Origin: Bacteroidota bacterium
GTDB lineage: Bacteria; Bacteroidota; Bacteroidia; Flavobacteriales; Flavobacteriaceae
Length of the DNA stretch: 60,815 bases
NCBI GenBank assembly: GCA_012522045.1
Contig: JAAYLC010000247.1
Coordinates: 1-60,815 of the forward strand
Direction of reading: 5' to 3'
The translations under genes and the position numbers were made by a program. Within the stretch, counting starts at the first letter, position 1, and the number at the start of each line of letters is the position of its first letter. This document shows, one piece after another, positions 1 through 60,815 of the stretch. The notes under the pieces were generated by a model. That model made no database searches, had not been told where the DNA came from, and worked only from the letters and a program-made list of their open reading frames with translations.

Positions 1-49
1 AAGCGAAAGTGTGTTCTCTTCCTCCGGAACCAAGAATAAGAATGTTCAT
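1..49 (-). CDS. purD: PurD (phosphoribosylamine--glycine ligase), 5' end only
   Basis: Only the first 16 codons are inside the window; the gene continues off the left edge. The minus-strand reading from the ATG at 49 begins MNILILGSGGREHTFA, which matches the N-terminus of PurD (typically MKxLVIGSGGREHALAWK), the start of its Rossmann-like preATP-grasp domain. PurD joins glycine to phosphoribosylamine in purine synthesis. A TAnnTTTG-type box lies 23 bases upstream. The call rests on this short but very characteristic motif. Confidence 0.8.
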   Translation of the reverse strand, partial: MNILILGSGGREHTFA

Positions 50-72
50 AAAAAGTAAGTGTTTATAACGTT

Positions 73-80
73 CAAAAATA
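73..80 (-). promoter_or_regulatory. Putative -7 box for purD
   Basis: On the minus strand this reads TATTTTTG and fits the Bacteroidota -7 consensus TAnnTTTG. It lies 23 bases upstream of the purD ATG. No clear -33 TTG was seen. Confidence 0.45.
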
Positions 81-149
81 CAATATTGAAATCAGATAAA
101 ACCAAATTCACAAAATGCAATATAAATATTTCAAGAGGACTTTATTTAA

Positions 150-182
150 TTGATTTAAAATAAAACTGAAAACCTATATTTG
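150..182 (+). promoter_or_regulatory. Putative promoter of the forward glycosyltransferase
   Basis: TTG at 150-152 and TATATTTG at 175-182 are separated by 22 bases. This fits the Flavobacterium pattern TTG-N17-23-TAnnTTTG. The glycosyltransferase ATG follows 29 bases after the -7 box. This is the only promoter in the window where both elements were visible. Confidence 0.55.
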
Positions 183-211
183 ACCTTATTTTCAACTAAA
201 CCGCATTTAGA

Positions 212-1381
212 ATGTCCAAAAACAAAGAAATTTTACTGATTACCAACTACTTTCCTCCCGAAAAAGGTGCTGCTCCCAACCGAATGCACAGCCTTGCGAC
301 TGAATTGGGGAAAAACGGATACAACGTTTGGGTTGCATGTCCGTTGCCCAATTATCCGACGGGAAAAGTTTTTAAAAATTACCGCAACAAATTTATGGTT
401 ACGGAAACGGAAGATTTCGGAAAAGTTTTTCGACTTTGGGTATGGCCTAGCAATTCCGCCAATAAAATTATCCGGTTGATTTCAATGGTTTCCTTTTCTT
501 TAAGTCTGATTTTTTTCTTTCTATTGAAACGGCTCCCTAAAAAAGTATTTATTCAATATTCTCCCATATTCGTTGGGTATACGGGCGTTTTTTTGAGCAA
601 ACTGTTTTCAAAACGAATTATTCTGAATGTTTCCGATTTATGGCCGTTGGCAGGAAAAGAAATGGGAATTTTAAATGACGGTTTTTATTACTCTCAACTG
701 TTGAAAATAGAAAAATACTGTTATAAAAACAGTCATTTGATTGTGGGGCAGTCTGAAGAAATTTTAGAACACATTTCAAAATTTGATGCACCCGACAACT
801 TATTTCTTTATCGCAACATTCCGAATTTCAAACCGAAATTTCCAAAAGACGAAATTATTAAGGGAGAGATGAAAATCGTGTATGCCGGACTTTTAGGAGT
901 TGCTCAGGGAATTTATCAAATTTGCAAGAAAATTAATTTTTCTGAAAATGTCACTTTTCACATTTACGGTTCCGGCCCCGAAGCATCACAAATTGAAGCT
1001 TTAAAAAAGGAATATATTTACTTTCACGGAGAAGTGGAAAGAGCAGTTCTTCACGAAGTTTTACAAGAATATCACCTTGCTTTTATTCCGCTGACCAATC
1101 GGATTTACGGATCGGTGCCTTCCAAAATATTTGAATATTCCCGATTGGGATTGCCTATTTTGTATATGGCAGGAGGCGAAGGCGAAGATTTAGTTCGGGA
1201 AAATCAATTGGGTTGGACTGTTCCGGTAAATGATTTTAAAAAGTTACAACAGTTTACAGACGCACTTACACCCGAAATGTTTCAACACTATCCCAAATCT
1301 GGAATTCAAAAAAAAGCGATGGACGTGTTTAATTTCGACACGCAATTTACTCAATTCGTAAGAGTGCTTGATGCCGTGTAA
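212..1381 (+). CDS. GT4-type glycosyltransferase (WbuB-like)
   Basis: A 389-residue GT-B glycosyltransferase that would transfer a sugar from a nucleotide donor during polysaccharide assembly at the cytoplasmic membrane face. The N-terminus (ILLITNYFPPEKGAAPNR, about residues 7-24) is typical of WbuB/GT4 proteins, with the glycine-rich acceptor loop. A hydrophobic patch near residues 85-105 may touch the membrane. The C-terminal domain has the donor-binding region with VPSKIFEYSRLGLPILY (about 308-324), including the family's E-x-x-x-x-G-x-P pattern. It is the only forward gene of the polysaccharide region and converges with the WcaJ-type gene, leaving 2 bases between them. It has its own promoter. 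The sugar specificity cannot be read from sequence. Confidence 0.85.
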   Translation: MSKNKEILLITNYFPPEKGAAPNRMHSLATELGKNGYNVWVACPLPNYPTGKVFKNYRNKFMVTETEDFGKVFRLWVWPSNSANKIIRLISMVSFSLSLIFFFLLKRLPKKVFIQYSPIFVGYTGVFLSKLFSKRIILNVSDLWPLAGKEMGILNDGFYYSQLLKIEKYCYKNSHLIVGQSEEILEHISKFDAPDNLFLYRNIPNFKPKFPKDEIIKGEMKIVYAGLLGVAQGIYQICKKINFSENVTFHIYGSGPEASQIEALKKEYIYFHGEVERAVLHEVLQEYHLAFIPLTNRIYGSVPSKIFEYSRLGLPILYMAGGEGEDLVRENQLGWTVPVNDFKKLQQFTDALTPEMFQHYPKSGIQKKAMDVFNFDTQFTQFVRVLDAV

Positions 1382-1383
1382 AT

Positions 1384-2730
1384 TTAATACGCTTTTTCTT
1401 CACCGCGTATTGCATTGTAAACCGTTTGGAAGACGATTTTGATATCCAAGAAAATACTCCAATTTTCCAAATAGAAAATATCGTATTTCACCCGATTGAT
1501 GATATCGGTTTCATCTTCAACTTCTCCGCGATATCCACTAACTTGTGCCAAACCGGTGATTCCGGGCTTTACAAAGTGACGCACCATAAACTTATCCACT
1601 CTTTCGGCATACATATGCGTGTGACTCACCATATGCGGACGAGGACCAACCACACTCATTTCACCCTTTAATACATTGATAAATTGAGGCAATTCATCGA
1701 TGCTGGTTCTGCGAATGATTCTTCCTACACGAGTTACGCGTTCGTCACCCTTTCGGATTTGTTCTAAATCTGCTAGGGGATTGGGTTTCATCGAACGGAA
1801 TTTGTAACAATAAAACTCTTTGTAATCCAATCCGTTGCGTTTTTGTTTAAAAAACACAGGTCCTTTGGATTCCAATTTGATAATCAATCCTAAAATCGGA
1901 GTAAGCCAAGACAAAATCCCGACAATTACAAAAAGTGAAAGAATAATATCAAAGCTTCTTTTTACAAACTTGTTAAAAGGTTCATCCATCGGAATGCGTC
2001 GCAAGGACAAGATTGGCAACACGCCATAATATTGTAAATCCAACTGCTTACTGTAAATTTCCTTGGTATCCGGAAGAAATTTCAATACTTTTAAATTGTT
2101 GTCTACAAACGCTATCAATTGATTTATCTGATGATTCGACATTTCTGCAACGGAAATATAAATTTCATCAATTCCTTCATTCATAACATATTCCATCACT
2201 TCTTCTAAAGAGTGTTTTTGCTTTTTCAGGTCGAAAACTTTTTGCAACTGATATCCGTAAACCGGTTGTCCTTCAAAAAACTTGCGAAGTTGTTGTGTTT
2301 TTTGATTCAGCCCGATGATTACAACTTTCCGTATGTTTCCTGATGCGAGTCGGTATCTTTTTAAAAGGTAATAAATAGCAAATTTACAAACCGAAATTCC
2401 TGTCATGACCCACAAGACATATTTTAAAATCAGTGGTGTTGAAGGTTCGGGAGTTTTATAGATTCCGAAAAAAGCAAAGACGATAAGTGCAAACAAAACC
2501 GCTTGTTTGACCAGCGATGACATAATACTGGGAACGAGGGTAAACCGATAGATTTCATAAAATCCTGAACGTATCGATAAAGCCACCCAAGCGATGGTTA
2601 TAAAAACGACATAATTAAAGAACGGAAAGGTAGGTGGAAATAAATAATACGCCACCAAATGAATCAAAAGGAGATCCACCCCATATGAAATAGGTCGCAA
2701 CAGCCCAGAATATCTTCCGCTCCTGAACAT
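1384..2730 (-). CDS. Polyprenyl glycosylphosphotransferase (WcaJ/PssY type)
   Basis: A 448-residue initiating enzyme. It would move a hexose-1-phosphate from a UDP-sugar to undecaprenyl phosphate, the first step of repeat-unit synthesis. The N-terminal half has several membrane helices (about 15-120) and a CoA-binding-like cytoplasmic region (about 135-240). The C-terminal bacterial sugar transferase domain starts at KRSFDIILS (about 260) and shows KQKRNG, CYKFRSM, RRTSIDELPQ and SVVGPRPH, all hallmarks of the catalytic core. The length is normal for the WcaJ/WbaP-like class. It is the last gene of the minus-strand locus and begins 9 bases after the UDP-glucuronate decarboxylase stop, so the two are probably co-transcribed. 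Confidence 0.92.
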   Translation of the reverse strand: MFRSGRYSGLLRPISYGVDLLLIHLVAYYLFPPTFPFFNYVVFITIAWVALSIRSGFYEIYRFTLVPSIMSSLVKQAVLFALIVFAFFGIYKTPEPSTPLILKYVLWVMTGISVCKFAIYYLLKRYRLASGNIRKVVIIGLNQKTQQLRKFFEGQPVYGYQLQKVFDLKKQKHSLEEVMEYVMNEGIDEIYISVAEMSNHQINQLIAFVDNNLKVLKFLPDTKEIYSKQLDLQYYGVLPILSLRRIPMDEPFNKFVKRSFDIILSLFVIVGILSWLTPILGLIIKLESKGPVFFKQKRNGLDYKEFYCYKFRSMKPNPLADLEQIRKGDERVTRVGRIIRRTSIDELPQFINVLKGEMSVVGPRPHMVSHTHMYAERVDKFMVRHFVKPGITGLAQVSGYRGEVEDETDIINRVKYDIFYLENWSIFLDIKIVFQTVYNAIRGEEKAY

Positions 2731-2739
2731 TTCTAATAG

Positions 2740-3726
2740 TTATCGGTTGTGATTAGAAAAATCTTTGTGTGCACTTTTAAAAAGTTCCTCTTTTGAAAGT
2801 GATTTAAAATACTCATACGTCTTTCTCATGCCTTCTTCACGTGAAACTTTGGGTTTCCATCCGAGAATTTCTCTTGCGCGAGTGATATCGGGTCGCCGTT
2901 GCAAAGGATCGTCTTGTGGCAAAGGTTTATATATAATTTTCTGATTCGCATCTGTTAGCTTAATAATTTCTTTAGCAAAATCGATAATCGCTATTTCTTC
3001 GGGAGTGCCTATGTTAACGGGCTCCACATAATCACTCATCAGCAATCTGTACAGCCCTTCAATTTGGTCATCGACATAACAAAAACTTCGTGTTTGTGAA
3101 CCGTCCCCAAAAACCGTTAAATTTTCACCGCGCAACACTTGTCCGATAAAAGCCGGAATTACACGGCCGTCATTCAAACGCATGCGCGGACCATAGGTGT
3201 TAAAAATACGGGCGATACGTGTTTCCAAACCGTGATAACGGTGATAAGCCATCGTGATGGATTCTTGAAACCGCTTGGCTTCGTCATACACACCTCGCGG
3301 TCCAATAGTACTCACATTTCCATAATAATCTTCCGATTGCGGATGTACTAACGGATCTCCGTAAACTTCAGAAGTGGAAGCAATGAGAATACGTGCATTT
3401 TTAACGCGCGCCAACCCCAAAAGATTGTGTGTGCCCAACGACCCAACTTTCAATGTTTGAATCGGTATTTTCAAATAATCAATAGGACTGGCAGGAGAAG
3501 CAAAGTGCAAGATATAATCTAATTTCCCGGGTACATGCACAAATGTGGTTACGTCGTGATGATAAAACTCAAAATCCTTGAGTGCAAACAAATGTTCAAT
3601 ATTTCGAATATCCCCGGTAATGAGGTTGTCCATCCCGATCACTCTAAATCCTTCTTCGATAAAACGGTCACATAAATGTGACCCTAAAAAACCGGCAGCA
3701 CCGGTTATTAACACACTTTTCTTCAT
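2740..3726 (-). CDS. UDP-glucuronate decarboxylase (UDP-xylose synthase), SDR family
   Basis: An extended short-chain dehydrogenase of 328 residues. [14 protein letters not shown] near the N-terminus is the NAD-binding glycine motif, and YDEAKR (about residue 148) is the catalytic YxxxK. The stretches [12 protein letters not shown] and RRPDITRA are typical of UDP-glucuronate decarboxylases, which make UDP-xylose with tightly bound NAD. The enzyme would supply UDP-xylose, or its 4-keto intermediate, for the polysaccharide. A start two codons upstream would be TTG; the ATG at 3726 is preferred. A -7 box at 3730-3737 ends only three bases before this ATG, so the gene may have its own, possibly leaderless, transcript. 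A related 4,6-dehydratase is less likely. Confidence 0.85.
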
Positions 3727-3729
3727 AAT

Positions 3730-3737
3730 CAAATATA
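3730..3737 (-). promoter_or_regulatory. -7 box abutting the UDP-glucuronate decarboxylase start
   Basis: The minus strand reads TATATTTG and is followed by three bases and then ATG. The match to TAnnTTTG is exact. The spacing leaves no room for a 5' leader. No -33 TTG was seen at the expected distance. Confidence 0.45.
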
Positions 3738-3803
3738 TGTCTCCACCAATTCCTTTAAATTATAAAAAATGCAAAAGTACAACTTTGCATGGCGATATGA
3801 ACT

Positions 3804-5054
3804 TTAATTTGGTTTCTTGTCATTTTTAAAAAATTCATCTGTGTTTGTTTCGGTTTTCTCATGTTTTGCTGTCGCAGCCAACAGCAACACGATGACAATC
3901 ACTCCGACGTAATACGCACCCATTTGTCGATGAAACACATTTTCAACCAAAGAATAATATACTAACAACGCGAGCATTGCCGTGGCAAAATAATCTTTAT
4001 AAACAATCATTAAACTCCCGACCATAAAAACAATAAATAAGATAACCGAAATAATTCCTGCACTTAAATAAAAATCCAAAAATTGATTGTGTGAGTTGTA
4101 TTCTTGTTCTAAAAAATGTGCTTGACTTTCCGGGTTTTGAATGGAGGTGGCATAGCAATCCAAAAGTTCTTTTTCCGTATTTTCAAATCCGATTCCGGTC
4201 AACCCCGGATTTGTTTTTTTTGCAATCTCATCCATACAATTCCATGCCGTAGCTCGGATTTCGTAGGTTCTGGAATTCGTGACAAAACCTGATACAACCG
4301 CAGGCACATTCTTGGAATTAATGAACTCTTTGTTTTTAAGCACATAAAAAAGTCCGACAAGCATCAGCCCTGTAATTCCGATAACGATAAATTTCCAAGG
4401 TTTTCGACTTCCATAAAATTGTCGGAGCAGCAACAATCCAAGGAGGGCAAAAAGGGCAATTTTTGAAGCAATCAGTAATATGAATACGACATTAATAGCG
4501 ATATTTCCTAAGTAATAATTATTAAGCGGATGGTATTTTTTTTCAATGGAAGTTGTCGAAATCAAAATACTGAAGACGCAGAGCAATCCGAGGTATATAC
4601 GGTCTATTAACAAGGAATCTACCACTTGAGGCGAATCTCCCAAGGCAAATCCTCCTGTTTCGTGAGCAATTACCACAAAATTATAAACCGAAAAAAAGAT
4701 CGCAGCCAACGCAGAAAATATAATTGCATTTTTGATTTTCTGCATATCATTAATGGGAATGTACAAAATTGCCAAGCCCAGGACGGTCAGCACTTTGCTT
4801 ATGACATCAAGATCGTCCACGATTCTTCCGGAAAAAAAGGCATTGAGCAACAGGTAAAGTCCCATTATAAATAAGAGAATTACCGGAGGACTTTTTAACT
4901 TTTGAAGTTGCGATTTTTCTACGACAAAGGGAAAAGCAATCCCCAGGATAAGCAATAGGATGTTTGGCAATGCTCTTACATAATCATCAAACGGGATTAC
5001 CAGATAAAGCAATAAAAAAACATACGGATAAATGGCAGCAAGCAAAATCCTCAT
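3804..5054 (-). CDS. O-antigen ligase/polymerase family membrane protein (Wzy_C)
   Basis: A polytopic membrane protein of 416 residues with about ten hydrophobic helices. Its large extracytoplasmic loop (about residues 250-330) ends in a motif like YNSHNQFLDFYLSAG. The Asn-x-His followed by a hydrophobic helix is characteristic of the Wzy_C/WaaL family, in which the His is functionally important. It could polymerise repeat units or ligate finished glycan to an acceptor. The C-terminus is charged and cytoplasmic-like. Base composition is closer to the rml genes than to the AT-rich genes upstream. This is one of four polymerase/ligase-like proteins in the locus, so its exact role is not assignable. 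Confidence 0.8.
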   Translation of the reverse strand: MRILLAAIYPYVFLLLYLVIPFDDYVRALPNILLLILGIAFPFVVEKSQLQKLKSPPVILLFIMGLYLLLNAFFSGRIVDDLDVISKVLTVLGLAILYIPINDMQKIKNAIIFSALAAIFFSVYNFVVIAHETGGFALGDSPQVVDSLLIDRIYLGLLCVFSILISTTSIEKKYHPLNNYYLGNIAINVVFILLIASKIALFALLGLLLLRQFYGSRKPWKFIVIGITGLMLVGLFYVLKNKEFINSKNVPAVVSGFVTNSRTYEIRATAWNCMDEIAKKTNPGLTGIGFENTEKELLDCYATSIQNPESQAHFLEQEYNSHNQFLDFYLSAGIISVILFIVFMVGSLMIVYKDYFATAMLALLVYYSLVENVFHRQMGAYYVGVIVIVLLLAATAKHEKTETNTDEFFKNDKKPN

Positions 5055-5135
5055 AAGATGCTCAGGCGCTAATTTTGTGGAAAGATAAAAAACTCTTTAT
5101 AAACATCCAGAATACAAGTTGTTTTATTACTTAAA

Positions 5136-6320
5136 TTATTTATGACTTTGTAATGAATAAGTATAAACAATATTCTCTCTTAATACTATCATGTAAATAA
5201 CTACCGAGGAATTATAAAAAAAATTGCCGGTAATAAATGCAATCAAACAAAGTAATACTAATGAATAGCCAATTGCAGGTGAAATTATGTTCACATTTGA
5301 AATTGAAAAATTCTTAAAAAAACTTTTATAAAAGAAAATTAGATAACTTAGACCTCCAAGAATTCCCCAAAAAAAGATAACATCCAATAGTTCCATTTGA
5401 GGTCTTAGTTCAAAATTTGAAGTGCCTCCAAAAAAATAATTCCAAATTGACCAGTTTTCAGAAACGAATGGTAATGTGTGGAATATTAATAATTGATCTC
5501 TTAATGATAAAAAGGAAGAAAAAAACCCATGCGTTTTAGACAAAGAATGAAACAGTGGGTTAATAAAAAAGAGATAATAACTAAAACCAAAAGCGATTAC
5601 AAATCCAATTATCAATGTAATCCATCTCGTCTTTGAAAATTGAACGTGTTTTAATGCATAAAAAAAGATTAATAATATTAAACCAAAAACTAAAGATTTT
5701 GTACCTACAAACAGAGCAGATAATGAAACAATCCAAAATTTCCAATTCGTAATGACTTTATTGTGATAGCGAATAAAAAAACAGCTCACACCTATCATAT
5801 AAAAATATGTACTGATAGAAGATGAAATTAACAATCCATTATACCCAAATCTATCGCCTCTATATGTATTAAAATAAGAAATATCAAACACCAATCCAAT
5901 GATTATCAGAATACTGTTAACCAAAAGAATATTTTCAAAAGTATTTAGCAATTTTACTTTTGGAGCTCGAAGTTCAACTGAAAAAAAACCTAATAAAGCA
6001 ATTGGAAAAATATATTTAGCACCGTAGATTAAAATAGATGAATCAAAATTATTCTCGAGAAATAGTTGACCGAGAATAAAAATAACGACAAGCGAAAAGA
6101 TGTAAAGTAATTCTCTCTTTTTATAGATAAGCAACCCTAACAAAGTAAATATAAACACGACAATTTTTAATCCTGCTTGTAATCCTATCGTGTTGCTTTT
6201 GGATAGGATTCCAGTTTTAGTAGCGCCTTCCGTCAAGTAGAAAAGAATCAATAACGTAATTAAAATTATCTCTGAATTTGAAGTTACTCTCTCGTAGAAA
6301 TATTTAAATTGATTTTGCAT
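5136..6320 (-). CDS. Wzy-like polysaccharide polymerase candidate
   Basis: A very hydrophobic 394-residue protein with about ten or more membrane helices. The region near residue 320 (MELLDVIFFWGILGGLSYL) resembles the conserved end of the long periplasmic loop in O-antigen polymerases. It resembles the preceding gene product at the same place (IDFFDILFAYGIIGAL), so the two may be distant paralogues. The upstream gene stops at 6323, three bases before the ATG at 6320, which indicates translational coupling. Codon use is strongly AT-biased. Wzy proteins diverge greatly, so the call rests on topology, the short motif and context. Confidence 0.6.
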   Translation of the reverse strand: MQNQFKYFYERVTSNSEIILITLLILFYLTEGATKTGILSKSNTIGLQAGLKIVVFIFTLLGLLIYKKRELLYIFSLVVIFILGQLFLENNFDSSILIYGAKYIFPIALLGFFSVELRAPKVKLLNTFENILLVNSILIIIGLVFDISYFNTYRGDRFGYNGLLISSSISTYFYMIGVSCFFIRYHNKVITNWKFWIVSLSALFVGTKSLVFGLILLIFFYALKHVQFSKTRWITLIIGFVIAFGFSYYLFFINPLFHSLSKTHGFFSSFLSLRDQLLIFHTLPFVSENWSIWNYFFGGTSNFELRPQMELLDVIFFWGILGGLSYLIFFYKSFFKNFSISNVNIISPAIGYSLVLLCLIAFITGNFFYNSSVVIYMIVLRENIVYTYSLQSHK

Positions 6321-6322
6321 GT

Positions 6323-7612
6323 TCAAGAAATCATGGTGTTTTTAATTTCTTCTGTCGTAATACTTTTATGGGGTTTATAATACATTAACCCAAGACACGC
6401 ACCTATAAATATACCTGCAATTCCGGAATTAAAAACGTGACCCGCAATTGATGATTCTAACGTTAGGACAACAAGCATCAGTAACGATAATCGTGCATAA
6501 GGATACCCATTTCTATATTGCACATAAGCTATTAGAAACAACAATATAATCACTAACACAAAAATTAAAGCGCCAATAATTCCATAAGCAAAAAGGATAT
6601 CAAAAAAATCGATTTCTATTACGCTTTTCAATTGATTTTCATAATAATATTGACCCCCGCCTATCATTTGTTCTAAGAAAGACCATTGCTCTTTATAAAT
6701 GGGCCACATTTTTTCTACCCTTAAATTTCTTTGTGAAAAAATAAAGGTTACAAAATCCCATTTATGATAAAAATAATAAAATCTATGCCATATTAATGAA
6801 TCTCTTAGTAATCGAATCGCAAAATAAATTGTTAACGGTATTAAAATCGCAATAGATGAAAACCAAATAATAAGTTTGCGTAGATTAATTTTATTTAAAT
6901 TCTCAGGATTGGCTATAATAAGACCTGTAACCATTACAGTTCCCAACATTGCCGTTTTTGAAGTAATGGTTATTCCTAAAAAAAGATTAAACAGGAAAAA
7001 AAGATAAAACTTCCATTTGGCATGCTTTATCTCATACAATTGATAAGCTATAATCCCATAGAGTATAAGGTGTAATGCAGAAATTTCATTTCCGGCATAA
7101 AAAAAACCTGTTGTTCCGGTATTGTTATAGTCATAAAACGGAAAACCTAAGCCGACATACTTTAATAATATATTGATAGCAAAAACGATATATGAAAAAA
7201 TTATCCAATTTTTTAACAGTTTACGTGTAAATATTTTTGGAAATCGAAATACTCTTCTGAAATAAATAAGAGCTATAAAAATGCTTATATACTTAGAGGT
7301 TTTAATTATATCATCAAAAACGATTCGAGGTGTGTAAAAATCATTTTTAAAAAACTGAATAATAGAGGGAATAGTGAATAAAATAAATACCCCTATTACT
7401 ATCAGAAAATCAACTTTTGGTTTAATCGCTAGTCTTATAATAACTAATAATAAAACAAAAAGTTTATACAATTGACCGATGGAAATAAAAAATTGAATCC
7501 CACCTTTTAACAAAATTCCATTAATCATATCAACCGGCAACAGAAAAAACATTGCCGATATAATTAACCAATCAAAGTTATAAAAAGGTCTATTTGAATT
7601 TATAGAATTCAT
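6323..7612 (-). CDS. Wzy-like polysaccharide polymerase candidate
   Basis: A 429-residue polytopic membrane protein with about eleven predicted helices. A long hydrophilic loop lies at about residues 270-340 and includes a GGGQYYYENQ segment followed by EIDFFDILFAYGIIGA. That arrangement (loop, acidic residues, Gly-rich helix) is typical of O-antigen polymerases. It begins 2 bases after the PssE-like gene ends and runs into the next Wzy-like gene, so these genes form a tight operon. It would join lipid-linked repeat units on the periplasmic side. One of this pair may act as polymerase while the other acts on a different glycan. Confidence 0.62.
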   Translation of the reverse strand: MNSINSNRPFYNFDWLIISAMFFLLPVDMINGILLKGGIQFFISIGQLYKLFVLLLVIIRLAIKPKVDFLIVIGVFILFTIPSIIQFFKNDFYTPRIVFDDIIKTSKYISIFIALIYFRRVFRFPKIFTRKLLKNWIIFSYIVFAINILLKYVGLGFPFYDYNNTGTTGFFYAGNEISALHLILYGIIAYQLYEIKHAKWKFYLFFLFNLFLGITITSKTAMLGTVMVTGLIIANPENLNKINLRKLIIWFSSIAILIPLTIYFAIRLLRDSLIWHRFYYFYHKWDFVTFIFSQRNLRVEKMWPIYKEQWSFLEQMIGGGQYYYENQLKSVIEIDFFDILFAYGIIGALIFVLVIILLFLIAYVQYRNGYPYARLSLLMLVVLTLESSIAGHVFNSGIAGIFIGACLGLMYYKPHKSITTEEIKNTMIS

Positions 7613-7613
7613 T

Positions 7614-8096
7614 TTAAATACCCTTAATTAAATGGGTTAGAGACGTATTGAAATTTATAGCATTTGATTTGAATTCATTAAGATTGTAGGTGTGAATATT
7701 ACTGATTTTCTCTTCTAAATCTTCTAATTCTAAATTTAATGGAATGATTAAATTTTTTCTAGCAAATAAATTTAGAATCTCTAATTGATGATTGTCAATG
7801 TGTTCATTATATTTTGCTAATCTTGCTGCTACAATTATCTTTTTATTATTTTTTAGTGCCGATACTATTGAACCTGTACCTGCATGACTAATAATAAACC
7901 GAGCGTCATTCATATATTGATTAAAAGATTTTTTGTCAATAAAAGTCATGCATTCCATTTTGTCCGATTGAAAAGCATTGTTCCCAATCTGGGCAATAAC
8001 TTTATCTTTAATCACTCCCTTATTAATGGCCCTTTCCACTGCTTTTAAGAGTCGGATAAAGTTAAATTTTTGTGTTCCTAACGTTAAAAATATCAT
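7614..8096 (-). CDS. PssE/Alg13-like glycosyltransferase subunit
   Basis: A 160-residue protein resembling the C-terminal GT28 half of a split glycosyltransferase. It begins MIFLTLGTQKFNF, as in PssE and Alg13, and carries FIISHAGTGSIVSALKNNKKIIV (about residues 75-97), the nucleotide-sugar binding G-rich region of GT28 enzymes. A longer reading to 8156 would overlap the upstream gene by about 58 bases, so the ATG at 8096, just after that gene's stop at 8099, is preferred. It should work with the PssD/Alg14-like product encoded immediately upstream, which anchors it to the membrane. Confidence 0.82.
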   Translation of the reverse strand: MIFLTLGTQKFNFIRLLKAVERAINKGVIKDKVIAQIGNNAFQSDKMECMTFIDKKSFNQYMNDARFIISHAGTGSIVSALKNNKKIIVAARLAKYNEHIDNHQLEILNLFARKNLIIPLNLELEDLEEKISNIHTYNLNEFKSNAINFNTSLTHLIKGI

Positions 8097-8098
8097 TT

Positions 8099-8566
8099 TC
8101 AATATATTGAACCGAAATATTTTGCTTTTGGATATAATTCCAACATTTCTTCCCATTGCACGATAAAAACATCTACAAAAGGATAGCAGATTTTTCCTGT
8201 AATTGTTTTAGAATCAGTTTTAGCAAATGATTCAATAAAAATTAATTTTTTGTTGAAAATTTTGCCTAACAAAAACATCGGTATTACTACACCTGCACCG
8301 GTGCTTACTATTACTTGGGGATTAATTTGAATGAATAAAATAATAGATTTCAAAAAGACTTTAAAAAATTGAAAAGGAAAAAGAAGTTTATTCTGACGAG
8401 AAAAGAAGGGCAGATACTTCATGTTTATATAATCCTTCCTTAAATCGGTAGTAATACTGTCTTTTTCAGTTACAATGTATGATTCAAAAGAATCCATGGT
8501 TTTTTTTAAGCCCAATAACTGCTCTAAATGTCCACCGGTACTTGATATAAACATTACTTTTTTCAT
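8099..8566 (-). CDS. PssD/Alg14-like glycosyltransferase subunit
   Basis: A 155-residue protein corresponding to the N-terminal acceptor-binding half of a split GT28 enzyme. The start MKKVMFISSTGGHLEQLLGL matches PssD/EpsE and Alg14, with the conserved SSTGGHxxQ acceptor loop. A hydrophobic segment lies near residues 80-105, and STGAGVVIP (about 107-115) is another family motif. It overlaps the upstream Wzy_C gene by 4 bases (ATGA) and is followed by the PssE-like partner after 2 bases. The pair adds one sugar to the lipid-linked intermediate. Confidence 0.83.
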   Translation of the reverse strand: MKKVMFISSTGGHLEQLLGLKKTMDSFESYIVTEKDSITTDLRKDYINMKYLPFFSRQNKLLFPFQFFKVFLKSIILFIQINPQVIVSTGAGVVIPMFLLGKIFNKKLIFIESFAKTDSKTITGKICYPFVDVFIVQWEEMLELYPKAKYFGSIY

Positions 8567-9783
8567 TTTTTTGAAGTTGTTCTCATAAAAGTTAAAAGTA
8601 ACGCAACCGTAAGATATCCCATAGATCGATACAAATAATTTTCAAACATGAATACAATCATAATCCCAACTATAAATGAAAAAACAAAAAAGTCTTTGCG
8701 CTTTATGGCTAAAACTAGATTTATGAAAAAATAAGATAAAAATAAAAATAGCCCTATGATTCCCTGTTCTAACATGTAGAATAAATATAGGTTGTGCGTA
8801 TTATATTTCCTTTCTAAAGAAATATTTAAATCATTAGTGCTATATGTTTTATCCAAAATTGTGCGTTCACTACCTACTCCATAACCTGATATAGGTTTCT
8901 TTTTTATTGTTTCCCAAATTGCCAGCCATCTTGCAGTACGCGAATCATCAGCAACTCTGTTATTAATCTCACTTTCTGTGTTTTCAGGGTTTGTATCCCA
9001 AGCCAGCTCAATAGAAAGCCTTTGTAGGAGGTACATATTTCTAAGGTGATATTTATATAGATAAATACCTGTAAAAATTACAAGCAAGGTACATAGAGCG
9101 TAAATAATCTTTGCTGTTTTTGAAAGGAAAAAAAAGCTTACAAAAATTTGAATTCCATACAGAAGAACTCCAACACGACTCATCGAGAAAATAATACCAA
9201 AACAAAATAATAACAGCAAACCAACTTTGATAGGAGTTCGTAAAGTTTTTGATTGAAACACAAAATAATTAGCGCAAAGAATCCATACTGTATAATAAGT
9301 TGGATGCGTGTTTATCGGAAATGTAAAGTTATAATATGTGTATGTATGTGAGAAGATATTCAAGAGGGACTCGTTGTCGGCATTATAAAAACGAATCAAC
9401 AACATCACCCCTAAGTATAATATAGAACTCGAAACACCTACTATAAAACCCTTCTTTATATATACAGGAGCTTTTTGTTTTAGTGATTTTGAAGCAAAAA
9501 TATATGCGAGAGAAAAAGTTAAAAAAGGAATAGAAATCTCAATTAATCGAAATGCTTCTTTCTTGTATGAAGAAAATAACATTCCTATCAACATCCATAA
9601 AAAGAAAAAAGAAGGTAAAACAAGTAAATTTAGCCAATCTTTTTTATTCGGAAATTCTTTAACTACAAACGCATGTATGATGACAATTCCTGAAAAAGTC
9701 AAAAAAAGAATATTAGCGATTGCCGGAGAAATCGGTAAAATAACACATCCAAGAAACAATATTGAAAGGTAAATCTTTTCCAC
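8563..9783 (-). CDS. O-antigen ligase/polymerase family membrane protein (Wzy_C)
   Basis: A 406-residue polytopic membrane protein. After about nine helices it has a loop ending in KYNTHNLYLFYMLEQGIIG (about 329-347), the Asn-x-His motif followed by a Gly-rich helix of the Wzy_C/WaaL family. The segment PISGYGVGSERTIL (about 297-310) is also typical of the loop. The start is GTG at 9783, 10 bases after the glycosyltransferase stop. It overlaps the PssD-like gene by 4 bases. It could be the true repeat-unit polymerase or a ligase; the locus holds another Wzy_C protein at 3804-5054. Confidence 0.78.
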   Translation of the reverse strand: MEKIYLSILFLGCVILPISPAIANILFLTFSGIVIIHAFVVKEFPNKKDWLNLLVLPSFFFLWMLIGMLFSSYKKEAFRLIEISIPFLTFSLAYIFASKSLKQKAPVYIKKGFIVGVSSSILYLGVMLLIRFYNADNESLLNIFSHTYTYYNFTFPINTHPTYYTVWILCANYFVFQSKTLRTPIKVGLLLLFCFGIIFSMSRVGVLLYGIQIFVSFFFLSKTAKIIYALCTLLVIFTGIYLYKYHLRNMYLLQRLSIELAWDTNPENTESEINNRVADDSRTARWLAIWETIKKKPISGYGVGSERTILDKTYSTNDLNISLERKYNTHNLYLFYMLEQGIIGLFLFLSYFFINLVLAIKRKDFFVFSFIVGIMIVFMFENYLYRSMGYLTVALLLTFMRTTSKK

Positions 9784-9793
9784 TTTCTTAAAT

Positions 9794-10867
9794 TTAATCT
9801 AACAGCTTTTGAAATTCTTTATACAACTCTTTTATTACTTTTTTTCTGTCATACTTCCTTGCTGTTTTAATCGCTCTATCCTTCATCATATGTTTTTCTT
9901 GTTCTGAAAGTTCATAATATGTTATGATTTTATCGGCGAGTTCAATTTCATTTCCGGGTGAAAAAAAATACCCATTTTGATTATGTTCAATAAATGTTTT
10001 GATTCCTGCAATATTACTCCCTATTACAGGAACTCCACATGCCATGGCTTCCAGCCCGACCAACCCTAAACTCTCATTTAATTCAGACGGAAAAACAAAT
10101 AAATCTAACTCATTATAAAGATTACTTAACTGTTGATGTGAAAGCACATCTAAATATTTAACTTGATTATTAAGTTTATATTTCCTTATAATGCTTTTCA
10201 TTTCTTCCACTTGACTCCCTGTACCTGCAATAGAAGCATTAAAGGGAATATTTTTCTCATTCAATACAAACAATGCATTTAAAAAAGTTCTCCACCCTTT
10301 TTCTTCTTCAATTCGAGAAACAAACCCCAAGTGAAATAATTCATTTTTATTTCTATTTTGAAAATTGAATACAGAAAAATCTACACCTCCTGAGGGTGAG
10401 ATATATATTTTACTTGTTGGGAAATCCGGAAAGGTTTCTTCTATAATTTCACGAAAATACCTTGAGGGTACAATAATCCGCTCCGTTTCTCTAATGAGTT
10501 TATTATTAAACCATTTCAAAATTCCTTTATTATATTTAAGAATGTCGGAACCATGGACATTCACAACAAATTTTTTCTTTTTCCCCATCAAAAATCGAGC
10601 TGTCATTAATCCCGGGGATGAATGAGAAAGAAAGTGTATATAAATAAGATCGAAATTGTTTTTACGATAAGCTCTTAAAATCTCTGTATAAAATTTTCTG
10701 TATGTGTTTATTTTAGACCAAAATGATTTTGATCTTCCTGAAATAACTGCTTTTTGAGAAACTTCAATACCCAATTCAACAAGTTCATCTTCTATGTTTT
10801 TTACAAAAATACCATAATCTCGATCGACTTTAGATGGATACAAATTTGAGATAAGAAAAATTTTCAT
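9794..10867 (-). CDS. GT4 family glycosyltransferase
   Basis: A GT-B retaining glycosyltransferase of 357 residues. The N-terminal domain begins MKIFLISNLYPSKVDRDYGIF. The C-terminal half has GFVSRIEEEKGWRTFLNAL, followed by FVFPSELNESLGLVGLEAMACGVPVIGSN, the classic GT4 E-x7-E donor-binding motif. It would transfer a hexose from a nucleotide sugar to the growing lipid-linked oligosaccharide at the inner membrane. A start three codons upstream uses TTG; the ATG at 10867 is preferred. The gap to the upstream asparagine-synthetase-like gene is 60 bases with no visible promoter. Confidence 0.9.
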   Translation of the reverse strand: MKIFLISNLYPSKVDRDYGIFVKNIEDELVELGIEVSQKAVISGRSKSFWSKINTYRKFYTEILRAYRKNNFDLIYIHFLSHSSPGLMTARFLMGKKKKFVVNVHGSDILKYNKGILKWFNNKLIRETERIIVPSRYFREIIEETFPDFPTSKIYISPSGGVDFSVFNFQNRNKNELFHLGFVSRIEEEKGWRTFLNALFVLNEKNIPFNASIAGTGSQVEEMKSIIRKYKLNNQVKYLDVLSHQQLSNLYNELDLFVFPSELNESLGLVGLEAMACGVPVIGSNIAGIKTFIEHNQNGYFFSPGNEIELADKIITYYELSEQEKHMMKDRAIKTARKYDRKKVIKELYKEFQKLLD

Positions 10868-10927
10868 TATATACAAAATGGTGATGAATGGTATTTCAGA
10901 ATGTATTTTAAAATCATTTTGTGATAC

Positions 10928-12655
10928 TTAATCTTCATAAAAGTGCATCTTAACTCCTAACAGCACTGACAATACAGAAAACTTATTCCGATATTCGAAA
11001 ATATCGTCAAAATAAATTTTCTTTAAATCTTCTTTGAGCTCCACATCTTTTATCAAATCAATGTGATTATTGAAAATAGTATCAAATTCATCTAAAATCA
11101 TTGAATCCTTTTTTAACCACTTATGAATAGGACTCATATTGTCGTAATCTAAACCAAAATATTTTTTACCTCCATTTATATATCGTTTTACTAAACGACC
11201 ATACTTGATATTAAAAAGAGAATTTGGCTTAAGTCCGATTTTTTCCCATTTGTATTCTAACACATCAGGATGTTTAACTTTTAACCATTCAAAATAGATA
11301 CGTTGGTTCATTTTAAATTTTTGGGGCAAAGACAACATTACTTTCAAGAACGACTTATAGTAAAAAGGAGATGCTAAATCGATAAAGTTATTGAATAGTT
11401 TATCCCCCAGTAAGGTTCCATTTACTTGACGTGGTTCATAGGTGAATACCTCGTTGTCTGTATGATTATATTGATCGACGATAGTGTCTAAAAAAGATAA
11501 TTTAGAGAGTAATTCTTTATGTTTAACAAAACCTGTTACTCCAATTTTATCAATATTAGCTTTAAAATCAAAAGCAGGTTTAACGAAAGCGCCCGTCGCT
11601 GTATCACCTAATTGTCCGGAATGTACTTGTCCGTATGTTTGAAAATCTATTTTTTGAAAAGCATTATAAATTACAGCATTCGCTGTAAAATATGTTAATC
11701 CATCTGTTGCTTTTACGTAGTTCTGCAAGGTGTTTTCAATTAAAAATTTTCCATGAAAAAGATTGAATTGCTTATGAGAATAAAAATTTTCTTTTGCAAT
11801 TTGCTGTGCTATTTTAATATCACTCGAGTGCGGATCGCCATAGGTATATGTATTTATTTTTTCAAATCCAAGTCTCCTAGCTATCAGCAAATTGACTCTT
11901 GAATCCATACCACCACTTATCAATCCAAAATGCTCATAGTTATTCATGGTATCTTTTTCCCATTCTTCTTGAATTGCAGCTATAAAAAAAGAATCTATTT
12001 TCTCAATCGTATCAGAAATATTTGAAAATTTTTCATCTCTTTTAAATTTAAAATAACTGGTTTCTTTAAAAAATTTTTGTTCTGAATTAAAAATTAATGT
12101 CGAACCATAATTTAACTTCTTAATTTCATTGACTGTGGTAAAGTTATAGAAAGTTTGTCCGTACAGAGCGACTGCGTATATTCCATTATAATCATAATTT
12201 AAAGATATTCCGGTTGCTCTGAGAATTTTTGATAACACATGCATTTCTGAGGCAAAGGCAAAACCAAGATTAGCATCATAATAATAATAAAGGACTCTTG
12301 TTGATAGAATGTCATTGAATATGATTATTTCTTCCGATTCTTTAGAAAAGATAAATCCGGAGAAAGAACCTTTTAATTCTGATATAAATTTTTCACCTCT
12401 TTTTTCGTATTCTCTTATAAACATCTTTGGATTACTTATAGGAGAATAATTTATACCTTCAAAACAGATAATATATTTATAATCCTCATATAAAAACCTA
12501 TCCTTTTGAAACTTGTTCAAAACAGAACGTCCAAACCTATATTTCTTATAAACAATTTCTTCTCCGATAATATTAGGAAAAGAAGCATTATAGAAATATT
12601 TAAATGCTTCGTTTTTAGATGTTTTGGTTAATAGAACCCCATAAATGCCTGCCAT
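10928..12655 (-). CDS. Asparagine-synthetase-like protein lacking the glutaminase Cys
   Basis: A 575-residue protein with an N-terminal Ntn/GATase-II-like half and a C-terminal ATP pyrophosphatase half. The PP-loop SGGMDS (residues 247-252) is intact. The N-terminus is MAGIYG: residue 2 is Ala, where glutamine-dependent asparagine synthetases need Cys2. It therefore probably cannot hydrolyse glutamine and would need ammonia or another nucleophile, or may have a different adenylation substrate. Its place between the flippase and a glycosyltransferase suggests amidation or aminoacyl decoration of the glycan rather than asparagine supply. The start overlaps the flippase stop (TAATG). The function is inferred. 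Confidence 0.75.
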   Translation of the reverse strand: MAGIYGVLLTKTSKNEAFKYFYNASFPNIIGEEIVYKKYRFGRSVLNKFQKDRFLYEDYKYIICFEGINYSPISNPKMFIREYEKRGEKFISELKGSFSGFIFSKESEEIIIFNDILSTRVLYYYYDANLGFAFASEMHVLSKILRATGISLNYDYNGIYAVALYGQTFYNFTTVNEIKKLNYGSTLIFNSEQKFFKETSYFKFKRDEKFSNISDTIEKIDSFFIAAIQEEWEKDTMNNYEHFGLISGGMDSRVNLLIARRLGFEKINTYTYGDPHSSDIKIAQQIAKENFYSHKQFNLFHGKFLIENTLQNYVKATDGLTYFTANAVIYNAFQKIDFQTYGQVHSGQLGDTATGAFVKPAFDFKANIDKIGVTGFVKHKELLSKLSFLDTIVDQYNHTDNEVFTYEPRQVNGTLLGDKLFNNFIDLASPFYYKSFLKVMLSLPQKFKMNQRIYFEWLKVKHPDVLEYKWEKIGLKPNSLFNIKYGRLVKRYINGGKKYFGLDYDNMSPIHKWLKKDSMILDEFDTIFNNHIDLIKDVELKEDLKKIYFDDIFEYRNKFSVLSVLLGVKMHFYED

Positions 12656-13980
12656 TATCGAATATTTTTTGAAAAAGGATTAAAATAGGTTACTAAATTT
12701 TCTTTTCTTTTTAGAAAAATAGCATTTAAAACAAACCAAATTGTAAGGCTTACGGATGTTCCCACTGCGGCACCAATATTTCCGTATGTAGGAATGAGTA
12801 TAAAATTTAGTACTAAATTTAATATCAAAGTCAGAATAGCATTGTATTGATATTGCTTGTGATAACCAATCATCTGCATGATAATTGCCGCAGAACCAAA
12901 GAAGCTATTTAATAGGTGCATCAAACACAATATCATTAAAACCCAATAACCCGATTTAAATTCTTCTCCAAACAAACCTAAAAAAAACTGATTAAATATA
13001 ATTAAAATCAAGGTTATGATAACGGTAATGATGAAGTTCAATATTGTGCTAAAGCGTACTAACTTATCTAGCTCTACTCTCTTTTTTTCATAGTAAAGTC
13101 GAGCGACCCTGGGAGCTAAACCGGAGTTAATAGCCTCCATCGCAAAACTAGCTCCCAAAGCAATTTTTATAGCTACATTATAAACTCCGATTTCTGAATC
13201 ACTGACATAAATACCCAATACAAAACTGTCTATCCAATTTAAAAAAACTATGATTGAAGTTGAGATTAGCATAGGAAAAGAATCTGTCATAAATTTCCAA
13301 GAATTCTCTTCTCCAGTGATTGTTATCTTTTTAAAGTTTTTATAAACGACTATAAACCCAATGATAGATAGAAATGTAATTGCATAAAAATGTGCTTTTA
13401 TGGCATTAAGAGGTGATATCAATATAAAATCAAAAACTAAAAGGAGGAAAAAAGCGAAACAAAATTTCCCAGTATTATTAAAAAAAGAAAACCAATTGTT
13501 AAGACCTTTAGCGCGAAGTACCCCGGCAGATAATTTAATCATGGTCCAGCCCGGAATAGCAATAATTGCCCACAAATAAACATCTATAAATTGAGGTTTA
13601 TTAAAAAGTTGGACTACAATTAAGTCTCTGAAAAGATATAATATCAAAGTTATCAGTAACGAAAGTGAAAACGTTTTTAAGTATACTTTGTAAAATAGCC
13701 CAGGTTCGTTTTTCCACTTTAACGGATTGGAGTAATATTTTACTAAATGCACATCAACTCCAAAAGTAGAAACAGTACTGGCAAACATAAATACTGCAAA
13801 GCCTAACGTAATCAATCCATTCATGGAAGCTCCATAACGACTTGCAACCAAATATGTAAATGCATATCCGAAAATAATTCCTAATCCTCTAAAGATTATA
13901 AATCCAAAGCTTTTGCTTAGGATATCTTTATGGTTTGGATTGTGAATTGTTTGCTTTATATGCGCTTGCAGTCTTTTCAA
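12655..13980 (-). CDS. Polysaccharide flippase, Wzx/MATE-like
   Basis: A 441-residue membrane protein with 12-14 hydrophobic helices. It belongs to the polysaccharide-export branch of the MOP superfamily, which flips undecaprenyl-linked repeat units to the periplasmic face. The early segment KSFGFIIFRGLGIIFGYAFTYLVA, with RYGASMNG after it, is typical, as is the late NIGAAVGTSVSLTIWF helix. The only start that keeps the first helix is TTG at 13980; no in-frame ATG comes before residue 53. It overlaps the start of the asparagine-synthetase-like gene, so the two are translationally coupled. Confidence 0.88.
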   Translation of the reverse strand: MKRLQAHIKQTIHNPNHKDILSKSFGFIIFRGLGIIFGYAFTYLVASRYGASMNGLITLGFAVFMFASTVSTFGVDVHLVKYYSNPLKWKNEPGLFYKVYLKTFSLSLLITLILYLFRDLIVVQLFNKPQFIDVYLWAIIAIPGWTMIKLSAGVLRAKGLNNWFSFFNNTGKFCFAFFLLLVFDFILISPLNAIKAHFYAITFLSIIGFIVVYKNFKKITITGEENSWKFMTDSFPMLISTSIIVFLNWIDSFVLGIYVSDSEIGVYNVAIKIALGASFAMEAINSGLAPRVARLYYEKKRVELDKLVRFSTILNFIITVIITLILIIFNQFFLGLFGEEFKSGYWVLMILCLMHLLNSFFGSAAIIMQMIGYHKQYQYNAILTLILNLVLNFILIPTYGNIGAAVGTSVSLTIWFVLNAIFLKRKENLVTYFNPFSKNIR

Positions 13981-14046
13981 ATTTTGATTTTTAAAATCTC
14001 AAGAAATTCCTATAAAATACTTGAATTAAATAGGTGAATTATAATT

Positions 14047-15015
14047 TTACAAAGATTCTACTCCGGCATAACGTTTCATTCTTTTGAATAGAAATAGCAT
14101 GAAAAAGAAGAATGAGAATATAAAGATAAAAATCAGAGGATATTTCACCTTATTTGAGAGGATTGGATTCTCTACAATATTGTAATCCATGTTTACCAAT
14201 CGAACGACAGTATCATAGTCTTCTTGTTTTAATTCTACTTCCAACAATTCATCTAACAGGGCTTTTTTTCTTTCTAATAAAAAATGAAAGTTTGAGTTCT
14301 CACTGATTACCACTCCTGAATTTGGCACCGATGAATTTGTTGTAACAGCATTAATAATAGAATCAATTTGAGCAATCATCTTTTTATGCTCTTTAACTTG
14401 AAAATCAATATTCTGCTTATATACTTCTTTATAAGCAACAAAATGTTCATTGGTATCCCAATAATTAAATATTGCATCTATAATTTCCTTTGAGTGATGT
14501 TTTTCACCTATCGTAGTAAATGAAATCTTATGATATTTAAAATATTTGCTGGTAGTAAGATCTGTAACGAAGTTTTCTATATCTTGATTCTGAAATAATA
14601 TCCTGAAAACATCAATTTGTTCTCGGGATTTCGTCATCATATTGTATATATCTGAAATCGGTTCAATTTCTATATTTCTGATATTATTATAAGCAGAAGG
14701 CGACAGGGTTTTTAGAAAAATAGTATCCCTTTCATTAATTTTTTCATTTAAGTATTCAATATTTTTATATAAGTAATCAACACTTTCAAAATTTGGAATT
14801 ACTATCCCTTCATTGATATATGTGATTTTTTTTTGAGAATCTAAATAATATCCGTATCCTATTCCCACAATAAGAAGTACCAATACAATAATCCAATATT
14901 TTAAAAAAAATGATATCGCCAGAAATAAACCCCTGACCATTCTTTTAAAAAACCTATTGACTTTATTTAGTAAATAGCCTAAATCTATTTCTTCTGTGTG
15001 ATTCTGTTCTGCCAT
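14047..15015 (-). CDS. Wzz-like chain-length determinant
   Basis: A 322-residue polysaccharide co-polymerase without a tyrosine-kinase domain. One membrane helix lies near residues 38-58 (FFLKYWIIVLVLLIVGIGYG) and another near the C-terminus (about 292-310), with a long, partly coiled periplasmic domain between. This is the classic Wzz topology. It would set the length of the polymer made by the Wzy-type protein. The N-terminal MAEQNHTEEIDLGYLLNKV is similar to other Bacteroidota Wzz proteins. It starts 12 bases after the rmlD stop, so it is probably in the same transcript. Confidence 0.8.
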   Translation of the reverse strand: MAEQNHTEEIDLGYLLNKVNRFFKRMVRGLFLAISFFLKYWIIVLVLLIVGIGYGYYLDSQKKITYINEGIVIPNFESVDYLYKNIEYLNEKINERDTIFLKTLSPSAYNNIRNIEIEPISDIYNMMTKSREQIDVFRILFQNQDIENFVTDLTTSKYFKYHKISFTTIGEKHHSKEIIDAIFNYWDTNEHFVAYKEVYKQNIDFQVKEHKKMIAQIDSIINAVTTNSSVPNSGVVISENSNFHFLLERKKALLDELLEVELKQEDYDTVVRLVNMDYNIVENPILSNKVKYPLIFIFIFSFFFFMLFLFKRMKRYAGVESL

Positions 15016-15027
15016 AATTTTGAATAA

Positions 15028-15882
15028 TTAAATGACTGTCTTTTTTATCAATAATTGCAGACTCTCCTGCCATTCTTTTTGAGTTATATTTAGTTCTTTT
15101 TTTGCTTTCGTATTGTCCAACACACTGTATTTCGGTCGTTTGGCAAAAGTACGGTAATAGTCGGTTTTTGCAAGTTTTGCATGCTTATACTTTGGAATGT
15201 TTTCTAAAATGGCTTTTGCAAATCCATACCAAGTGGTCTGTCCTGCATTGCTGTAATGATAAACGCCAAATGCCTGACAATCTTGTGATATGAGTTCTAA
15301 AATTACCGCTGCCAAATCATTGGCATTTGTTGGTGTTCCTGTTTGTTCGGTTGTAATTGTCATGGACTTGTCTTCCGAAGCCAACCGCAAAATCGTATTA
15401 AAAAAATTATGTCCGTATTGTGAATACAGCCACGAAGTGCGTAAAATAAAATAATCGCCTCCTATTTCTTGAATGTATTGCTCTCCTTTTAATTTAGAAG
15501 CGCCATACACGTTAATCGGATTTGTTAAATCTTTTTCATGGTAAGGGGTGGTTTTCATTCCGTCAAAAACATAGTCAGTGGAAAGATGATAGAGCACCAC
15601 CCGGTAATTTTTACAAATCGCTGCCAAGTTTTTCACACCTTCAGCATTGACAAGAAACGCTTTCTCCGCATCTTTTTCTGCTTCCTCCACATTGGTATAA
15701 GCCGCGGTATTGATGCAATGTGTAAAATTGTTTTCTTCAAAAAATTGTTTTAGTGTGTAGAAATCGGAAATATCCAATTCTTTTTTTGAAGCAAAGACAA
15801 ACTTAAAGGCAGGATAATTTGCTGCCGCATCTTTTAAACAGCTCCCTAACTGTCCGTTGGCACCGGTAATCAATATATTCAC
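15028..15882 (-). CDS. rmlD: RmlD, dTDP-4-dehydrorhamnose reductase
   Basis: An SDR-type reductase that performs the last step of dTDP-L-rhamnose synthesis, using NAD(P)H. It shows GANGQLGSCLKD at the N-terminus, TAAYTNVEEAEKD, DYVFDG and YGASKLKGEQ with the catalytic YxxxK. The length (284-288 residues) is normal. No ATG is available: a GTG at 15882 gives MNILITGANGQLG, the typical family N-terminus, while TTG at 15894 gives four extra residues. It is separated from rmlC by about 150 bases, in which I see no gene and no convincing promoter. Confidence 0.93.
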   Translation of the reverse strand: MNILITGANGQLGSCLKDAAANYPAFKFVFASKKELDISDFYTLKQFFEENNFTHCINTAAYTNVEEAEKDAEKAFLVNAEGVKNLAAICKNYRVVLYHLSTDYVFDGMKTTPYHEKDLTNPINVYGASKLKGEQYIQEIGGDYFILRTSWLYSQYGHNFFNTILRLASEDKSMTITTEQTGTPTNANDLAAVILELISQDCQAFGVYHYSNAGQTTWYGFAKAILENIPKYKHAKLAKTDYYRTFAKRPKYSVLDNTKAKKELNITQKEWQESLQLLIKKTVI

Positions 15883-16036
15883 AGGATTTTTCAAACTGGC
15901 GCAGGTGTAATTTATTGGTATTGAAAGATTTTATTTACGTGAATCATTTCACTTATTTCCAATGCTTAATTTAAAAAAAGAGCGCATATTTCCAACAAAT
16001 ATTTGCCCGTGATACACATTTTAAATGCGTTTAAAT

Positions 16037-16585
16037 TTAAAGATTCATCAACTCTTTAAAAGAAGGCAAATTTTTATCTTTTTCAGAAATGATAAACTCC
16101 TCTTCAGGGAGATGCCAATCAAGGTTTAAGGTTGCGTCATTATAGATGATTCCGCCCTCGGATTCGCTGTCGTAAAAATTATCGCATTTATATGCAAAGA
16201 TGGATTCTTCGGACAAGGTGATAAATCCGTGAGCAAATCCTTTTGGTATAAACAATTGAAGGTGCGCTTCTGCGTCTAAAATCAGCGAAAATGACTGTCC
16301 GAAAGTGGACGATTCTTTTCGGATATCCACAACGATATCCAATACTTTTCCTTGAATGACGCGAACCAATTTTGCCTGAGCCATTTCTCCGGACTGAAAA
16401 TGAAGCCCGCGCAACACGCCTTTTGCCGATACGGATTGATTGTCCTGAACAAAATCAATGTTCAATCCTGTTTTTTCTCTAAATAATTTTTGATTGTACG
16501 ATTCAAAAAAAATGCCGCGACTGTCTTTAAAAATTCGCGGTTTTACGATAAAACAATCGTTAAGGGGCGTGTTTATTATTTCCAT
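16037..16585 (-). CDS. rmlC: RmlC, dTDP-4-dehydrorhamnose 3,5-epimerase
   Basis: A cupin-fold epimerase of 182 residues acting on dTDP-4-keto-6-deoxyglucose, the third step of the rhamnose pathway. SVSAKGVLRGLHFQ contains the catalytic His region. DIVVDIRKESSTFGQ and FIPKGFAHGFITLSE are further family signatures. The ATG at 16585 overlaps the rmlA stop by one base (TGATG), indicating translational coupling; an extra upstream codon in frame would be TTG. Confidence 0.95.
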   Translation of the reverse strand: MEIINTPLNDCFIVKPRIFKDSRGIFFESYNQKLFREKTGLNIDFVQDNQSVSAKGVLRGLHFQSGEMAQAKLVRVIQGKVLDIVVDIRKESSTFGQSFSLILDAEAHLQLFIPKGFAHGFITLSEESIFAYKCDNFYDSESEGGIIYNDATLNLDWHLPEEEFIISEKDKNLPSFKELMNL

Positions 16586-17442
16586 CAATCCAATTGTAAT
16601 AAATGTTTTCCATATCCGCTTTTTAATAGCGGTTCTGCCAAAGCGTAGAGTTGTTCTTTGTTTATATATCCCATTTCATAGGCGGCTTCTTCTATCGCGC
16701 CTATTTTTAATCCTTGGCGTTCTTCAATGACTTCGACAAATTGAGCAGCTTGCATTAAGGATGAGAACGTTCCGGTATCTAACCACGCCGTTCCTTTGTC
16801 CAAGATGCTAACATGAAGTTTTCCACGTTTGAGGTATTCATTGTTCACATCGGTGATTTCCAATTCTCCGCGTGCACTGGGTTTAATGTTTGCCGCAATT
16901 TCCACCACATCATTGTCGTAAAAATAGATTCCGGGAACTGCATAATTCGATTTTGGATTTTTTGGTTTCTCTTCAATTGAAAGTACTTTTCCGTCTTTGT
17001 CAAATTCAACCACGCCATATCGTTCCGGATCCATTACGTGATACGCATAAATGATTCCTCCGTCGGGATTGTTGTTGGATTGAAGCAGTTCTTTTAATCC
17101 GGAACCATAAAAAATGTTGTCTCCCAGAATTAAAGCTACTTTATCCTGACCGATAAAATCTTTTCCGATGATAAAAGCCTCTGCCAATCCATTTGGCTGC
17201 GCTTGTTCAGCATACTGAAAATTGCAACCCAGCTGGCTTCCGTCGCCCAATAATTTTTGAAATAACGGCAAATCCTGAGGGGTGGAAATAATTAAAATAT
17301 CGCGAATTCCGGCGAGCATCAATGTCGATAAAGGATAATAAATCATCGGCTTGTCGTAAACTGGCATCAGCTGCTTGCTCACCGCAAGGGTCAAGGGATG
17401 TAATCGAGTACCGGATCCTCCGGCAAGTATGATTCCTTTCAT
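16585..17442 (-). CDS. rmlA: RmlA, glucose-1-phosphate thymidylyltransferase
   Basis: A 285-residue nucleotidyltransferase making dTDP-glucose from dTTP and glucose-1-phosphate, the committed step to dTDP-rhamnose. [33 protein letters not shown] is the signature N-terminus with the nucleotide-binding GGSGTRL loop and the catalytic Lys. GDNIFYGSG and [11 protein letters not shown] are also family motifs. It lies 10 bases downstream of rmlB and overlaps rmlC. Confidence 0.97.
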
Positions 17443-17452
17443 AATTTTCTGG

Positions 17453-18463
17453 TTACAGACGTTCTTTGTTTTCTAAATACCAACGAACGGTTTTTCTTAT
17501 TCCTGATTCAAAATTCTCTTCGGCTTTCCAACCCAATTCATTTTCAATTTTAGTGGCGTCAATAGCATACCTAAAATCGTGTCCCGGACGATCCTTCACA
17601 TAGGTTATCTGATCGTGATAAGAAGTCTTTTGAGGTAAAAGTTCATCCAAGATATCGCATATTTTTTGAGCGATATAAATATTCTCTCGTTCATTTTTTC
17701 CGCCGATATTATAGGTTTCTCCCAGTTTTCCATTTTCGAGAACTTTCAAAATTCCCGTGCAATGATCTTTTACATACAGCCAATCTCGCACATTTTTTCC
17801 GTCGCCGTATATCGGAATCGGATTCCCGGAAATTGCATTTCGAATGATCGTAGGGATTAGTTTCTCTTTGTGTTGATAAGCACCGTAATTATTGGAGCAA
17901 TTGGTGGTAACAACCGGCATTCCGTACGTATGAAAATAACTTCTTACGATAAAATCGGAAGCGGCTTTTGAAGCGCTGTAAGGACTGTTTGGAGCATAGG
18001 GTGTTTGTTCTGTGAACAGTCCTGTTTTACCCAGAGTTCCATAAACTTCATCGGTTGAAACATGAAGAAATCTAGCATTTTGGAAATTTTCTTTTAATGC
18101 ATTAGGACCGGTCATCCAGGTATGATAAGCGGTATTTAATAAATTAAATGTTCCGACAATATTGGTCTGAATAAAAGCTCCCGGATCAGAGATTGAATTG
18201 TCCACATGACTTTCAGCGGCAAAATGTACAACCTGCTCAAATTGATATTTTTCAAACAATTCTTTTACCAGTTGGTGGTCACATATATCTCCGTGGATGA
18301 AAGTTATTTTATCAGCTACTAATTTCAGGTTGTCTTTGTTCCCTGCATAGGTCAGTTTGTCTAAAACCACAAGGTTTTCTTGTCCTTTTTCTACTAGATG
18401 TTCAACAAAATTGGCGCCTATGAATCCGGCTCCGCCTGTGATTAAAACATGCTTTTTAGTCAT
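17453..18463 (-). CDS. rmlB: RmlB, dTDP-glucose 4,6-dehydratase
   Basis: A 336-residue extended SDR that converts dTDP-glucose to dTDP-4-keto-6-deoxyglucose. It shows [14 protein letters not shown] (NAD-binding), [22 protein letters not shown] (active-site Asp/Glu region) and YSASKAASD (catalytic YxxxK). It is the first of the four rml genes in transcription order and starts 8 bases after the stop of the DUF6909-like gene, so the rml genes may share that gene's promoter. Confidence 0.97.
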
Positions 18464-18471
18464 TCTATTGG

Positions 18472-20163
18472 TTAGTTTACGTTGAGTATTTGATTGAGCA
18501 TTTTTTGAGTAATTAAATAAGTCGGTTTAACACCCGTGGTTCCGAGTCCTCCCGAAGCAAGCGTACTTCCTGTTTCTAACGGATTGTCTGAAGCGTAATA
18601 AGCATAACGCACTTTTACGCGTGAATTGATGCTGTGACGGATTTTTGAAGCTGCTTGGATGGCTTTTTGATAATGCGCCCCCTCCATTTCCAATCCGATG
18701 ACATTCCACGTAGATTTATGAAAAAAAGTGAGCACATCCTTATTTTGAAGCGATGTTCCCAACACAGAAATCATCGTTCCTGTATATACATTCACATCGT
18801 CACCTTCAAATGCGGCTGCCGTTATTTCATTTTTAAAGGGATAATTGTCGGCAGTACCTTCAAAAACATGAGCTGTGGGAATCATAATATCGCCTTTCCC
18901 TCCTACCAAGATTCCGGCTTTTCCCATAATAGAAACAGACACGACATTCAGTCTGATGGACGTTTTGCCAATTTTGAACGGACGCAGCAACTCATCCATA
19001 GTTTCATAAGCTTGCTCACCGAAGGCATAATCCATGACGATTATAATTGGTTTTTGATGGGCTTTCAGATTATGAATGTTTTTGGTATACACCGGATGGG
19101 TTATTTTGGCAGTATCAAAAATTTGAACATCGATATTGGTTCCACTTTCATCTTCAATAAAAATCATGCCTTCTTTTTCGGCCTGTTTTTTTATTTTCTC
19201 GCGCATGGCAAGGCTATTGGGACTGCTGATGGTTTCATATAATTTTAGTTCGCCCAAGCGTTTGTATTCTTGCGGAAGTGCTTTTTCGGCAAAAAACGTA
19301 TTCATCACACTGTGCATGTTGGCACTGATAATGTGAATGGGGCGTTTGAGCAATCCTTTTTCATTTAGAATCTGTTTGATTCGGAATGCCCACGCTTCTC
19401 CGTGAATGTGATGCCCCAGACGTTCACGCAAAACCGGACTAAACGTAATGATTCGTTTCTTATCATCGATGTGTTCTTCAATGGCCAATTGACCAAGGTG
19501 ATAGATCATCGTGAGAAAACGGTTTTCATTGTTTGCTGTAGCGAAATACGGATAGATGTTTTTAACCTCTTCAAAGGTTCTTCCCAAAAAATTGGCTACG
19601 TGGGTCAAAATGACTTCTTTTTCTTCCTGTGAAAGTTTTCGGTTATTAATTACCACATCTTCAAGTTTTTGCCAGTCTCTAACCACATCGCCTTGATCGT
19701 TAATCAAAACTTGCTTTCGTATTTTATGGGCTTCGATAAACAAAAATGTGAGATGCGTAAGAATGTCATAAATTTCGGAACGTCCTCTTGTAATTTCAAT
19801 ATTCATTTGTTCCTGATCAATCCGATAACAGTTTCTTCTTCTTTTAAGCGGAATAATGGGTTCGAAATGTGAATTTTTATATCCTTCTTCGCTGGTTAAA
19901 TTGATGTAGCGACATTCTTCAATACCTTCCGGAAGTCTGTCCATAATGTATAACAACCCCTGGAGTTCTATTTTTTCTTCTTTGATAGAACCGTAAATTT
20001 CAGGGCTTAAAATCAACAATGCTTCACGAAGAGTTTCACCCGAAACGCCGGAGGGTTTGTAAAATCCTCTGTTGAATAGGTGACGCATCGTAATATAAAG
20101 CCGCTCGATGGCTTGGGTACTTTCTTGTGCGCGTGTGCGATTGTGTGATTTCAATATATTCAT
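18472..20163 (-). CDS. DUF6909-like protein with a nucleoside-phosphorylase-like C-terminal domain
   Basis: A 563-residue soluble protein of a family that, from memory, is conserved in Bacteroidota and has no assigned function; the DUF6909 label is also from memory. The N-terminal half is helical and charged. The C-terminal part shows three motifs in the order of the PNP/MTAN family: GGKGDIMIPTA, VIGLEMEGAHYQKA (EMEGA near residue 492, like the ribose-binding Glu-Met-Glu) and VRYAYYASDNPLE (like the catalytic Asp in the RxxSD motif). It could act on a nucleoside or nucleotide-like ligand, but the substrate is unknown. An earlier in-frame start would be GTG two codons upstream; ATG at 20163 is preferred, five bases after a -7 box. 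It sits 8 bases before rmlB. Confidence 0.7.
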   Translation of the reverse strand: MNILKSHNRTRAQESTQAIERLYITMRHLFNRGFYKPSGVSGETLREALLILSPEIYGSIKEEKIELQGLLYIMDRLPEGIEECRYINLTSEEGYKNSHFEPIIPLKRRRNCYRIDQEQMNIEITRGRSEIYDILTHLTFLFIEAHKIRKQVLINDQGDVVRDWQKLEDVVINNRKLSQEEKEVILTHVANFLGRTFEEVKNIYPYFATANNENRFLTMIYHLGQLAIEEHIDDKKRIITFSPVLRERLGHHIHGEAWAFRIKQILNEKGLLKRPIHIISANMHSVMNTFFAEKALPQEYKRLGELKLYETISSPNSLAMREKIKKQAEKEGMIFIEDESGTNIDVQIFDTAKITHPVYTKNIHNLKAHQKPIIIVMDYAFGEQAYETMDELLRPFKIGKTSIRLNVVSVSIMGKAGILVGGKGDIMIPTAHVFEGTADNYPFKNEITAAAFEGDDVNVYTGTMISVLGTSLQNKDVLTFFHKSTWNVIGLEMEGAHYQKAIQAASKIRHSINSRVKVRYAYYASDNPLETGSTLASGGLGTTGVKPTYLITQKMLNQILNVN

Positions 20164-20168
20164 TGGCA

Positions 20169-20176
20169 CAAATATA
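20169..20176 (-). promoter_or_regulatory. -7 box abutting the DUF6909-like start
   Basis: The minus strand reads TATATTTG and ends five bases before the ATG at 20163. It lies in the 21-base gap after the GH3-like gene. It may drive the DUF6909-rml transcript with little or no leader. Confidence 0.45.
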
Positions 20177-20184
20177 ATATTAAT

Positions 20185-21681
20185 TTACTGCTGAATTTTA
20201 TGTAAAGCTTCTGCAATTTTTCTATCGTTTGACAAACGCGGAACCTTGTTTTGACCACCTAATTTTCCTTGTGATTTCATATAATCATTAAAACTGTTTC
20301 TTTTTAAAGATACAATTTTAAGCGGTTGCAAAACTTTCCCTTGAATCAAATCTTTATAATATGAATTTTGTTCTTGAAGCGCTTCATCAAGAATATAAGC
20401 AATTTTTTCAATATCCTTGGGCGGGGCGTCAAATTCTACTAACCATTCGTGATAAGGCAGGCTTCCGTCGGGCGGTGTTACTTGAGGTGCTACTGTAAAT
20501 TCAGTCAGTGAAAAATCAAACATGCGCATTGCTTTGTTCATCGCCTCTTCTACTTCTTTTCCGATTACATGTTCTCCAAATGCCGAAATAAAATGTTTTA
20601 TCCGTCCTGAAACCACGACACGATATGGTTTTAAAGAAGTAAACTGAACAGTATCTCCGATATTATATGCCCAAAGTCCTGCTGTGGTAGAAATAATAAG
20701 TGCGTAATTCACTCCTAATTTTACATCTTTTATAGTTAAACGCCGTGCTTGGGGATTGTGGATTTCCGAAACTTCTACAAATTCGTAAAAAATTCCGGAG
20801 TTTAGTAAAAGCAGTAAACCTTTTTCTTTTTGCGAATCTTGATAAGCAAAAAAACCTTCGCTGGCGGGGAAAGTTTCGATATGATCCACAGGGCGTCCTA
20901 TCAATTTTTCAAACTTAGTGCGATAAGGTTCGTAATTCACGCCTCCGTAGATGAAGAGGCTGAAGTTTTTGAACAAATCACCTACTTTTTTAGAGGTATT
21001 TTCTTCCAATTTTTCAAAATACATCTGCACCCAAGGCGGAATTCCGCTAATGAGTGTCATATTTTCATCTTTCGTTTCTTCAACGATGGCGTGAACTTTT
21101 GTTTCCCAATCATCAATGCAGTTTGTTTCCCAACTTGGCAATCTGTTTTTCTGAAGATATCCCGGAACGTAATGTGCGACTATTCCGGAGAGTCTTCCCA
21201 ATTTAATTCCGTTGACTTCTTCCATTTCCGGACTTCCTTGGAGAAAAATCATTTTTCCGTTCACAAAAGCTGTCTTACCGGTTTCATGAATGTAAGCTAA
21301 AATCGCATTTCGGGCGGCACGAATGTGTGTTGGCATCGATTCCTTGGTTATTGGAATGTATTTTGCACCTGAAGTTGTCCCCGAGGTTTTTGCAAAATAA
21401 AGCGGTTTTCCCGGCCAAAGCACATCGGTTTCACCCGCTACCACACGTTCTACATAGGGCTTTAATTCTTCATAATCTCGTATGGGAACGCGTGTTGCAA
21501 AATCTTCGTGCGTTTTTATTTTATCAAAATGGTGATTCTTTCCAAAAGAAGTTTCTTTCGCTTTCTCAATCAGATGATGAAAGGCTTTTTCTTGTGTCTC
21601 CACAGGATTTTGAACCCATTTTTGAGTTTGATTATGTACGATTTTTGCAAAAATCTTTGCGGCGAATGATTTTAATGACAT
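20185..21681 (-). CDS. GH3-like acyl-adenylate-forming enzyme
   Basis: A 498-residue member of the GH3 (auxin-responsive promoter) family of the ANL superfamily, common in Bacteroidota. FAKTSGTTSGAKYIP (about residues 97-110) is the ATP/AMP-binding P-loop. Family features continue with ISGIPPWVQMYFE and a late YNIGDTVQF. Plant GH3 enzymes couple acyl acids to amino acids through an acyl-adenylate; the bacterial substrate is unknown. The gene starts 4 bases after the M23 peptidase gene ends, so the two are likely co-transcribed. Confidence 0.85.
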   Translation of the reverse strand: MSLKSFAAKIFAKIVHNQTQKWVQNPVETQEKAFHHLIEKAKETSFGKNHHFDKIKTHEDFATRVPIRDYEELKPYVERVVAGETDVLWPGKPLYFAKTSGTTSGAKYIPITKESMPTHIRAARNAILAYIHETGKTAFVNGKMIFLQGSPEMEEVNGIKLGRLSGIVAHYVPGYLQKNRLPSWETNCIDDWETKVHAIVEETKDENMTLISGIPPWVQMYFEKLEENTSKKVGDLFKNFSLFIYGGVNYEPYRTKFEKLIGRPVDHIETFPASEGFFAYQDSQKEKGLLLLLNSGIFYEFVEVSEIHNPQARRLTIKDVKLGVNYALIISTTAGLWAYNIGDTVQFTSLKPYRVVVSGRIKHFISAFGEHVIGKEVEEAMNKAMRMFDFSLTEFTVAPQVTPPDGSLPYHEWLVEFDAPPKDIEKIAYILDEALQEQNSYYKDLIQGKVLQPLKIVSLKRNSFNDYMKSQGKLGGQNKVPRLSNDRKIAEALHKIQQ

Positions 21682-21685
21682 AAGG

Positions 21686-22564
21686 CTAATCGAAATCTAT
21701 AAAGTTTGTTGGATTCACCGGAAACCCATCTCTCCACAATTCAAAATGCAAATGTGGTCCCGTTGTGTATTCCCCTGTATTTCCTACAGTGGCAATCACC
21801 TCTCCTCCCTTCACTTGAGCTCCTTGACTTTTGGTTAGCGAGCCATTGTGTTTATACACCGAAATTAAATTGTTGTGATGCTTAATGATAATTACATTTC
21901 CGGTTTGCGAGGACCATTCTGCAAAAATAACCGTTCCGTCGGCGATGGCTTTTACCGGTCCGTCTAAAGGTGCCAAAACATCTACGGCATAATGTTTTAT
22001 CTGAGGATTAAATACTTCTGTAATACTTCCTTTCACCGGTGCAAAAAACGAATACTGCGGATCAGCCATAGTTATCAACGGATTGTATGTGTCCTCTTTT
22101 GCAACACGTTCGCGCAACAACGAATCTGTGCGTGAAATTCTGTCTAGTACCTGCGTATCGACTTTAGCAGCTTCGATAATCGAATCTTTGTTAAATTCTT
22201 CTACTTTAATGTCTCCTATCAATAATCGGCGAATGGATTCCAAATAAAGTTGATTGGCTTCCAAAGACTTTTTTAACGAATCTGTTTGATACGCCAACTG
22301 TGTAGCTTCTCGTTTAATTTTTGAAGATGAATAGCCGGGAATATACTCACGAAGAGGTGTGAAAGCGATAATCAATGTGGTGGATATAATCAGTAATAAC
22401 GCGCCTAAAGTAGTTATTACAAAAACATTTAATCTGTTTAATTTAAAGGAGATGCGCTCTTCAAATGTTTCTTCATTAAGTATTATCAGTCTATACTTAT
22501 TCAGTAATTTCTTCTTAATGCGTCTGGAACGTTTTTCTTTTGTATTCATGTTTATAGCAGACAT
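21686..22564 (-). CDS. M23 family metallopeptidase, membrane-anchored
   Basis: A 292-residue envelope peptidase. A short basic cytoplasmic N-terminus is followed by one membrane helix (about 46-68), a coiled-coil stretch (about 82-160) and a LytM/M23 domain (about 175-290). The zinc ligands of active M23 enzymes are present: H191 and D195 (HYAVD), and H271/H273 (PHLHFELW). It would cleave peptidoglycan cross-bridges or regulate division amidases. A -7 box sits four bases before the ATG. The gene is divergent from tatA. Confidence 0.92.
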   Translation of the reverse strand: MSAINMNTKEKRSRRIKKKLLNKYRLIILNEETFEERISFKLNRLNVFVITTLGALLLIISTTLIIAFTPLREYIPGYSSSKIKREATQLAYQTDSLKKSLEANQLYLESIRRLLIGDIKVEEFNKDSIIEAAKVDTQVLDRISRTDSLLRERVAKEDTYNPLITMADPQYSFFAPVKGSITEVFNPQIKHYAVDVLAPLDGPVKAIADGTVIFAEWSSQTGNVIIIKHHNNLISVYKHNGSLTKSQGAQVKGGEVIATVGNTGEYTTGPHLHFELWRDGFPVNPTNFIDFD

Positions 22565-22568
22565 TCCA

Positions 22569-22576
22569 CAAATATA
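22569..22576 (-). promoter_or_regulatory. -7 box abutting the M23 peptidase start
   Basis: The minus strand reads TATATTTG, four bases before the ATG at 22564. It has the same geometry as the boxes before the UDP-glucuronate decarboxylase, DUF6909-like and holB genes. Confidence 0.45.
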
Positions 22577-22638
22577 ATCTAATCTGTTACTGTAGGTGTA
22601 AAGTTAGCGATAAAACGTAATTTTTATTCAAATCTTAT

Positions 22639-22646
22639 TATCTTTG
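22639..22646 (+). promoter_or_regulatory. -7 box of tatA
   Basis: TATCTTTG matches TAnnTTTG exactly and lies 20 bases before the tatA ATG. No -33 TTG was seen. Confidence 0.5.
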
Positions 22647-22666
22647 CAATTCAAAAACATTTTAGT

Positions 22667-22867
22667 ATGAATGCATTATTTTTTTCCTTAGCTGCTATAG
22701 GGCCATGGCAAATTGTCCTGATTGTGCTCATTGTATTGTTGTTGTTTGGCGGAAAAAAGATTCCGGAGTTGATGCGCGGCTTAGGCAGTGGATTGAAGGA
22801 GTTTAAAGATGCCTCAAAAGACGATACGAAAGAACCTACTCAAAACGACAAAAACATAAAAGAATAA
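22667..22867 (+). CDS. tatA: TatA/E family twin-arginine translocase subunit
   Basis: A 66-residue protein with a single N-terminal membrane helix ([22 protein letters not shown]), the FGGKKIPEL hinge, an amphipathic helix ([14 protein letters not shown]) and a short charged tail. This is the standard TatA architecture. TatA oligomers form the pore-like element that moves folded proteins across the inner membrane. It is monocistronic, flanked by a -7 box and a terminator. No tatC lies in the window. Confidence 0.93.
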
Positions 22868-22899
22868 CATTGATTTATAACCTTTAAAAATTAAAAAGT

Positions 22900-22932
22900 T
22901 CCTCAATGTCATTAGGCTTGAGGATTTTTTTT
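22900..22932 (+). terminator. Intrinsic terminator after tatA
   Basis: A 7-bp stem (TCCTCAA at 22900-22906 with TTGAGGA at 22918-22924) and an 11-base loop are followed by eight T residues. A short A run on the other side could also help stop the converging DUF4837 transcript. Confidence 0.75.
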
Positions 22933-22934
22933 GC

Positions 22935-23909
22935 TTATTCAATTTTTGTAGTCAACAATATCGATTCTAATTCAAATTGGATGTTGCGTTTTCTGACTGC
23001 CGGCGCATACGTCCATCCTTCCAAGATGACCCAGCGGTTGTTTTTTTCGTCTTTTACAGCATAATTTATAAAAGGTCCCGCCATATACGCGTTGGTTACT
23101 TCCCAAGTTCCACGCGTTTCGTATGCTTGTTTTCCGTCAATGGTTGTATTGAACAAAAATGGTGAATACGCTTTTTCGGTAATGAATAAATCGTCGTCTT
23201 CCACGGGTAATAGTTTGCTTCCGATAGAATCTCTCACATATAAAATATCACTCATTGCCGTGCTGTCACGAATTGCATCCAACGGGACTTGATAAACCAT
23301 TATATTGGTTGTTCCGTCTTTTAAATCTTTTCGGAACCAGTAAAAAGTATCTTGGTCTATTGCTTGACGATATGCGGAGGAAATTTCAAAACTGACGCCC
23401 ATTTTATGTTTCATCGAATCTAACTTTCGCGTAGAAACAGCAGTTCTTCTTTGGCGTTCTTTGATCTCGGATTTATAAAAACTTTCAATAATTCTGGGAG
23501 CGTATTCTGATATCAATTCTGATAATCTTTCAGGCGTCGGTGCTAAAATCATGGCGCCTGTTTGTGGTTTGGCAAATTCATCTGTCAACAATGATACTCT
23601 ATCTTCTTCTCCGATATCTACATAAAGAAATATGCGATTGTTTCTGACGAATCCTTCAAAAGTTTCCGGAGGCAATTGATTCATAGAATACAAAGGTTCG
23701 TCTTGTGGCAATCCGTCTGCCGGAGCGGCAAAATATTCCCGAATGGTTTCGCCGACTTCTCCTCGCCATAATTCATTTGGAGTGACAACCTGAAGTGAAT
23801 TGATATTGCCTACCGAATTGGGCAAAAAAGCCTTCCCTTCTTTCTTATTTTGATTACAAGAAGTAAAAGCCACCAAAATAGAAATGAAGAAAATATAAAA
23901 TGGTTTCAT
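22935..23909 (-). CDS. DUF4837 family lipoprotein
   Basis: A 324-residue protein with a lipoprotein signal peptide ending in VAFTSCNQN (Cys at about residue 18). It matches the Bacteroidota DUF4837 family in length and in stretches such as LQVVTPNELWRGEVG and ETRGTWEVTNAYMAGPF. The function is unknown. It is encoded 20 bases downstream of the LysM lytic transglycosylase, so it may share its transcript and act in the envelope. Confidence 0.82.
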   Translation of the reverse strand: MKPFYIFFISILVAFTSCNQNKKEGKAFLPNSVGNINSLQVVTPNELWRGEVGETIREYFAAPADGLPQDEPLYSMNQLPPETFEGFVRNNRIFLYVDIGEEDRVSLLTDEFAKPQTGAMILAPTPERLSELISEYAPRIIESFYKSEIKERQRRTAVSTRKLDSMKHKMGVSFEISSAYRQAIDQDTFYWFRKDLKDGTTNIMVYQVPLDAIRDSTAMSDILYVRDSIGSKLLPVEDDDLFITEKAYSPFLFNTTIDGKQAYETRGTWEVTNAYMAGPFINYAVKDEKNNRWVILEGWTYAPAVRKRNIQFELESILLTTKIE

Positions 23910-23929
23910 TTTAAACAGATTTAACGGAA

Positions 23930-25546
23930 CTAACTTTGAGGTATTTTTAGTTTGGTTCCCGGTTTCAAATTAGTACCGCTAATACCGTTCCATTTTTGTA
24001 ATTTTTCGATAGAAACTCCCGGAAACTTTCTTGAAATACTCCATAAAGTGTCTCCGGCTTTCACTGTGTAGATTTTTTCTTCCCCGGAAGTATTCACATG
24101 GGTTGATTGTGCAGTAGATTGTGCTGTTGTATTAGCCACTTGCGTAATATCTGCACGCGGATAAATTGTCAGATACTGACCTGCGCGTATATTGTTGCTT
24201 TTTAGTCCGTTCCAGCGTTTAATCTGAGAAACTCCCACGCGGTATTTTTGTGCAATCTTCCCTAAATAATCTCCATTTTTAACGCGATAGCGAATTCGTT
24301 CGGGTTGCTCGTAATATTTAGGCAATGTTTCCTTTTCCAATTCTTTTTGCGCATATTCATAAATTGTTTTTTCATTGGTAACAAATTTCCCAATCGACAT
24401 AACAGGCAAGCGCAGTACGTAATCCCGACCTTCAATCACCGGAATAATTCCTAATTTATAGGCAGGATTTAAAAACTCCAATTCTTTCATATCAAGATTG
24501 GTCAATTTTGAGACTTGTTCCAAAGTAATTTGATTCTTAACGCGAATCGTGTCGGTTGCCATATACGGAATGTGTGAGGAAGCAATATTTTTAAATCCGT
24601 GTTCTTCGGCAAATTCAAAAATGTACATCGTTGCTAAAAATGCGGGAACATACCCGGCAGTTTCACGTGGAAGAAAATTCCTAAGTTGCCAATAATCTGT
24701 CTTTCCTCCGGAGCGACGAATCGCTTTTGAAACATTTCCGGGACCGGAATTGTAAGCAGCCAATGCCAAATCCCAATCATTAAAGCTGTTGTTCAAGCTT
24801 TTCAAATACTTACTTGCGGCTTCAGATGATTTTAACGGATCGGAACGCTCATCTACATAGGAACTCACATTTAAATCGAACATTTTTCCGGTAGTAAACA
24901 TAAATTGCCACAATCCGGTTGCTCCTACACGCGATTTTGCTCTCGGATTTAATGCAGACTCAACAATGGCAAGATATTTTAACTCCAACGGAAGATCATG
25001 TTTGTCCAAAATTTCTTCGAACATCGGAAAATAATAACGACTCAAACTCATCTGTCGTTCCAAAATGGTGCGTCTGTTTTTTAAATAATGCTTAATGATA
25101 TTTTCAAGCGAAGGATTGTATTCTACGCGGAAAGGAGTACGTTTATTGAGTTCTTCCAGTCTTTCTTTTAATAACTCCGTAGTAAGCTCCGGATAATTTA
25201 TCTCGGATTCTTCCAAACTTTCATCGAGAATCGTGGTGTACATTTCTTCAAAAAGTGAGGAGCTATAAATTTCTTCCAGCCACAAACTGTCTTTTATTCT
25301 GGCAGTCGACAAGTCTTCTATTTTATATTTCAGACTGTCGATGGAAAATTCATAAACCGTTTCTGCAACTTCTATAATGGAATCTTTAGAAACCGTGTCA
25401 AGCATCAATTGTTCATCTTGTGCAAAAGATTTATTGCCACTCAGAAAAAGAATGGCAATAGAAAATGAAAAAACCAACTTGTTTATATGACAAAATCGTA
25501 TCAAATCTTTAATGCGTTTTAAGGGAATTAGATAAAAGTATAACAA
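23930..25546 (-). CDS. LysM-containing lytic transglycosylase (MltD-like)
   Basis: A secreted peptidoglycan-cleaving enzyme of about 538 residues. A signal peptide ends near NKSFAQ/D. The SLT domain carries the catalytic Glu in AIVESALNPRAKS, then GATGLWQFM and ALAAYNSGPGNVSKAI. Two C-terminal LysM repeats follow (RYRVKNGDYLGKIAQKY and IYTVKAGDTLWSISRKF), which bind glycan strands. No ATG precedes the signal peptide; TTG at 25546 is the longest start and other TTG codons lie within it, so the start is uncertain. An inverted repeat sits nine bases upstream. Confidence 0.88.
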   Translation of the reverse strand: MLYFYLIPLKRIKDLIRFCHINKLVFSFSIAILFLSGNKSFAQDEQLMLDTVSKDSIIEVAETVYEFSIDSLKYKIEDLSTARIKDSLWLEEIYSSSLFEEMYTTILDESLEESEINYPELTTELLKERLEELNKRTPFRVEYNPSLENIIKHYLKNRRTILERQMSLSRYYFPMFEEILDKHDLPLELKYLAIVESALNPRAKSRVGATGLWQFMFTTGKMFDLNVSSYVDERSDPLKSSEAASKYLKSLNNSFNDWDLALAAYNSGPGNVSKAIRRSGGKTDYWQLRNFLPRETAGYVPAFLATMYIFEFAEEHGFKNIASSHIPYMATDTIRVKNQITLEQVSKLTNLDMKELEFLNPAYKLGIIPVIEGRDYVLRLPVMSIGKFVTNEKTIYEYAQKELEKETLPKYYEQPERIRYRVKNGDYLGKIAQKYRVGVSQIKRWNGLKSNNIRAGQYLTIYPRADITQVANTTAQSTAQSTHVNTSGEEKIYTVKAGDTLWSISRKFPGVSIEKLQKWNGISGTNLKPGTKLKIPQS

Positions 25547-25554
25547 GATTTTAC

Positions 25555-25580
25555 AAGAATTATTACGTTCTATAATTCTT
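25555..25580. repeat. AT-rich inverted repeat upstream of the lytic transglycosylase
   Basis: AAGAATTAT at 25555-25563 pairs with ATAATTCTT at 25572-25580 around an 8-base spacer. It lies between pgk and the transglycosylase. It lacks a T run in the pgk direction, so it is a poor terminator and could instead be an operator or mRNA hairpin. Confidence 0.35.
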
Positions 25581-25643
25581 ATAAAACCACGAAAATATAT
25601 AATTTTCTTATTTCCTTTAAGTTAGGAGGCTGTTTTAACACAT

Positions 25644-26828
25644 CTAAGCAAGTGCCGCGATGCCCGGAAGTGTTTTTCCTTCTAACATTTCCAACATGGC
25701 GCCTCCCCCGGTGGAAACGTAACTTACTTTTTCGGCAAGTCCGAATTGCTTCACCGCTGCCACAGAATCGCCGCCACCGACCAATGAAAACGCACCATTA
25801 TCAGTAGCTTTGGCAACCGCTTTTCCTAACGATTTCGTACCGTTTGAAAACTTTTCCATTTCAAAAACACCGACAGGACCGTTCCAGAGAATTGTTTTGG
25901 AATTGCCAATTACCTGTTCAAAAAGTTCATTGGTTTTAGGACCGACATCCAATCCCATCCAACCGGAATCTATAGAATCTATATTTTGAATAGCGGTCTG
26001 TGCATCATCAGAAAATTTATCGGCAACAATTGAATCAATCGGAAGATGCACTTTGACATTTTTTTCTTCTGCCATTTTTAAAATTTGCAATGCCAATTCC
26101 TGTTTGTCGTCTTCAACGAGAGAATCCCCTATTTTTCCGCCTTGTGCTTTGATAAAAGTAAACGCCATCCCGCCTCCGATAATCAAATGATCGATTTTAT
26201 CCAAAATATTTTCGATGATGGTAATCTTAGAAGAAACCTTTGCACCACCAATAATTGCCGTTACCGGTTTGACATTGTCTTCCAGCACTTTTTTCACATG
26301 TTCAACTTCTGAAGCCAGTAAATAGCCTGCAAATTTAGCATTCGGAAAAAAATCCGCGATAATTGCTGTGGAAGCATGTGCGCGATGCGCAGTCCCGAAA
26401 GCATCATTCACATAACAATCGCCAAGTTGCGCTAATGCTTTGGCAAAATCAGAATCTCCTGCCGTTTCTTCCTTATGAAAACGCAAATTTTCTAACAATA
26501 AAATACGTCCCGGTTTTAAATTTCTAACTTTTTCTTCGGCTTCAGTCCCTACACAATCTGATGAAAATTCAACTTCTTGCTCAAATACTACAGAAAGGAA
26601 AGGCACGAGATGTTTTAATGAAAAATCATCTTCTTTCACTTTTGGTCTTCCTAAATGGGACATTAAAATACAACTTCCTCCGTCATTTAGAATCTTATCG
26701 ATAGTTGGTTTTGCTGCACGAATTCTGGTATCGTCCAAGATGTTGTAAGAAGCATCCAATGGCACATTAAAATCTACACGAATAAGTGCTTTTTTGTTTT
26801 TGAAATTTAAATCGTCTATGGTTTTCAT
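25644..26828 (-). CDS. pgk: Phosphoglycerate kinase
   Basis: A 394-residue glycolytic kinase that makes ATP from 1,3-bisphosphoglycerate and ADP. It shows [54 protein letters not shown] and the C-terminal GGGDSVAAV, covering both domains and the substrate and nucleotide sites. The length is standard for bacteria. It is divergent from holB, with a -7 box 32 bases upstream of its ATG. Confidence 0.98.
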
Positions 26829-26860
26829 AAGGTTTTACACTATTAATTAGTTTGAATGCA

Positions 26861-26868
26861 CAAATATA
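26861..26868 (-). promoter_or_regulatory. -7 box of pgk
   Basis: The minus strand reads TATATTTG, 32 bases before the pgk ATG, in the divergent pgk/holB region. Confidence 0.45.
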
Positions 26869-26919
26869 AAATATTGCATGACACGGAGGTAAAAAAGAAA
26901 ATCTGTCAAACGAAATGTA

Positions 26920-26927
26920 TAAATTTG
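26920..26927 (+). promoter_or_regulatory. -7 box abutting the holB start
   Basis: TAAATTTG ends four bases before the ATG at 26932. A transcript from this box would be nearly leaderless. Confidence 0.45.
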
Positions 26928-26931
26928 CCGT

Positions 26932-28077
26932 ATGAATTTTTCAGAAGTAATCGGACAACAGCATATAAAATCACATTTAATAAAAGGGGTAGAAACGGGT
27001 CGTATTCCGCATGCACAAATTTTTTCGGGGGCTGTCGGTTTTGGGCTGCTTCCTACTGCCATTGCTTATGCAGGTGCGCTTTTATGCAAACATTTGCCGG
27101 AAAACCAAAAGAAGGATTGTCTTTCTAAAGTAAAAAAACTGGAACATCCCGATTTGCATTTCATTTACCCCGTAAACACCACTGAAAAAATAAAGAAAAA
27201 TGCTGTTTCAACTGATTTAATAGAAGAATGGCGTGAATTTGTAAAAACAAATCCTTACGGAACCTTATTTCAATGGCTTCAATCCTTAGGAATTGAAAAC
27301 AAACAAGGAAACATCAGCGCTGCGGAAGCTGAAATAATGACCAAAAAACTTTCGTTAAAATCGTATTCGGGAGGTTATAAAGTCATGATCATTTGGATGG
27401 CAGAAACGTTAAATACGGCTTGTGCCAACAAAATTCTAAAACTTATTGAGGAGCCTTCAGAACGGACCGTAATCATACTGCTTACCGAACGAGAAGAAAG
27501 AATCTTGACGACCATTCGCTCGCGTTGTCAGGCCATTTCCTTTCCGCGACTTTCTGAAAATGACATTTCTGAAAAACTGATTGAAGATTATAATTTAAGA
27601 GCTTCGGATGCACATAGAATCGCTACGCAATCCTATGGGGATTTTAACCGTGCAATTCATTTAGCTTCAAATTCAGAAGAAGATGCGATGTTTGAAAATT
27701 GGTTTATTTCATGGATGCGAATTGCTTTCATGGCGAGAAAGGATCGGGAAGCCATTAATAAATTAATCGATTGGAGTGAAGAAATTGCCGACCAAGGAAC
27801 GGAAATCCAGAAGCGATTTTTGTTTTTCTGTACCGAAATATTTCGCCAAGCTTTGTTGAAAAATTATACTGTAGATAATTTGGTTTATTTTAAAGCGATG
27901 GACAAAAGTTTTAAAATTGAAAATTTCGCTCCATATATTCATCACAATAATATTTTAAAGCTGTACGAACAATTTGAAGAATCCTATTACCACATCAGCA
28001 GGAATGCCAATGCTAAAATTCTGTTTGTAGATTTATCGATAAAAATGGTTCATTTGTTACTTCAGAAAAACGAATAA
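26932..28077 (+). CDS. holB: DNA polymerase III delta' subunit
   Basis: A 381-residue AAA+-like clamp-loader subunit. The N-terminus (FSEVIGQQHIKSHLIKGVETGRIPHAQIFSG) is typical of delta' and DnaX proteins. The P-loop position reads GAVGFGLLPTA and lacks the Lys-Thr of an active Walker A, as expected for delta', which does not hydrolyse ATP. ILKLIEEPSERTVIILLTEREERILTTIRSRCQ contains the SRC sensor motif used as an arginine finger toward DnaX. In the clamp loader it helps load the beta sliding clamp. No zinc-module cysteines are obvious. Confidence 0.88.
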   Translation: MNFSEVIGQQHIKSHLIKGVETGRIPHAQIFSGAVGFGLLPTAIAYAGALLCKHLPENQKKDCLSKVKKLEHPDLHFIYPVNTTEKIKKNAVSTDLIEEWREFVKTNPYGTLFQWLQSLGIENKQGNISAAEAEIMTKKLSLKSYSGGYKVMIIWMAETLNTACANKILKLIEEPSERTVIILLTEREERILTTIRSRCQAISFPRLSENDISEKLIEDYNLRASDAHRIATQSYGDFNRAIHLASNSEEDAMFENWFISWMRIAFMARKDREAINKLIDWSEEIADQGTEIQKRFLFFCTEIFRQALLKNYTVDNLVYFKAMDKSFKIENFAPYIHHNNILKLYEQFEESYYHISRNANAKILFVDLSIKMVHLLLQKNE

Positions 28078-28200
28078 GTTTTATTTATTATCATCCGTTT
28101 CGGAATTTATTTTTCTTATTAAAAATAACTCATTTAAATACGTTTATTTCGCAGATTAGAGAAGCGACAATATCGAAATATGTTCTTCTACCATAAGCTC

Positions 28201-29052
28201 TTATAACGGCTTATTTTGAGTATTTTTAAAAACATACGTTAAAGAAGACCAAGAACCGGTTTTTCTGGCTTTAAGGTTAGACAAAAATCCGACATAAATC
28301 GCTTTTAGTGAAAATGATTTTCCGGACTTATATTTCTCCGATAACAAACTCACATAAAACGAATCAAATGGCATGCCCTTAATTTCCATAAGCGTTAACT
28401 TATTTTCAAAAATCTTTTGAATAGATTCTTGTGAAAAATGCCACAGGTGTCGCGGCACATCATATCCTGCCCAATATTCTTTATAATATAAAGCATCATA
28501 ACATTTATAATTCGGAACTGCTATAATTAAAATTCCATCCTCTGTTAAAAAATTTTTAAGCAATTGAATTGTTTCGTTCAGATTTGGGATATGTTCCAAT
28601 ACATGCCACATCGTAATGACATCAAATTTTGAGTTTTTCAATTTATCCAAAGACTCAACTACATCTAATTTTTTTTGCATTGCCAAATCCCGGGCATCAG
28701 GATTGGGTTCTACTCCTGAAGTTCTAAATCCGGCTTTTTTGGCAACGGCCAAAAACGATCCCGTTCCTGCTCCGACATCCAATAAATTTCCTGTTTCTTT
28801 ATATTTTTTTAAATGTTTGATTTTTCGTTGAAGCGAAATCTTTTTCACCACATTATACAAAACAGACATTAAATTTCGGGACTTGTCTTTATGAGACAAA
28901 TAATCCTCACTTTGATAATATTTTCCTAATGCTGAAGGTTGCGGTGTGGGAAAAGTTTTTAATAAGCCCAGATTTTCATCCAACATCAAGTCAAAAACCT
29001 CCCCACTGACCAAATAATCTTTGGTAGATATGTGTTTTTTAGAGAAATTCAT
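28201..29052 (-). CDS. Class I SAM-dependent methyltransferase
   Basis: A methyltransferase of 283 residues. LLDVGAGTGSFLAVAKKAGF is motif I for S-adenosylmethionine binding, followed by GVEPNPDAR (acidic residue binding the ribose) and ITMWHVLEHIPNLNETI, typical of Methyltransf_23 proteins. The substrate is unknown. A longer reading starts at 29082, overlapping the mnmG stop (TAATG), but its first ten codons are the parS site; the ATG at 29052 gives the family-like N-terminus MNFSKKHISTKDYLVSGEVFD and is preferred. Confidence 0.8.
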   Translation of the reverse strand: MNFSKKHISTKDYLVSGEVFDLMLDENLGLLKTFPTPQPSALGKYYQSEDYLSHKDKSRNLMSVLYNVVKKISLQRKIKHLKKYKETGNLLDVGAGTGSFLAVAKKAGFRTSGVEPNPDARDLAMQKKLDVVESLDKLKNSKFDVITMWHVLEHIPNLNETIQLLKNFLTEDGILIIAVPNYKCYDALYYKEYWAGYDVPRHLWHFSQESIQKIFENKLTLMEIKGMPFDSFYVSLLSEKYKSGKSFSLKAIYVGFLSNLKARKTGSWSSLTYVFKNTQNKPL

Positions 29053-29059
29053 TTTTAAA

Positions 29060-29075
29060 TGTTTCACGTGGAACA
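29060..29075. promoter_or_regulatory. parS: parS site (ParB binding), copy 1
   Basis: TGTTTCACGTGGAACA is a 16-bp match to the parS consensus (TGTTnCACGTGnAACA), one base short of a perfect palindrome. It lies between the mnmG stop and the preferred methyltransferase start. ParB spreads from such sites to organise origin segregation. A second copy lies 1.9 kb away, on the other side of mnmG. Confidence 0.85.
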
Positions 29076-29081
29076 GTTTCA

Positions 29082-30953
29082 TTAACGTCCCATATAAACA
29101 AGAAGCACCGAAACATCATTCGGTGTAATTCCGCTAATTCTTGAAGCTTGAGAAATCGTTCTAGGTTTAATTTTCAAAAGTTTTTCACGTGCCTCCGCAG
29201 AAAGCGATTTGATTTTGGTGTAATCAAACGATTCGGGAATTTTTATTCCTTCCAAGCGATTCAGTTTGTCGGCATTGTTTTTTTCCTTTTCTATATATCC
29301 TGAATATTTCACTTGAATTTCAGCTTGCTGAATAACCTCTTCATCCAAATTATTTTCTTGAATATATTTTTCAACGTCTTCTAATAAACGCATATCCGCC
29401 ATGGTAATTTCCGGTCTGGAGAAAAATTTAAACATCTTATCACTTTGTTTGACCAATGCAGAATTTTTCTTCTCAAAAAGCGAATTTATAATTTCAGGAC
29501 TTACACTTGTGTCTTTAAAAAATTGAACGAAAGCTTTAGAATCTTTTTCCTTTATTTCCATTTTTCGCATACGTTCTTCAGTAGCCAATCCGATTTCATA
29601 CGCTTTAGGAGTAAGTCTAAAATCAGCATTATCTTGACGCAATAAGGTACGATATTCTGCGCGTGAAGTAAACATGCGATAAGGTTCTTCTGTTCCTTTT
29701 GTAATCAAATCGTCTATCAAGACTCCAATGTATGCTTCATCACGATTTAGTATAAAAGGCGGTTTCTCATGAATTAAAAGATGTGCATTAATTCCGGCAA
29801 TTAAACCTTGGGAAGCCGCTTCTTCATATCCGGTAGTTCCATTAATCTGACCGGCAAAAAACAACCCTTCAACCAACTTTGTTTCTAAGGTATGTTTTAA
29901 TTGTGTGGGCGGAAAATAATCGTATTCGATAGCATAACCGGGTCTGAAAAATTTTACATTTTCAAAGCCTGGAACCTTTTTTAACGCTTTAAATTGAACA
30001 TCTTCGGGCAGTGAAGTTGAAAATCCGTTGACGTAATATTCCACAGTATTCCATCCTTCAGGTTCTGCAAATATTTGATGACGGTCTTTGTCTGCAAAAC
30101 GGTTAATTTTATCCTCAATCGACGGGCAATAGCGCGGCCCTATACTTTTAATAGCACCATTAAACATGGGAGAACGGCCAAAACCTTCACGCAATAAGTC
30201 ATGAACCTCAGGGTTGGTATAACTCATATGACATGAGCGTTGGTTTGTTACAGGCTTGGTTACGTCCAGATAAGAAAATTTTTGAGGATTTTCATCACCG
30301 GGTTGTTCAACCATTTTAGAAAAATCCAAAGATCTGCCATCTACACGCGGTGGTGTTCCGGTCTTCATTCTACCCGATTCGAAACCTATGGAAACCAAAT
30401 CTTCTGTAATTCCTGTTGCAGCACGCTCGCCTGCTCTACCTCCACCATATTGTTTTTCACCAATGTGAATCAAGCCATTTAAAAATGTTCCATTGGTCAA
30501 AATCACTGTTTTTGAATAAATTTCAAAACCCATAGAAGTACGAACCCCAACTATCTTGTCTCCTTTTACCAACAAACCGGAAACCATATCTTGATAAAAA
30601 TCTAAATTTTTTGTTTGCTCCAACATTAATCGCCAAGCTTCGGAAAAACGCATTCGGTCACTTTGAACGCGCGGACTCCACATCGCAGGACCTTTGGACA
30701 TATTCAACATTTTAAACTGAATGGCAGTTTTATCAGAAACAATTCCACTATATCCGCCGAGCGCATCAATTTCACGCACAATTTGTCCTTTCGCTATTCC
30801 GCCCATAGCCGGGTTACAGCTCATTTGTGCAATATTTTGTAAGTTCATGGTAATCAACAGCGTTGTGGAACCTAAATTAGCTGCCGCAGCGGCTGCTTCG
30901 GATCCGGCATGTCCACCTCCTACTACAATGACATCATAATTATCTAAAAACAT
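29082..30953 (-). CDS. mnmG: tRNA uridine-5-carboxymethylaminomethyl modification enzyme MnmG
   Basis: A 623-residue FAD enzyme that works with MnmE to install cmnm5U at the wobble position of certain tRNAs. The N-terminus [19 protein letters not shown] is the FAD-binding GxGxxG motif. [26 protein letters not shown] (with the catalytic Cys) and [20 protein letters not shown] are MnmG signatures. The length matches the family. The gene, formerly gidA, is often close to the replication origin, which agrees with the parS sites on both sides. Confidence 0.98.
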
Positions 30954-30974
30954 AGTGTTGATTTTTTAAAATAA

Positions 30975-30990
30975 TGTTCCACGTGGAACA
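30975..30990. promoter_or_regulatory. parS: parS site (ParB binding), copy 2
   Basis: TGTTCCACGTGGAACA is a perfect 16-bp palindrome and an exact fit to the parS consensus. It lies 21 bases upstream of the mnmG start, so ParB binding could also affect mnmG transcription. No parA or parB gene is in the window. Confidence 0.9.
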
Positions 30991-31053
30991 CATGTGTTTT
31001 TATTAAAAAAGGGGTGCAAAAATAAACAAATCCATTTGGTGTAGCAAGTCTTT

Positions 31054-31464
31054 CTATATCAATCTTGAAAGTGCTAAATCTTCTTCCTTTCTCATAATTT
31101 GTTGTTCTGATTCAGTGCTATCTTTATATCCGCAAAAATGTAAAATTCCATGAATCATCACACGATGCAATTCTTCTTCAAATGGTACACCAAAAGCAAT
31201 TGCATTTTCTTGAACACGATCAATAGAAATATAAATTTCACCGGAAATCAACTTCCCCATTGTGTAGTCAAAACTTATAATATCTGTATACGTATCGTGA
31301 TTTAAAAATTCCTGATTAATCTTTAGCAGTTCTTCATCGGAACAAAAAACATACAAGATATCGCCTTCTTTATAACCGCGTTTTGAAATTTCAGAAGAAA
31401 TCCAATCTTTTAAATTGGTTTCATTATTAAGCGAAAAGTCTATATTATATTGAATATCAATCAT
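31054..31464 (-). CDS. ybeY: rRNA maturation endoribonuclease YbeY
   Basis: A 136-residue metal-dependent RNase that matures 16S rRNA and takes part in ribosome quality control. HRVMIHGILHFCGYKDSTE matches the HGxLHLxGYDH motif except that the last His is replaced by Asp/Ser; from memory this is seen in other Bacteroidota. ISFDYTMGKLISGEIYIS is also typical. The start overlaps the end of the DUF4175 gene by 8 bases. Confidence 0.92.
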   Translation of the reverse strand: MIDIQYNIDFSLNNETNLKDWISSEISKRGYKEGDILYVFCSDEELLKINQEFLNHDTYTDIISFDYTMGKLISGEIYISIDRVQENAIAFGVPFEEELHRVMIHGILHFCGYKDSTESEQQIMRKEEDLALSRLI

Positions 31465-34400
31465 TTAATTGATTAAAATAAGAATTCACCCGATATCTGT
31501 ATTGTGGTCTAAGCGGAAGCGCTTCTCTGTTTAATATTTCAGTTGTATTAAAATACTGTCTGATCTGTTCTTCTGTTAAACGCAACGTATTCTCGTATTC
31601 ATTATAATTAGTTTCGCCAATGCGTTCTTCTTCTTGTCCTTGTTGGAAGTAAGCTTCATCAAGTTTAAGAAGTTGATACTGCAATTTTCTCATATCTTGC
31701 AATACATTCCTATCAAAACCTCGTTCCAGTAGCTTATTCTCTACGCCTTCCATTTCATTTAATAGCTGTTGTGCATTTCCGGGCATTCCGGCTTCACGTA
31801 ATTTGTTCTCAAGCTCCAACCGCAACTTTTGTTGTTGTTTGTATATTTCATACAGTTCTTCACTCCAATTTTCATTTAAATCCGATTCGTTACCCCCATT
31901 CCCTTGCCCGTTTTGATTGCCTTCAGAACCGAATCCTTCACCGGACTCAGAACCTTCTCCTTGGGAACCCTTGCCTTCACCTTGTTCGTTTCCTTCGCCT
32001 TGTTCGCCTTTTTCAATACCTTGTTCCATTTGATTTGACAAACTTTCCTGTTGTTGAATGATATCGGGCAATTGAAATCCACGTCCGCCGCCTTCTCCTT
32101 CACCGGAACTTGGAGTGCCTTCACCACTTCCGGTGCCCATCTGCATCTGCATTTGCATATTCCTTAAAATATCGTCCAAAAGTACAGCCAAATCGTTTGC
32201 ACCTTTAATCACGTACTGCTGGCTGGACAAACCTTGTGCCATTTGATTTTCTGCCAAACGTTCAAGTGATTTGTCGATATTGTAATGTGTTTCAGTCAAA
32301 ATTTCATTAATGGCATCGCCAATCATCGGTTGACGAAGTGAGAGCGCAAACAAACTGTCATCGATATGTTCAAAGTTTTGTTTTAAATCATTTTGTAAAA
32401 CAAGTTTCTGACCAAACACAGGATTTCCAAATCTTAAGTCTCTAAAAACGCCCAATAAATCTTCTTGCTCAAAGGAAAAAACAATCAAGTTTGAGAGAAT
32501 TTGTCTTAACATTTTAGCATCTTCCTCTAAAGTTTCAGCAGATCCGCTTTGCATTTGTTTCTGCATTTTCTGAGCCATATTTTTCATCATTTGTCCGGCT
32601 TTTTGCTGATTTTTTCCGGCATCCTGAGGTTGTCCTTGTTCTAACTTCTCTTTGGCTTCATTTTGTTCCTTGCTGATGTTCTCCAGACTTTCTTCATCTT
32701 TGGGAATGTCAAAAGGCTTTTGTAATGCTTCGTTGTCTTTATGAAGCTGGTCCATCTCTTCCTTCAATTTGTCAAAACGTTCGTTTAATTCGTCTTGCGC
32801 TTCTTTGGATTTGTCGGTAAATTCATCTTCCGCAAGTTTTTCTTGCTTTTCGCCCAATTCTTCCAATTCACGAACTAATTTTTCAGCTTTCTTTTCAACG
32901 TAATAACGTTTGGTTAATTCTACAAGTTGTTCCAAATTTCGTTCTTGATTTCGCTTTTCGTTAGCCAATTTTTCCAAACGATCCGATAATTCTTCTTTAT
33001 CAATTTTTTCTTGTAGTCGTTGCAATTCTTCTAACAGTTTTTCGCTTTTTTCCAATCGCTTCTCATTTTCATCCAAGCGCTTCTCAAGACTTTGTTTTTG
33101 AAAATCATTTTCATTTTCCGGTTGAAATTCTTCCAAATCCTTTTTCAACTTTTCAGAAAATTCTTTCATCATTTTTTCTTGCTGTTTCTGACGTTTTAAA
33201 AAGTTTTCCAGTTTTTTTCTATCGTTGTAACTCAATTCGGATTTCTCCTTTTGCAGTCTGGAAAGCTCATCCAAAATTTCTTTGTCTTTTTGCATCTCCT
33301 GTAAAGACTGATCGAGTCCGCGAATGGATTCTTGTTGATTTTCAAGTTGCTTTGCCTCGATTTCATCAGCATCCATTTTTCTAAAGTGGAAATTCTGTGA
33401 TTTGGTTGACTTGAAATTATTAATCGCATCATTATCAAAAACTTCAAAATAATATTCGTAACTCATTCTTGGTTCCAATTCAATATCACCGGGAAATTGA
33501 AAAGCAAACTGATCAAAGTTTGAGGTTCCGACAGGAATATTTTTTCTTTTTACTTGAGATTCGTTCCCTACCGGATAATATACCAATTGAAGCTTAGACA
33601 ATCCATAATCATCAGAAACTTGACCTAAAAATAAAATGCGCTCCATCGAAGTGGAATCTATTTTCGAATCAACTTTTATTTCAGGATATTGATCTCTAAT
33701 CACATTTAACGAAAATGACAAACGCTCGTAGTCTTTTAAATTCTCATTGGACGAACTGATTGAATAATCAAAATTTCTAAAAATTTGTTTGTCGATGCGA
33801 TAGTTGTCACCTGTTCCTTGAAAATTCAAAACAGAATCTTTTGTTTGCAGCAAAACTTCCTTGGTATTTTTGGTTGCAACAACCCATTCCACTTTTGTTC
33901 CTTCGGGAATGGTTGCGTTTCCGCCACTTTTGATTGTTTCGTTTTGCTTTTTAGTATGCGGCGGATAGGTAAGATTCATCGAAAAATCTAAAACAGCAGG
34001 AACGGCCAAAACTTCCAACTCGTAATATTTAGAACGAACTTTATCCCCGTGAAAACTAAACTCAATGGACTGCGCAGGTTGTTGAAAAGTATAGGAAAAA
34101 GATCCGAGATTTTCAGATTGCATTAAATGAAATTGTCCACCGTGTTCTATCATTACAGTTTCCGGAACAATATTTCCATCTGTCTTTACTTGAACCGTAA
34201 AAGACTTATTTTCAAGAGTTTGAAGTTTGTCGTTTTCAATAACAAAAGAAAAAGGCGCCGGAGGTTCATAAGCTATATCATAATTCACGACGCGCTGATA
34301 ACTTCCGCTAAAAATGTTCTCTTCAGATGAAATATTAAAAATCACATATAGAATGACAGGAATGGCAAGGTATTTTAAATACTTCCTGTTCTTTTTAAAA

Positions 34401-34834
34401 TCAATTGCCTTTTGGAAAGGAATCGGAGAAAGTTCATTGGATTTTTGTTCAATACTCGCAAGAAGCAGTTCATTTTGTTCTTTGCTCCTTTCCAATTGAA
34501 GCACATTCAGTAGTTTATCAGCTACTTCAGGAAAATGAGTTCCAATGATAACTGATGAAGTTTCATAATCAATGCCTTTTCTAAATTTAAATAATTTGGT
34601 TAGCGGATAAATTATAAATCTGATGAAAAGGAAAACTTCAACGGTGATGAATGCCCAAAACAACCATTTTCTTCCGGACGGACTCAACCATAAGAAATGT
34701 TCGATAAGCAACGTAAATAGGAAATAAAGCAGACCGATAGCCAGAAAAAGTATGCTACCACGAATAAGTTCATTGGTATAATACTTCCTGATAAATCCTT
34801 CTAATTTTTCCTTAATTACATCAATTGCTTTCAT
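31457..34834 (-). CDS. DUF4175 family large membrane-anchored coiled-coil protein
   Basis: A 1125-residue protein of a Bacteroidota family with no assigned function. Two membrane helices lie near residues 25-45 and 58-78, and a third near 150-166. A beta-rich region (about 190-480) follows. Next comes a long, highly charged coiled coil (about 485-740), rich in Glu, Lys and Gln. A Gly-Glu-Gln-rich low-complexity stretch (about 950-1000) and another helical C-terminal part complete it. The layout suggests a cell-envelope scaffold with large extracytoplasmic helical arms. It overlaps ybeY and has a -7 box 25 bases upstream. Confidence 0.8.
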   Translation of the reverse strand: MKAIDVIKEKLEGFIRKYYTNELIRGSILFLAIGLLYFLFTLLIEHFLWLSPSGRKWLFWAFITVEVFLFIRFIIYPLTKLFKFRKGIDYETSSVIIGTHFPEVADKLLNVLQLERSKEQNELLLASIEQKSNELSPIPFQKAIDFKKNRKYLKYLAIPVILYVIFNISSEENIFSGSYQRVVNYDIAYEPPAPFSFVIENDKLQTLENKSFTVQVKTDGNIVPETVMIEHGGQFHLMQSENLGSFSYTFQQPAQSIEFSFHGDKVRSKYYELEVLAVPAVLDFSMNLTYPPHTKKQNETIKSGGNATIPEGTKVEWVVATKNTKEVLLQTKDSVLNFQGTGDNYRIDKQIFRNFDYSISSSNENLKDYERLSFSLNVIRDQYPEIKVDSKIDSTSMERILFLGQVSDDYGLSKLQLVYYPVGNESQVKRKNIPVGTSNFDQFAFQFPGDIELEPRMSYEYYFEVFDNDAINNFKSTKSQNFHFRKMDADEIEAKQLENQQESIRGLDQSLQEMQKDKEILDELSRLQKEKSELSYNDRKKLENFLKRQKQQEKMMKEFSEKLKKDLEEFQPENENDFQKQSLEKRLDENEKRLEKSEKLLEELQRLQEKIDKEELSDRLEKLANEKRNQERNLEQLVELTKRYYVEKKAEKLVRELEELGEKQEKLAEDEFTDKSKEAQDELNERFDKLKEEMDQLHKDNEALQKPFDIPKDEESLENISKEQNEAKEKLEQGQPQDAGKNQQKAGQMMKNMAQKMQKQMQSGSAETLEEDAKMLRQILSNLIVFSFEQEDLLGVFRDLRFGNPVFGQKLVLQNDLKQNFEHIDDSLFALSLRQPMIGDAINEILTETHYNIDKSLERLAENQMAQGLSSQQYVIKGANDLAVLLDDILRNMQMQMQMGTGSGEGTPSSGEGEGGGRGFQLPDIIQQQESLSNQMEQGIEKGEQGEGNEQGEGKGSQGEGSESGEGFGSEGNQNGQGNGGNESDLNENWSEELYEIYKQQQKLRLELENKLREAGMPGNAQQLLNEMEGVENKLLERGFDRNVLQDMRKLQYQLLKLDEAYFQQGQEEERIGETNYNEYENTLRLTEEQIRQYFNTTEILNREALPLRPQYRYRVNSYFNQLND

Positions 34835-34859
34835 TCACTTACGTCTTCTTCTAAGTCTC

Positions 34860-34867
34860 CAAATTTA
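34860..34867 (-). promoter_or_regulatory. -7 box of the DUF4175-ybeY operon
   Basis: The minus strand reads TAAATTTG, 25 bases before the DUF4175 ATG. It is divergent from the gltX promoter in a 185-base intergenic region. Confidence 0.5.
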
Positions 34868-34987
34868 TTTAAATTATATGCGATAACGAAATTTATATGA
34901 ATTCCGTATTCGCTGCAAATAGTCAGCCAAAAATCATAGGGTTATGAATCTTGATAAATCTAAGTTTAATATCCGATATTCAAGTTG

Positions 34988-34995
34988 TAACTTTG
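34988..34995 (+). promoter_or_regulatory. -7 box of gltX
   Basis: TAACTTTG fits TAnnTTTG exactly and lies 24 bases before the gltX ATG. The nearest upstream TTG is about 34 bases away, too far for a standard -33 element. Confidence 0.5.
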
Positions 34996-35019
34996 TCGGC
35001 ATTCTGAATTATTTATACT

Positions 35020-36531
35020 ATGACTAATCGCGTACGTGTTCGTTTTGCTCCAAGTCCCACCGGTCCCTTACATATTGGTGGAGTGAGAACGGCTTTATTT
35101 AATTATTTATTTTCAAAAAAACAACAAGGAGAATTTTTGTTAAGAATTGAAGATACCAATCACAATCGGTTTGTACCCGGTACTGAAGAATATATAATTG
35201 AATCATTGGAATGGTTGGGAATTTCCTATGATGAAGGTCCCGGAAAAGAAAAAGAAGCAGGTCCTTATCGTCAGAGTGAGCGAAAAAATAGGTATCGTGC
35301 ATACGCAGAAAAACTCATCCAGTCGGGAGCGGCTTATTACGCATTTGACAGTCAGGAAACCTTGGACCAATTACGAAAAGAAAAGGAAAGCCAAGGCGAA
35401 ACCTTCAGCTACAATTGGGAAAACAGAAACCGGCTTTCAAATTCACTGGTTTTGTCTGAACAGGAAGTTCAAAAAAAATTAGATTTAGGCGCTCCGTTTG
35501 TAATTCGTTTTAAATCTCCCGAAAACGAACAATTAATTTTGAATGACCTTATTCGAGGAGAAATTAAAGTGGATTCCGCAATTTTAGATGATAAAATCCT
35601 CTTCAAAAGCGATGGAATGCCCACATATCATTTGGCAAACATTGTCGATGATCATTTGATGAAAATTTCTCACGTAATTCGCGGTGAAGAATGGTTGCCC
35701 TCGCTCCCGCTTCATTATTTGTTATATCGAGCTTTTGGATGGGAAGCCCCGAAATTTGCACATCTCCCGCTGATTTTAAAACCGAGCGGTCACGGAAAAC
35801 TGAGTAAAAGAGACGGTGACAAACTCGGATTTCCCGTATTTCCGTTAGAATGGAAATCAGAAAGTGGCGAAATTTCATCCGGTTATCGAGAAAACGGTTA
35901 TTTGCCGGAAGCAGTAATTAATATGTTGGCGTTTTTGGGATGGAATCCCGGAACCGAGCAGGAATTGTTTTCATTGGAAGAACTCATAGAAAATTTTGAC
36001 CTCAGAAAAGTGAATAAATCCGGAGCAAAATTTGATCCTGACAAGACAAAATGGTTTCAAAATCAATATTTTCAGAAATTATCAACAGATGAAATTACCA
36101 TTCATTTCAAAGAATATCTTGAAAAAGAAAAAATCGATTACACCGTAGATGTCCATAAAATCGTAATCTTATTAAAAGAACGCGCAACTTTTATTTCCGA
36201 TTTATGGGAACAAGGAAGTTTTTTCTTCCAAACGCCAAGCGCATACGATCAAAAAGCAATAGACAAAACGGTAAAACCTGAAACTGCAGCTTATTTGACA
36301 CGTGTGAAAGAATTAATTGCTTCGGTTAATGAATTTAGTTCAGAAAATCTTTCAGCTGTTATCAAAGGTTGGATTAGTGAAGAAAAAATCGGTTTCGGAA
36401 AAGTCATGATGCCGTTGCGATTGGCACTTGTTGGCGAAATGAAAGGACCTGATGTTATGGATATTTTATCCGTTTTGGGAAAAAAAGAAAGCTTAAAACG
36501 CATTGAAAATCTTATTGATAAGATAAAGTAA
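35020..36531 (+). CDS. gltX: Glutamyl-tRNA synthetase
   Basis: A 503-residue class I aminoacyl-tRNA synthetase charging tRNA-Glu. FAPSPTGPLHIGGVRTALFNYLF holds the HIGH-like motif, and GKLSKRDGDK is the KMSKS motif. The glutamate-binding RIEDTNHNR segment is also present. An extra stretch near residue 270 (FPVFPLEWKSESGEISSGYRENGYLP) looks like the insertion common in Bacteroidota enzymes. It is the first forward gene after the divergent DUF4175 operon. Confidence 0.97.
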   Translation: MTNRVRVRFAPSPTGPLHIGGVRTALFNYLFSKKQQGEFLLRIEDTNHNRFVPGTEEYIIESLEWLGISYDEGPGKEKEAGPYRQSERKNRYRAYAEKLIQSGAAYYAFDSQETLDQLRKEKESQGETFSYNWENRNRLSNSLVLSEQEVQKKLDLGAPFVIRFKSPENEQLILNDLIRGEIKVDSAILDDKILFKSDGMPTYHLANIVDDHLMKISHVIRGEEWLPSLPLHYLLYRAFGWEAPKFAHLPLILKPSGHGKLSKRDGDKLGFPVFPLEWKSESGEISSGYRENGYLPEAVINMLAFLGWNPGTEQELFSLEELIENFDLRKVNKSGAKFDPDKTKWFQNQYFQKLSTDEITIHFKEYLEKEKIDYTVDVHKIVILLKERATFISDLWEQGSFFFQTPSAYDQKAIDKTVKPETAAYLTRVKELIASVNEFSSENLSAVIKGWISEEKIGFGKVMMPLRLALVGEMKGPDVMDILSVLGKKESLKRIENLIDKIK

Positions 36532-36629
36532 ATTTTCACCAAAAGCTAAAAGTGGAATTGAATATCTGTATTTTTATCTCGATTTAATATTGTATATTCA
36601 CGAAATCTTAAATTTAAAAGCGATAAATT

Positions 36630-37637
36630 ATGAGCTTTATCCTATACCCGTTACTAATTTTTGGTCTGTTCATTTTACTTTCAGGCTTATTTACCGTAAA
36701 ACAACAAACAGCCGCTATTATCGAACGCTTTGGAAAATTTCAAAGCATTCGCAATTCGGGTCTGCAATTGAAAATCCCTTTGATAGACAGGATTGCCGGT
36801 CGCATCAACCTCCGCATTCAGCAATTGGATGTTATTGTAGAAACCAAAACCAAAGATGATGTTTTTGTAAGATTAAAAATTTCTGTTCAGTTTCAAGTAC
36901 TTTCTTTAAAAGTTTATGATGCATTTTACAAGCTTCAAAATCCGCACGATCAAATTACTTCGTATGTATTCGACGTGGTACGTGCAGAAGTTCCCAAAAT
37001 GAAATTAGACGATGTTTTTGAACGAAAAGATGACATCGCAATTGCGGTTAAATCCGAACTAAACGAAGCGATGAGCGAATATGGATACGATATTATTAAA
37101 ACCTTGGTTACCGATATCGATCCGGACATCCAAGTAAAAGCTGCGATGAACCGTATTAATGCTTCCGAAAGAGAAAAAGTTGCCGCAGAATATGAAGCAG
37201 AAGCCGAACGTATCAAAATAGTTGCCAAAGCACGTGCAGAAGCAGAAAGTAAACGGTTGCAAGGTCAAGGAATCGCCGATCAACGTCGTGAGATTGCGCG
37301 TGGATTGGAAGAGAGTGTGGAAGTTTTAAACAACGTCGGGATTAATTCACAAGAAGCATCTGCGCTTATTGTGGTAACGCAACATTATGACACCCTTCAA
37401 GCGATTGGCGCCGATACAAATTCGAATCTTATTCTGCTTCCCAATGCTCCCGAAGCAGGAAGCAATATGCTAAACAATATGATTGCGTCATTTGTTGCCA
37501 GTAACCAAATTGGGGAAGAGATGAAAAAACAAAATGAAAAGAAATTAAAAGATAATCCCACGGCTACACCTAAAATTAGACCTCAAGAATCCTCAGAAAC
37601 AAGGTATGATGAGGACGAGGAAGATGCTCCAATATAA
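36630..37637 (+). CDS. SPFH/Band 7 (stomatin-like) membrane protein
   Basis: A 335-residue protein with one N-terminal membrane helix (about 3-20) and a Band 7 domain that begins VKQQTAAIIERFGKFQSIRNSGLQLKIPLID. A coiled-coil stretch rich in Ala, Glu and Arg (about 175-225) follows. Such proteins form large oligomeric rings in membrane microdomains and often scaffold proteases. The charged C-terminal tail (about 290-335) is low-complexity. No NfeD or FtsH partner is adjacent. Confidence 0.88.
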   Translation: MSFILYPLLIFGLFILLSGLFTVKQQTAAIIERFGKFQSIRNSGLQLKIPLIDRIAGRINLRIQQLDVIVETKTKDDVFVRLKISVQFQVLSLKVYDAFYKLQNPHDQITSYVFDVVRAEVPKMKLDDVFERKDDIAIAVKSELNEAMSEYGYDIIKTLVTDIDPDIQVKAAMNRINASEREKVAAEYEAEAERIKIVAKARAEAESKRLQGQGIADQRREIARGLEESVEVLNNVGINSQEASALIVVTQHYDTLQAIGADTNSNLILLPNAPEAGSNMLNNMIASFVASNQIGEEMKKQNEKKLKDNPTATPKIRPQESSETRYDEDEEDAPI

Positions 37638-37808
37638 AATTCAACTTATTAAACAAACTTTTTTTCAATTTGAACTGAATACAATAAACGTTAAGTGTTA
37701 TTAATGTAATTCAAATCATTTCTGTCTATTAAAAAATATTTTTCAGACGGTCAAGAATTTCCGGTCTCAAAAATGTTACAATCGATTCTTTCCACATTTC
37801 ACCGGCTA

Positions 37809-37871
37809 TAATTTTGTAACAATAAAGAAACAAAATGTAACAGGGAATGTAACAAACGAACAGGATTTTTG
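37809..37871 (+). promoter_or_regulatory. Putative Pho box and promoter of pstSCAB-phoU
   Basis: TGTAACA occurs at 37815-37821, 37836-37842 and 37848-37854, with an inverted copy (TGTTACA) at 37774-37780. The last direct copy is 23 bases (first base to G) before the G at 37871 of a -7-like AGGATTTTTG. The same copy-to-box arrangement occurs before the lipoprotein gene at 46005. An additional TAATTTTG box at 37809-37816 could be a basal promoter. The 11-12-bp spacing recalls PhoB/PhoP direct repeats. The rest of 37638-37808 holds no gene. Confidence 0.6.
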
Positions 37872-37894
37872 CGCTAAATATAATAGACAAGAAA

Positions 37895-38761
37895 ATGAAA
37901 AAATTATTTGTACTCCTTATGAGCAGTATTGTACTCGTAAGTTGTAATAATTCGCAAAAATCTTCCGAAGATTCAACAGAAACAAAAGCGGTTTCAACGC
38001 AATCTGTCAGAATCAAAGGGTCTGAAACGGTGCTTCCAATCTCAGAAAAAGCAGTTCAGGTTTATTTAAAAGACCACGAGGGCGCTAACCTTATGGTCAC
38101 CGGAGGAGGAAGTGGTGTGGGAATTTCATCTTTATTGAACAAGAGCACAGACATTGCACAAACTTCAAGAAAAATCAAGTTTTCAGAAAAACAAAAAATT
38201 GAAGCAGACGGGCGAAATCTCAAGGAAGTTATCATTGCCTATGATGCATTAGCGGTCATCGTCCATCCGGAAAACAAGGTTAACAACCTTACTCGCGAAC
38301 AATTGGAAGATATTTTTACCGGTAAAATAAAAAACTGGAGTGAATTGGGCGGAGATGATCTTGAAATATTGCCTTATTCCAGAGAAACATCTTCCGGAAC
38401 TTATGAGTTTTTTAAAGACAATGTCATGTCCGGGAAAAACTACGCATCCGGAATAATGAGTATGCCTGCAAACGGTTCTATTATTCAATCTGTTGGACAA
38501 ACAAAAGGTGCGATTTCATACGTTGGTGTGGCATACATTAACCAATCGGTTCAGCCGGTTTCTGTTTCCTTTGACCAAGGAGAAACTTTTGTTGCTCCCA
38601 CTGCTGAAAACGTAAAAAACGAAAGTTATCCAATTGTAAGACCCCTGTATTATTACTATTTAGTAACACCGGAACAACCCGAGAAAGAATTTATGGATTT
38701 TATCCTATCCGATGAAGGTCAAAAAATTGTGGAAGAAGTCGGTTATATCAGTATTCGATAA
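37895..38761 (+). CDS. pstS: PstS, phosphate-binding lipoprotein
   Basis: A 288-residue periplasmic binding protein anchored as a lipoprotein (SSIVLVSCNNS, Cys at residue 17). IKGSETVLPISEKA and TGGGSGVGISSL form the first-lobe phosphate site. NLTREQLEDIFTGKIKNWSELGG and SRETSSGTYEFF (about residues 131-173) are the hallmark second-lobe motifs. It delivers phosphate to PstC and PstA. It is the first gene of the operon and is preceded by the proposed Pho box. Confidence 0.95.
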   Translation: MKKLFVLLMSSIVLVSCNNSQKSSEDSTETKAVSTQSVRIKGSETVLPISEKAVQVYLKDHEGANLMVTGGGSGVGISSLLNKSTDIAQTSRKIKFSEKQKIEADGRNLKEVIIAYDALAVIVHPENKVNNLTREQLEDIFTGKIKNWSELGGDDLEILPYSRETSSGTYEFFKDNVMSGKNYASGIMSMPANGSIIQSVGQTKGAISYVGVAYINQSVQPVSVSFDQGETFVAPTAENVKNESYPIVRPLYYYYLVTPEQPEKEFMDFILSDEGQKIVEEVGYISIR

Positions 38762-38768
38762 TCGATTG

Positions 38769-38782
38769 GATTTTATAAAATC
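38769..38782. repeat. Palindrome between pstS and pstC
   Basis: GATTTTATAAAATC is a perfect 14-bp palindrome in the 24-base gap, directly before the pstC ATG. It might be an mRNA processing or pairing site that lowers pstC translation relative to pstS, but it has no loop and could be chance in AT-rich DNA. Confidence 0.3.
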
Positions 38783-38785
38783 GTA

Positions 38786-39991
38786 ATGCACAAACAAAAA
38801 ATACACCGACGCATTTTAGATAAAATCACGGAAAAATTATTAACCCTTAGCGGTGCGCTTACAAGTATCATCATTGTATTTATCAGTGTTTTTCTTTTTA
38901 CTGAAGGAATTGGGCTATTTAATACTCCTGACATCGAAGAAGGTTATGCATTATATGTCAACAGTGAAAATCGTATCGATAACCTGAGTCCGGAAGAAAC
39001 CAAACAAATTTTCGATGCTGAAGTTACTTCCTGGAAAGCTTTTGGAGGGGAAGATGTGGCTATCAACGTATTTAGATTGGATGCTATTTTTAATTTTTAT
39101 TCCGAAAATGAGTTGGGAGAAAATTACGAGCTTCTTCCGGAAAAATTAGGAGAAGTCATCAGTCGAGAAAAAGGAATCATTGCTTTTCTTCCAAACGAAT
39201 ATGCACCGCAAGGATTGCAAGTCAGAAAATTAGAAACAGCTACAGTAACTCTTGAAGATTATTTTTTAGGAACCGATTGGATTCCTACCGCTACACCCGC
39301 TCCGTTGTTTGGGGTTTTGCCATTGGTTTTGGGAACTTTATTGGTAAGTTTTGGTGCCATGATTATTGCGTTACCGTTAGGATTGGGTGTAGCTATTTAT
39401 CTTTCGGAGCTCGCCGGAAACAGAGAACGTAAACTTATGAAACCCCTCGTTGAGTTGCTCGCTGGAATTCCTTCGGTAGTATATGGTTTTTTTGGTTTGG
39501 TTATCGTTGCTCCTTTGGTTCAAAAAGCATTTAATCTTCCCGTAGGCGAAACCGCTCTTACAGGAAGTATCATTTTAGCGATTATGGCATTGCCCACCAT
39601 AATTTCTGTTGCGGAAGATGCCATGAGAAATACCCCATTGGGAATGCGTGAAGCCAGTTTGGCATTGGGTGCTACAAAATGGCAAACTATTTATAAAGTG
39701 GTGATTCCCTATGCCAAATCCGGAATTTCTGCTGCCATCGTTTTAGGAATCGGACGTGCCATCGGAGAAACGATGGCTGTTTTAATGGTTACCGGAAATG
39801 CTGCAGTAATGCCTACTTCATTTTTTGAATCTGTCCGAACCATACCGGCAACAATTGCAGCGGAACTAGGCGAAGCTCCGGCAGGGGGTGCGCATTATCA
39901 GGCATTGTTTTTACTGGGCGCAATTTTGTTTGTATTTACATTGATAATTTCAGTTTCGGCAGAACTTATCTCAAAGAAAAGACATTCGTAA
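38786..39991 (+). CDS. pstC: PstC permease with an inserted PstS-like segment
   Basis: A phosphate ABC transporter permease of 401 residues, about 100 longer than the classical form. The C-terminal part (about 172-395) has the normal PstC helices and the EAA loop (MREASLALGATKWQTI). Between the first helix (about 20-42) and the second lies an extracytoplasmic segment (about 45-165). Residues 56-94 align with residues 121-159 of the neighbouring PstS: both have NL(S/T)xEexxxIF, a conserved Trp and GG(E/D)D, 14 identities in 39 positions by eye. The phosphate-contacting RETSSGT of PstS is not conserved (RLDAIFNF). The segment may dock PstS or act as a sensor. Confidence 0.9.
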   Translation: MHKQKIHRRILDKITEKLLTLSGALTSIIIVFISVFLFTEGIGLFNTPDIEEGYALYVNSENRIDNLSPEETKQIFDAEVTSWKAFGGEDVAINVFRLDAIFNFYSENELGENYELLPEKLGEVISREKGIIAFLPNEYAPQGLQVRKLETATVTLEDYFLGTDWIPTATPAPLFGVLPLVLGTLLVSFGAMIIALPLGLGVAIYLSELAGNRERKLMKPLVELLAGIPSVVYGFFGLVIVAPLVQKAFNLPVGETALTGSIILAIMALPTIISVAEDAMRNTPLGMREASLALGATKWQTIYKVVIPYAKSGISAAIVLGIGRAIGETMAVLMVTGNAAVMPTSFFESVRTIPATIAAELGEAPAGGAHYQALFLLGAILFVFTLIISVSAELISKKRHS

Positions 39992-40825
39992 ATGAATAAG
40001 AAAGTAAGTCAAAATATCGCATTTTTTATCTTTAAGTTCTTCGGAGTGTTGGTTATCGGAATCCTGTTCAGTATAATTGGTTTCATCGGATACAACGGAA
40101 TTCAAGTAATCAGTTGGGAGTTTTTAACCGAATTTCCTAAAGAAGGCATGACTTCGGGAGGAATATTTCCTGCAATCGTAGGAACATTTTATTTGGTTGT
40201 AGGAAGTCTCATCTTTGCATTTCCGCTTGGAGTGATGTCTGCTATTTATACCACCGAATACGCCGGAAAAGGATGGATTGTAAGAATCATCAGGATTATG
40301 ACTAACAATCTTGCCAGCATTCCATCTATCGTTTTCGGATTGTTTGGGATGGCATTGTTTGTTAACAAATTAAATTTCGGAGATTCCATTTTGGCGGGTT
40401 CCTTAACCCTTGGTTTGTTAGTTTTACCATTAATTATCAGAACCTCTGAAGAAGCATTGTTAGCAGTTCCGCAAAGTTATCGAGAAGGAAGTTTGGCATT
40501 GGGCGCAACCAAATTGCAAACAATCAGACGCATTGTTTTGCCTGCGGCTTTTGGGAATATCATCACCGGATTAATATTATCAATCGGAAGGGTATCGGGT
40601 GAAACTGCTCCCATTTTATTCACCGTTGCAGCCTACTTTTTACCAAAATTACCATCAGGAATATTTGATCAAGCTATGGCACTGCCCTATCATTTATATG
40701 TGTTGGCAACAAGCGGAACGGATCTTGAAGCTTCCCGACCCATGGCGTATGGAACCGCATTAGTACTTATACTGATTGTATTAATTATGAATTTAATCGC
40801 TTCATTTTTTAGAAAAAAATTATAA
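39992..40825 (+). CDS. pstA: PstA, phosphate ABC transporter permease
   Basis: A 277-residue permease with six hydrophobic helices. GGIFPAIVGTFYLVVGSLIFAFPLGVMSAIYTTEYA and the EAA loop YREGSLALGATKLQTIRRIVLP are typical of PstA. It pairs with PstC to form the channel and starts immediately after the pstC stop codon. Confidence 0.96.
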   Translation: MNKKVSQNIAFFIFKFFGVLVIGILFSIIGFIGYNGIQVISWEFLTEFPKEGMTSGGIFPAIVGTFYLVVGSLIFAFPLGVMSAIYTTEYAGKGWIVRIIRIMTNNLASIPSIVFGLFGMALFVNKLNFGDSILAGSLTLGLLVLPLIIRTSEEALLAVPQSYREGSLALGATKLQTIRRIVLPAAFGNIITGLILSIGRVSGETAPILFTVAAYFLPKLPSGIFDQAMALPYHLYVLATSGTDLEASRPMAYGTALVLILIVLIMNLIASFFRKKL

Positions 40826-40835
40826 ATAACAACTC

Positions 40836-41582
40836 ATGATTGAAGCTAAAAATATTGACTTTTATTACGGCAATTTTCAGGCATTGAAAAATATCAGCAT
40901 GAAAATTGAACCAAAAACCGTTACCGCATTTATCGGTCCTTCCGGTTGTGGAAAATCTACATTCTTGCGAATTTTTAACCGCATGAACGATTTAATCAAG
41001 GATACGCAAATGGAAGGTGAATGCTTGATAAACGGACAAAATATTTACGACAAATCAATAAATATCGACAATTTGAGAAAAGATGTGGGAATGGTTTTTC
41101 AAAAACCAAATCCGTTTCCAAAATCCATTTTCGAAAATGTTGCTTACGGGCTGCGCGTAAATAATATGGGAGATAAAAGCTTTATCGGACAACGCGTGGA
41201 AGAATCCTTAAAAGATGCCGCTTTGTGGGATGAAGTTAAAGATAAACTAAACAAATCTGCCTACGAACTTTCCGGCGGACAACAACAACGCTTGTGTATC
41301 GCCAGAGCGTTGGCTGTAAAACCTTCAATTATACTCATGGATGAACCTGCTTCTGCGCTGGATCCAATTTCAACTTCAAAAATTGAGGAATTAATTCACA
41401 ATTTAAAAAATCAATATACCATTGTCATTGTTACACACAATATGCAACAAGCAGCGCGAGTGAGTGACAATACCGGATTTTTTATGTTGGGCGAATTAAT
41501 CGAATACAGCAACACGAAAAAAATGTTTCTAAATCCTGAAAAAGAAACTACGCAGAATTACATTACAGGAAGATTTGGATAA
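40836..41582 (+). CDS. pstB: PstB, phosphate ABC transporter ATPase
   Basis: A 248-residue ATP-binding subunit. It has Walker A (GPSGCGKST, about 33-41), the Q-loop ([16 protein letters not shown], a PstB hallmark), the ABC signature ([16 protein letters not shown]), Walker B ([13 protein letters not shown]) and the H-loop ([13 protein letters not shown]). It powers phosphate uptake through PstCA. Confidence 0.98.
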
Positions 41583-41609
41583 TCTTATAACATATTGAAT
41601 TTAAAGCAA

Positions 41610-42278
41610 ATGAACCATAAAGAAGAAGAATTAAAATTATTAAAAGACGAAATCATTCAGATGTGGAAACTGGTGATTTCGCAGCTTGAAAAAGCAAAAA
41701 TTGCTTTTTTAACGAATGATGTCGAGCTTGCCCTGGAAATTGCACAAACCGAAAAAAGAGTGAATTCTATGGAGCTTAAAGTAGAGCGAAATTGTGAAAA
41801 TTACATTGCGCTTTATAACCCTGTTGCCATCGATTTGCGGTTGGTGCTTTCTATTATGAAAATCAGTATCAGCCTTGAAAGAATTGGCGATTATGCCGAA
41901 GGAATTGCGCATCATATCATCGACAGAGATTGTAATAACATCGATAATGAACTGATTGAAGAACTGGAAATCGAAAAAATGTTCGGTGTATTGCTTAACA
42001 TGATTACAAATGCTTTGGTAATTTTTGATTTGGAAGAAACAAAGTCTTCAAGGAAAATCTTGAAAAAAGACAAAGAAGTAAATCGAATCTATAAAATGGC
42101 ATTTGAACGATTGGAATCGTATGTATTAAAAAATCCAAAGGATGCATTATGCGGATTAAAATTGATTCTTTTAATTCGAAAATTGGAGCGTTTTGGAGAT
42201 CACTCAGGAAACATCGTGGAAGAAATTGTGTTTTTTCTTGATGCCAAAGTGCTTAAACACAAAGGCAAACTTGAATAA
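41610..42278 (+). CDS. phoU: PhoU, phosphate signalling regulator
   Basis: A 222-residue protein with two repeats of a three-helix PhoU domain. The metal-binding-type motifs are visible: DLRLVLSIMKISISLERIGDYAEGIA in repeat one and LILLIRKLERFGDHSGNIVEEIVF in repeat two. It couples PstSCAB transport to PhoR kinase activity. The in-frame upstream start at 41595 is TTG; the ATG at 41610 is preferred. The PhoR-like kinase is encoded about 6 kb downstream in the same cluster. Confidence 0.93.
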   Translation: MNHKEEELKLLKDEIIQMWKLVISQLEKAKIAFLTNDVELALEIAQTEKRVNSMELKVERNCENYIALYNPVAIDLRLVLSIMKISISLERIGDYAEGIAHHIIDRDCNNIDNELIEELEIEKMFGVLLNMITNALVIFDLEETKSSRKILKKDKEVNRIYKMAFERLESYVLKNPKDALCGLKLILLIRKLERFGDHSGNIVEEIVFFLDAKVLKHKGKLE

Positions 42279-42327
42279 TGCTAACGATTTATAATTCAAT
42301 TAATTATCAAAAGCAATCAATCGCTGA

Positions 42328-42954
42328 ATGGAATTATTCCTAATCGTTTTTGCAAGTGTGTTCTCTGTGATGAACCCCTTGGGAACCGTGCCGATATTTG
42401 TCGCGCTGACATAAGAAGACAGTCGAAAAGAAAAAAACAAAACTTCGCTTTTAACTGCAATCAACGCTTTTGTCATCTTATTTTTGTCATTTTTAATCGG
42501 AAGATACCTACTGATTTTCTTTGGAATTTCAATCGAATCGCTGCGCATTGCCGGCGGGCTGGTAATAGCTTCTTCAGGTTTTGCATTATTAACGGGCAGT
42601 TTTAACAAACACAAGGGAATTGAAAACGCATCGATTAAAAAGGACATCCATACACGTGAGTCAATATCTATCACTCCGTTAGCAATTCCTATGTTAGCAG
42701 GCCCCGGAACAATTTCATTGTTGATTTCGCTGCAAAAGGAATACCTTCAATTGTCGCAGCAACTCATCATCATCGGCGCTTTGGTGTTGGTTTGTGCTAT
42801 TATTTATTTCATGTTGAGAAATTCACATTACATCGTCAAACTTCTGGGCGCTTCAGGTTTAAATGCCATTTCGCGCATCGTGGGATTTATTGTCATTGCA
42901 ATCGGAATTGAATACATCAGCTCCTCAATCATTACCATTATTTCTAATCTTTAA
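42328..42954 (+). pseudogene. MarC family membrane protein gene interrupted by an in-frame stop
   Basis: Read from the ATG at 42328, the frame begins MELFLIVFASVFSVMNPLGTVPIFVALT and then meets TAA at 42412-42414 (codon 29). It continues in the same frame without another stop to 42954, through a typical MarC body (ITPLAIPMLAGPGTISLLISL). The expected codon at the stop is CAA (Gln, giving TQEDSR), so a single C-to-T change explains it. Intact, the protein would have 208 residues and six helices. Internal initiation (for example at 42484) would lack the first helices. It lies between phoU and the TonB-dependent receptor. A sequencing error is possible. Confidence 0.8.
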
Positions 42955-43062
42955 TTTTTTGTTACGCACTAATTCCTTCCCTTTTATTTCTGTTAAAAAC
43001 TCTCCATTTAGGATTCTTAATTCTGGGAAGTGTTATAAAAATTAATTGAAGTGAAGTTTTAT

Positions 43063-43097
43063 CGTAACAGTTTAGAAACAACTGCATACGACATTTG
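43063..43097 (+). promoter_or_regulatory. Possible weak Pho box and promoter of the TonB-dependent receptor
   Basis: CGTAACA (43063-43069) and AGAAACA (43074-43080) are 11 bases apart. The second is 23 bases, first base to G, before the G at 43097 of a TTTG box. That geometry equals the clearer sites before pstS and the lipoprotein gene, but the repeats are degenerate. Confidence 0.35.
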
Positions 43098-43124
43098 CAG
43101 AAAATTTAAAACTTTCATTATCTG

Positions 43125-45821
43125 ATGATTAAAAATAATATATTCAGACAATTAGCCTTCTTGATGCTGTTTTTAAATGCCGGATTTGCTTTTGGACAAT
43201 CCGGGGTTATAGAAGGACGCGTCATTGACAAAGAAACGCAAGAACCACTTTTTGGCGCATCCATCATCTTAGAAGGAACTACCGTAGGTGCAATGGTGGA
43301 TATGGACGGACATTATGTAATTGCCAATGTGCGTCCGGGAAATTACAATTTATCAGGCTCCTATATATCATACGAAACACAAACTGTTGAAAATATTGAA
43401 ATTAAGCCGGGAGAAACCATCCGTATCAATTTGGAACTCGAAAGTCAATACAACACTTTGGAAGCAGTAGGAATCGTAGCAAAAGCCAATCGCGAAACGG
43501 AAACTGCATTGTTGTTGGATCGAAGAAATGCCATATCAGCAACACAAAGTATCGGAGCCTCTGAATTGTCGAGAAAAGGAATCAGCGATGCACAGGCTGC
43601 CGTTTCTTCTGTTTCCGGAATATCAAAACAAGAAGGTGTAAAAAATATTTTTGTCCGCGGTTTGGGCGACCGCTACAACGCTACCCTGCTTAACGGCCTC
43701 CCAATTCCTTCCGAAGATCCGGAATACAAAAACATTTCACTTTCTATTTTTGAATCGGATGTTATTAAAAATATCGGCGTCGAAAAAGTTTTTACTTCTT
43801 CATATAGCGGAGATGTCGGCGGTGCAATTATCGATATCAGCTCTAAAGAATTAGTCGGAAGACGCGCTCTGGATTTCAGTATTTCCGGAGGTTTCAACTC
43901 CAATACCTTAGGCGAAACTTTATACAATCCCGATGGAGCTGACTATTTCGGTTTTTCAAATTCACTACAACCGACTCAGGGACTTTTTGATTTTCCCAAC
44001 AGTTTGGATCCCTCCTCCCTTTCTACGCCTATAAATCACAGCTTCAGAATTTCCGGAGGGAAACGATTTTTAATGGGAAATAATCCGTTGACTTTTTATG
44101 TAGTGGCAAGCCATTCCGTTGAAAATATGTTTACAGAAGAAGTGGTGAAAAATATGACCAGCAACGGAACGATTTATCAAAATCAAATCGGAAAAAGATA
44201 TGGAAATAAGACAAATCAATTAGCCTTGGCAAATATCAATTACGACATAAACAACAAACACTCAGTTGCTTATAATTTTATGATGCTTCATGCGACTCAT
44301 CAATATGTGGGAGATTATTTGGGAAGGCATTCAGAGAAATTTCAAGATTCCTACAACGAAAGTGGATTTAGCAGACGTCAGCAAATAAATGAAAACCTTT
44401 TGTTTACCCACCAACTTTTATCGAGATGGCAATTGAATGACAAGTTCGATTTAACTGCAGATTTTTCATTAAACACCATCCGTGGTTTGGAGCCTGACCG
44501 TCGTGAAAATTATTTGTCAGAAAAAGAAAACGGTACTTACGGATTGACAGGAAGCAATCGACAAAAGCGATTTTTCTCTGAACTTACAGAACACGATTAC
44601 AATACCAAATTTGTTTTAAGTTATTCATTAAATGACGCTTTAGAAAGTAACAATTCAAAAATTTTATTGGGATATCACGGGCAATTCGCTACCAATGATT
44701 TTGAATCGATAGAATATAACTTTTCACACATTCCGGGCGATGTTCCCTTAACAAATTTTTCATTAGACCAACTTTACAATGAAGAAAACTATAGCAACGA
44801 AAGCTTTAGCATGACCGAAAGCAATCCGAACAAATATTCGGTTGAGATAAACAATCATTCTGTTTTTGCACAAGGAAATTATCAGTTTACTAAAGCTTTT
44901 AGTGCAAACCTTGGTTTCAGAATGGATTTTGTAAACCTTCACGTGGAGTATGATGTTCCCGGTCAAATGGGTGAAAACAGCATAGAAAATCCTTATTATC
45001 TGCCCAGTTTGAATTTAAAATATGATATCAACGACAACAATTCCCTTCGTTTGGGCGCCAGCAAAACCTACACCTTACCGCAATCAAAGGAAATTTCACC
45101 ATTTCAATATGTAAATATCAGTTTTGCCAGTGAAGGAAACCCAAATCTTTTACCATCAGATAATTACAACATCGATTTCCGATGGGATAATTATTTAAGC
45201 GCTTCGGAACTATTATCCGGAACTGTTTTTTACAAGCGCATTGAAAATCCGATTGGTAGGGTTGACAAAGGAAACTCTGCAGGATTGCTTACTTATGAAA
45301 ACATCAGTGATGTAGCCGATGTAATGGGTGTGGAAATAGAAGTGCGAAAAAATTTGTTAACCACAGAAAATCTTGAAAATCAAAAGAGAAACAAATTGTC
45401 TTTAGGAACAAACGCTTCGTATATTTTAACGACTACTAAATTAAATTTGACCAATACCCCGGAACGCACATCCGAATTGGAAGGCGCCTCTCCTTTTCTG
45501 TTAAATGCCGATTTAACCCATCAATACACCAATAAGGGAAATGATTGGACTACCTCCCTTGTGTTTAATTATTTCAGTGATCGCATTCACACCATTGGAA
45601 CCATTGGTTATGAAGACATTATGGAAGAGGGAACGGCGACCCTGAATTTAATCTCTTCGTATAAATTCTCAAATAATATGGGAATCAGTTTGAAAGTTTC
45701 CAATCTTTTGGATTCACCGATAGAACTCACGAGAAAAATCAGCAGTTCCAACGAAAAAATAACGCTTAACAAGTTCAATCGCGGAATTAATTTCAGTCTT
45801 GGATTCAGTTTTGAAATCTAA
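43125..45821 (+). CDS. TonB-dependent outer-membrane receptor of the phosphate cluster
   Basis: An 898-residue outer-membrane receptor. A signal peptide ends near GFAFGQ (residue 25). It is followed by a carboxypeptidase-regulatory-like domain (VIEGRVIDKETQEPLFGASI) and a plug domain with IFVRGLGDRYNATLLNGLPIPS. A long beta-barrel region ends in the aromatic GINFSLGFSFEI. No SusD partner follows; instead a beta-helix-like lipoprotein gene does. Its place inside the pst/pho cluster suggests import of a phosphorus source such as polyphosphate or an organophosphate, which is inferred. Confidence 0.88.
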   Translation: MIKNNIFRQLAFLMLFLNAGFAFGQSGVIEGRVIDKETQEPLFGASIILEGTTVGAMVDMDGHYVIANVRPGNYNLSGSYISYETQTVENIEIKPGETIRINLELESQYNTLEAVGIVAKANRETETALLLDRRNAISATQSIGASELSRKGISDAQAAVSSVSGISKQEGVKNIFVRGLGDRYNATLLNGLPIPSEDPEYKNISLSIFESDVIKNIGVEKVFTSSYSGDVGGAIIDISSKELVGRRALDFSISGGFNSNTLGETLYNPDGADYFGFSNSLQPTQGLFDFPNSLDPSSLSTPINHSFRISGGKRFLMGNNPLTFYVVASHSVENMFTEEVVKNMTSNGTIYQNQIGKRYGNKTNQLALANINYDINNKHSVAYNFMMLHATHQYVGDYLGRHSEKFQDSYNESGFSRRQQINENLLFTHQLLSRWQLNDKFDLTADFSLNTIRGLEPDRRENYLSEKENGTYGLTGSNRQKRFFSELTEHDYNTKFVLSYSLNDALESNNSKILLGYHGQFATNDFESIEYNFSHIPGDVPLTNFSLDQLYNEENYSNESFSMTESNPNKYSVEINNHSVFAQGNYQFTKAFSANLGFRMDFVNLHVEYDVPGQMGENSIENPYYLPSLNLKYDINDNNSLRLGASKTYTLPQSKEISPFQYVNISFASEGNPNLLPSDNYNIDFRWDNYLSASELLSGTVFYKRIENPIGRVDKGNSAGLLTYENISDVADVMGVEIEVRKNLLTTENLENQKRNKLSLGTNASYILTTTKLNLTNTPERTSELEGASPFLLNADLTHQYTNKGNDWTTSLVFNYFSDRIHTIGTIGYEDIMEEGTATLNLISSYKFSNNMGISLKVSNLLDSPIELTRKISSSNEKITLNKFNRGINFSLGFSFEI

Positions 45822-45863
45822 CAGTAACATTTTTGTGTAAAGCTTTCAAAAACAGCTCAAAAA

Positions 45864-45920
45864 TGTAACAAAATGATAATAATAATTCAAAGACAATGTA
45901 ACAAGACAATAGGAATTTTG
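45864..45920 (+). promoter_or_regulatory. Putative Pho box and promoter of the lipoprotein gene
   Basis: TGTAACA occurs at 45864-45870 and 45897-45903, 33 bases (three times 11) apart. The second copy is 23 bases, first base to G, before the G at 45920 of AGGAATTTTG. The stretch from the second TGTAACA through the box is nearly identical to that before pstS. Confidence 0.6.
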
Positions 45921-46004
45921 GCACAAATAAAATCAAGTAAATAATTGAAAATGAAATTAATAAACAAAAACCAATTTTTATTTAACCCCTTAACAGGAAT
46001 GACT

Positions 46005-47192
46005 ATGAATTTTAAAAAGAAAATCATGCGTTTTAACCCTATTGCAGCATTAATAATAGCAATAACTTTAGTCTCATGTTCAAATGACGACAACGGAAAC
46101 GGTGGATCAGAAACTCCTCCGACAGCTTCGGAATTAGTAGGAAGCATCACGGGAAACAAAACTTTGGATCCTTCCATCACTTACACCATTACGGGTCCTG
46201 TAATCGTTGAAGACGGAGCTGAATTAACCATTCCGGCGGGAACACGAATTGAAGCAAGAAAAGGATTTAACAGTTACATTCTTGTGCTGCAAGGTGGAAA
46301 AATATTTGCAAACGGTACTGCAGAAGCGCCGGTTGTAATGACTGCGGACACTCCAAACGCTGAAGAAGGACACTGGGGCGGGCTTGTCATCAATGGATAT
46401 GCGCCTTTGGCAGGTGGAACTATCGGTAGTACAGAGATTAGCTCTGCTTTTGAATATGGCGGATCGAACCCCGGTGATAGTTCCGGAGTATTAACTTATT
46501 TGATTTTAGACTATACCGGTGCACGTTCAAGTGCAGACGTTGAGCACAACGGACTGACATTAAACGGAGTTGGAAACGGAACCAAAATTGAAAATATCTT
46601 TGTTAGAAATGCAGCAGATGACGGTATCGAATTTTTCGGAGGAACCGTAAACGTAACCAATCTTCTGGTTGTTAATTCTGATGACGATATGTTTGACTTT
46701 ACTCAAGGATACACCGGAACCTTAGAAAATGCCTATGGAATTTGGGAACAAGGTTTTACCAGTTCAGAATCTGACCCGAGAGGTATTGAAGCAGATGGTA
46801 ACTTAGACGGAAACTTCCCTTCACAAACAGGACAATCCGATTTTGTTATCAGAAACATTACTTTCGATTTGCGTTTAAGTAAAGCCAACGACAACGATCC
46901 TTCAAATGTTACCAATAAAATGCAAGATGTTATCAAGATTCGCCGCGGTGCAAAAGCTCATATTACCAATGCGTTGGTTAAAGGAACCGGAACTGCTATT
47001 GATTTGATTGATTTCAGCGACGGAAAAGGAACCGGTGATTCAGGATCTTCTATCAGTCTTACCAACCAATTGACAAATGATCACATCGGAAAAACGATCA
47101 ATCCAGAAGAAGGATTCCCCGGAGCTGTAATAGAATCCGGAAATACAGGTTGCCCAACATCAATATTTTCTTGGACCAACTATAATTTCTAA
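46005..47192 (+). CDS. Beta-helix-like surface lipoprotein of the phosphate cluster
   Basis: A lipoprotein of about 395 residues. With the ATG at 46005 the signal is MNFKKKIMRFNPIAALIIAITLVSC, ending in a lipobox Cys; longer starts at 45951 (ATG) or 45945 (TTG) would make it unusually long. After an Asn/Gly-rich linker, short strands recur (VEDGAELTIPAGTRIEA, ILVLQGGKIFANGTAEAPVVMTA, HWGGLVINGYAPL, and later VRNAADDGIEFFGGTVNVTNLLVVNSDDDMFDFTQG), as in right-handed parallel beta-helix proteins. Asp-rich turns could bind metal ions. From memory, similar proteins often follow TonB-dependent receptors in Bacteroidota. It probably captures a ligand for the receptor upstream. The enzymatic role, if any, is unknown. 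Confidence 0.75.
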   Translation: MNFKKKIMRFNPIAALIIAITLVSCSNDDNGNGGSETPPTASELVGSITGNKTLDPSITYTITGPVIVEDGAELTIPAGTRIEARKGFNSYILVLQGGKIFANGTAEAPVVMTADTPNAEEGHWGGLVINGYAPLAGGTIGSTEISSAFEYGGSNPGDSSGVLTYLILDYTGARSSADVEHNGLTLNGVGNGTKIENIFVRNAADDGIEFFGGTVNVTNLLVVNSDDDMFDFTQGYTGTLENAYGIWEQGFTSSESDPRGIEADGNLDGNFPSQTGQSDFVIRNITFDLRLSKANDNDPSNVTNKMQDVIKIRRGAKAHITNALVKGTGTAIDLIDFSDGKGTGDSGSSISLTNQLTNDHIGKTINPEEGFPGAVIESGNTGCPTSIFSWTNYNF

Positions 47193-47243
47193 GAAAGTGA
47201 AACTTAAGATAAGTGAAACTATCGTGATTATTTAATTAGCTTT

Positions 47244-47285
47244 AGAGAATGCGCAAATGAAAATTTACGCATTCTCTATTTTTTA
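47244..47285 (+). terminator. Strong intrinsic terminator after the lipoprotein gene
   Basis: A perfect 10-bp stem pairs AGAGAATGCG (47244-47253) with CGCATTCTCT (47268-47277). Four further inner pairs are possible, and a T-rich run follows. It separates the lipoprotein gene from the regulator genes. Confidence 0.85.
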
Positions 47286-47295
47286 TTTGATACAA

Positions 47296-47303
47296 TAACT
47301 TTG
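47296..47303 (+). promoter_or_regulatory. -7 box of the response-regulator operon
   Basis: TAACTTTG lies 57 bases before the preferred ATG at 47361 and just after the terminator, giving the two-component genes their own transcript. Confidence 0.5.
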
Positions 47304-47360
47304 TATTTTTAGAACAAATTGAGCGACATAACTTATCATCGTTCAAATATTAAAAAATCC

Positions 47361-48050
47361 ATGGATAAACAAAAAATTTTACTGGTTGATGACGATCAAA
47401 ACATTTCAGAAATTTTAGAATTCAATTTAAAAAATGAAGGCTTTGAAGTGAAAGCCGTCGCATCAGCAGAAGAAGCTTTAAAACAACCTATCTCAGAATA
47501 TCAACTCATCTTATTAGATGTCATGATGGGCGGCATGTCCGGTCTTAAAATGGCCGAAAAACTACGAGGCAAAAACATTCACATTCCAATCATATTTTTA
47601 ACTGCAAAAGATACAGAGAACGATATGCTTACCGGTTTTTCAGTAGGAGGAGATGATTATATTCCAAAACCGTTTTCAATTAAAGAAGTCATTGCGCGAA
47701 TCAAAGCAGTCTTAAAACGAAGTCCGGTAAATACAGAAAGCATCCCGGAAAACGGCCTCTTGGATTTAGGTCCTATTGTCATCGATTTTAATTTAAAAGA
47801 AGTGATTGTCGACACGAAGAAAATTGCATTGACAAAAACTGAATTTGAGTTGTTGGCATTGCTTGCACAAAATCAGGATACTATTTTTTCGCGTGATAAA
47901 ATAATCAGTCAAGTTTGGGAAGATACTTATGTAAATGAACGAACGGTGGATGTTCACATTACACGTTTGAGAAAAAAATTAGGCAAATATGGCGACGCTA
48001 TTACAAATCGTTCGGGTTACGGTTACCGATTTAATTTAGAAAATGTATGA
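47361..48050 (+). CDS. PhoB-like response regulator (OmpR family)
   Basis: A 229-residue regulator. The receiver domain has acidic residues D10-D12, the phosphoacceptor D53 (LILLDVMM), T81 and K103 (IPKPFS). The C-terminal winged helix has LTKTEFELLALLAQN and VNERTVDVHITRLRKKLGKYGDAI, the OmpR/PhoB DNA-recognition helix. An earlier TTG start (47319) adds 14 unconserved residues. It overlaps the kinase gene by four bases (ATGA). Location with pst genes and phoU makes it the likely Pho regulon activator, binding TGTAACA repeats. Confidence 0.9.
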   Translation: MDKQKILLVDDDQNISEILEFNLKNEGFEVKAVASAEEALKQPISEYQLILLDVMMGGMSGLKMAEKLRGKNIHIPIIFLTAKDTENDMLTGFSVGGDDYIPKPFSIKEVIARIKAVLKRSPVNTESIPENGLLDLGPIVIDFNLKEVIVDTKKIALTKTEFELLALLAQNQDTIFSRDKIISQVWEDTYVNERTVDVHITRLRKKLGKYGDAITNRSGYGYRFNLENV

Positions 48051-49756
48051 AGTTAACGTTTCGTCAGCGACTGTTTTTATATGTTGCTTTACTTTTTATA
48101 ATTGTTACCGTAGGAATTGCATTGTTCGAAAATTCCCGTGAAAGACAATTTAAAACCGAAGCGTTAACAGAACAACTTGAGATTTACACCGATGTTATTC
48201 AATCGCAACTAACACTAAATAACGATTTTCAAATTTCTCAAGTTGAAAATGTCCAAAATGTCATGCCGCCGGAATTGCGAATCACCATCCTAGATTTATC
48301 CGGAAATGTGTTGTTTGACAATGCCGTTGAGAATGTTGAAAGGTTAGAAAATCACATTGGCAGAGAAGAAGTAATTGATGCGCGTACAACCACTACCAAT
48401 ACGGGATCACACATCAGACTTTCAGAATCTACAGACATCAAATACCTGTATTTTGCAAAAAAATATTCCGGCAACTATGTAAGAGTTGCTTTGCCTTACG
48501 ACATTGAGGTGCGCCAGTTTATAAAAGCAGATAACTTATTTCTATATTTTCTAATAATTATCGGTGGCGTTTCGCTGTTTCTCATTCATAGAATTACTCA
48601 CCAATTTGGTTCATCTATCAAACGATTGCACAATTTTGCAATGCAACCCTCCGATACTTCCATCAATTTTACGGATGATGAAATTGGAGTTATCGGAAAT
48701 AAGATTTTAGAAAACTATAAACAAATTGAAGCGCATAAAAAAAATCTTACCTTAGAAAAACAAAAACTACTTCAGCATATTCAGATTTCCGAAGAAGGAA
48801 TTTGTTTCGTTTCCAGTTCGGGAAAAGTAGAGTATCACAACGGATTGTTTATTCAATATTTAAATCAATTGACAGACGAACCCAAGAGTGAAGCATATGA
48901 AGTATTGATAGATCCTACCTTCGAACAACTTCATGATTTTATAGTTCACGGCGAAGACAATTATTTTGATACACAAATCAACAAACACGGGAAAATATTC
49001 TCTTTGCGTGCCATTATTTTTGAGGATAAGAGTTTTGAAATTATTCTTACCGACATTTCTCAACAAGAGAAAACTCAAAAACTAAAACAAGAAATCACCG
49101 GAAACATTGCTCATGAATTGCGTACACCGGTAACAAGTATTCGCGCTTATTTGGAAACGGTTTTAGACCATGAGCTTCCCGATGATAAAAAGGAATATTT
49201 TATCCGTCAGGCGTATACACAAACGATGACTTTATCAGAAATGATTAAAGATATAAGCATTATCAGTCGTGTAGAAGAAGCACCAAATTCATTTGATTTG
49301 GAAGCGGTTGATATAAGACATCTATTATCGAATCTAAAAAAAGAAAAAGCTACAGCTTTGGCAGAGAAAAATATGAAAATGCAATGGGATTTGCCGGAAA
49401 AATGCATCGTTAAAGGAAATTTGAGTTTATTAAATTCAATTTTCAGAAACCTCATTGAAAATTCCATACGGTATGCCGGAGAGAATGTAGTTATCAATAT
49501 TTCCGTGTATAAAGAAGATGAAAAGTTTTATTATTTTTCATTTTACGATACCGGAAAAGGGATTCAAAATGAAACTGCCCTCAACCGTATTTTTGAGCGT
49601 TTTTATCGCGTTCATGAAGGCAGAACACGAGATACAGGCGGAAGTGGTTTGGGACTGTCTATCGTGAAGAATGCCGTGCTATTTCACAAAGGAATGATAA
49701 CGGCAAAAAACAGGAAAAACGCAGGATTGGAATTTATTTTCAACTTACACAAATAA
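48047..49756 (+). CDS. PhoR-like sensor histidine kinase
   Basis: A 569-residue membrane kinase. The first helix spans about residues 9-26, an extracytoplasmic domain about 27-160, the second helix about 164-181, then a linker and a PAS-like region (about 245-340). The HisKA domain has the phospho-accepting H356 in NIAHELRTPVTSIRAYLE. The ATPase domain has the N box (NSIFRNLIENSIRYA), the G1 motif (FYDTGKGI) and G2 (DTGGSGLGLSIVKNA). It would phosphorylate the adjacent regulator under control of PhoU and the Pst transporter. The sizeable extracytoplasmic domain differs from E. coli PhoR, which has almost none. Confidence 0.9.
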   Translation: MKLTFRQRLFLYVALLFIIVTVGIALFENSRERQFKTEALTEQLEIYTDVIQSQLTLNNDFQISQVENVQNVMPPELRITILDLSGNVLFDNAVENVERLENHIGREEVIDARTTTTNTGSHIRLSESTDIKYLYFAKKYSGNYVRVALPYDIEVRQFIKADNLFLYFLIIIGGVSLFLIHRITHQFGSSIKRLHNFAMQPSDTSINFTDDEIGVIGNKILENYKQIEAHKKNLTLEKQKLLQHIQISEEGICFVSSSGKVEYHNGLFIQYLNQLTDEPKSEAYEVLIDPTFEQLHDFIVHGEDNYFDTQINKHGKIFSLRAIIFEDKSFEIILTDISQQEKTQKLKQEITGNIAHELRTPVTSIRAYLETVLDHELPDDKKEYFIRQAYTQTMTLSEMIKDISIISRVEEAPNSFDLEAVDIRHLLSNLKKEKATALAEKNMKMQWDLPEKCIVKGNLSLLNSIFRNLIENSIRYAGENVVINISVYKEDEKFYYFSFYDTGKGIQNETALNRIFERFYRVHEGRTRDTGGSGLGLSIVKNAVLFHKGMITAKNRKNAGLEFIFNLHK

Positions 49757-49781
49757 AAAAATGCCCGATGAAGGCATTTTA
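49756..49781. terminator. Bidirectional terminator between convergent operons
   Basis: AAATGCC (49759-49765) pairs with GGCATTT (49773-49779) around a 7-base loop, flanked by A and T runs. It can serve both the forward kinase gene and the minus-strand cluster ending at 49811. Confidence 0.65.
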
Positions 49782-49810
49782 AAGAGTATATGATAAGGAA
49801 TTGAGACACT

Positions 49811-50062
49811 TTAAAACAATCGTTTCACTAAGTTTTTAAGGGGTCTGTATTTTACAAATCTGTTGATAACACCTGCCACAACCGTATGTTTAATTAAAGG
49901 GCCTACAGCGGCAGCTATTAAATTTCGAGGAGCTAATTCTTCTGATATCGATTCTTTAGTATCGTTAATACTTAATTTTAATTCTTCCAACTCAATTTTG
50001 GTTTTGAGTCGGAGGTATTTTAAATCACGATCTATTTCATCAAAATTTTTATACTTCTTCAT
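49811..50062 (-). CDS. Small conserved protein of the YtxH/holin-like cluster
   Basis: An 83-residue protein starting MKKYKNFDEIDRDLKYLRLKTKIELEELKLS, a charged helical region, followed by a more hydrophobic segment (LIAAAVGPLIKHTVVAGVIN). A longer reading to 50182 would overlap the holin-like gene by over 100 bases; the ATG at 50062, ten bases past that gene's stop, is preferred. It probably works with the two genes upstream in envelope stress or membrane organisation, from context only. Confidence 0.65.
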   Translation of the reverse strand: MKKYKNFDEIDRDLKYLRLKTKIELEELKLSINDTKESISEELAPRNLIAAAVGPLIKHTVVAGVINRFVKYRPLKNLVKRLF

Positions 50063-50072
50063 GCGCCTATTT

Positions 50073-50522
50073 TTAACGTCTTCCCGATGTATCAGCTCTA
50101 TATCTTTCATCTTCTGTTCGATTGTGTAAACGATTTCTTTCTTTTTCAATAACTTCTTCAGGGGTGAGCTCTTCATCATCAAACAAAATTTCTGAAAAAT
50201 TCTGAATGATGAGTTTTTCGATTAGTTTTCTTCCAAATATAAGCATCACCAGTAAGAGTAAGACAAAAAATGCACCGATTAACAAAAATCCTGCATAGGA
50301 ATTTCCTATAATTTCTCCCAGCCACAGTGCAAAACCGATAGAAAGAAAAACAAGTATAAACAGAGATAGCCCTCCGAAAATAAACAGATTAATAAGAGCA
50401 ACTATCATTTTCATTGAAATTTTAAAGGCTCGCAACTTGTAATACTCAATATTGCTTTCTATAAAATTTTCAAATCGAATGACAATTTCCTGTAACTTGT
50501 TACTTAGATTGTTAAAAAGCAT
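50073..50522 (-). CDS. Phage-holin-like DUF1469 family membrane protein
   Basis: A 149-residue protein with two long hydrophobic helices (about 40-65 and 75-103), preceded by an amphipathic helix and followed by a charged tail. It matches the Holin-3_6/DUF1469 pattern. Despite the name it is a chromosomal envelope protein here: no phage genes are near. It lies 11 bases after the YtxH gene in an apparent operon. Confidence 0.78.
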   Translation of the reverse strand: MLFNNLSNKLQEIVIRFENFIESNIEYYKLRAFKISMKMIVALINLFIFGGLSLFILVFLSIGFALWLGEIIGNSYAGFLLIGAFFVLLLLVMLIFGRKLIEKLIIQNFSEILFDDEELTPEEVIEKERNRLHNRTEDERYRADTSGRR

Positions 50523-50533
50523 GCGTTCTGCGT

Positions 50534-50899
50534 TTATTTAACTTCGGATGGGGTTTCTTTTTCAGTTTTCCGTTGTTGCCAATTTGAATTTTTCTTTCTC
50601 AATTCTTCTAATTTTTCTTCCATTGCCAAAAGCACTTCATCTGCTTTGCTGCTGGCGGCATAAAGCGTTTCGTTTAAACGCTCTTCAAAATTTTCTTTGG
50701 CAATTTTTGCCTTTTCACCTAAAACCGAAGAAGCATCATTTACCTTTTTTTTTATATTTTTTTGTGCATTGCGCGCTCCTTTTCCAATTTTTTCGCGAGT
50801 TTCAGAACCTTTATAAGGAGCAAATAAGATTCCGATGCCTGCACCAATAACTGCACCTGTTAATAATGCCAATATTGTTTGTCCGGTGTTTGAATTCAT
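50534..50899 (-). CDS. YtxH domain protein
   Basis: A 121-residue protein. The N-terminal helix TILALLTGAVIGAGIGILFAPYKGSETREKI is the YtxH signature (glycine-zipper helix then APxxGxxTR). A long charged coiled coil follows to the end. Such proteins are often induced by stress and associated with the membrane. It is the first gene of the three-gene cluster. Confidence 0.88.
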   Translation of the reverse strand: MNSNTGQTILALLTGAVIGAGIGILFAPYKGSETREKIGKGARNAQKNIKKKVNDASSVLGEKAKIAKENFEERLNETLYAASSKADEVLLAMEEKLEELRKKNSNWQQRKTEKETPSEVK

Positions 50900-50995
50900 G
50901 GTATTCAGATTTAAAATTAGTTAATAAACCAAAGATAATTTAATGAACTTAGGTTTATTGTTAACAGTCGGTTAATTATCGAACGATTTTTAAAA

Positions 50996-51367
50996 TTAAG
51001 AGGAACCGTAACCGATAACCATAGCTTTTAATTCATTTTGATTGGGTTTTTCATCAAAAGATACCCATCCAGAAACTTCAGAATCTGCAGGGATATAATC
51101 AAATTCCAACAACACCGATTCCTCTGAATCGTCATCTTTTGAAATTTTCACTTTGACCATTTTGGCAGTGGTATTGCCTTGGTTTTGAACCACCACCGGA
51201 ACGCGATAATTTTGACTTGCAACTTCCGGAATTCCTAATGTGACAATCAAATCAGGAGGGGAAGATTCTCGGGTAATTATTTGATAAATCAAAACACCGG
51301 CTACAACCGAAACCATAATAATAGAAATGATGGTAACCACAATTTCCAGTTTACTTCTTTTTTCCAT
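50996..51367 (-). CDS. TIGR02588 family membrane protein
   Basis: A 123-residue protein with one N-terminal membrane helix (about 8-29) and an Ig-like extracytoplasmic domain (PPDLIVTLGIPEVASQNYRVPVVVQNQGNTTAK). It matches the TIGR02588 family, which typically travels with a TIGR02587 membrane protein. That partner is encoded upstream here but is frameshifted. The function is unknown. Confidence 0.78.
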   Translation of the reverse strand: MEKRSKLEIVVTIISIIMVSVVAGVLIYQIITRESSPPDLIVTLGIPEVASQNYRVPVVVQNQGNTTAKMVKVKISKDDDSEESVLLEFDYIPADSEVSGWVSFDEKPNQNELKAMVIGYGSS

Positions 51368-51377
51368 GAGTTTGAAT

Positions 51378-52222
51378 TTATTCTTTTATTAAAAACCGAC
51401 CTGCTGAAGCTCCTAAAGTTGCAGGAAGCGCTAAAACTATGACCTGCGCTATGATTCCGTATAGGGAAACGCCGTCAAACCGATTAAAAATCCAAAGCAT
51501 AAAGAAAGAAACTGCAAGTGCTATAGAATACATAATTGCGGTGCCAAATACAACTTCTTTCATAGAACTTTTATGTCCGTTCATTTTTTTTGAACCTTTA
51601 AAATTAATGTAATTTAAAATGGCTGCACCCACTGCAATTGAGAATATAAAAATCATGAGTATTTTAAAAGGGTTGGTTTCAAATCCGATGATTGGGACGT
51701 CATCCGTTGGAGCAATATTTGAAGCAATAAGCACCGCGCCGCAAAATGCCAAATTAACGGATTGCAAAAAAAGCTGTTGGAATCTGAATTTTCTTCTTCA
51801 TCTTCTTCTTCAAAATCATCTTCATCGTCAGGCAAAGCGAGTTGTTTTTTTCCAATGGATATTCCGATAGCCACGTTTACAGCCTGAATTATAATTTTTC
51901 CTTGAATTTCATACAATGACAAATCGCTGTGAATTCGTCCGGAAATAAACAAGATAAACGATACTAATAAGAAAGCTATTCCCATTTCCTCAAAAGATTC
52001 CAGGATGTTTTCTTTAAAATTGTCTTCCCTATTAAACCCGGCATATTTGTTATAGGCATACAACAAAAAAAAACTTACAATTAAATAAATCAGTAATTGA
52101 TAAGGTTTAAACACGAATCCGGCTTGCCAAAACTCAAGAGTATAAAGCATCGAAAGGCTAAAGAGCAAACCGCCTGCAATTCCTCTTCCGTACTCTTTTA
52201 ATGTATCTTGATTTGTAAGCAC
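51378..52222 (-). pseudogene. TIGR02587 (DUF2391) family membrane protein gene with a frameshift
   Basis: Two overlapping frames together make one membrane protein of about 280 residues. The upstream frame (52222 down to about 51773) encodes YGRGIAGGLLFSLSMLYTLE, several helices and an acidic stretch. The downstream frame (about 51770 to 51378) resumes with LQSVNLAFCGAVLIASNIAPTDDVP and four helices. The switch falls at a run of seven A (seven T on the coding strand) at 51766-51772; one extra base there would join the frames. This is typical of a homopolymer indel, either real or a sequencing error. The partner TIGR02588 gene follows 10 bases later. Confidence 0.8.
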
Positions 52223-52363
52223 CTTATTTTCTATATGTTGCTAAAAGAAAAATTAAAGATATGCCTATTCATTTAAGATGTTATATTCTTTAATTAAAAT
52301 TTATGACTCCGAAGTGAATCACTTATTAAAGAATAAGTAAAAATGAGGATTGGATGTTGAAAA

Positions 52364-52394
52364 TAAAAAAAGCTGCCTCGTGGTGAGACAGCTT
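52364..52394 (-). terminator. Intrinsic terminator after the TonB-dependent receptor
   Basis: On the minus strand AAGCTG-T-CTC pairs with GAG-G-CAGCTT with one internal mismatch and a 5-base loop, followed by seven T. It lies about 35 bases after the receptor stop. The rest of 52223-52429 shows no gene. Confidence 0.8.
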
Positions 52395-52429
52395 CTTGAA
52401 TTAATTTGATTAGTTATGAGAACAATGGG

Positions 52430-55060
52430 TTAGAAGTCGTATCGAAGGCTTGCATTCCACGTTCTTCCGTTCCCCCAGTAATAACCGTAAGAATCTTTTT
52501 GGCTCAAATAACTTTCATTTGCCAGATTGTGAACATTCGCTCGGAAAGTTACGTTGTTTCCTCCGAAATTGAATTTGTATGAAAGACCGGCGTCTAATAA
52601 CGTAAATGCCGACAAACGCTCTGCTTGGTAAACTTCACCTCTTAATGCGGCATTGATTACTTCGCGCGTATCTACAAATCCATACAAATCTGTATAAATA
52701 TTATAATCTGCATCTATGGCTAATCCGTCGATGATTTCATATTTAAAACCAAATCCGAAAGAAGTTTGTGCAGCGTTCCCCACTTTGGTTCCTGTTAAAT
52801 CCAGTGTTCCTTCATCCAACACCTGATTGTTTTCCTCAGAACGCGTTTGATAAGGTGTGGTTCCGTCGTATTTCCAATTTCCGATACTTCCGAATGCGCG
52901 AAGCATAAACACAGATGAATAGCGGTATTTACCTTCAAATTCGAAGCCTTTATGAACTTGTGTAACTCCCGTAAATCTTTGAACTCTATTTAATTGTTGA
53001 TTTGGATTGGAACTGTTGGGATCGCCCGGTATAAAATTGTAAACAAACCTGTTTCCCCATTTTGTATAATATCCGTTTAAATCCAGACTGACATTTCCGG
53101 AACGAATTCTATACCCCGCTTCAATTCCGGTAATTTCTTCATTGTCAACCTCATTGATTCCGGAAAGAATGTAATTTGAATTCCTGATGTCTTCAAAAAT
53201 ATTATCTAAATAAGGCTGTCTTGAATACTGACCTGCATTTGCAAAAATAGTGTGTCCGTCAACAAACGTATATCCCATTCCGCCTTTTATATTGTATCCG
53301 GTTTTATTCACTTTTTCTGACTTTCCAAGTCCATTCACTCCTTCAATCTCCACTCCGGTGGCACGTCCTTCTCTTTGATAACTTTGAGTACTTACAGCAC
53401 CTTGAATAAAAGCTGAAAACTTTTGTTTTTTATACTCTGCTTGTCCAAAAGCTCCTATATAATTGATGTATTCGGTATACTCGTAATTAAACCGTTGATC
53501 TTCACTTGCCGAGTTAAAAAGTGCAGCCCACGGATTTGCTTCGAAAGTCTCGGTGATTACATAATTGTCGGGACGCATTCCGTCAAACCCAAAATTGTCT
53601 GCATAACCGTTTAATCCCAGCAAATCATTCAACTGATACCAGTGGTTTCCACTATACATTCGCGAATCAATTCCCACATTGAAATTAAAATTCTCGTTGA
53701 TTTCATTTTCATAATTTGTTAGGAACCCGTACCAATTGTGATTATTTACAGACATTCTTCTAACCATTGAACCGGCGTCATAACTTCCGATACCGTTGTC
53801 TGCTCCTTGGATGTTATTCTGTACAATGGCATCAAAATCAATGTTTCCAAATTCATCTCTTACAATATTTCGTGAACTTCCTGCAGGTCCGGTACCACCA
53901 CCGCGTCCCCACGAAGCGTATAAAACCGAAGAAAGGAAACTCTTTTCGTTAATTTCCCAATCCCAATTTAAATTGGCAATAGGTTTGTGATAGTAGTTTC
54001 TACGAAAGGTATAGCGTTCGCCATCTTTAAAACCTGAGTTGTCATTGTACAGTTTTCCATACTCCTCATACACTTCAAGTCTTTTAGAATAATTTTGATC
54101 GTGAAATTGCGGAGCTCCTGTTAAAAGGAAATTAAATGAATGTTTCTCGTTAGGCATATATCCGATTCCGACAAAATAATTTTGTCCTTGACCCGTGGTT
54201 CCTTCTGCAAATTTTCGATGTGCCTGCCAGTGATCAAAAAGGAAGGAATATGCCCATTTTCCTTGCAATCCGGAGTTGTAGCTGACGGTTCCTTTCAAAT
54301 AACTGTCATTACCACCCATAAAACGTACAAAACCGCCTTCTCTATTATCGGCAACACGCGAAACAATGTTTACAGTTCCGCCTACAGAAGAAATTGCAAG
54401 TTTGGAAGAACCAAGTCCCCGCTGAACCTGAACTGCATTGGCAACATCTGACATTCCTGACCAGTTTGACCAATACACGCGTCCGTCTTCCATTCCGTTA
54501 ATAGGTTGACCGTTTAATAAAAATGCGGTATTCGTCTGATCAAATCCGCGCAAGAACATTTGTGAATCGCCAAATCCTCCGGCTTGATTTGAGACATAAA
54601 CACTGGGAGTACTTTTCATAATTTCAGGGAATTCGACGTTTCCGATTCCCTTTGTTTGAATTTCAACGGAACTAATCGTAGATACTGCAATAGGCGTTTG
54701 ACGATCCGAAGCCATATCAATCACACCTCGCCCGACTAATATCACTTCTGCCAAAGCATCAGAATCAAGTTGAAGTTTAATTGGACCTAACTCCTCAGTT
54801 CCGGAAATATTGGAAAAAGAAACCGTTTGAATGGAATATCCAATATAGGAGATGGTCAATGTTCCTGATGTTGAAGCCGTAGAAAGTATAAAGCTTCCGT
54901 CAAAATCGGTAATGGTCCCATTTGAAGTCCCATTTTCCACAACATTGGCACCTGCCAAAGGAATGTTAGTCTCAGAATCAACTACGCTTCCTTTAAGCGT
55001 GTTTTGAGCAAATGTTGCTGTACTCAGCATTACAATGAACAATAATAGTAATTTACGCAT
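52430..55060 (-). CDS. TonB-dependent outer-membrane receptor
   Basis: An 876-residue receptor. A signal peptide ends near MLSTATFAQ (residue 19). A carboxypeptidase-like domain (LKGSVVDSETNIPLAGANVVENG) and a plug (RQTPIAVSTISSVEIQTKG, then FLRGFDQTNTAFLLNGQPING) follow. A beta-barrel region of siderophore/vitamin-receptor style ends with RTWNASLRYDF, a terminal Phe. No SusD, ABC transporter or metal regulator is adjacent, so the ligand is unknown. It is monocistronic, with a terminator directly downstream. Confidence 0.88.
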   Translation of the reverse strand: MRKLLLLFIVMLSTATFAQNTLKGSVVDSETNIPLAGANVVENGTSNGTITDFDGSFILSTASTSGTLTISYIGYSIQTVSFSNISGTEELGPIKLQLDSDALAEVILVGRGVIDMASDRQTPIAVSTISSVEIQTKGIGNVEFPEIMKSTPSVYVSNQAGGFGDSQMFLRGFDQTNTAFLLNGQPINGMEDGRVYWSNWSGMSDVANAVQVQRGLGSSKLAISSVGGTVNIVSRVADNREGGFVRFMGGNDSYLKGTVSYNSGLQGKWAYSFLFDHWQAHRKFAEGTTGQGQNYFVGIGYMPNEKHSFNFLLTGAPQFHDQNYSKRLEVYEEYGKLYNDNSGFKDGERYTFRRNYYHKPIANLNWDWEINEKSFLSSVLYASWGRGGGTGPAGSSRNIVRDEFGNIDFDAIVQNNIQGADNGIGSYDAGSMVRRMSVNNHNWYGFLTNYENEINENFNFNVGIDSRMYSGNHWYQLNDLLGLNGYADNFGFDGMRPDNYVITETFEANPWAALFNSASEDQRFNYEYTEYINYIGAFGQAEYKKQKFSAFIQGAVSTQSYQREGRATGVEIEGVNGLGKSEKVNKTGYNIKGGMGYTFVDGHTIFANAGQYSRQPYLDNIFEDIRNSNYILSGINEVDNEEITGIEAGYRIRSGNVSLDLNGYYTKWGNRFVYNFIPGDPNSSNPNQQLNRVQRFTGVTQVHKGFEFEGKYRYSSVFMLRAFGSIGNWKYDGTTPYQTRSEENNQVLDEGTLDLTGTKVGNAAQTSFGFGFKYEIIDGLAIDADYNIYTDLYGFVDTREVINAALRGEVYQAERLSAFTLLDAGLSYKFNFGGNNVTFRANVHNLANESYLSQKDSYGYYWGNGRTWNASLRYDF

Positions 55061-55075
55061 ATAATTAAAGATTAA

Positions 55076-55170
55076 AAATTTCTATATAGTAGGATAATAT
55101 CAGATACAGGGAATCTGTTTCTTTCAATGAACTTACTGTCCGCAAAAGAAAAGAATAGAAATTTCTATAT
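55076..55170. repeat. 12-bp direct repeat upstream of the TonB-dependent receptor
   Basis: AAATTTCTATAT occurs at 55076-55087 and again at 55159-55170. The second copy overlaps a perfect 12-bp palindrome, TAGAAATTTCTA (55156-55167). The repeats lie in the 123-base gap before the receptor gene and after glnS, so they might be regulator-binding sites for the receptor. No clear TAnnTTTG box was seen in the gap. Confidence 0.35.
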
Positions 55171-55183
55171 GGTTAAGGATAAG

Positions 55184-56863
55184 TTATGATTCTATTTTCT
55201 CCCAAGAATCACGTAACGGCACTGTACGATTGAAAACAATCTTAGAATCGGTTGTATCTCTATCGACCGTAAAATAACCCAAACGTTGAAACTGAAATTT
55301 ATCTTCAGCTTCTACCTTTTCAATACTTGGTTCAGCGTAACCTGTCACAATTTTCAATGAATTCGGATTGAGAAATTCTAAGAAATCTGTATCTTTTTTG
55401 GCATCCGGAGCTGCTTCAACAAAAAGCCTGTCATACAAACGGACTTCTGTTTCAATAGCGTGCGGGATGGAAACCCAATGAAGTGTGCCTTTAACTTTTC
55501 GCTTAGAAGCTTCAGTTCCACTTCCGCTACGGCTTTCTTCATCATAAGTACAATGTATTTCTAAGATATTTCCTGCTTCGTCTTTAATTACGTTAGTGGC
55601 TTTAATAATATAAGCATTTTTTAAACGTACTTCTTTGCCGATGGTTAAACGGAAAAATTTACGATTTGCTTCTTCTTTAAAGTCTTCGCGTTCAATATAA
55701 AGTTCTCGAGAAAAGGGAACTTTACGCGTACCCATCGCATCATCTTCCGGATTGTTTTCGGCTTCTAACCATTCTACTTTATCTTCCGGATAATTGGTTA
55801 TGACAATTTTTACCGGGTCTAAAACAACCATAATGCGCGGTACTTTTTTATTTAAATCTTCACGGATATGAAATTCTAAATGAGAAACATCAATTAAATT
55901 TTCTCTTTTTCCAACGCCGATACTTTCTGCAAAATTTCGGATGGATTCAGGAGTATAACCACGACGTCTCAAACCAGCAATTGTCGGCATTCGAGGATCA
56001 TCCCAGCTCTTGACAATTCCCTTTTCTACCAGTTGAGCCAATTTGCGTTTACTGACCACGGTATGACTTAAATTTCTTCTTGCAAATTCACGTTGTTTGG
56101 GTCTTAATTTGGTCGGATCGTAAATTTGGTCGAGAAACCAATCGTATAATTCCCGGTGTGGTAAAAATTCCAGGGTACAAAAGGAATGCGAAATTTGTTC
56201 GATATAATCGCTTTCCCCGTGTGCCCAATCATACATTGGATAAATTTTCCAGTCTGTCCCTGTTCTGTGATGAGGTTTGTGGAGTACGCGGTACATTACC
56301 GGATCCCGCATCAGCATATTCGGTGATGCCATATCAATTTTTGCACGTAGCACATGTTGTCCTTCCGGAGTTTCTCCGTTTTTCATTTTTTCAAACAATT
56401 CCAAGTTTTCTTCGACCGAACGATCTCGATACGGGCTGTTTGTACCCGGAATTTGCGGTGTTCCTTTTTGCTGCGCGATTGCTTCGGAAGATTGTGAATC
56501 GACATAGGCTTTTCCTTCTTTAATAAGTTGAACTGCCCAATCGTACAGTTGCTGAAAATAATCAGAAGCATAACATTCTTTTGCCCATTCAAATCCGAGC
56601 CATTGGACATCACGTTTAATGGCATCGACGAATTCTTGTTCCTCTTTAATCGGATTGGTATCGTCAAAACGAAGATTAACCGGCGCATTGTATTTTAACC
56701 CGAATCCGAAATTCAGACAAATAGAAGTGGCATGACCGATGTGTAAATAACCATTTGGTTCAGGAGGGAATCGAAAGCATAAATCTGATAATTTATAATT
56801 GTTTCGTAGATCTTCTTCGATGATATGCTCTAAAAAATTGAGGGATGCTTCTTCTTTTGCCAT
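55184..56863 (-). CDS. glnS: Glutaminyl-tRNA synthetase
   Basis: A 559-residue class I synthetase. RFPPEPNGYLHIGHATSICLNFG contains the HIGH motif, and HTVVSKRKLAQLVEKG holds the KMSKS variant. The N-terminal catalytic domain and the C-terminal anticodon-binding beta barrels are full length for bacterial GlnRS. The direct glutaminylation route is therefore present beside gltX at 35 kb. A -7 box lies 17 bases upstream of the ATG. Confidence 0.97.
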   Translation of the reverse strand: MAKEEASLNFLEHIIEEDLRNNYKLSDLCFRFPPEPNGYLHIGHATSICLNFGFGLKYNAPVNLRFDDTNPIKEEQEFVDAIKRDVQWLGFEWAKECYASDYFQQLYDWAVQLIKEGKAYVDSQSSEAIAQQKGTPQIPGTNSPYRDRSVEENLELFEKMKNGETPEGQHVLRAKIDMASPNMLMRDPVMYRVLHKPHHRTGTDWKIYPMYDWAHGESDYIEQISHSFCTLEFLPHRELYDWFLDQIYDPTKLRPKQREFARRNLSHTVVSKRKLAQLVEKGIVKSWDDPRMPTIAGLRRRGYTPESIRNFAESIGVGKRENLIDVSHLEFHIREDLNKKVPRIMVVLDPVKIVITNYPEDKVEWLEAENNPEDDAMGTRKVPFSRELYIEREDFKEEANRKFFRLTIGKEVRLKNAYIIKATNVIKDEAGNILEIHCTYDEESRSGSGTEASKRKVKGTLHWVSIPHAIETEVRLYDRLFVEAAPDAKKDTDFLEFLNPNSLKIVTGYAEPSIEKVEAEDKFQFQRLGYFTVDRDTTDSKIVFNRTVPLRDSWEKIES

Positions 56864-56880
56864 AACAAAAAATGATGGCG

Positions 56881-56888
56881 CAAATTTA
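56881..56888 (-). promoter_or_regulatory. -7 box of glnS
   Basis: The minus strand reads TAAATTTG, 17 bases before the glnS ATG, in the 90-base divergent region shared with folB. Confidence 0.5.
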
Positions 56889-56923
56889 CAAAAAAAGACT
56901 GAAAAAAATACGCACTTTTGTTG

Positions 56924-56931
56924 TAGTTTTG
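56924..56931 (+). promoter_or_regulatory. -7 box of folB
   Basis: TAGTTTTG fits TAnnTTTG and lies 22 bases before the folB start at 56954. Confidence 0.45.
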
Positions 56932-56953
56932 AACATCTATTTTACACACAAAA

Positions 56954-57310
56954 TTGGACAAAATAAAGCTTAAAAATATCCGTGTTTATGCCTATCACGG
57001 ATGCTTGGAGGAAGAAGGAGTTATAGGTTCTGATTACCGTGTTGATCTTACGGTATATTCTAATCTTACCAAAGCTTCAAAAACGGATTTGCTTTCAGAT
57101 ACGATTGATTATGTGCATCTTAAATCAATCGTAAAACGTGAAATGTTGATTCGGTCAAAACTTTTGGAAAATGTAGCTCAACGTATCATGGAAGCGATTT
57201 TATCCGAATTGAAACTCGTTAAAAAAGTAAAAATTTCCATTGCAAAAAAAAATCCGCCCATCGGTGGAGATGTATCGGAAGTGCGTGTAATTATGAAAAG
57301 AGAAAGATAA
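56954..57310 (+). CDS. folB: Dihydroneopterin aldolase
   Basis: A 118-residue folate enzyme that cleaves dihydroneopterin to 6-hydroxymethyl-dihydropterin and glycolaldehyde. KIKLKNIRVYAYHGCLEEEGVIGSDYRVDLTVY is the FolB N-terminus with the conserved Gly and Glu. IDYVHLKSIVKREM and KNPPIGGDVSEVRVIM are the family's later motifs, including the active-site Lys. The start is TTG; no upstream ATG is available. Confidence 0.93.
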   Translation: MDKIKLKNIRVYAYHGCLEEEGVIGSDYRVDLTVYSNLTKASKTDLLSDTIDYVHLKSIVKREMLIRSKLLENVAQRIMEAILSELKLVKKVKISIAKKNPPIGGDVSEVRVIMKRER

Positions 57311-57388
57311 TTTTTAACAGTTTGTTGCCGATTCTGGTATAAGTTTCTATATTTGCAATCGTTTTTTAGAAAACTTTCTTTCAAATAC

Positions 57389-57462
57389 GGCATCGTGGCC
57401 GAGTGGCTAGGCAGAGGTCTGCAAAACCTTCTACAGCGGTTCGAATCCGCTCGATGCCTCCA
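57389..57462 (+). tRNA. tRNA-Cys (GCA)
   Basis: The acceptor arm GGCATCG pairs with CGATGCC, followed by discriminator T (typical of tRNA-Cys) and an encoded CCA. The anticodon stem GAGGT/ACCTT encloses the loop CTGCAAA with anticodon GCA at 57421-57423. The T arm has GCGGTTCGAATCCGC. The fold is complete with a normal D arm. It is a lone tRNA between folB and a terminator. Confidence 0.97.
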
Positions 57463-57463
57463 A

Positions 57464-57493
57464 AAACCTTCAAGTTATTTTGAAGGTTTTTTT
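57464..57493. terminator. Terminator after tRNA-Cys
   Basis: AAACCTTCAA (57464-57473) pairs with TTGAAGGTTT (57480-57489) over a 6-base loop, followed by T residues. It sits between the forward tRNA and the minus-strand LysE-type gene, and the A run on its left makes it usable in both directions. Confidence 0.85.
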
Positions 57494-58211
57494 ATTCCTT
57501 GATAACAGGCGGAATGGGTTTGTCTAAGGGATGCGATTGTCCCGGAATCGTATCAAGCCCTGCTTCTAAGCCTTGCGGAAAAATTCCTTGAATCAATAAA
57601 AAAATTCCGAAAATCACTATAAGAATACTTACCCACTGCTTGGTTTTAAATATCAACCTCCCGGATAGTCTTCTCATAACGCGTTTGGCAAGGGTGATTT
57701 TTATGAGATCGGTTGTAAAAAAAGTAATCAATACGGTTGCCAGAAACCAAAATACACCGGTGTCTGTGGTGGTGAGTGCATTTGCCATTACCAACGTTGC
57801 AATCCACCCGATTAAAACTCCGAAATTGACAAAATTCAAGAAAAATCCTTTAAAAAATAGATTTCTAAATTTTCCTTTGACTGCTTTGGTGTAATACTCT
57901 CGCATAATTTTAAATATGGAGTTATTAACCCGAATATAGGTAATGACTCCATAAGCAATCAAAACAACCCCTCCGAAAATCAACAACGCCGGATCGTGTT
58001 GTATTTTTTCCAATATTTTATTTGTACTGAAAAAAGCGATTATGATAAATACGATATCTGCGGAAATAGCGCCTAAATCAAAAAAAATAGCAGCTCTGAT
58101 TCCTTTTGAAATTGCTGTTTCTATTAATGTAAAAAAAACAGGACCTACCGCAAAAGAAAGTAAAAAACCATATAAAACGGCATATATCAGACCATCTGTC
58201 ATAACATTCAT
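57492..58211 (-). CDS. LysE/RhtB family amino-acid exporter
   Basis: A 239-residue membrane protein with about six hydrophobic helices. The first segment, LIYAVLYGFLLSFAVGPVFFTLIETAISKGIRAAIFFDLGAI, is the LysE family signature (GxxPGP-like followed by a conserved acidic helix). It would export an amino acid or related metabolite. A TTG start lies two codons upstream; ATG at 58211 is preferred, and a further ATG is at 58202. The substrate is unknown. Confidence 0.85.
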   Translation of the reverse strand: MNVMTDGLIYAVLYGFLLSFAVGPVFFTLIETAISKGIRAAIFFDLGAISADIVFIIIAFFSTNKILEKIQHDPALLIFGGVVLIAYGVITYIRVNNSIFKIMREYYTKAVKGKFRNLFFKGFFLNFVNFGVLIGWIATLVMANALTTTDTGVFWFLATVLITFFTTDLIKITLAKRVMRRLSGRLIFKTKQWVSILIVIFGIFLLIQGIFPQGLEAGLDTIPGQSHPLDKPIPPVIKE

Positions 58212-58250
58212 CAACAAAATTTAAAAAGGGAAAAATAGCGAATTTAGTAA

Positions 58251-60488
58251 CTAATTGTTTTCATTCATTTCCCGATGTCCTATTAAATAAAAATCAAGAT
58301 GTTTCTTTACTAAATCTGCATTTTTTACTTTGACGTACACTTCATCTCCCAATTGATATACATTTCCGGTACGTTGGCCGAAAACAGCAAAATCATCGGC
58401 ATCAAAAATATATCTGTCATCTTTTAAATCTTGCAAACGTACCATTCCTTCACATTTATTGGAAATAATTTCTACATAAATTCCCCATTCCGTAACTCCC
58501 GAAATTACGCCTAAAAATTCAATTTCTCGTTGATGCATCATATATTTTACTTGCATATATTTAATGCTGTCACGCTCTGCATTAACGGCCAAATTTTCCA
58601 TTTCACTACTGTGCGCACATTTTTCTTCATATTCATCTTCAGAAGGTGATTTTCCGTTCTCAAGATAGTGAAAAAGAAGACGGTGTGCCATAATATCGGG
58701 ATAGCGACGAATGGGAGAAGTAAAATGACTGTAATAATCAAAAGCAAGTCCGTAATGACCAATATTGAAAGTCGTGTAAAATGCTTTGCTCATACTCCGA
58801 ATGGTCAGTGTATCTATAAGGTTTTGTTCTTTTTTACCTTCTACATCTTTTAAAAGTTTGTTGAGTGAATTTGCAGTAGATTGGGCAGTTTTTGTATTTA
58901 TCTTATATCCAAAACGACTGATAATTTTCTGTAATGCAGCTAATTTTTCATCGTCGGGTTCATCGTGAACTCGGTAAACAAATGTTTTCTTAGGCTGTTG
59001 TTTTCCAATGAATTCGGCAACTTTACGATTGGCAAGAAGCATAAATTCTTCAATTAATTTATTAGCATCTTTGCTTTCTTTAAAATATACACCTGTAGGT
59101 TCGTTATCTTCATCCAACATAAATTTGACTTCTACTTTATCAAAAGAAATAGCACCTGAACGCATCCGTTGCTGACGTAGTTTCTGAGCCAATTTGTTCA
59201 TGCTGCAAACCGCTTCTACAATTGGTTCTGGAACTTCATAAGCGGTGTCTTGTATGGAAATATCTTCAGGAATCAGAATTTTAGAATAATTCTCAGTTGG
59301 ACTATCGTAAAATTCTTCAATAATATACTGTGCTTCTTCGTAAGAAAATCTGGCATCACTCAGCATCACAGTTTTCCCAAACCATTGATTGATTACATGC
59401 GCTTTGGAATCGATTTCAAAAATGACCGAAAACGTATATTTTTCTTCGTGAGGTCGTAAAGAACACGCCTGATTGGATAATATTTCCGGCAACATAGGTA
59501 CCACCCTGTCTACCAAATAAATTGAAGTGGCACGCTCATAAGCTTCTTCGTCTAAAATAGTTCCGGGTTCTACATAATGCGAGACATCGGCAATATGCAC
59601 TCCGATTTCAAAATTTCCATTATCCAATTTTCGAAAAGACAATGCATCGTCAAAATCTTTAGCATCTTTAGGATCAATTGTAAAAGTCAACACATCGCGA
59701 ATGTCTTTTCGTTTCTTGATTTCTGATTCTGAAATTTTTGTATCGATCCGGTTTGCAAATTCTTCCACTTCATTTGGAAATTCTTCAGGCAAGCCGTATT
59801 GCGCCAAAATGGAGTGAATTTCTGTGGCATGTGCTCCGGGCATTCCGAATACTTTTATCACACGACCGGTAGGTGAATCAGCAGTTTCAGGCCATTCTTC
59901 AATGGCTACCAAAACTTTTTCACCATCTTTTGCGGTCCCTATTTTGTTAATGGGAATAAAAATATCGGTTCGCATTTTACTGCTTTCAACTTCGACAAAT
60001 GCAAAATGAGCAGAAATTTTAATGACGCCTACAAATTCTTTTTGCTTGCGTTCAATGACTTGCGTGATGGTTCCTTGTAATTTTCCTGCTTTTCGTCGTT
60101 TGTACAAATAAACCTCAACCAAATCGCCGTGCAAGGCTCTGTTTAAATCTTTGCTTTTAATCAGAATATCTTCATCCAGAGATTCAACAATCACAAATCC
60201 ATATCCCGATGAAGTCATATCTAAAATTCCGGTATAGTAATTCGTATCTTTTGCCAGCTGATATTTTCCTCTGGAGACTTCTTCTACATATTCTTTTTTT
60301 ATCAGTTTTTTTATGCTTCGTGTAATTTGATTTCTACTTTCAGCATCATCAACACCTAATTTTGCGGCAATTTGCTTATAATTTAAAGGCTGACTCGAAT
60401 TCTTTAAAACCGATTGAATCTGAATTGCATAAGCCTCTTTTTTGGATTGTTTTGATGATTTATTTTTATTGTTTTTTTTCTTATTCAT
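58251..60488 (-). CDS. rnr: Ribonuclease R
   Basis: A 745-residue 3'-5' exoribonuclease. A Lys/Asn-rich N-terminus leads into a winged-helix region (about 25-80) and cold-shock domains. The RNB catalytic domain carries DPKDAKDFDDALSF, with the metal-binding Asp residues, and ADVSHYVEPG. The S1 domain is near the C-terminus (EFLGVISGVTEWGIYVEI). It degrades structured RNA and helps in rRNA and mRNA quality control. The length is typical for RNase R. It is separated from the LysE-type gene by 39 bases. Confidence 0.96.
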   Translation of the reverse strand: MNKKKNNKNKSSKQSKKEAYAIQIQSVLKNSSQPLNYKQIAAKLGVDDAESRNQITRSIKKLIKKEYVEEVSRGKYQLAKDTNYYTGILDMTSSGYGFVIVESLDEDILIKSKDLNRALHGDLVEVYLYKRRKAGKLQGTITQVIERKQKEFVGVIKISAHFAFVEVESSKMRTDIFIPINKIGTAKDGEKVLVAIEEWPETADSPTGRVIKVFGMPGAHATEIHSILAQYGLPEEFPNEVEEFANRIDTKISESEIKKRKDIRDVLTFTIDPKDAKDFDDALSFRKLDNGNFEIGVHIADVSHYVEPGTILDEEAYERATSIYLVDRVVPMLPEILSNQACSLRPHEEKYTFSVIFEIDSKAHVINQWFGKTVMLSDARFSYEEAQYIIEEFYDSPTENYSKILIPEDISIQDTAYEVPEPIVEAVCSMNKLAQKLRQQRMRSGAISFDKVEVKFMLDEDNEPTGVYFKESKDANKLIEEFMLLANRKVAEFIGKQQPKKTFVYRVHDEPDDEKLAALQKIISRFGYKINTKTAQSTANSLNKLLKDVEGKKEQNLIDTLTIRSMSKAFYTTFNIGHYGLAFDYYSHFTSPIRRYPDIMAHRLLFHYLENGKSPSEDEYEEKCAHSSEMENLAVNAERDSIKYMQVKYMMHQREIEFLGVISGVTEWGIYVEIISNKCEGMVRLQDLKDDRYIFDADDFAVFGQRTGNVYQLGDEVYVKVKNADLVKKHLDFYLIGHREMNENN

Positions 60489-60511
60489 GCATTTATATTT
60501 ATGTAAAAATA

Positions 60512-60523
60512 CTACATATGTAG
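60512..60523. repeat. Palindrome between rnr and the DUF2007 gene
   Basis: CTACATATGTAG is a perfect 12-bp palindrome in the 91-base divergent gap, 23 bases upstream of rnr. It could be an operator, but palindromes of this size can occur by chance in AT-rich DNA. Confidence 0.3.
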
Positions 60524-60579
60524 ATATGTATTCATATTTTTATCTTATTTCATTTTGAACTTGCTTTAAACCCTTTTGT

Positions 60580-60815
60580 ATGACAAATTTTCATACCGTT
60601 GCTATCTTTCAATTTGCTGCAGAATATGCAGTTTTAAAATTGTTGTTGGAACAAGAAAATATACGTCATTTCTTTCAGAATGAAACTTTTTTAAGCGTCC
60701 TTCCTTTTTATCCGATTGCCGGCGGCGGAATTCAACTTAAAGTTCACCAAGAAGATGTGGAACGCGCCAAACAAATAATCTCTGATTTGAACGATTCTTC
60801 TCACTTGAAAAAAGT
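60580..60815 (+). CDS. DUF2007 domain protein, 5' part only
   Basis: The frame is open from ATG at 60580 to the window edge, giving 78 complete residues and no stop. It begins MTNFHTVAIFQFAAEYAVLKLLLEQENIRHF, with VLPFYPIAGGGIQLKVHQEDVERAKQIISD later. That is the DUF2007 'putative signal transducing protein' pattern: a ferredoxin-like fold with an AAEYAVLKLLLE helix and a final VxxEDxExAxxII strand-helix. The function is unknown. Confidence 0.72.
   Translation, partial: MTNFHTVAIFQFAAEYAVLKLLLEQENIRHFFQNETFLSVLPFYPIAGGGIQLKVHQEDVERAKQIISDLNDSSHLKK

Follow-up and report, generated by a model that had tools for sequence, protein, structure and literature searches.

To our knowledge, little has been learnt of the routes by which phosphorus compounds pass the outer membrane in Bacteroidota. 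The window analysed here, a 60,815-nucleotide stretch of DNA from a Bacteroidota bacterium, raises the question of whether such a route is encoded next to the phosphate regulators. An initial annotation, made from the sequence alone, had placed a TonB-dependent receptor (TBDR) and a lipoprotein between phoU and a PhoBR pair, and had proposed that the lipoprotein replaces SusD as a surface capture protein for a phosphorus source. The genes of the locus are the following:

37895..38761, + strand: pstS, phosphate-binding lipoprotein of the Pst ABC importer (TIGR02136, 258.9 bits against a cut-off of 206.6)
38786..41582, + strand: pstC, pstA and pstB (Pfam BPD_transp_1 twice, ABC_tran)
41595..42278, + strand: phoU (Pfam PhoU, 123.4 bits)
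42328..42954, + strand: marC-like gene (Pfam MarC on 42484-42954)
43125..45821, + strand: TBDR of the CC0171/Fjoh_0545 type (Pfam; 898 aa)
45951 (or 46005)..47192, + strand: probable ElpS/FII-type surface lipoprotein, a right-handed beta-helix in its AlphaFold2 model
47319..48050, + strand: phoB-type response regulator (Response_reg and Trans_reg_C)
48047..49756, + strand: phoR-type sensor kinase (HisKA and HATPase_c)

The names pstC, pstA and pstB follow from gene order and from 65-83% matches in the pst operons of loci L034, L039 and L040. According to the open reading frames and the Pfam matches on the flanks, the pair had been located correctly, coordinates included, and both of its reading frames are open in the window. 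The layout given for its surroundings stood as well, and can be extended to PstS, PstC, PstA, PstB and PhoU on one side and PhoB and PhoR on the other, with one correction: phoU and the receptor are separated by a marC-like gene. In translation, this gene has an in-frame TAA at codon 29 (reading from 42328), and it is probably not part of the system. The window pair is linked to pst as well as to phoBR. The reported absence of SusD and of a phosphatase holds for the cluster proteins given to Pfam, and type II secretion (gsp) genes are absent among the genes of the cluster.

Regarding the receptor, Pfam finds an N-terminal CarbopepD_reg_2 domain, a Plug and a TonB_dep_Rec_b-barrel. It reaches 136 bits with TIGR01782, below the cut-off of 310, and 54 bits with the SusC model TIGR04056 (cut-off 368.25), over the N-terminal region only. 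A relationship to SusCD was dropped, given this distance from the TIGR04056 cut-off and a partner with no Pfam match to the SusD family. In the structural model of the receptor the plug is weak (pLDDT < 50).

The lipoprotein carries a lipobox-like LVSC, and its start is most likely at 45951 or 46005 rather than at the TTG at 45945. Pfam gave no match at E<=0.1, there was no sequence match of note in Pfam, NCBIfam or the PDB, and a PDB sequence search with the protein and with its profile returned nothing useful. Structure prediction, which the initial annotation had proposed as a check, confirmed the beta-helix as a prediction: the AlphaFold2 model (pLDDT 91.6) is right-handed and built of short strands. 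This model and the alignment, in which Asp-rich turns are evident, bear out the repeated strands and turns that had been read from the sequence. Eight residues (E180, N182, D205, D206, E209, D227, D228 and D231) are conserved in nearly all aligned Flavobacteriales and Proteobacteria domains. In the alignment and the model, the invariant acids recur at the same position in successive coils and form a ladder with the cross-phylum motifs E-x-N, DDGxE, DDxxD and ExD. That the lipoprotein takes SusD's place as surface capture protein is plausible. Anionic phosphate is not a ligand that one would readily expect on an acidic face, which counts against capture.

The receptor lies directly upstream of the lipoprotein in 78 of 80 relatives with loci on genome contigs, the two misses falling at contig ends, so that the pairing is not a chance find. 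Among 76 Flavobacteriales genomes (best match in each), 70 have a same-strand adjacent receptor, 48 with the receptor first and 22 with the lipoprotein first. PhoB and PhoR both occur within the fetched region (mostly ~19.5 kb) in 49 of these 76 genomes, and in 46 the single best PhoB match of the genome is <=10.5 kb from the lipoprotein; in the Flavobacteriales relatives fetched, PhoR-PhoB are divergent from the receptor and the lipoprotein. The clade of the window lipoprotein is common to Chitinophagaceae and other families and differs from the sampled Flavobacteriales clade. In its nearest clade, nine of 11 relatives have phoBR, four of these nine together with pst, and an Alteromonas relative adjoins phoB, phoR and a phosphate-binding protein. 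These results, with the promoter element described below, uphold the phosphate linkage and the pairing that had been proposed. In terms of position the linkage is uneven: homologues are phosphate-linked in Flavobacteriales and in the nearest clade, but lie mainly outside phosphate loci in the wider set, where phoBR (> 200 bits) is found within 10 kb in only 14 of 80 genome-contig loci (66 are without it, some of them on short contigs). The linkage in Flavobacteriales and the shared element therefore mean that, for this order and the nearest clade, the homologues are not found mainly away from phosphate genes.

A common element precedes the pump and both members of the pair, which we propose as a candidate PHO box:

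37816..37871, + strand: candidate PHO box of pstS (GTAAC at 37816, 37837 and 37849; TTTG at 37868, 19 bases from the last GTAAC)
43064..43097, + strand: candidate PHO box of the receptor (GTAAC at 43064, TTTG at 43094; 30 = 19+11)
45865..45920, + strand: candidate PHO box of the lipoprotein (GTAAC at 45865 and 45898, 33 = 3x11 apart; TTTG at 45917, 19 from the second)

Of 43 upstream regions from the window that were examined, only these three have GTAAC in an 11-bp register with a -7 TTTG. Taken alone, TGTAACA shows no excess in the window (10 occurrences, shuffle mean 7.8). The strict TGTAACA-N3-6-TGTAACA is found a single time in the genome, ahead of pstS. A motif-only scan of the genome with GTAAC-N14-TTTG gave 21 matches against 69 in the reversed control, and so shows no genome-wide excess of the single element; just two of the 21, at pstS and at the lipoprotein, occupy an intergenic site a short way ahead of a credible gene. 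Porin_O_P is matched only marginally in the same genome.

Across relatives, the register is kept before the TBDR in 53 of 70, mostly away from phoBR, as compared with 11 among 682 control regions and with at most 2 in shuffles, and the in-register element is present in 24 of 29 alignable groups. GTAAC-to-TTTG spacings of 19, 30 and 41 were found in 44, 20 and 11 of the 70 relatives, respectively. The exact element precedes four of 12 clear pstS genes (those of the window, L034, L039 and L239) and is missing at those of L040, L135, L166 and L240-L244; at pstS it is absent in all five Bacteroides genomes examined. It is found before only 10 of 74 receptors of a more distant Flavobacteriales set and before only 5 of 176 lipoprotein matches, which makes the lipoprotein's own box in the window unusual. 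A motif-only scan for the double box in 296 Bacteroidota genomes gave a sparse 11 matches, three of them before a receptor followed by this lipoprotein, against 23 reversed-control matches listed; there is thus no enrichment, and the double-box argument rests only on the positions of the matches. We found no description of a Bacteroidota PHO box in the journal papers searched. What is new here is this shared DNA element, probably a switch that activates the two genes jointly with those of the phosphate pump.

On balance, we favour the reading that the pair is a phosphate-starvation outer-membrane system of the ElpS-CC0171 and Fjoh_0546-0545 kind inside a pst-phoU...phoBR locus, with PhoB as the switch, the lipoprotein capturing and the TonB receptor importing; its likely role is to capture a phosphorus source at the cell surface and to take it up under the control of PhoB. 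Under phosphate scarcity, PhoB would activate three promoters, those of pstSCAB-phoU, the receptor and the lipoprotein, through the common 11-bp-phased GTAAC element. The lipoprotein, with its anchor in the outer membrane and, by analogy with ElpS, probably displayed at the cell surface, would hold a phosphorus-bearing ligand on the conserved acidic ladder along one face of the beta-helix, where we infer that a divalent metal probably bridges the two. It would then hand the ligand to the receptor for import with TonB energy, and the phosphate released or imported would continue through PstSCAB.

One could argue that the lipoprotein is instead an enzyme of the cell surface, a hydrolase or lyase with a beta-helix fold, which degrades a phosphorus-bearing polymer (teichoic-acid-like, phosphoglycan or nucleic acid) so that the receptor imports the pieces. 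We regard this as possible but unlikely. The closest folds in VIA-align (Z ~20-22, 8-17% identity) are mostly carbohydrate-acting beta-helices, namely tailspike depolymerases, AlgG/AlgE epimerases, PL6 lyases and GH28-type enzymes, and acids repeated at one position of successive coils are what active-site grooves display; the related lipoproteins FI-FIII of Flavobacterium johnsoniae were themselves modelled on a polygalacturonase template, as a passage of PMC8115612 states. However, NosD and the adhesin PfbA, non-hydrolases by their PDB titles, score equally high, and Foldseek with the lipoprotein model gave zero matches at E<=0.001. The VIA-align scores of the Foldseek candidates were strong, but we name no enzyme family from the fold. 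Neither GH28 nor a polysaccharide lyase family, nor any other Pfam enzyme family worth naming, was found in 53 lipoprotein members at E<=0.05, the sole family in more than two of them being Beta_helix, in three. Besides, ElpS lacked alkaline phosphatase activity both as refolded and as immunoprecipitated protein, according to the sections of PMC2996285 on this protein.

The same sections report that overproduced ElpS, not being the enzyme, raised alkaline phosphatase activity in the supernatant. A shed or displayed accessory that boosts a separate phosphatase, next to a receptor with a job of its own, would agree with this and with the PhoA-type phosphatase encoded elsewhere in the window genome (C86). 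We hold it to be improbable, since a nearly universal pairing with the receptor is needless for an independent accessory; moreover, phoA has no such element upstream and PhoX was not found in the genome. Very improbable, in our view, is that the pair imports something other than phosphorus under phosphate stress, for instance a metal, alone or complexed with phosphate, that the acidic ladder would bind. The ladder does include a conserved Asn, and among the closest folds of the receptor are transporters of siderophores, copper and PQQ as well as XusA (each at ~8-13% identity), but the promoter element is common with pstS in the window, and PMC8115612 describes a tight repression of the low-phosphate loci of F. 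johnsoniae under limitation for N and for Fe.

Returning to phosphorus capture and uptake, a broader version can be offered tentatively. Bacteroidota would have a PhoB box unlike that of Escherichia coli, made of (T/C)GTAAC direct repeats every 11 bp at 19+11n from the -7 TTTG; the ElpS-type pair would be its core phylum-wide client even far from phoBR, and the acid ladder a new surface site for capturing or processing phosphorus ligands. The pair would therefore be a dedicated TonB-driven phosphorus importer found from gut Bacteroides to Caulobacter. The element offers a testable readout of phosphate regulons in Bacteroidota. From it one would predict that phosphate also controls the pair in gut Bacteroidales, in which the pair is mostly unlinked to phoBR. 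The conserved ladder provides definite residues for mutation.

Receptors joined to a surface lipoprotein other than SusD are known in Bacteroidota from XusA-XusB (PDB 9gbc) and BtuB-BtuG, with a siderophore and cobalamin as respective ligands; the fold of BtuG differs. PusCD, induced at low phosphate (passages of PMC8115612), also unites a receptor with a surface lipoprotein, whereas the window receptor is below the SusC cut-off and its partner is not of the SusD family. A literature search by locus tag led to PMC8115612, PMC2996285 and PMC7807042, and the suggestion that the pair might be undescribed had to be abandoned: it is of the same kind as Caulobacter ElpS/CC0171, published as cc0170(elpS)/cc0171 in 2010 (PMC2996285), and F. 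johnsoniae Fjoh_0545/0546, published in 2020-21 (PMC8115612), as far as their descriptions in these papers go.

In the passages of PMC2996285 concerned, ElpS is a shed, surface-anchored lipoprotein specific to phosphate starvation and, like the window lipoprotein, adjoins a TonB receptor; a functional interaction between ElpS and CC0171 was already proposed by the authors. Against the reading favoured here, cc0171 is expressed in rich and poor media alike, and deletion of elpS left alkaline phosphatase activity unchanged. In contrast to the window cluster, which has no gsp genes, the lipoprotein comes first in Caulobacter and a type II secretion operon follows. Sphingomonas and Indioceanicola plasmid relatives show this same lipoprotein-TBDR-gsp order. 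Relatives with the ElpS gene order match the window lipoprotein (E 1e-16 and 2e-17; 34-37% identity) and have the core residues in common. The secretion operon belongs to the proteobacterial form only; the relevant passages of PMC8115612 do not mention it for the Flavobacterium form.

As to F. johnsoniae, the relevant parts of PMC8115612 name FI-FIII as abundant and uncharacterised lipoproteins with 31-36% identity to ElpS, FIII being an orphan. Fjoh_3856/3857 (lipoprotein FI, PUSIII) likewise combines a related lipoprotein with a TBDT and has the strongest low-phosphate induction, but its neighbours as described are different (a protease and a PDE). Also described there is Fjoh_0545/0546 (TBDT and lipoprotein FII, PUSIV, PhoBR operon), whose strong induction by low phosphate appears as 8.0 and 9.9 in the transcriptome fold-change column: like the window, it has a TonB receptor and a surface lipoprotein of pectin-lyase fold (IPR011050) by phoBR, with no SusD. 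Compared with this description, the window adds pstSCAB-phoU and sets the pair between phoU and phoBR, all on one strand.

Between phoU and the phoBR genes, the window carries a TonB-dependent receptor and a lipoprotein, as the initial annotation had proposed. The one-strand order is pstS-pstC-pstA-pstB-phoU, a broken marC-like gene, the receptor, the lipoprotein, phoB and phoR, with the pair placed as follows:

43125-45821, same strand as the pst and pho genes, TonB-dependent receptor
45951 or 46005 to 47192, same strand as the receptor, lipoprotein

Although it is a complete TonB receptor, the protein at 43125-45821 scores just 54 of 368 bits with the SusC model; its plug region was modelled poorly. 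The marC-like gene (42328-42954), lying after phoU and before the receptor, has a TAA in frame at codon 29; it is either a pseudogene or, in a genome of 247 contigs, the product of a sequence error. On the opposite strand, 52430-55060 encodes a second TonB receptor (CarbopepD_reg_2, Plug and barrel).

The new, testable part of the finding is a promoter element. In the window, GTAAC precedes TTTG by 19 bases in the region upstream of pstS, by 30 upstream of the receptor and by 19 upstream of the lipoprotein, and among the 43 window upstream regions examined this 19+11n spacing is unique to these three genes. We take the TTTG to be part of the Bacteroidota -7 element (TAnnTTTG). PhoB boxes are repeats with an 11-bp pitch, and the element is a candidate PHO box. 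In 70 relatives, the region before the receptor shows a spacing of 19 in 44 loci, 30 in 20 and 41 in 11, with GTAAC repeats 11 bp apart in 13 loci and 22 bp apart in 11. In total, 53 of these 70 regions present an in-register element, compared with 11 of 682 control upstream regions and a mean of 0.3 (maximum 2) in shuffled sequences. The 70 regions form 29 alignable groups, and 24 of these contain one or more in-register members. When 296 Bacteroidota genomes were scanned blindly for the double box, 11 hits came up, each in a different genome. Three of these hits precede a receptor with this lipoprotein behind it, and one more adjoins a PhoB/PhoR pair. Counting against the PHO-box reading, the element was detected at just 4 of the 12 clear pstS genes, at 10 of 74 receptors in the distant Flavobacteriales set and at 5 of 176 lipoprotein matches. 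In addition, genome-wide enrichment over the respective reversed control was seen neither for the single element nor for the double one. A literature survey, largely of titles and abstract openings, found no Bacteroidota PHO box.

Receptor and lipoprotein form an old pair with a wide distribution. In 78 of 80 relatives from genome_contigs the gene just upstream of the lipoprotein is the receptor; the other two loci are truncated at a contig edge. The lipoprotein was found in 77 of 148 Flavobacteriales genomes (the window's own counted), and around the best match in each of the 76 others, 70 have an adjacent receptor on the same strand. In the tree, it falls in a clade of 12 rows (support 100/99) with Chitinophagaceae, Saprospiraceae, Crocinitomicaceae and Flavobacteriia rows. 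Identity is 66-74% within this clade; against the sampled Flavobacteriales it reaches at most 48% where matches are better covered (50% over part of the length). The simplest reading is horizontal spread. Tandem fusions of the domain (~750 aa) occur in gut Bacteroidales, with two matches in most of those loci, while Indioceanicola and Pseudoalteromonas carry two copies and Alteromonas three (tandem-fusion loci L078, L079, L082, L086, L090, L092-L094, L096, L098, L105 and L110; L114-L116). Locus L162 (G070:C3) has lipoprotein copies in a row with several in-frame stops, resembling a decaying array.

The initial interpretation is, as a whole, partly supported. Near the best match in the 76 Flavobacteriales genomes we found PhoB and PhoR in 49, PhoB alone in three and neither in 24; in 46 of the 76, the nearby PhoB is the genome's best PhoB match. 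Matching genomes (1.3-5.4 Mb) have 1 to 12 PhoB-like matches at the same threshold, so a few per cent of them would show such a coincidence within 20 kb by chance. In the window's lipoprotein clade the linkage holds too: phoBR is found within 10 kb in nine of the 11 other members (four of these nine also with pst). It does not hold in the wider set, with phoBR nearby in only 14 of 80. In 13 loci of that set, a protein of cluster c6, in its one scanned member a PiT-family phosphate permease by Pfam PHO4, is close to the pair. In Bacteroidales loci L045-L073, a MORN_2 protein (26-member cluster) and a small CarbopepD_reg protein often lie downstream of the pair, followed in 13 loci by the PiT-type permease cluster; these Pfam identities come from one scanned member per cluster.

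Searches with the lipoprotein found no match in Pfam or NCBIfam, and PDB sequences gave nothing noteworthy. AlphaFold2, given an alignment of 53 sequences, confidently predicted a right-handed beta-helix (pLDDT 91.6, pTM 0.87). Foldseek returned no match to this model at E<=0.001; VIA-align of its candidates gave Z of ~20-22 to phage tailspikes, AlgG/AlgE epimerases, PL6 lyases, GH28-like enzymes, NosD and the adhesin PfbA. These matches settle the predicted fold but assign no function. Residues E180, N182, T193, D205, D206, E209, D227, D228 and D231 are kept across Flavobacteriales, Bacteroidales and Proteobacteria, as are E262, D264 and R313 where the alignment extends that far. Judged from strand order in the model, these residues would occupy matching places on successive coils, forming a putative acidic ladder. 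Such a ladder could be explained by a ligand site bridged by metal, by an active site or by the receptor interface. We lean slightly towards a lipoprotein that would capture a ligand and pass it on to the receptor. That it acts instead by hydrolysis ranks second and seems rather doubtful. Both readings are tempered by the results on Caulobacter ElpS in PMC2996285: the protein has no phosphatase activity of its own and its deletion causes no activity loss.

The pair had been considered possibly undescribed, but accounts of such pairs exist. According to the available text of PMC8115612, the PhoBR operon of F. johnsoniae comprises Fjoh_0543 (PhoR), Fjoh_0544 (PhoB), Fjoh_0545 (TBDT) and Fjoh_0546 (lipoprotein FII), low phosphate strongly induces the last two, and the most abundant exoprotein is the related lipoprotein FI. 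The common Flavobacteriales arrangement, receptor-lipoprotein divergent from phoR-phoB, is consistent with the operon as presented there. In Caulobacter, PMC2996285 places ElpS next to the receptor CC0171, proposes a functional interaction and reports their co-occurrence across genomes, Bacteroides among them; the Caulobacter PhoB regulon includes TonB receptors, as stated in the part of PMC11208175 available. Plasmid relatives in Sphingomonas and Indioceanicola share the ElpS gene order of lipoprotein, receptor and gsp operon. On an Alteromonas plasmid, the three-copy lipoprotein lies next to phoB, phoR and a phosphate-binding protein; that block (L116) also holds the receptor and its own ExbB/ExbD-like set. 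Together, the F. johnsoniae and Caulobacter pairs and the plasmid relatives place the window pair in an already known kind.
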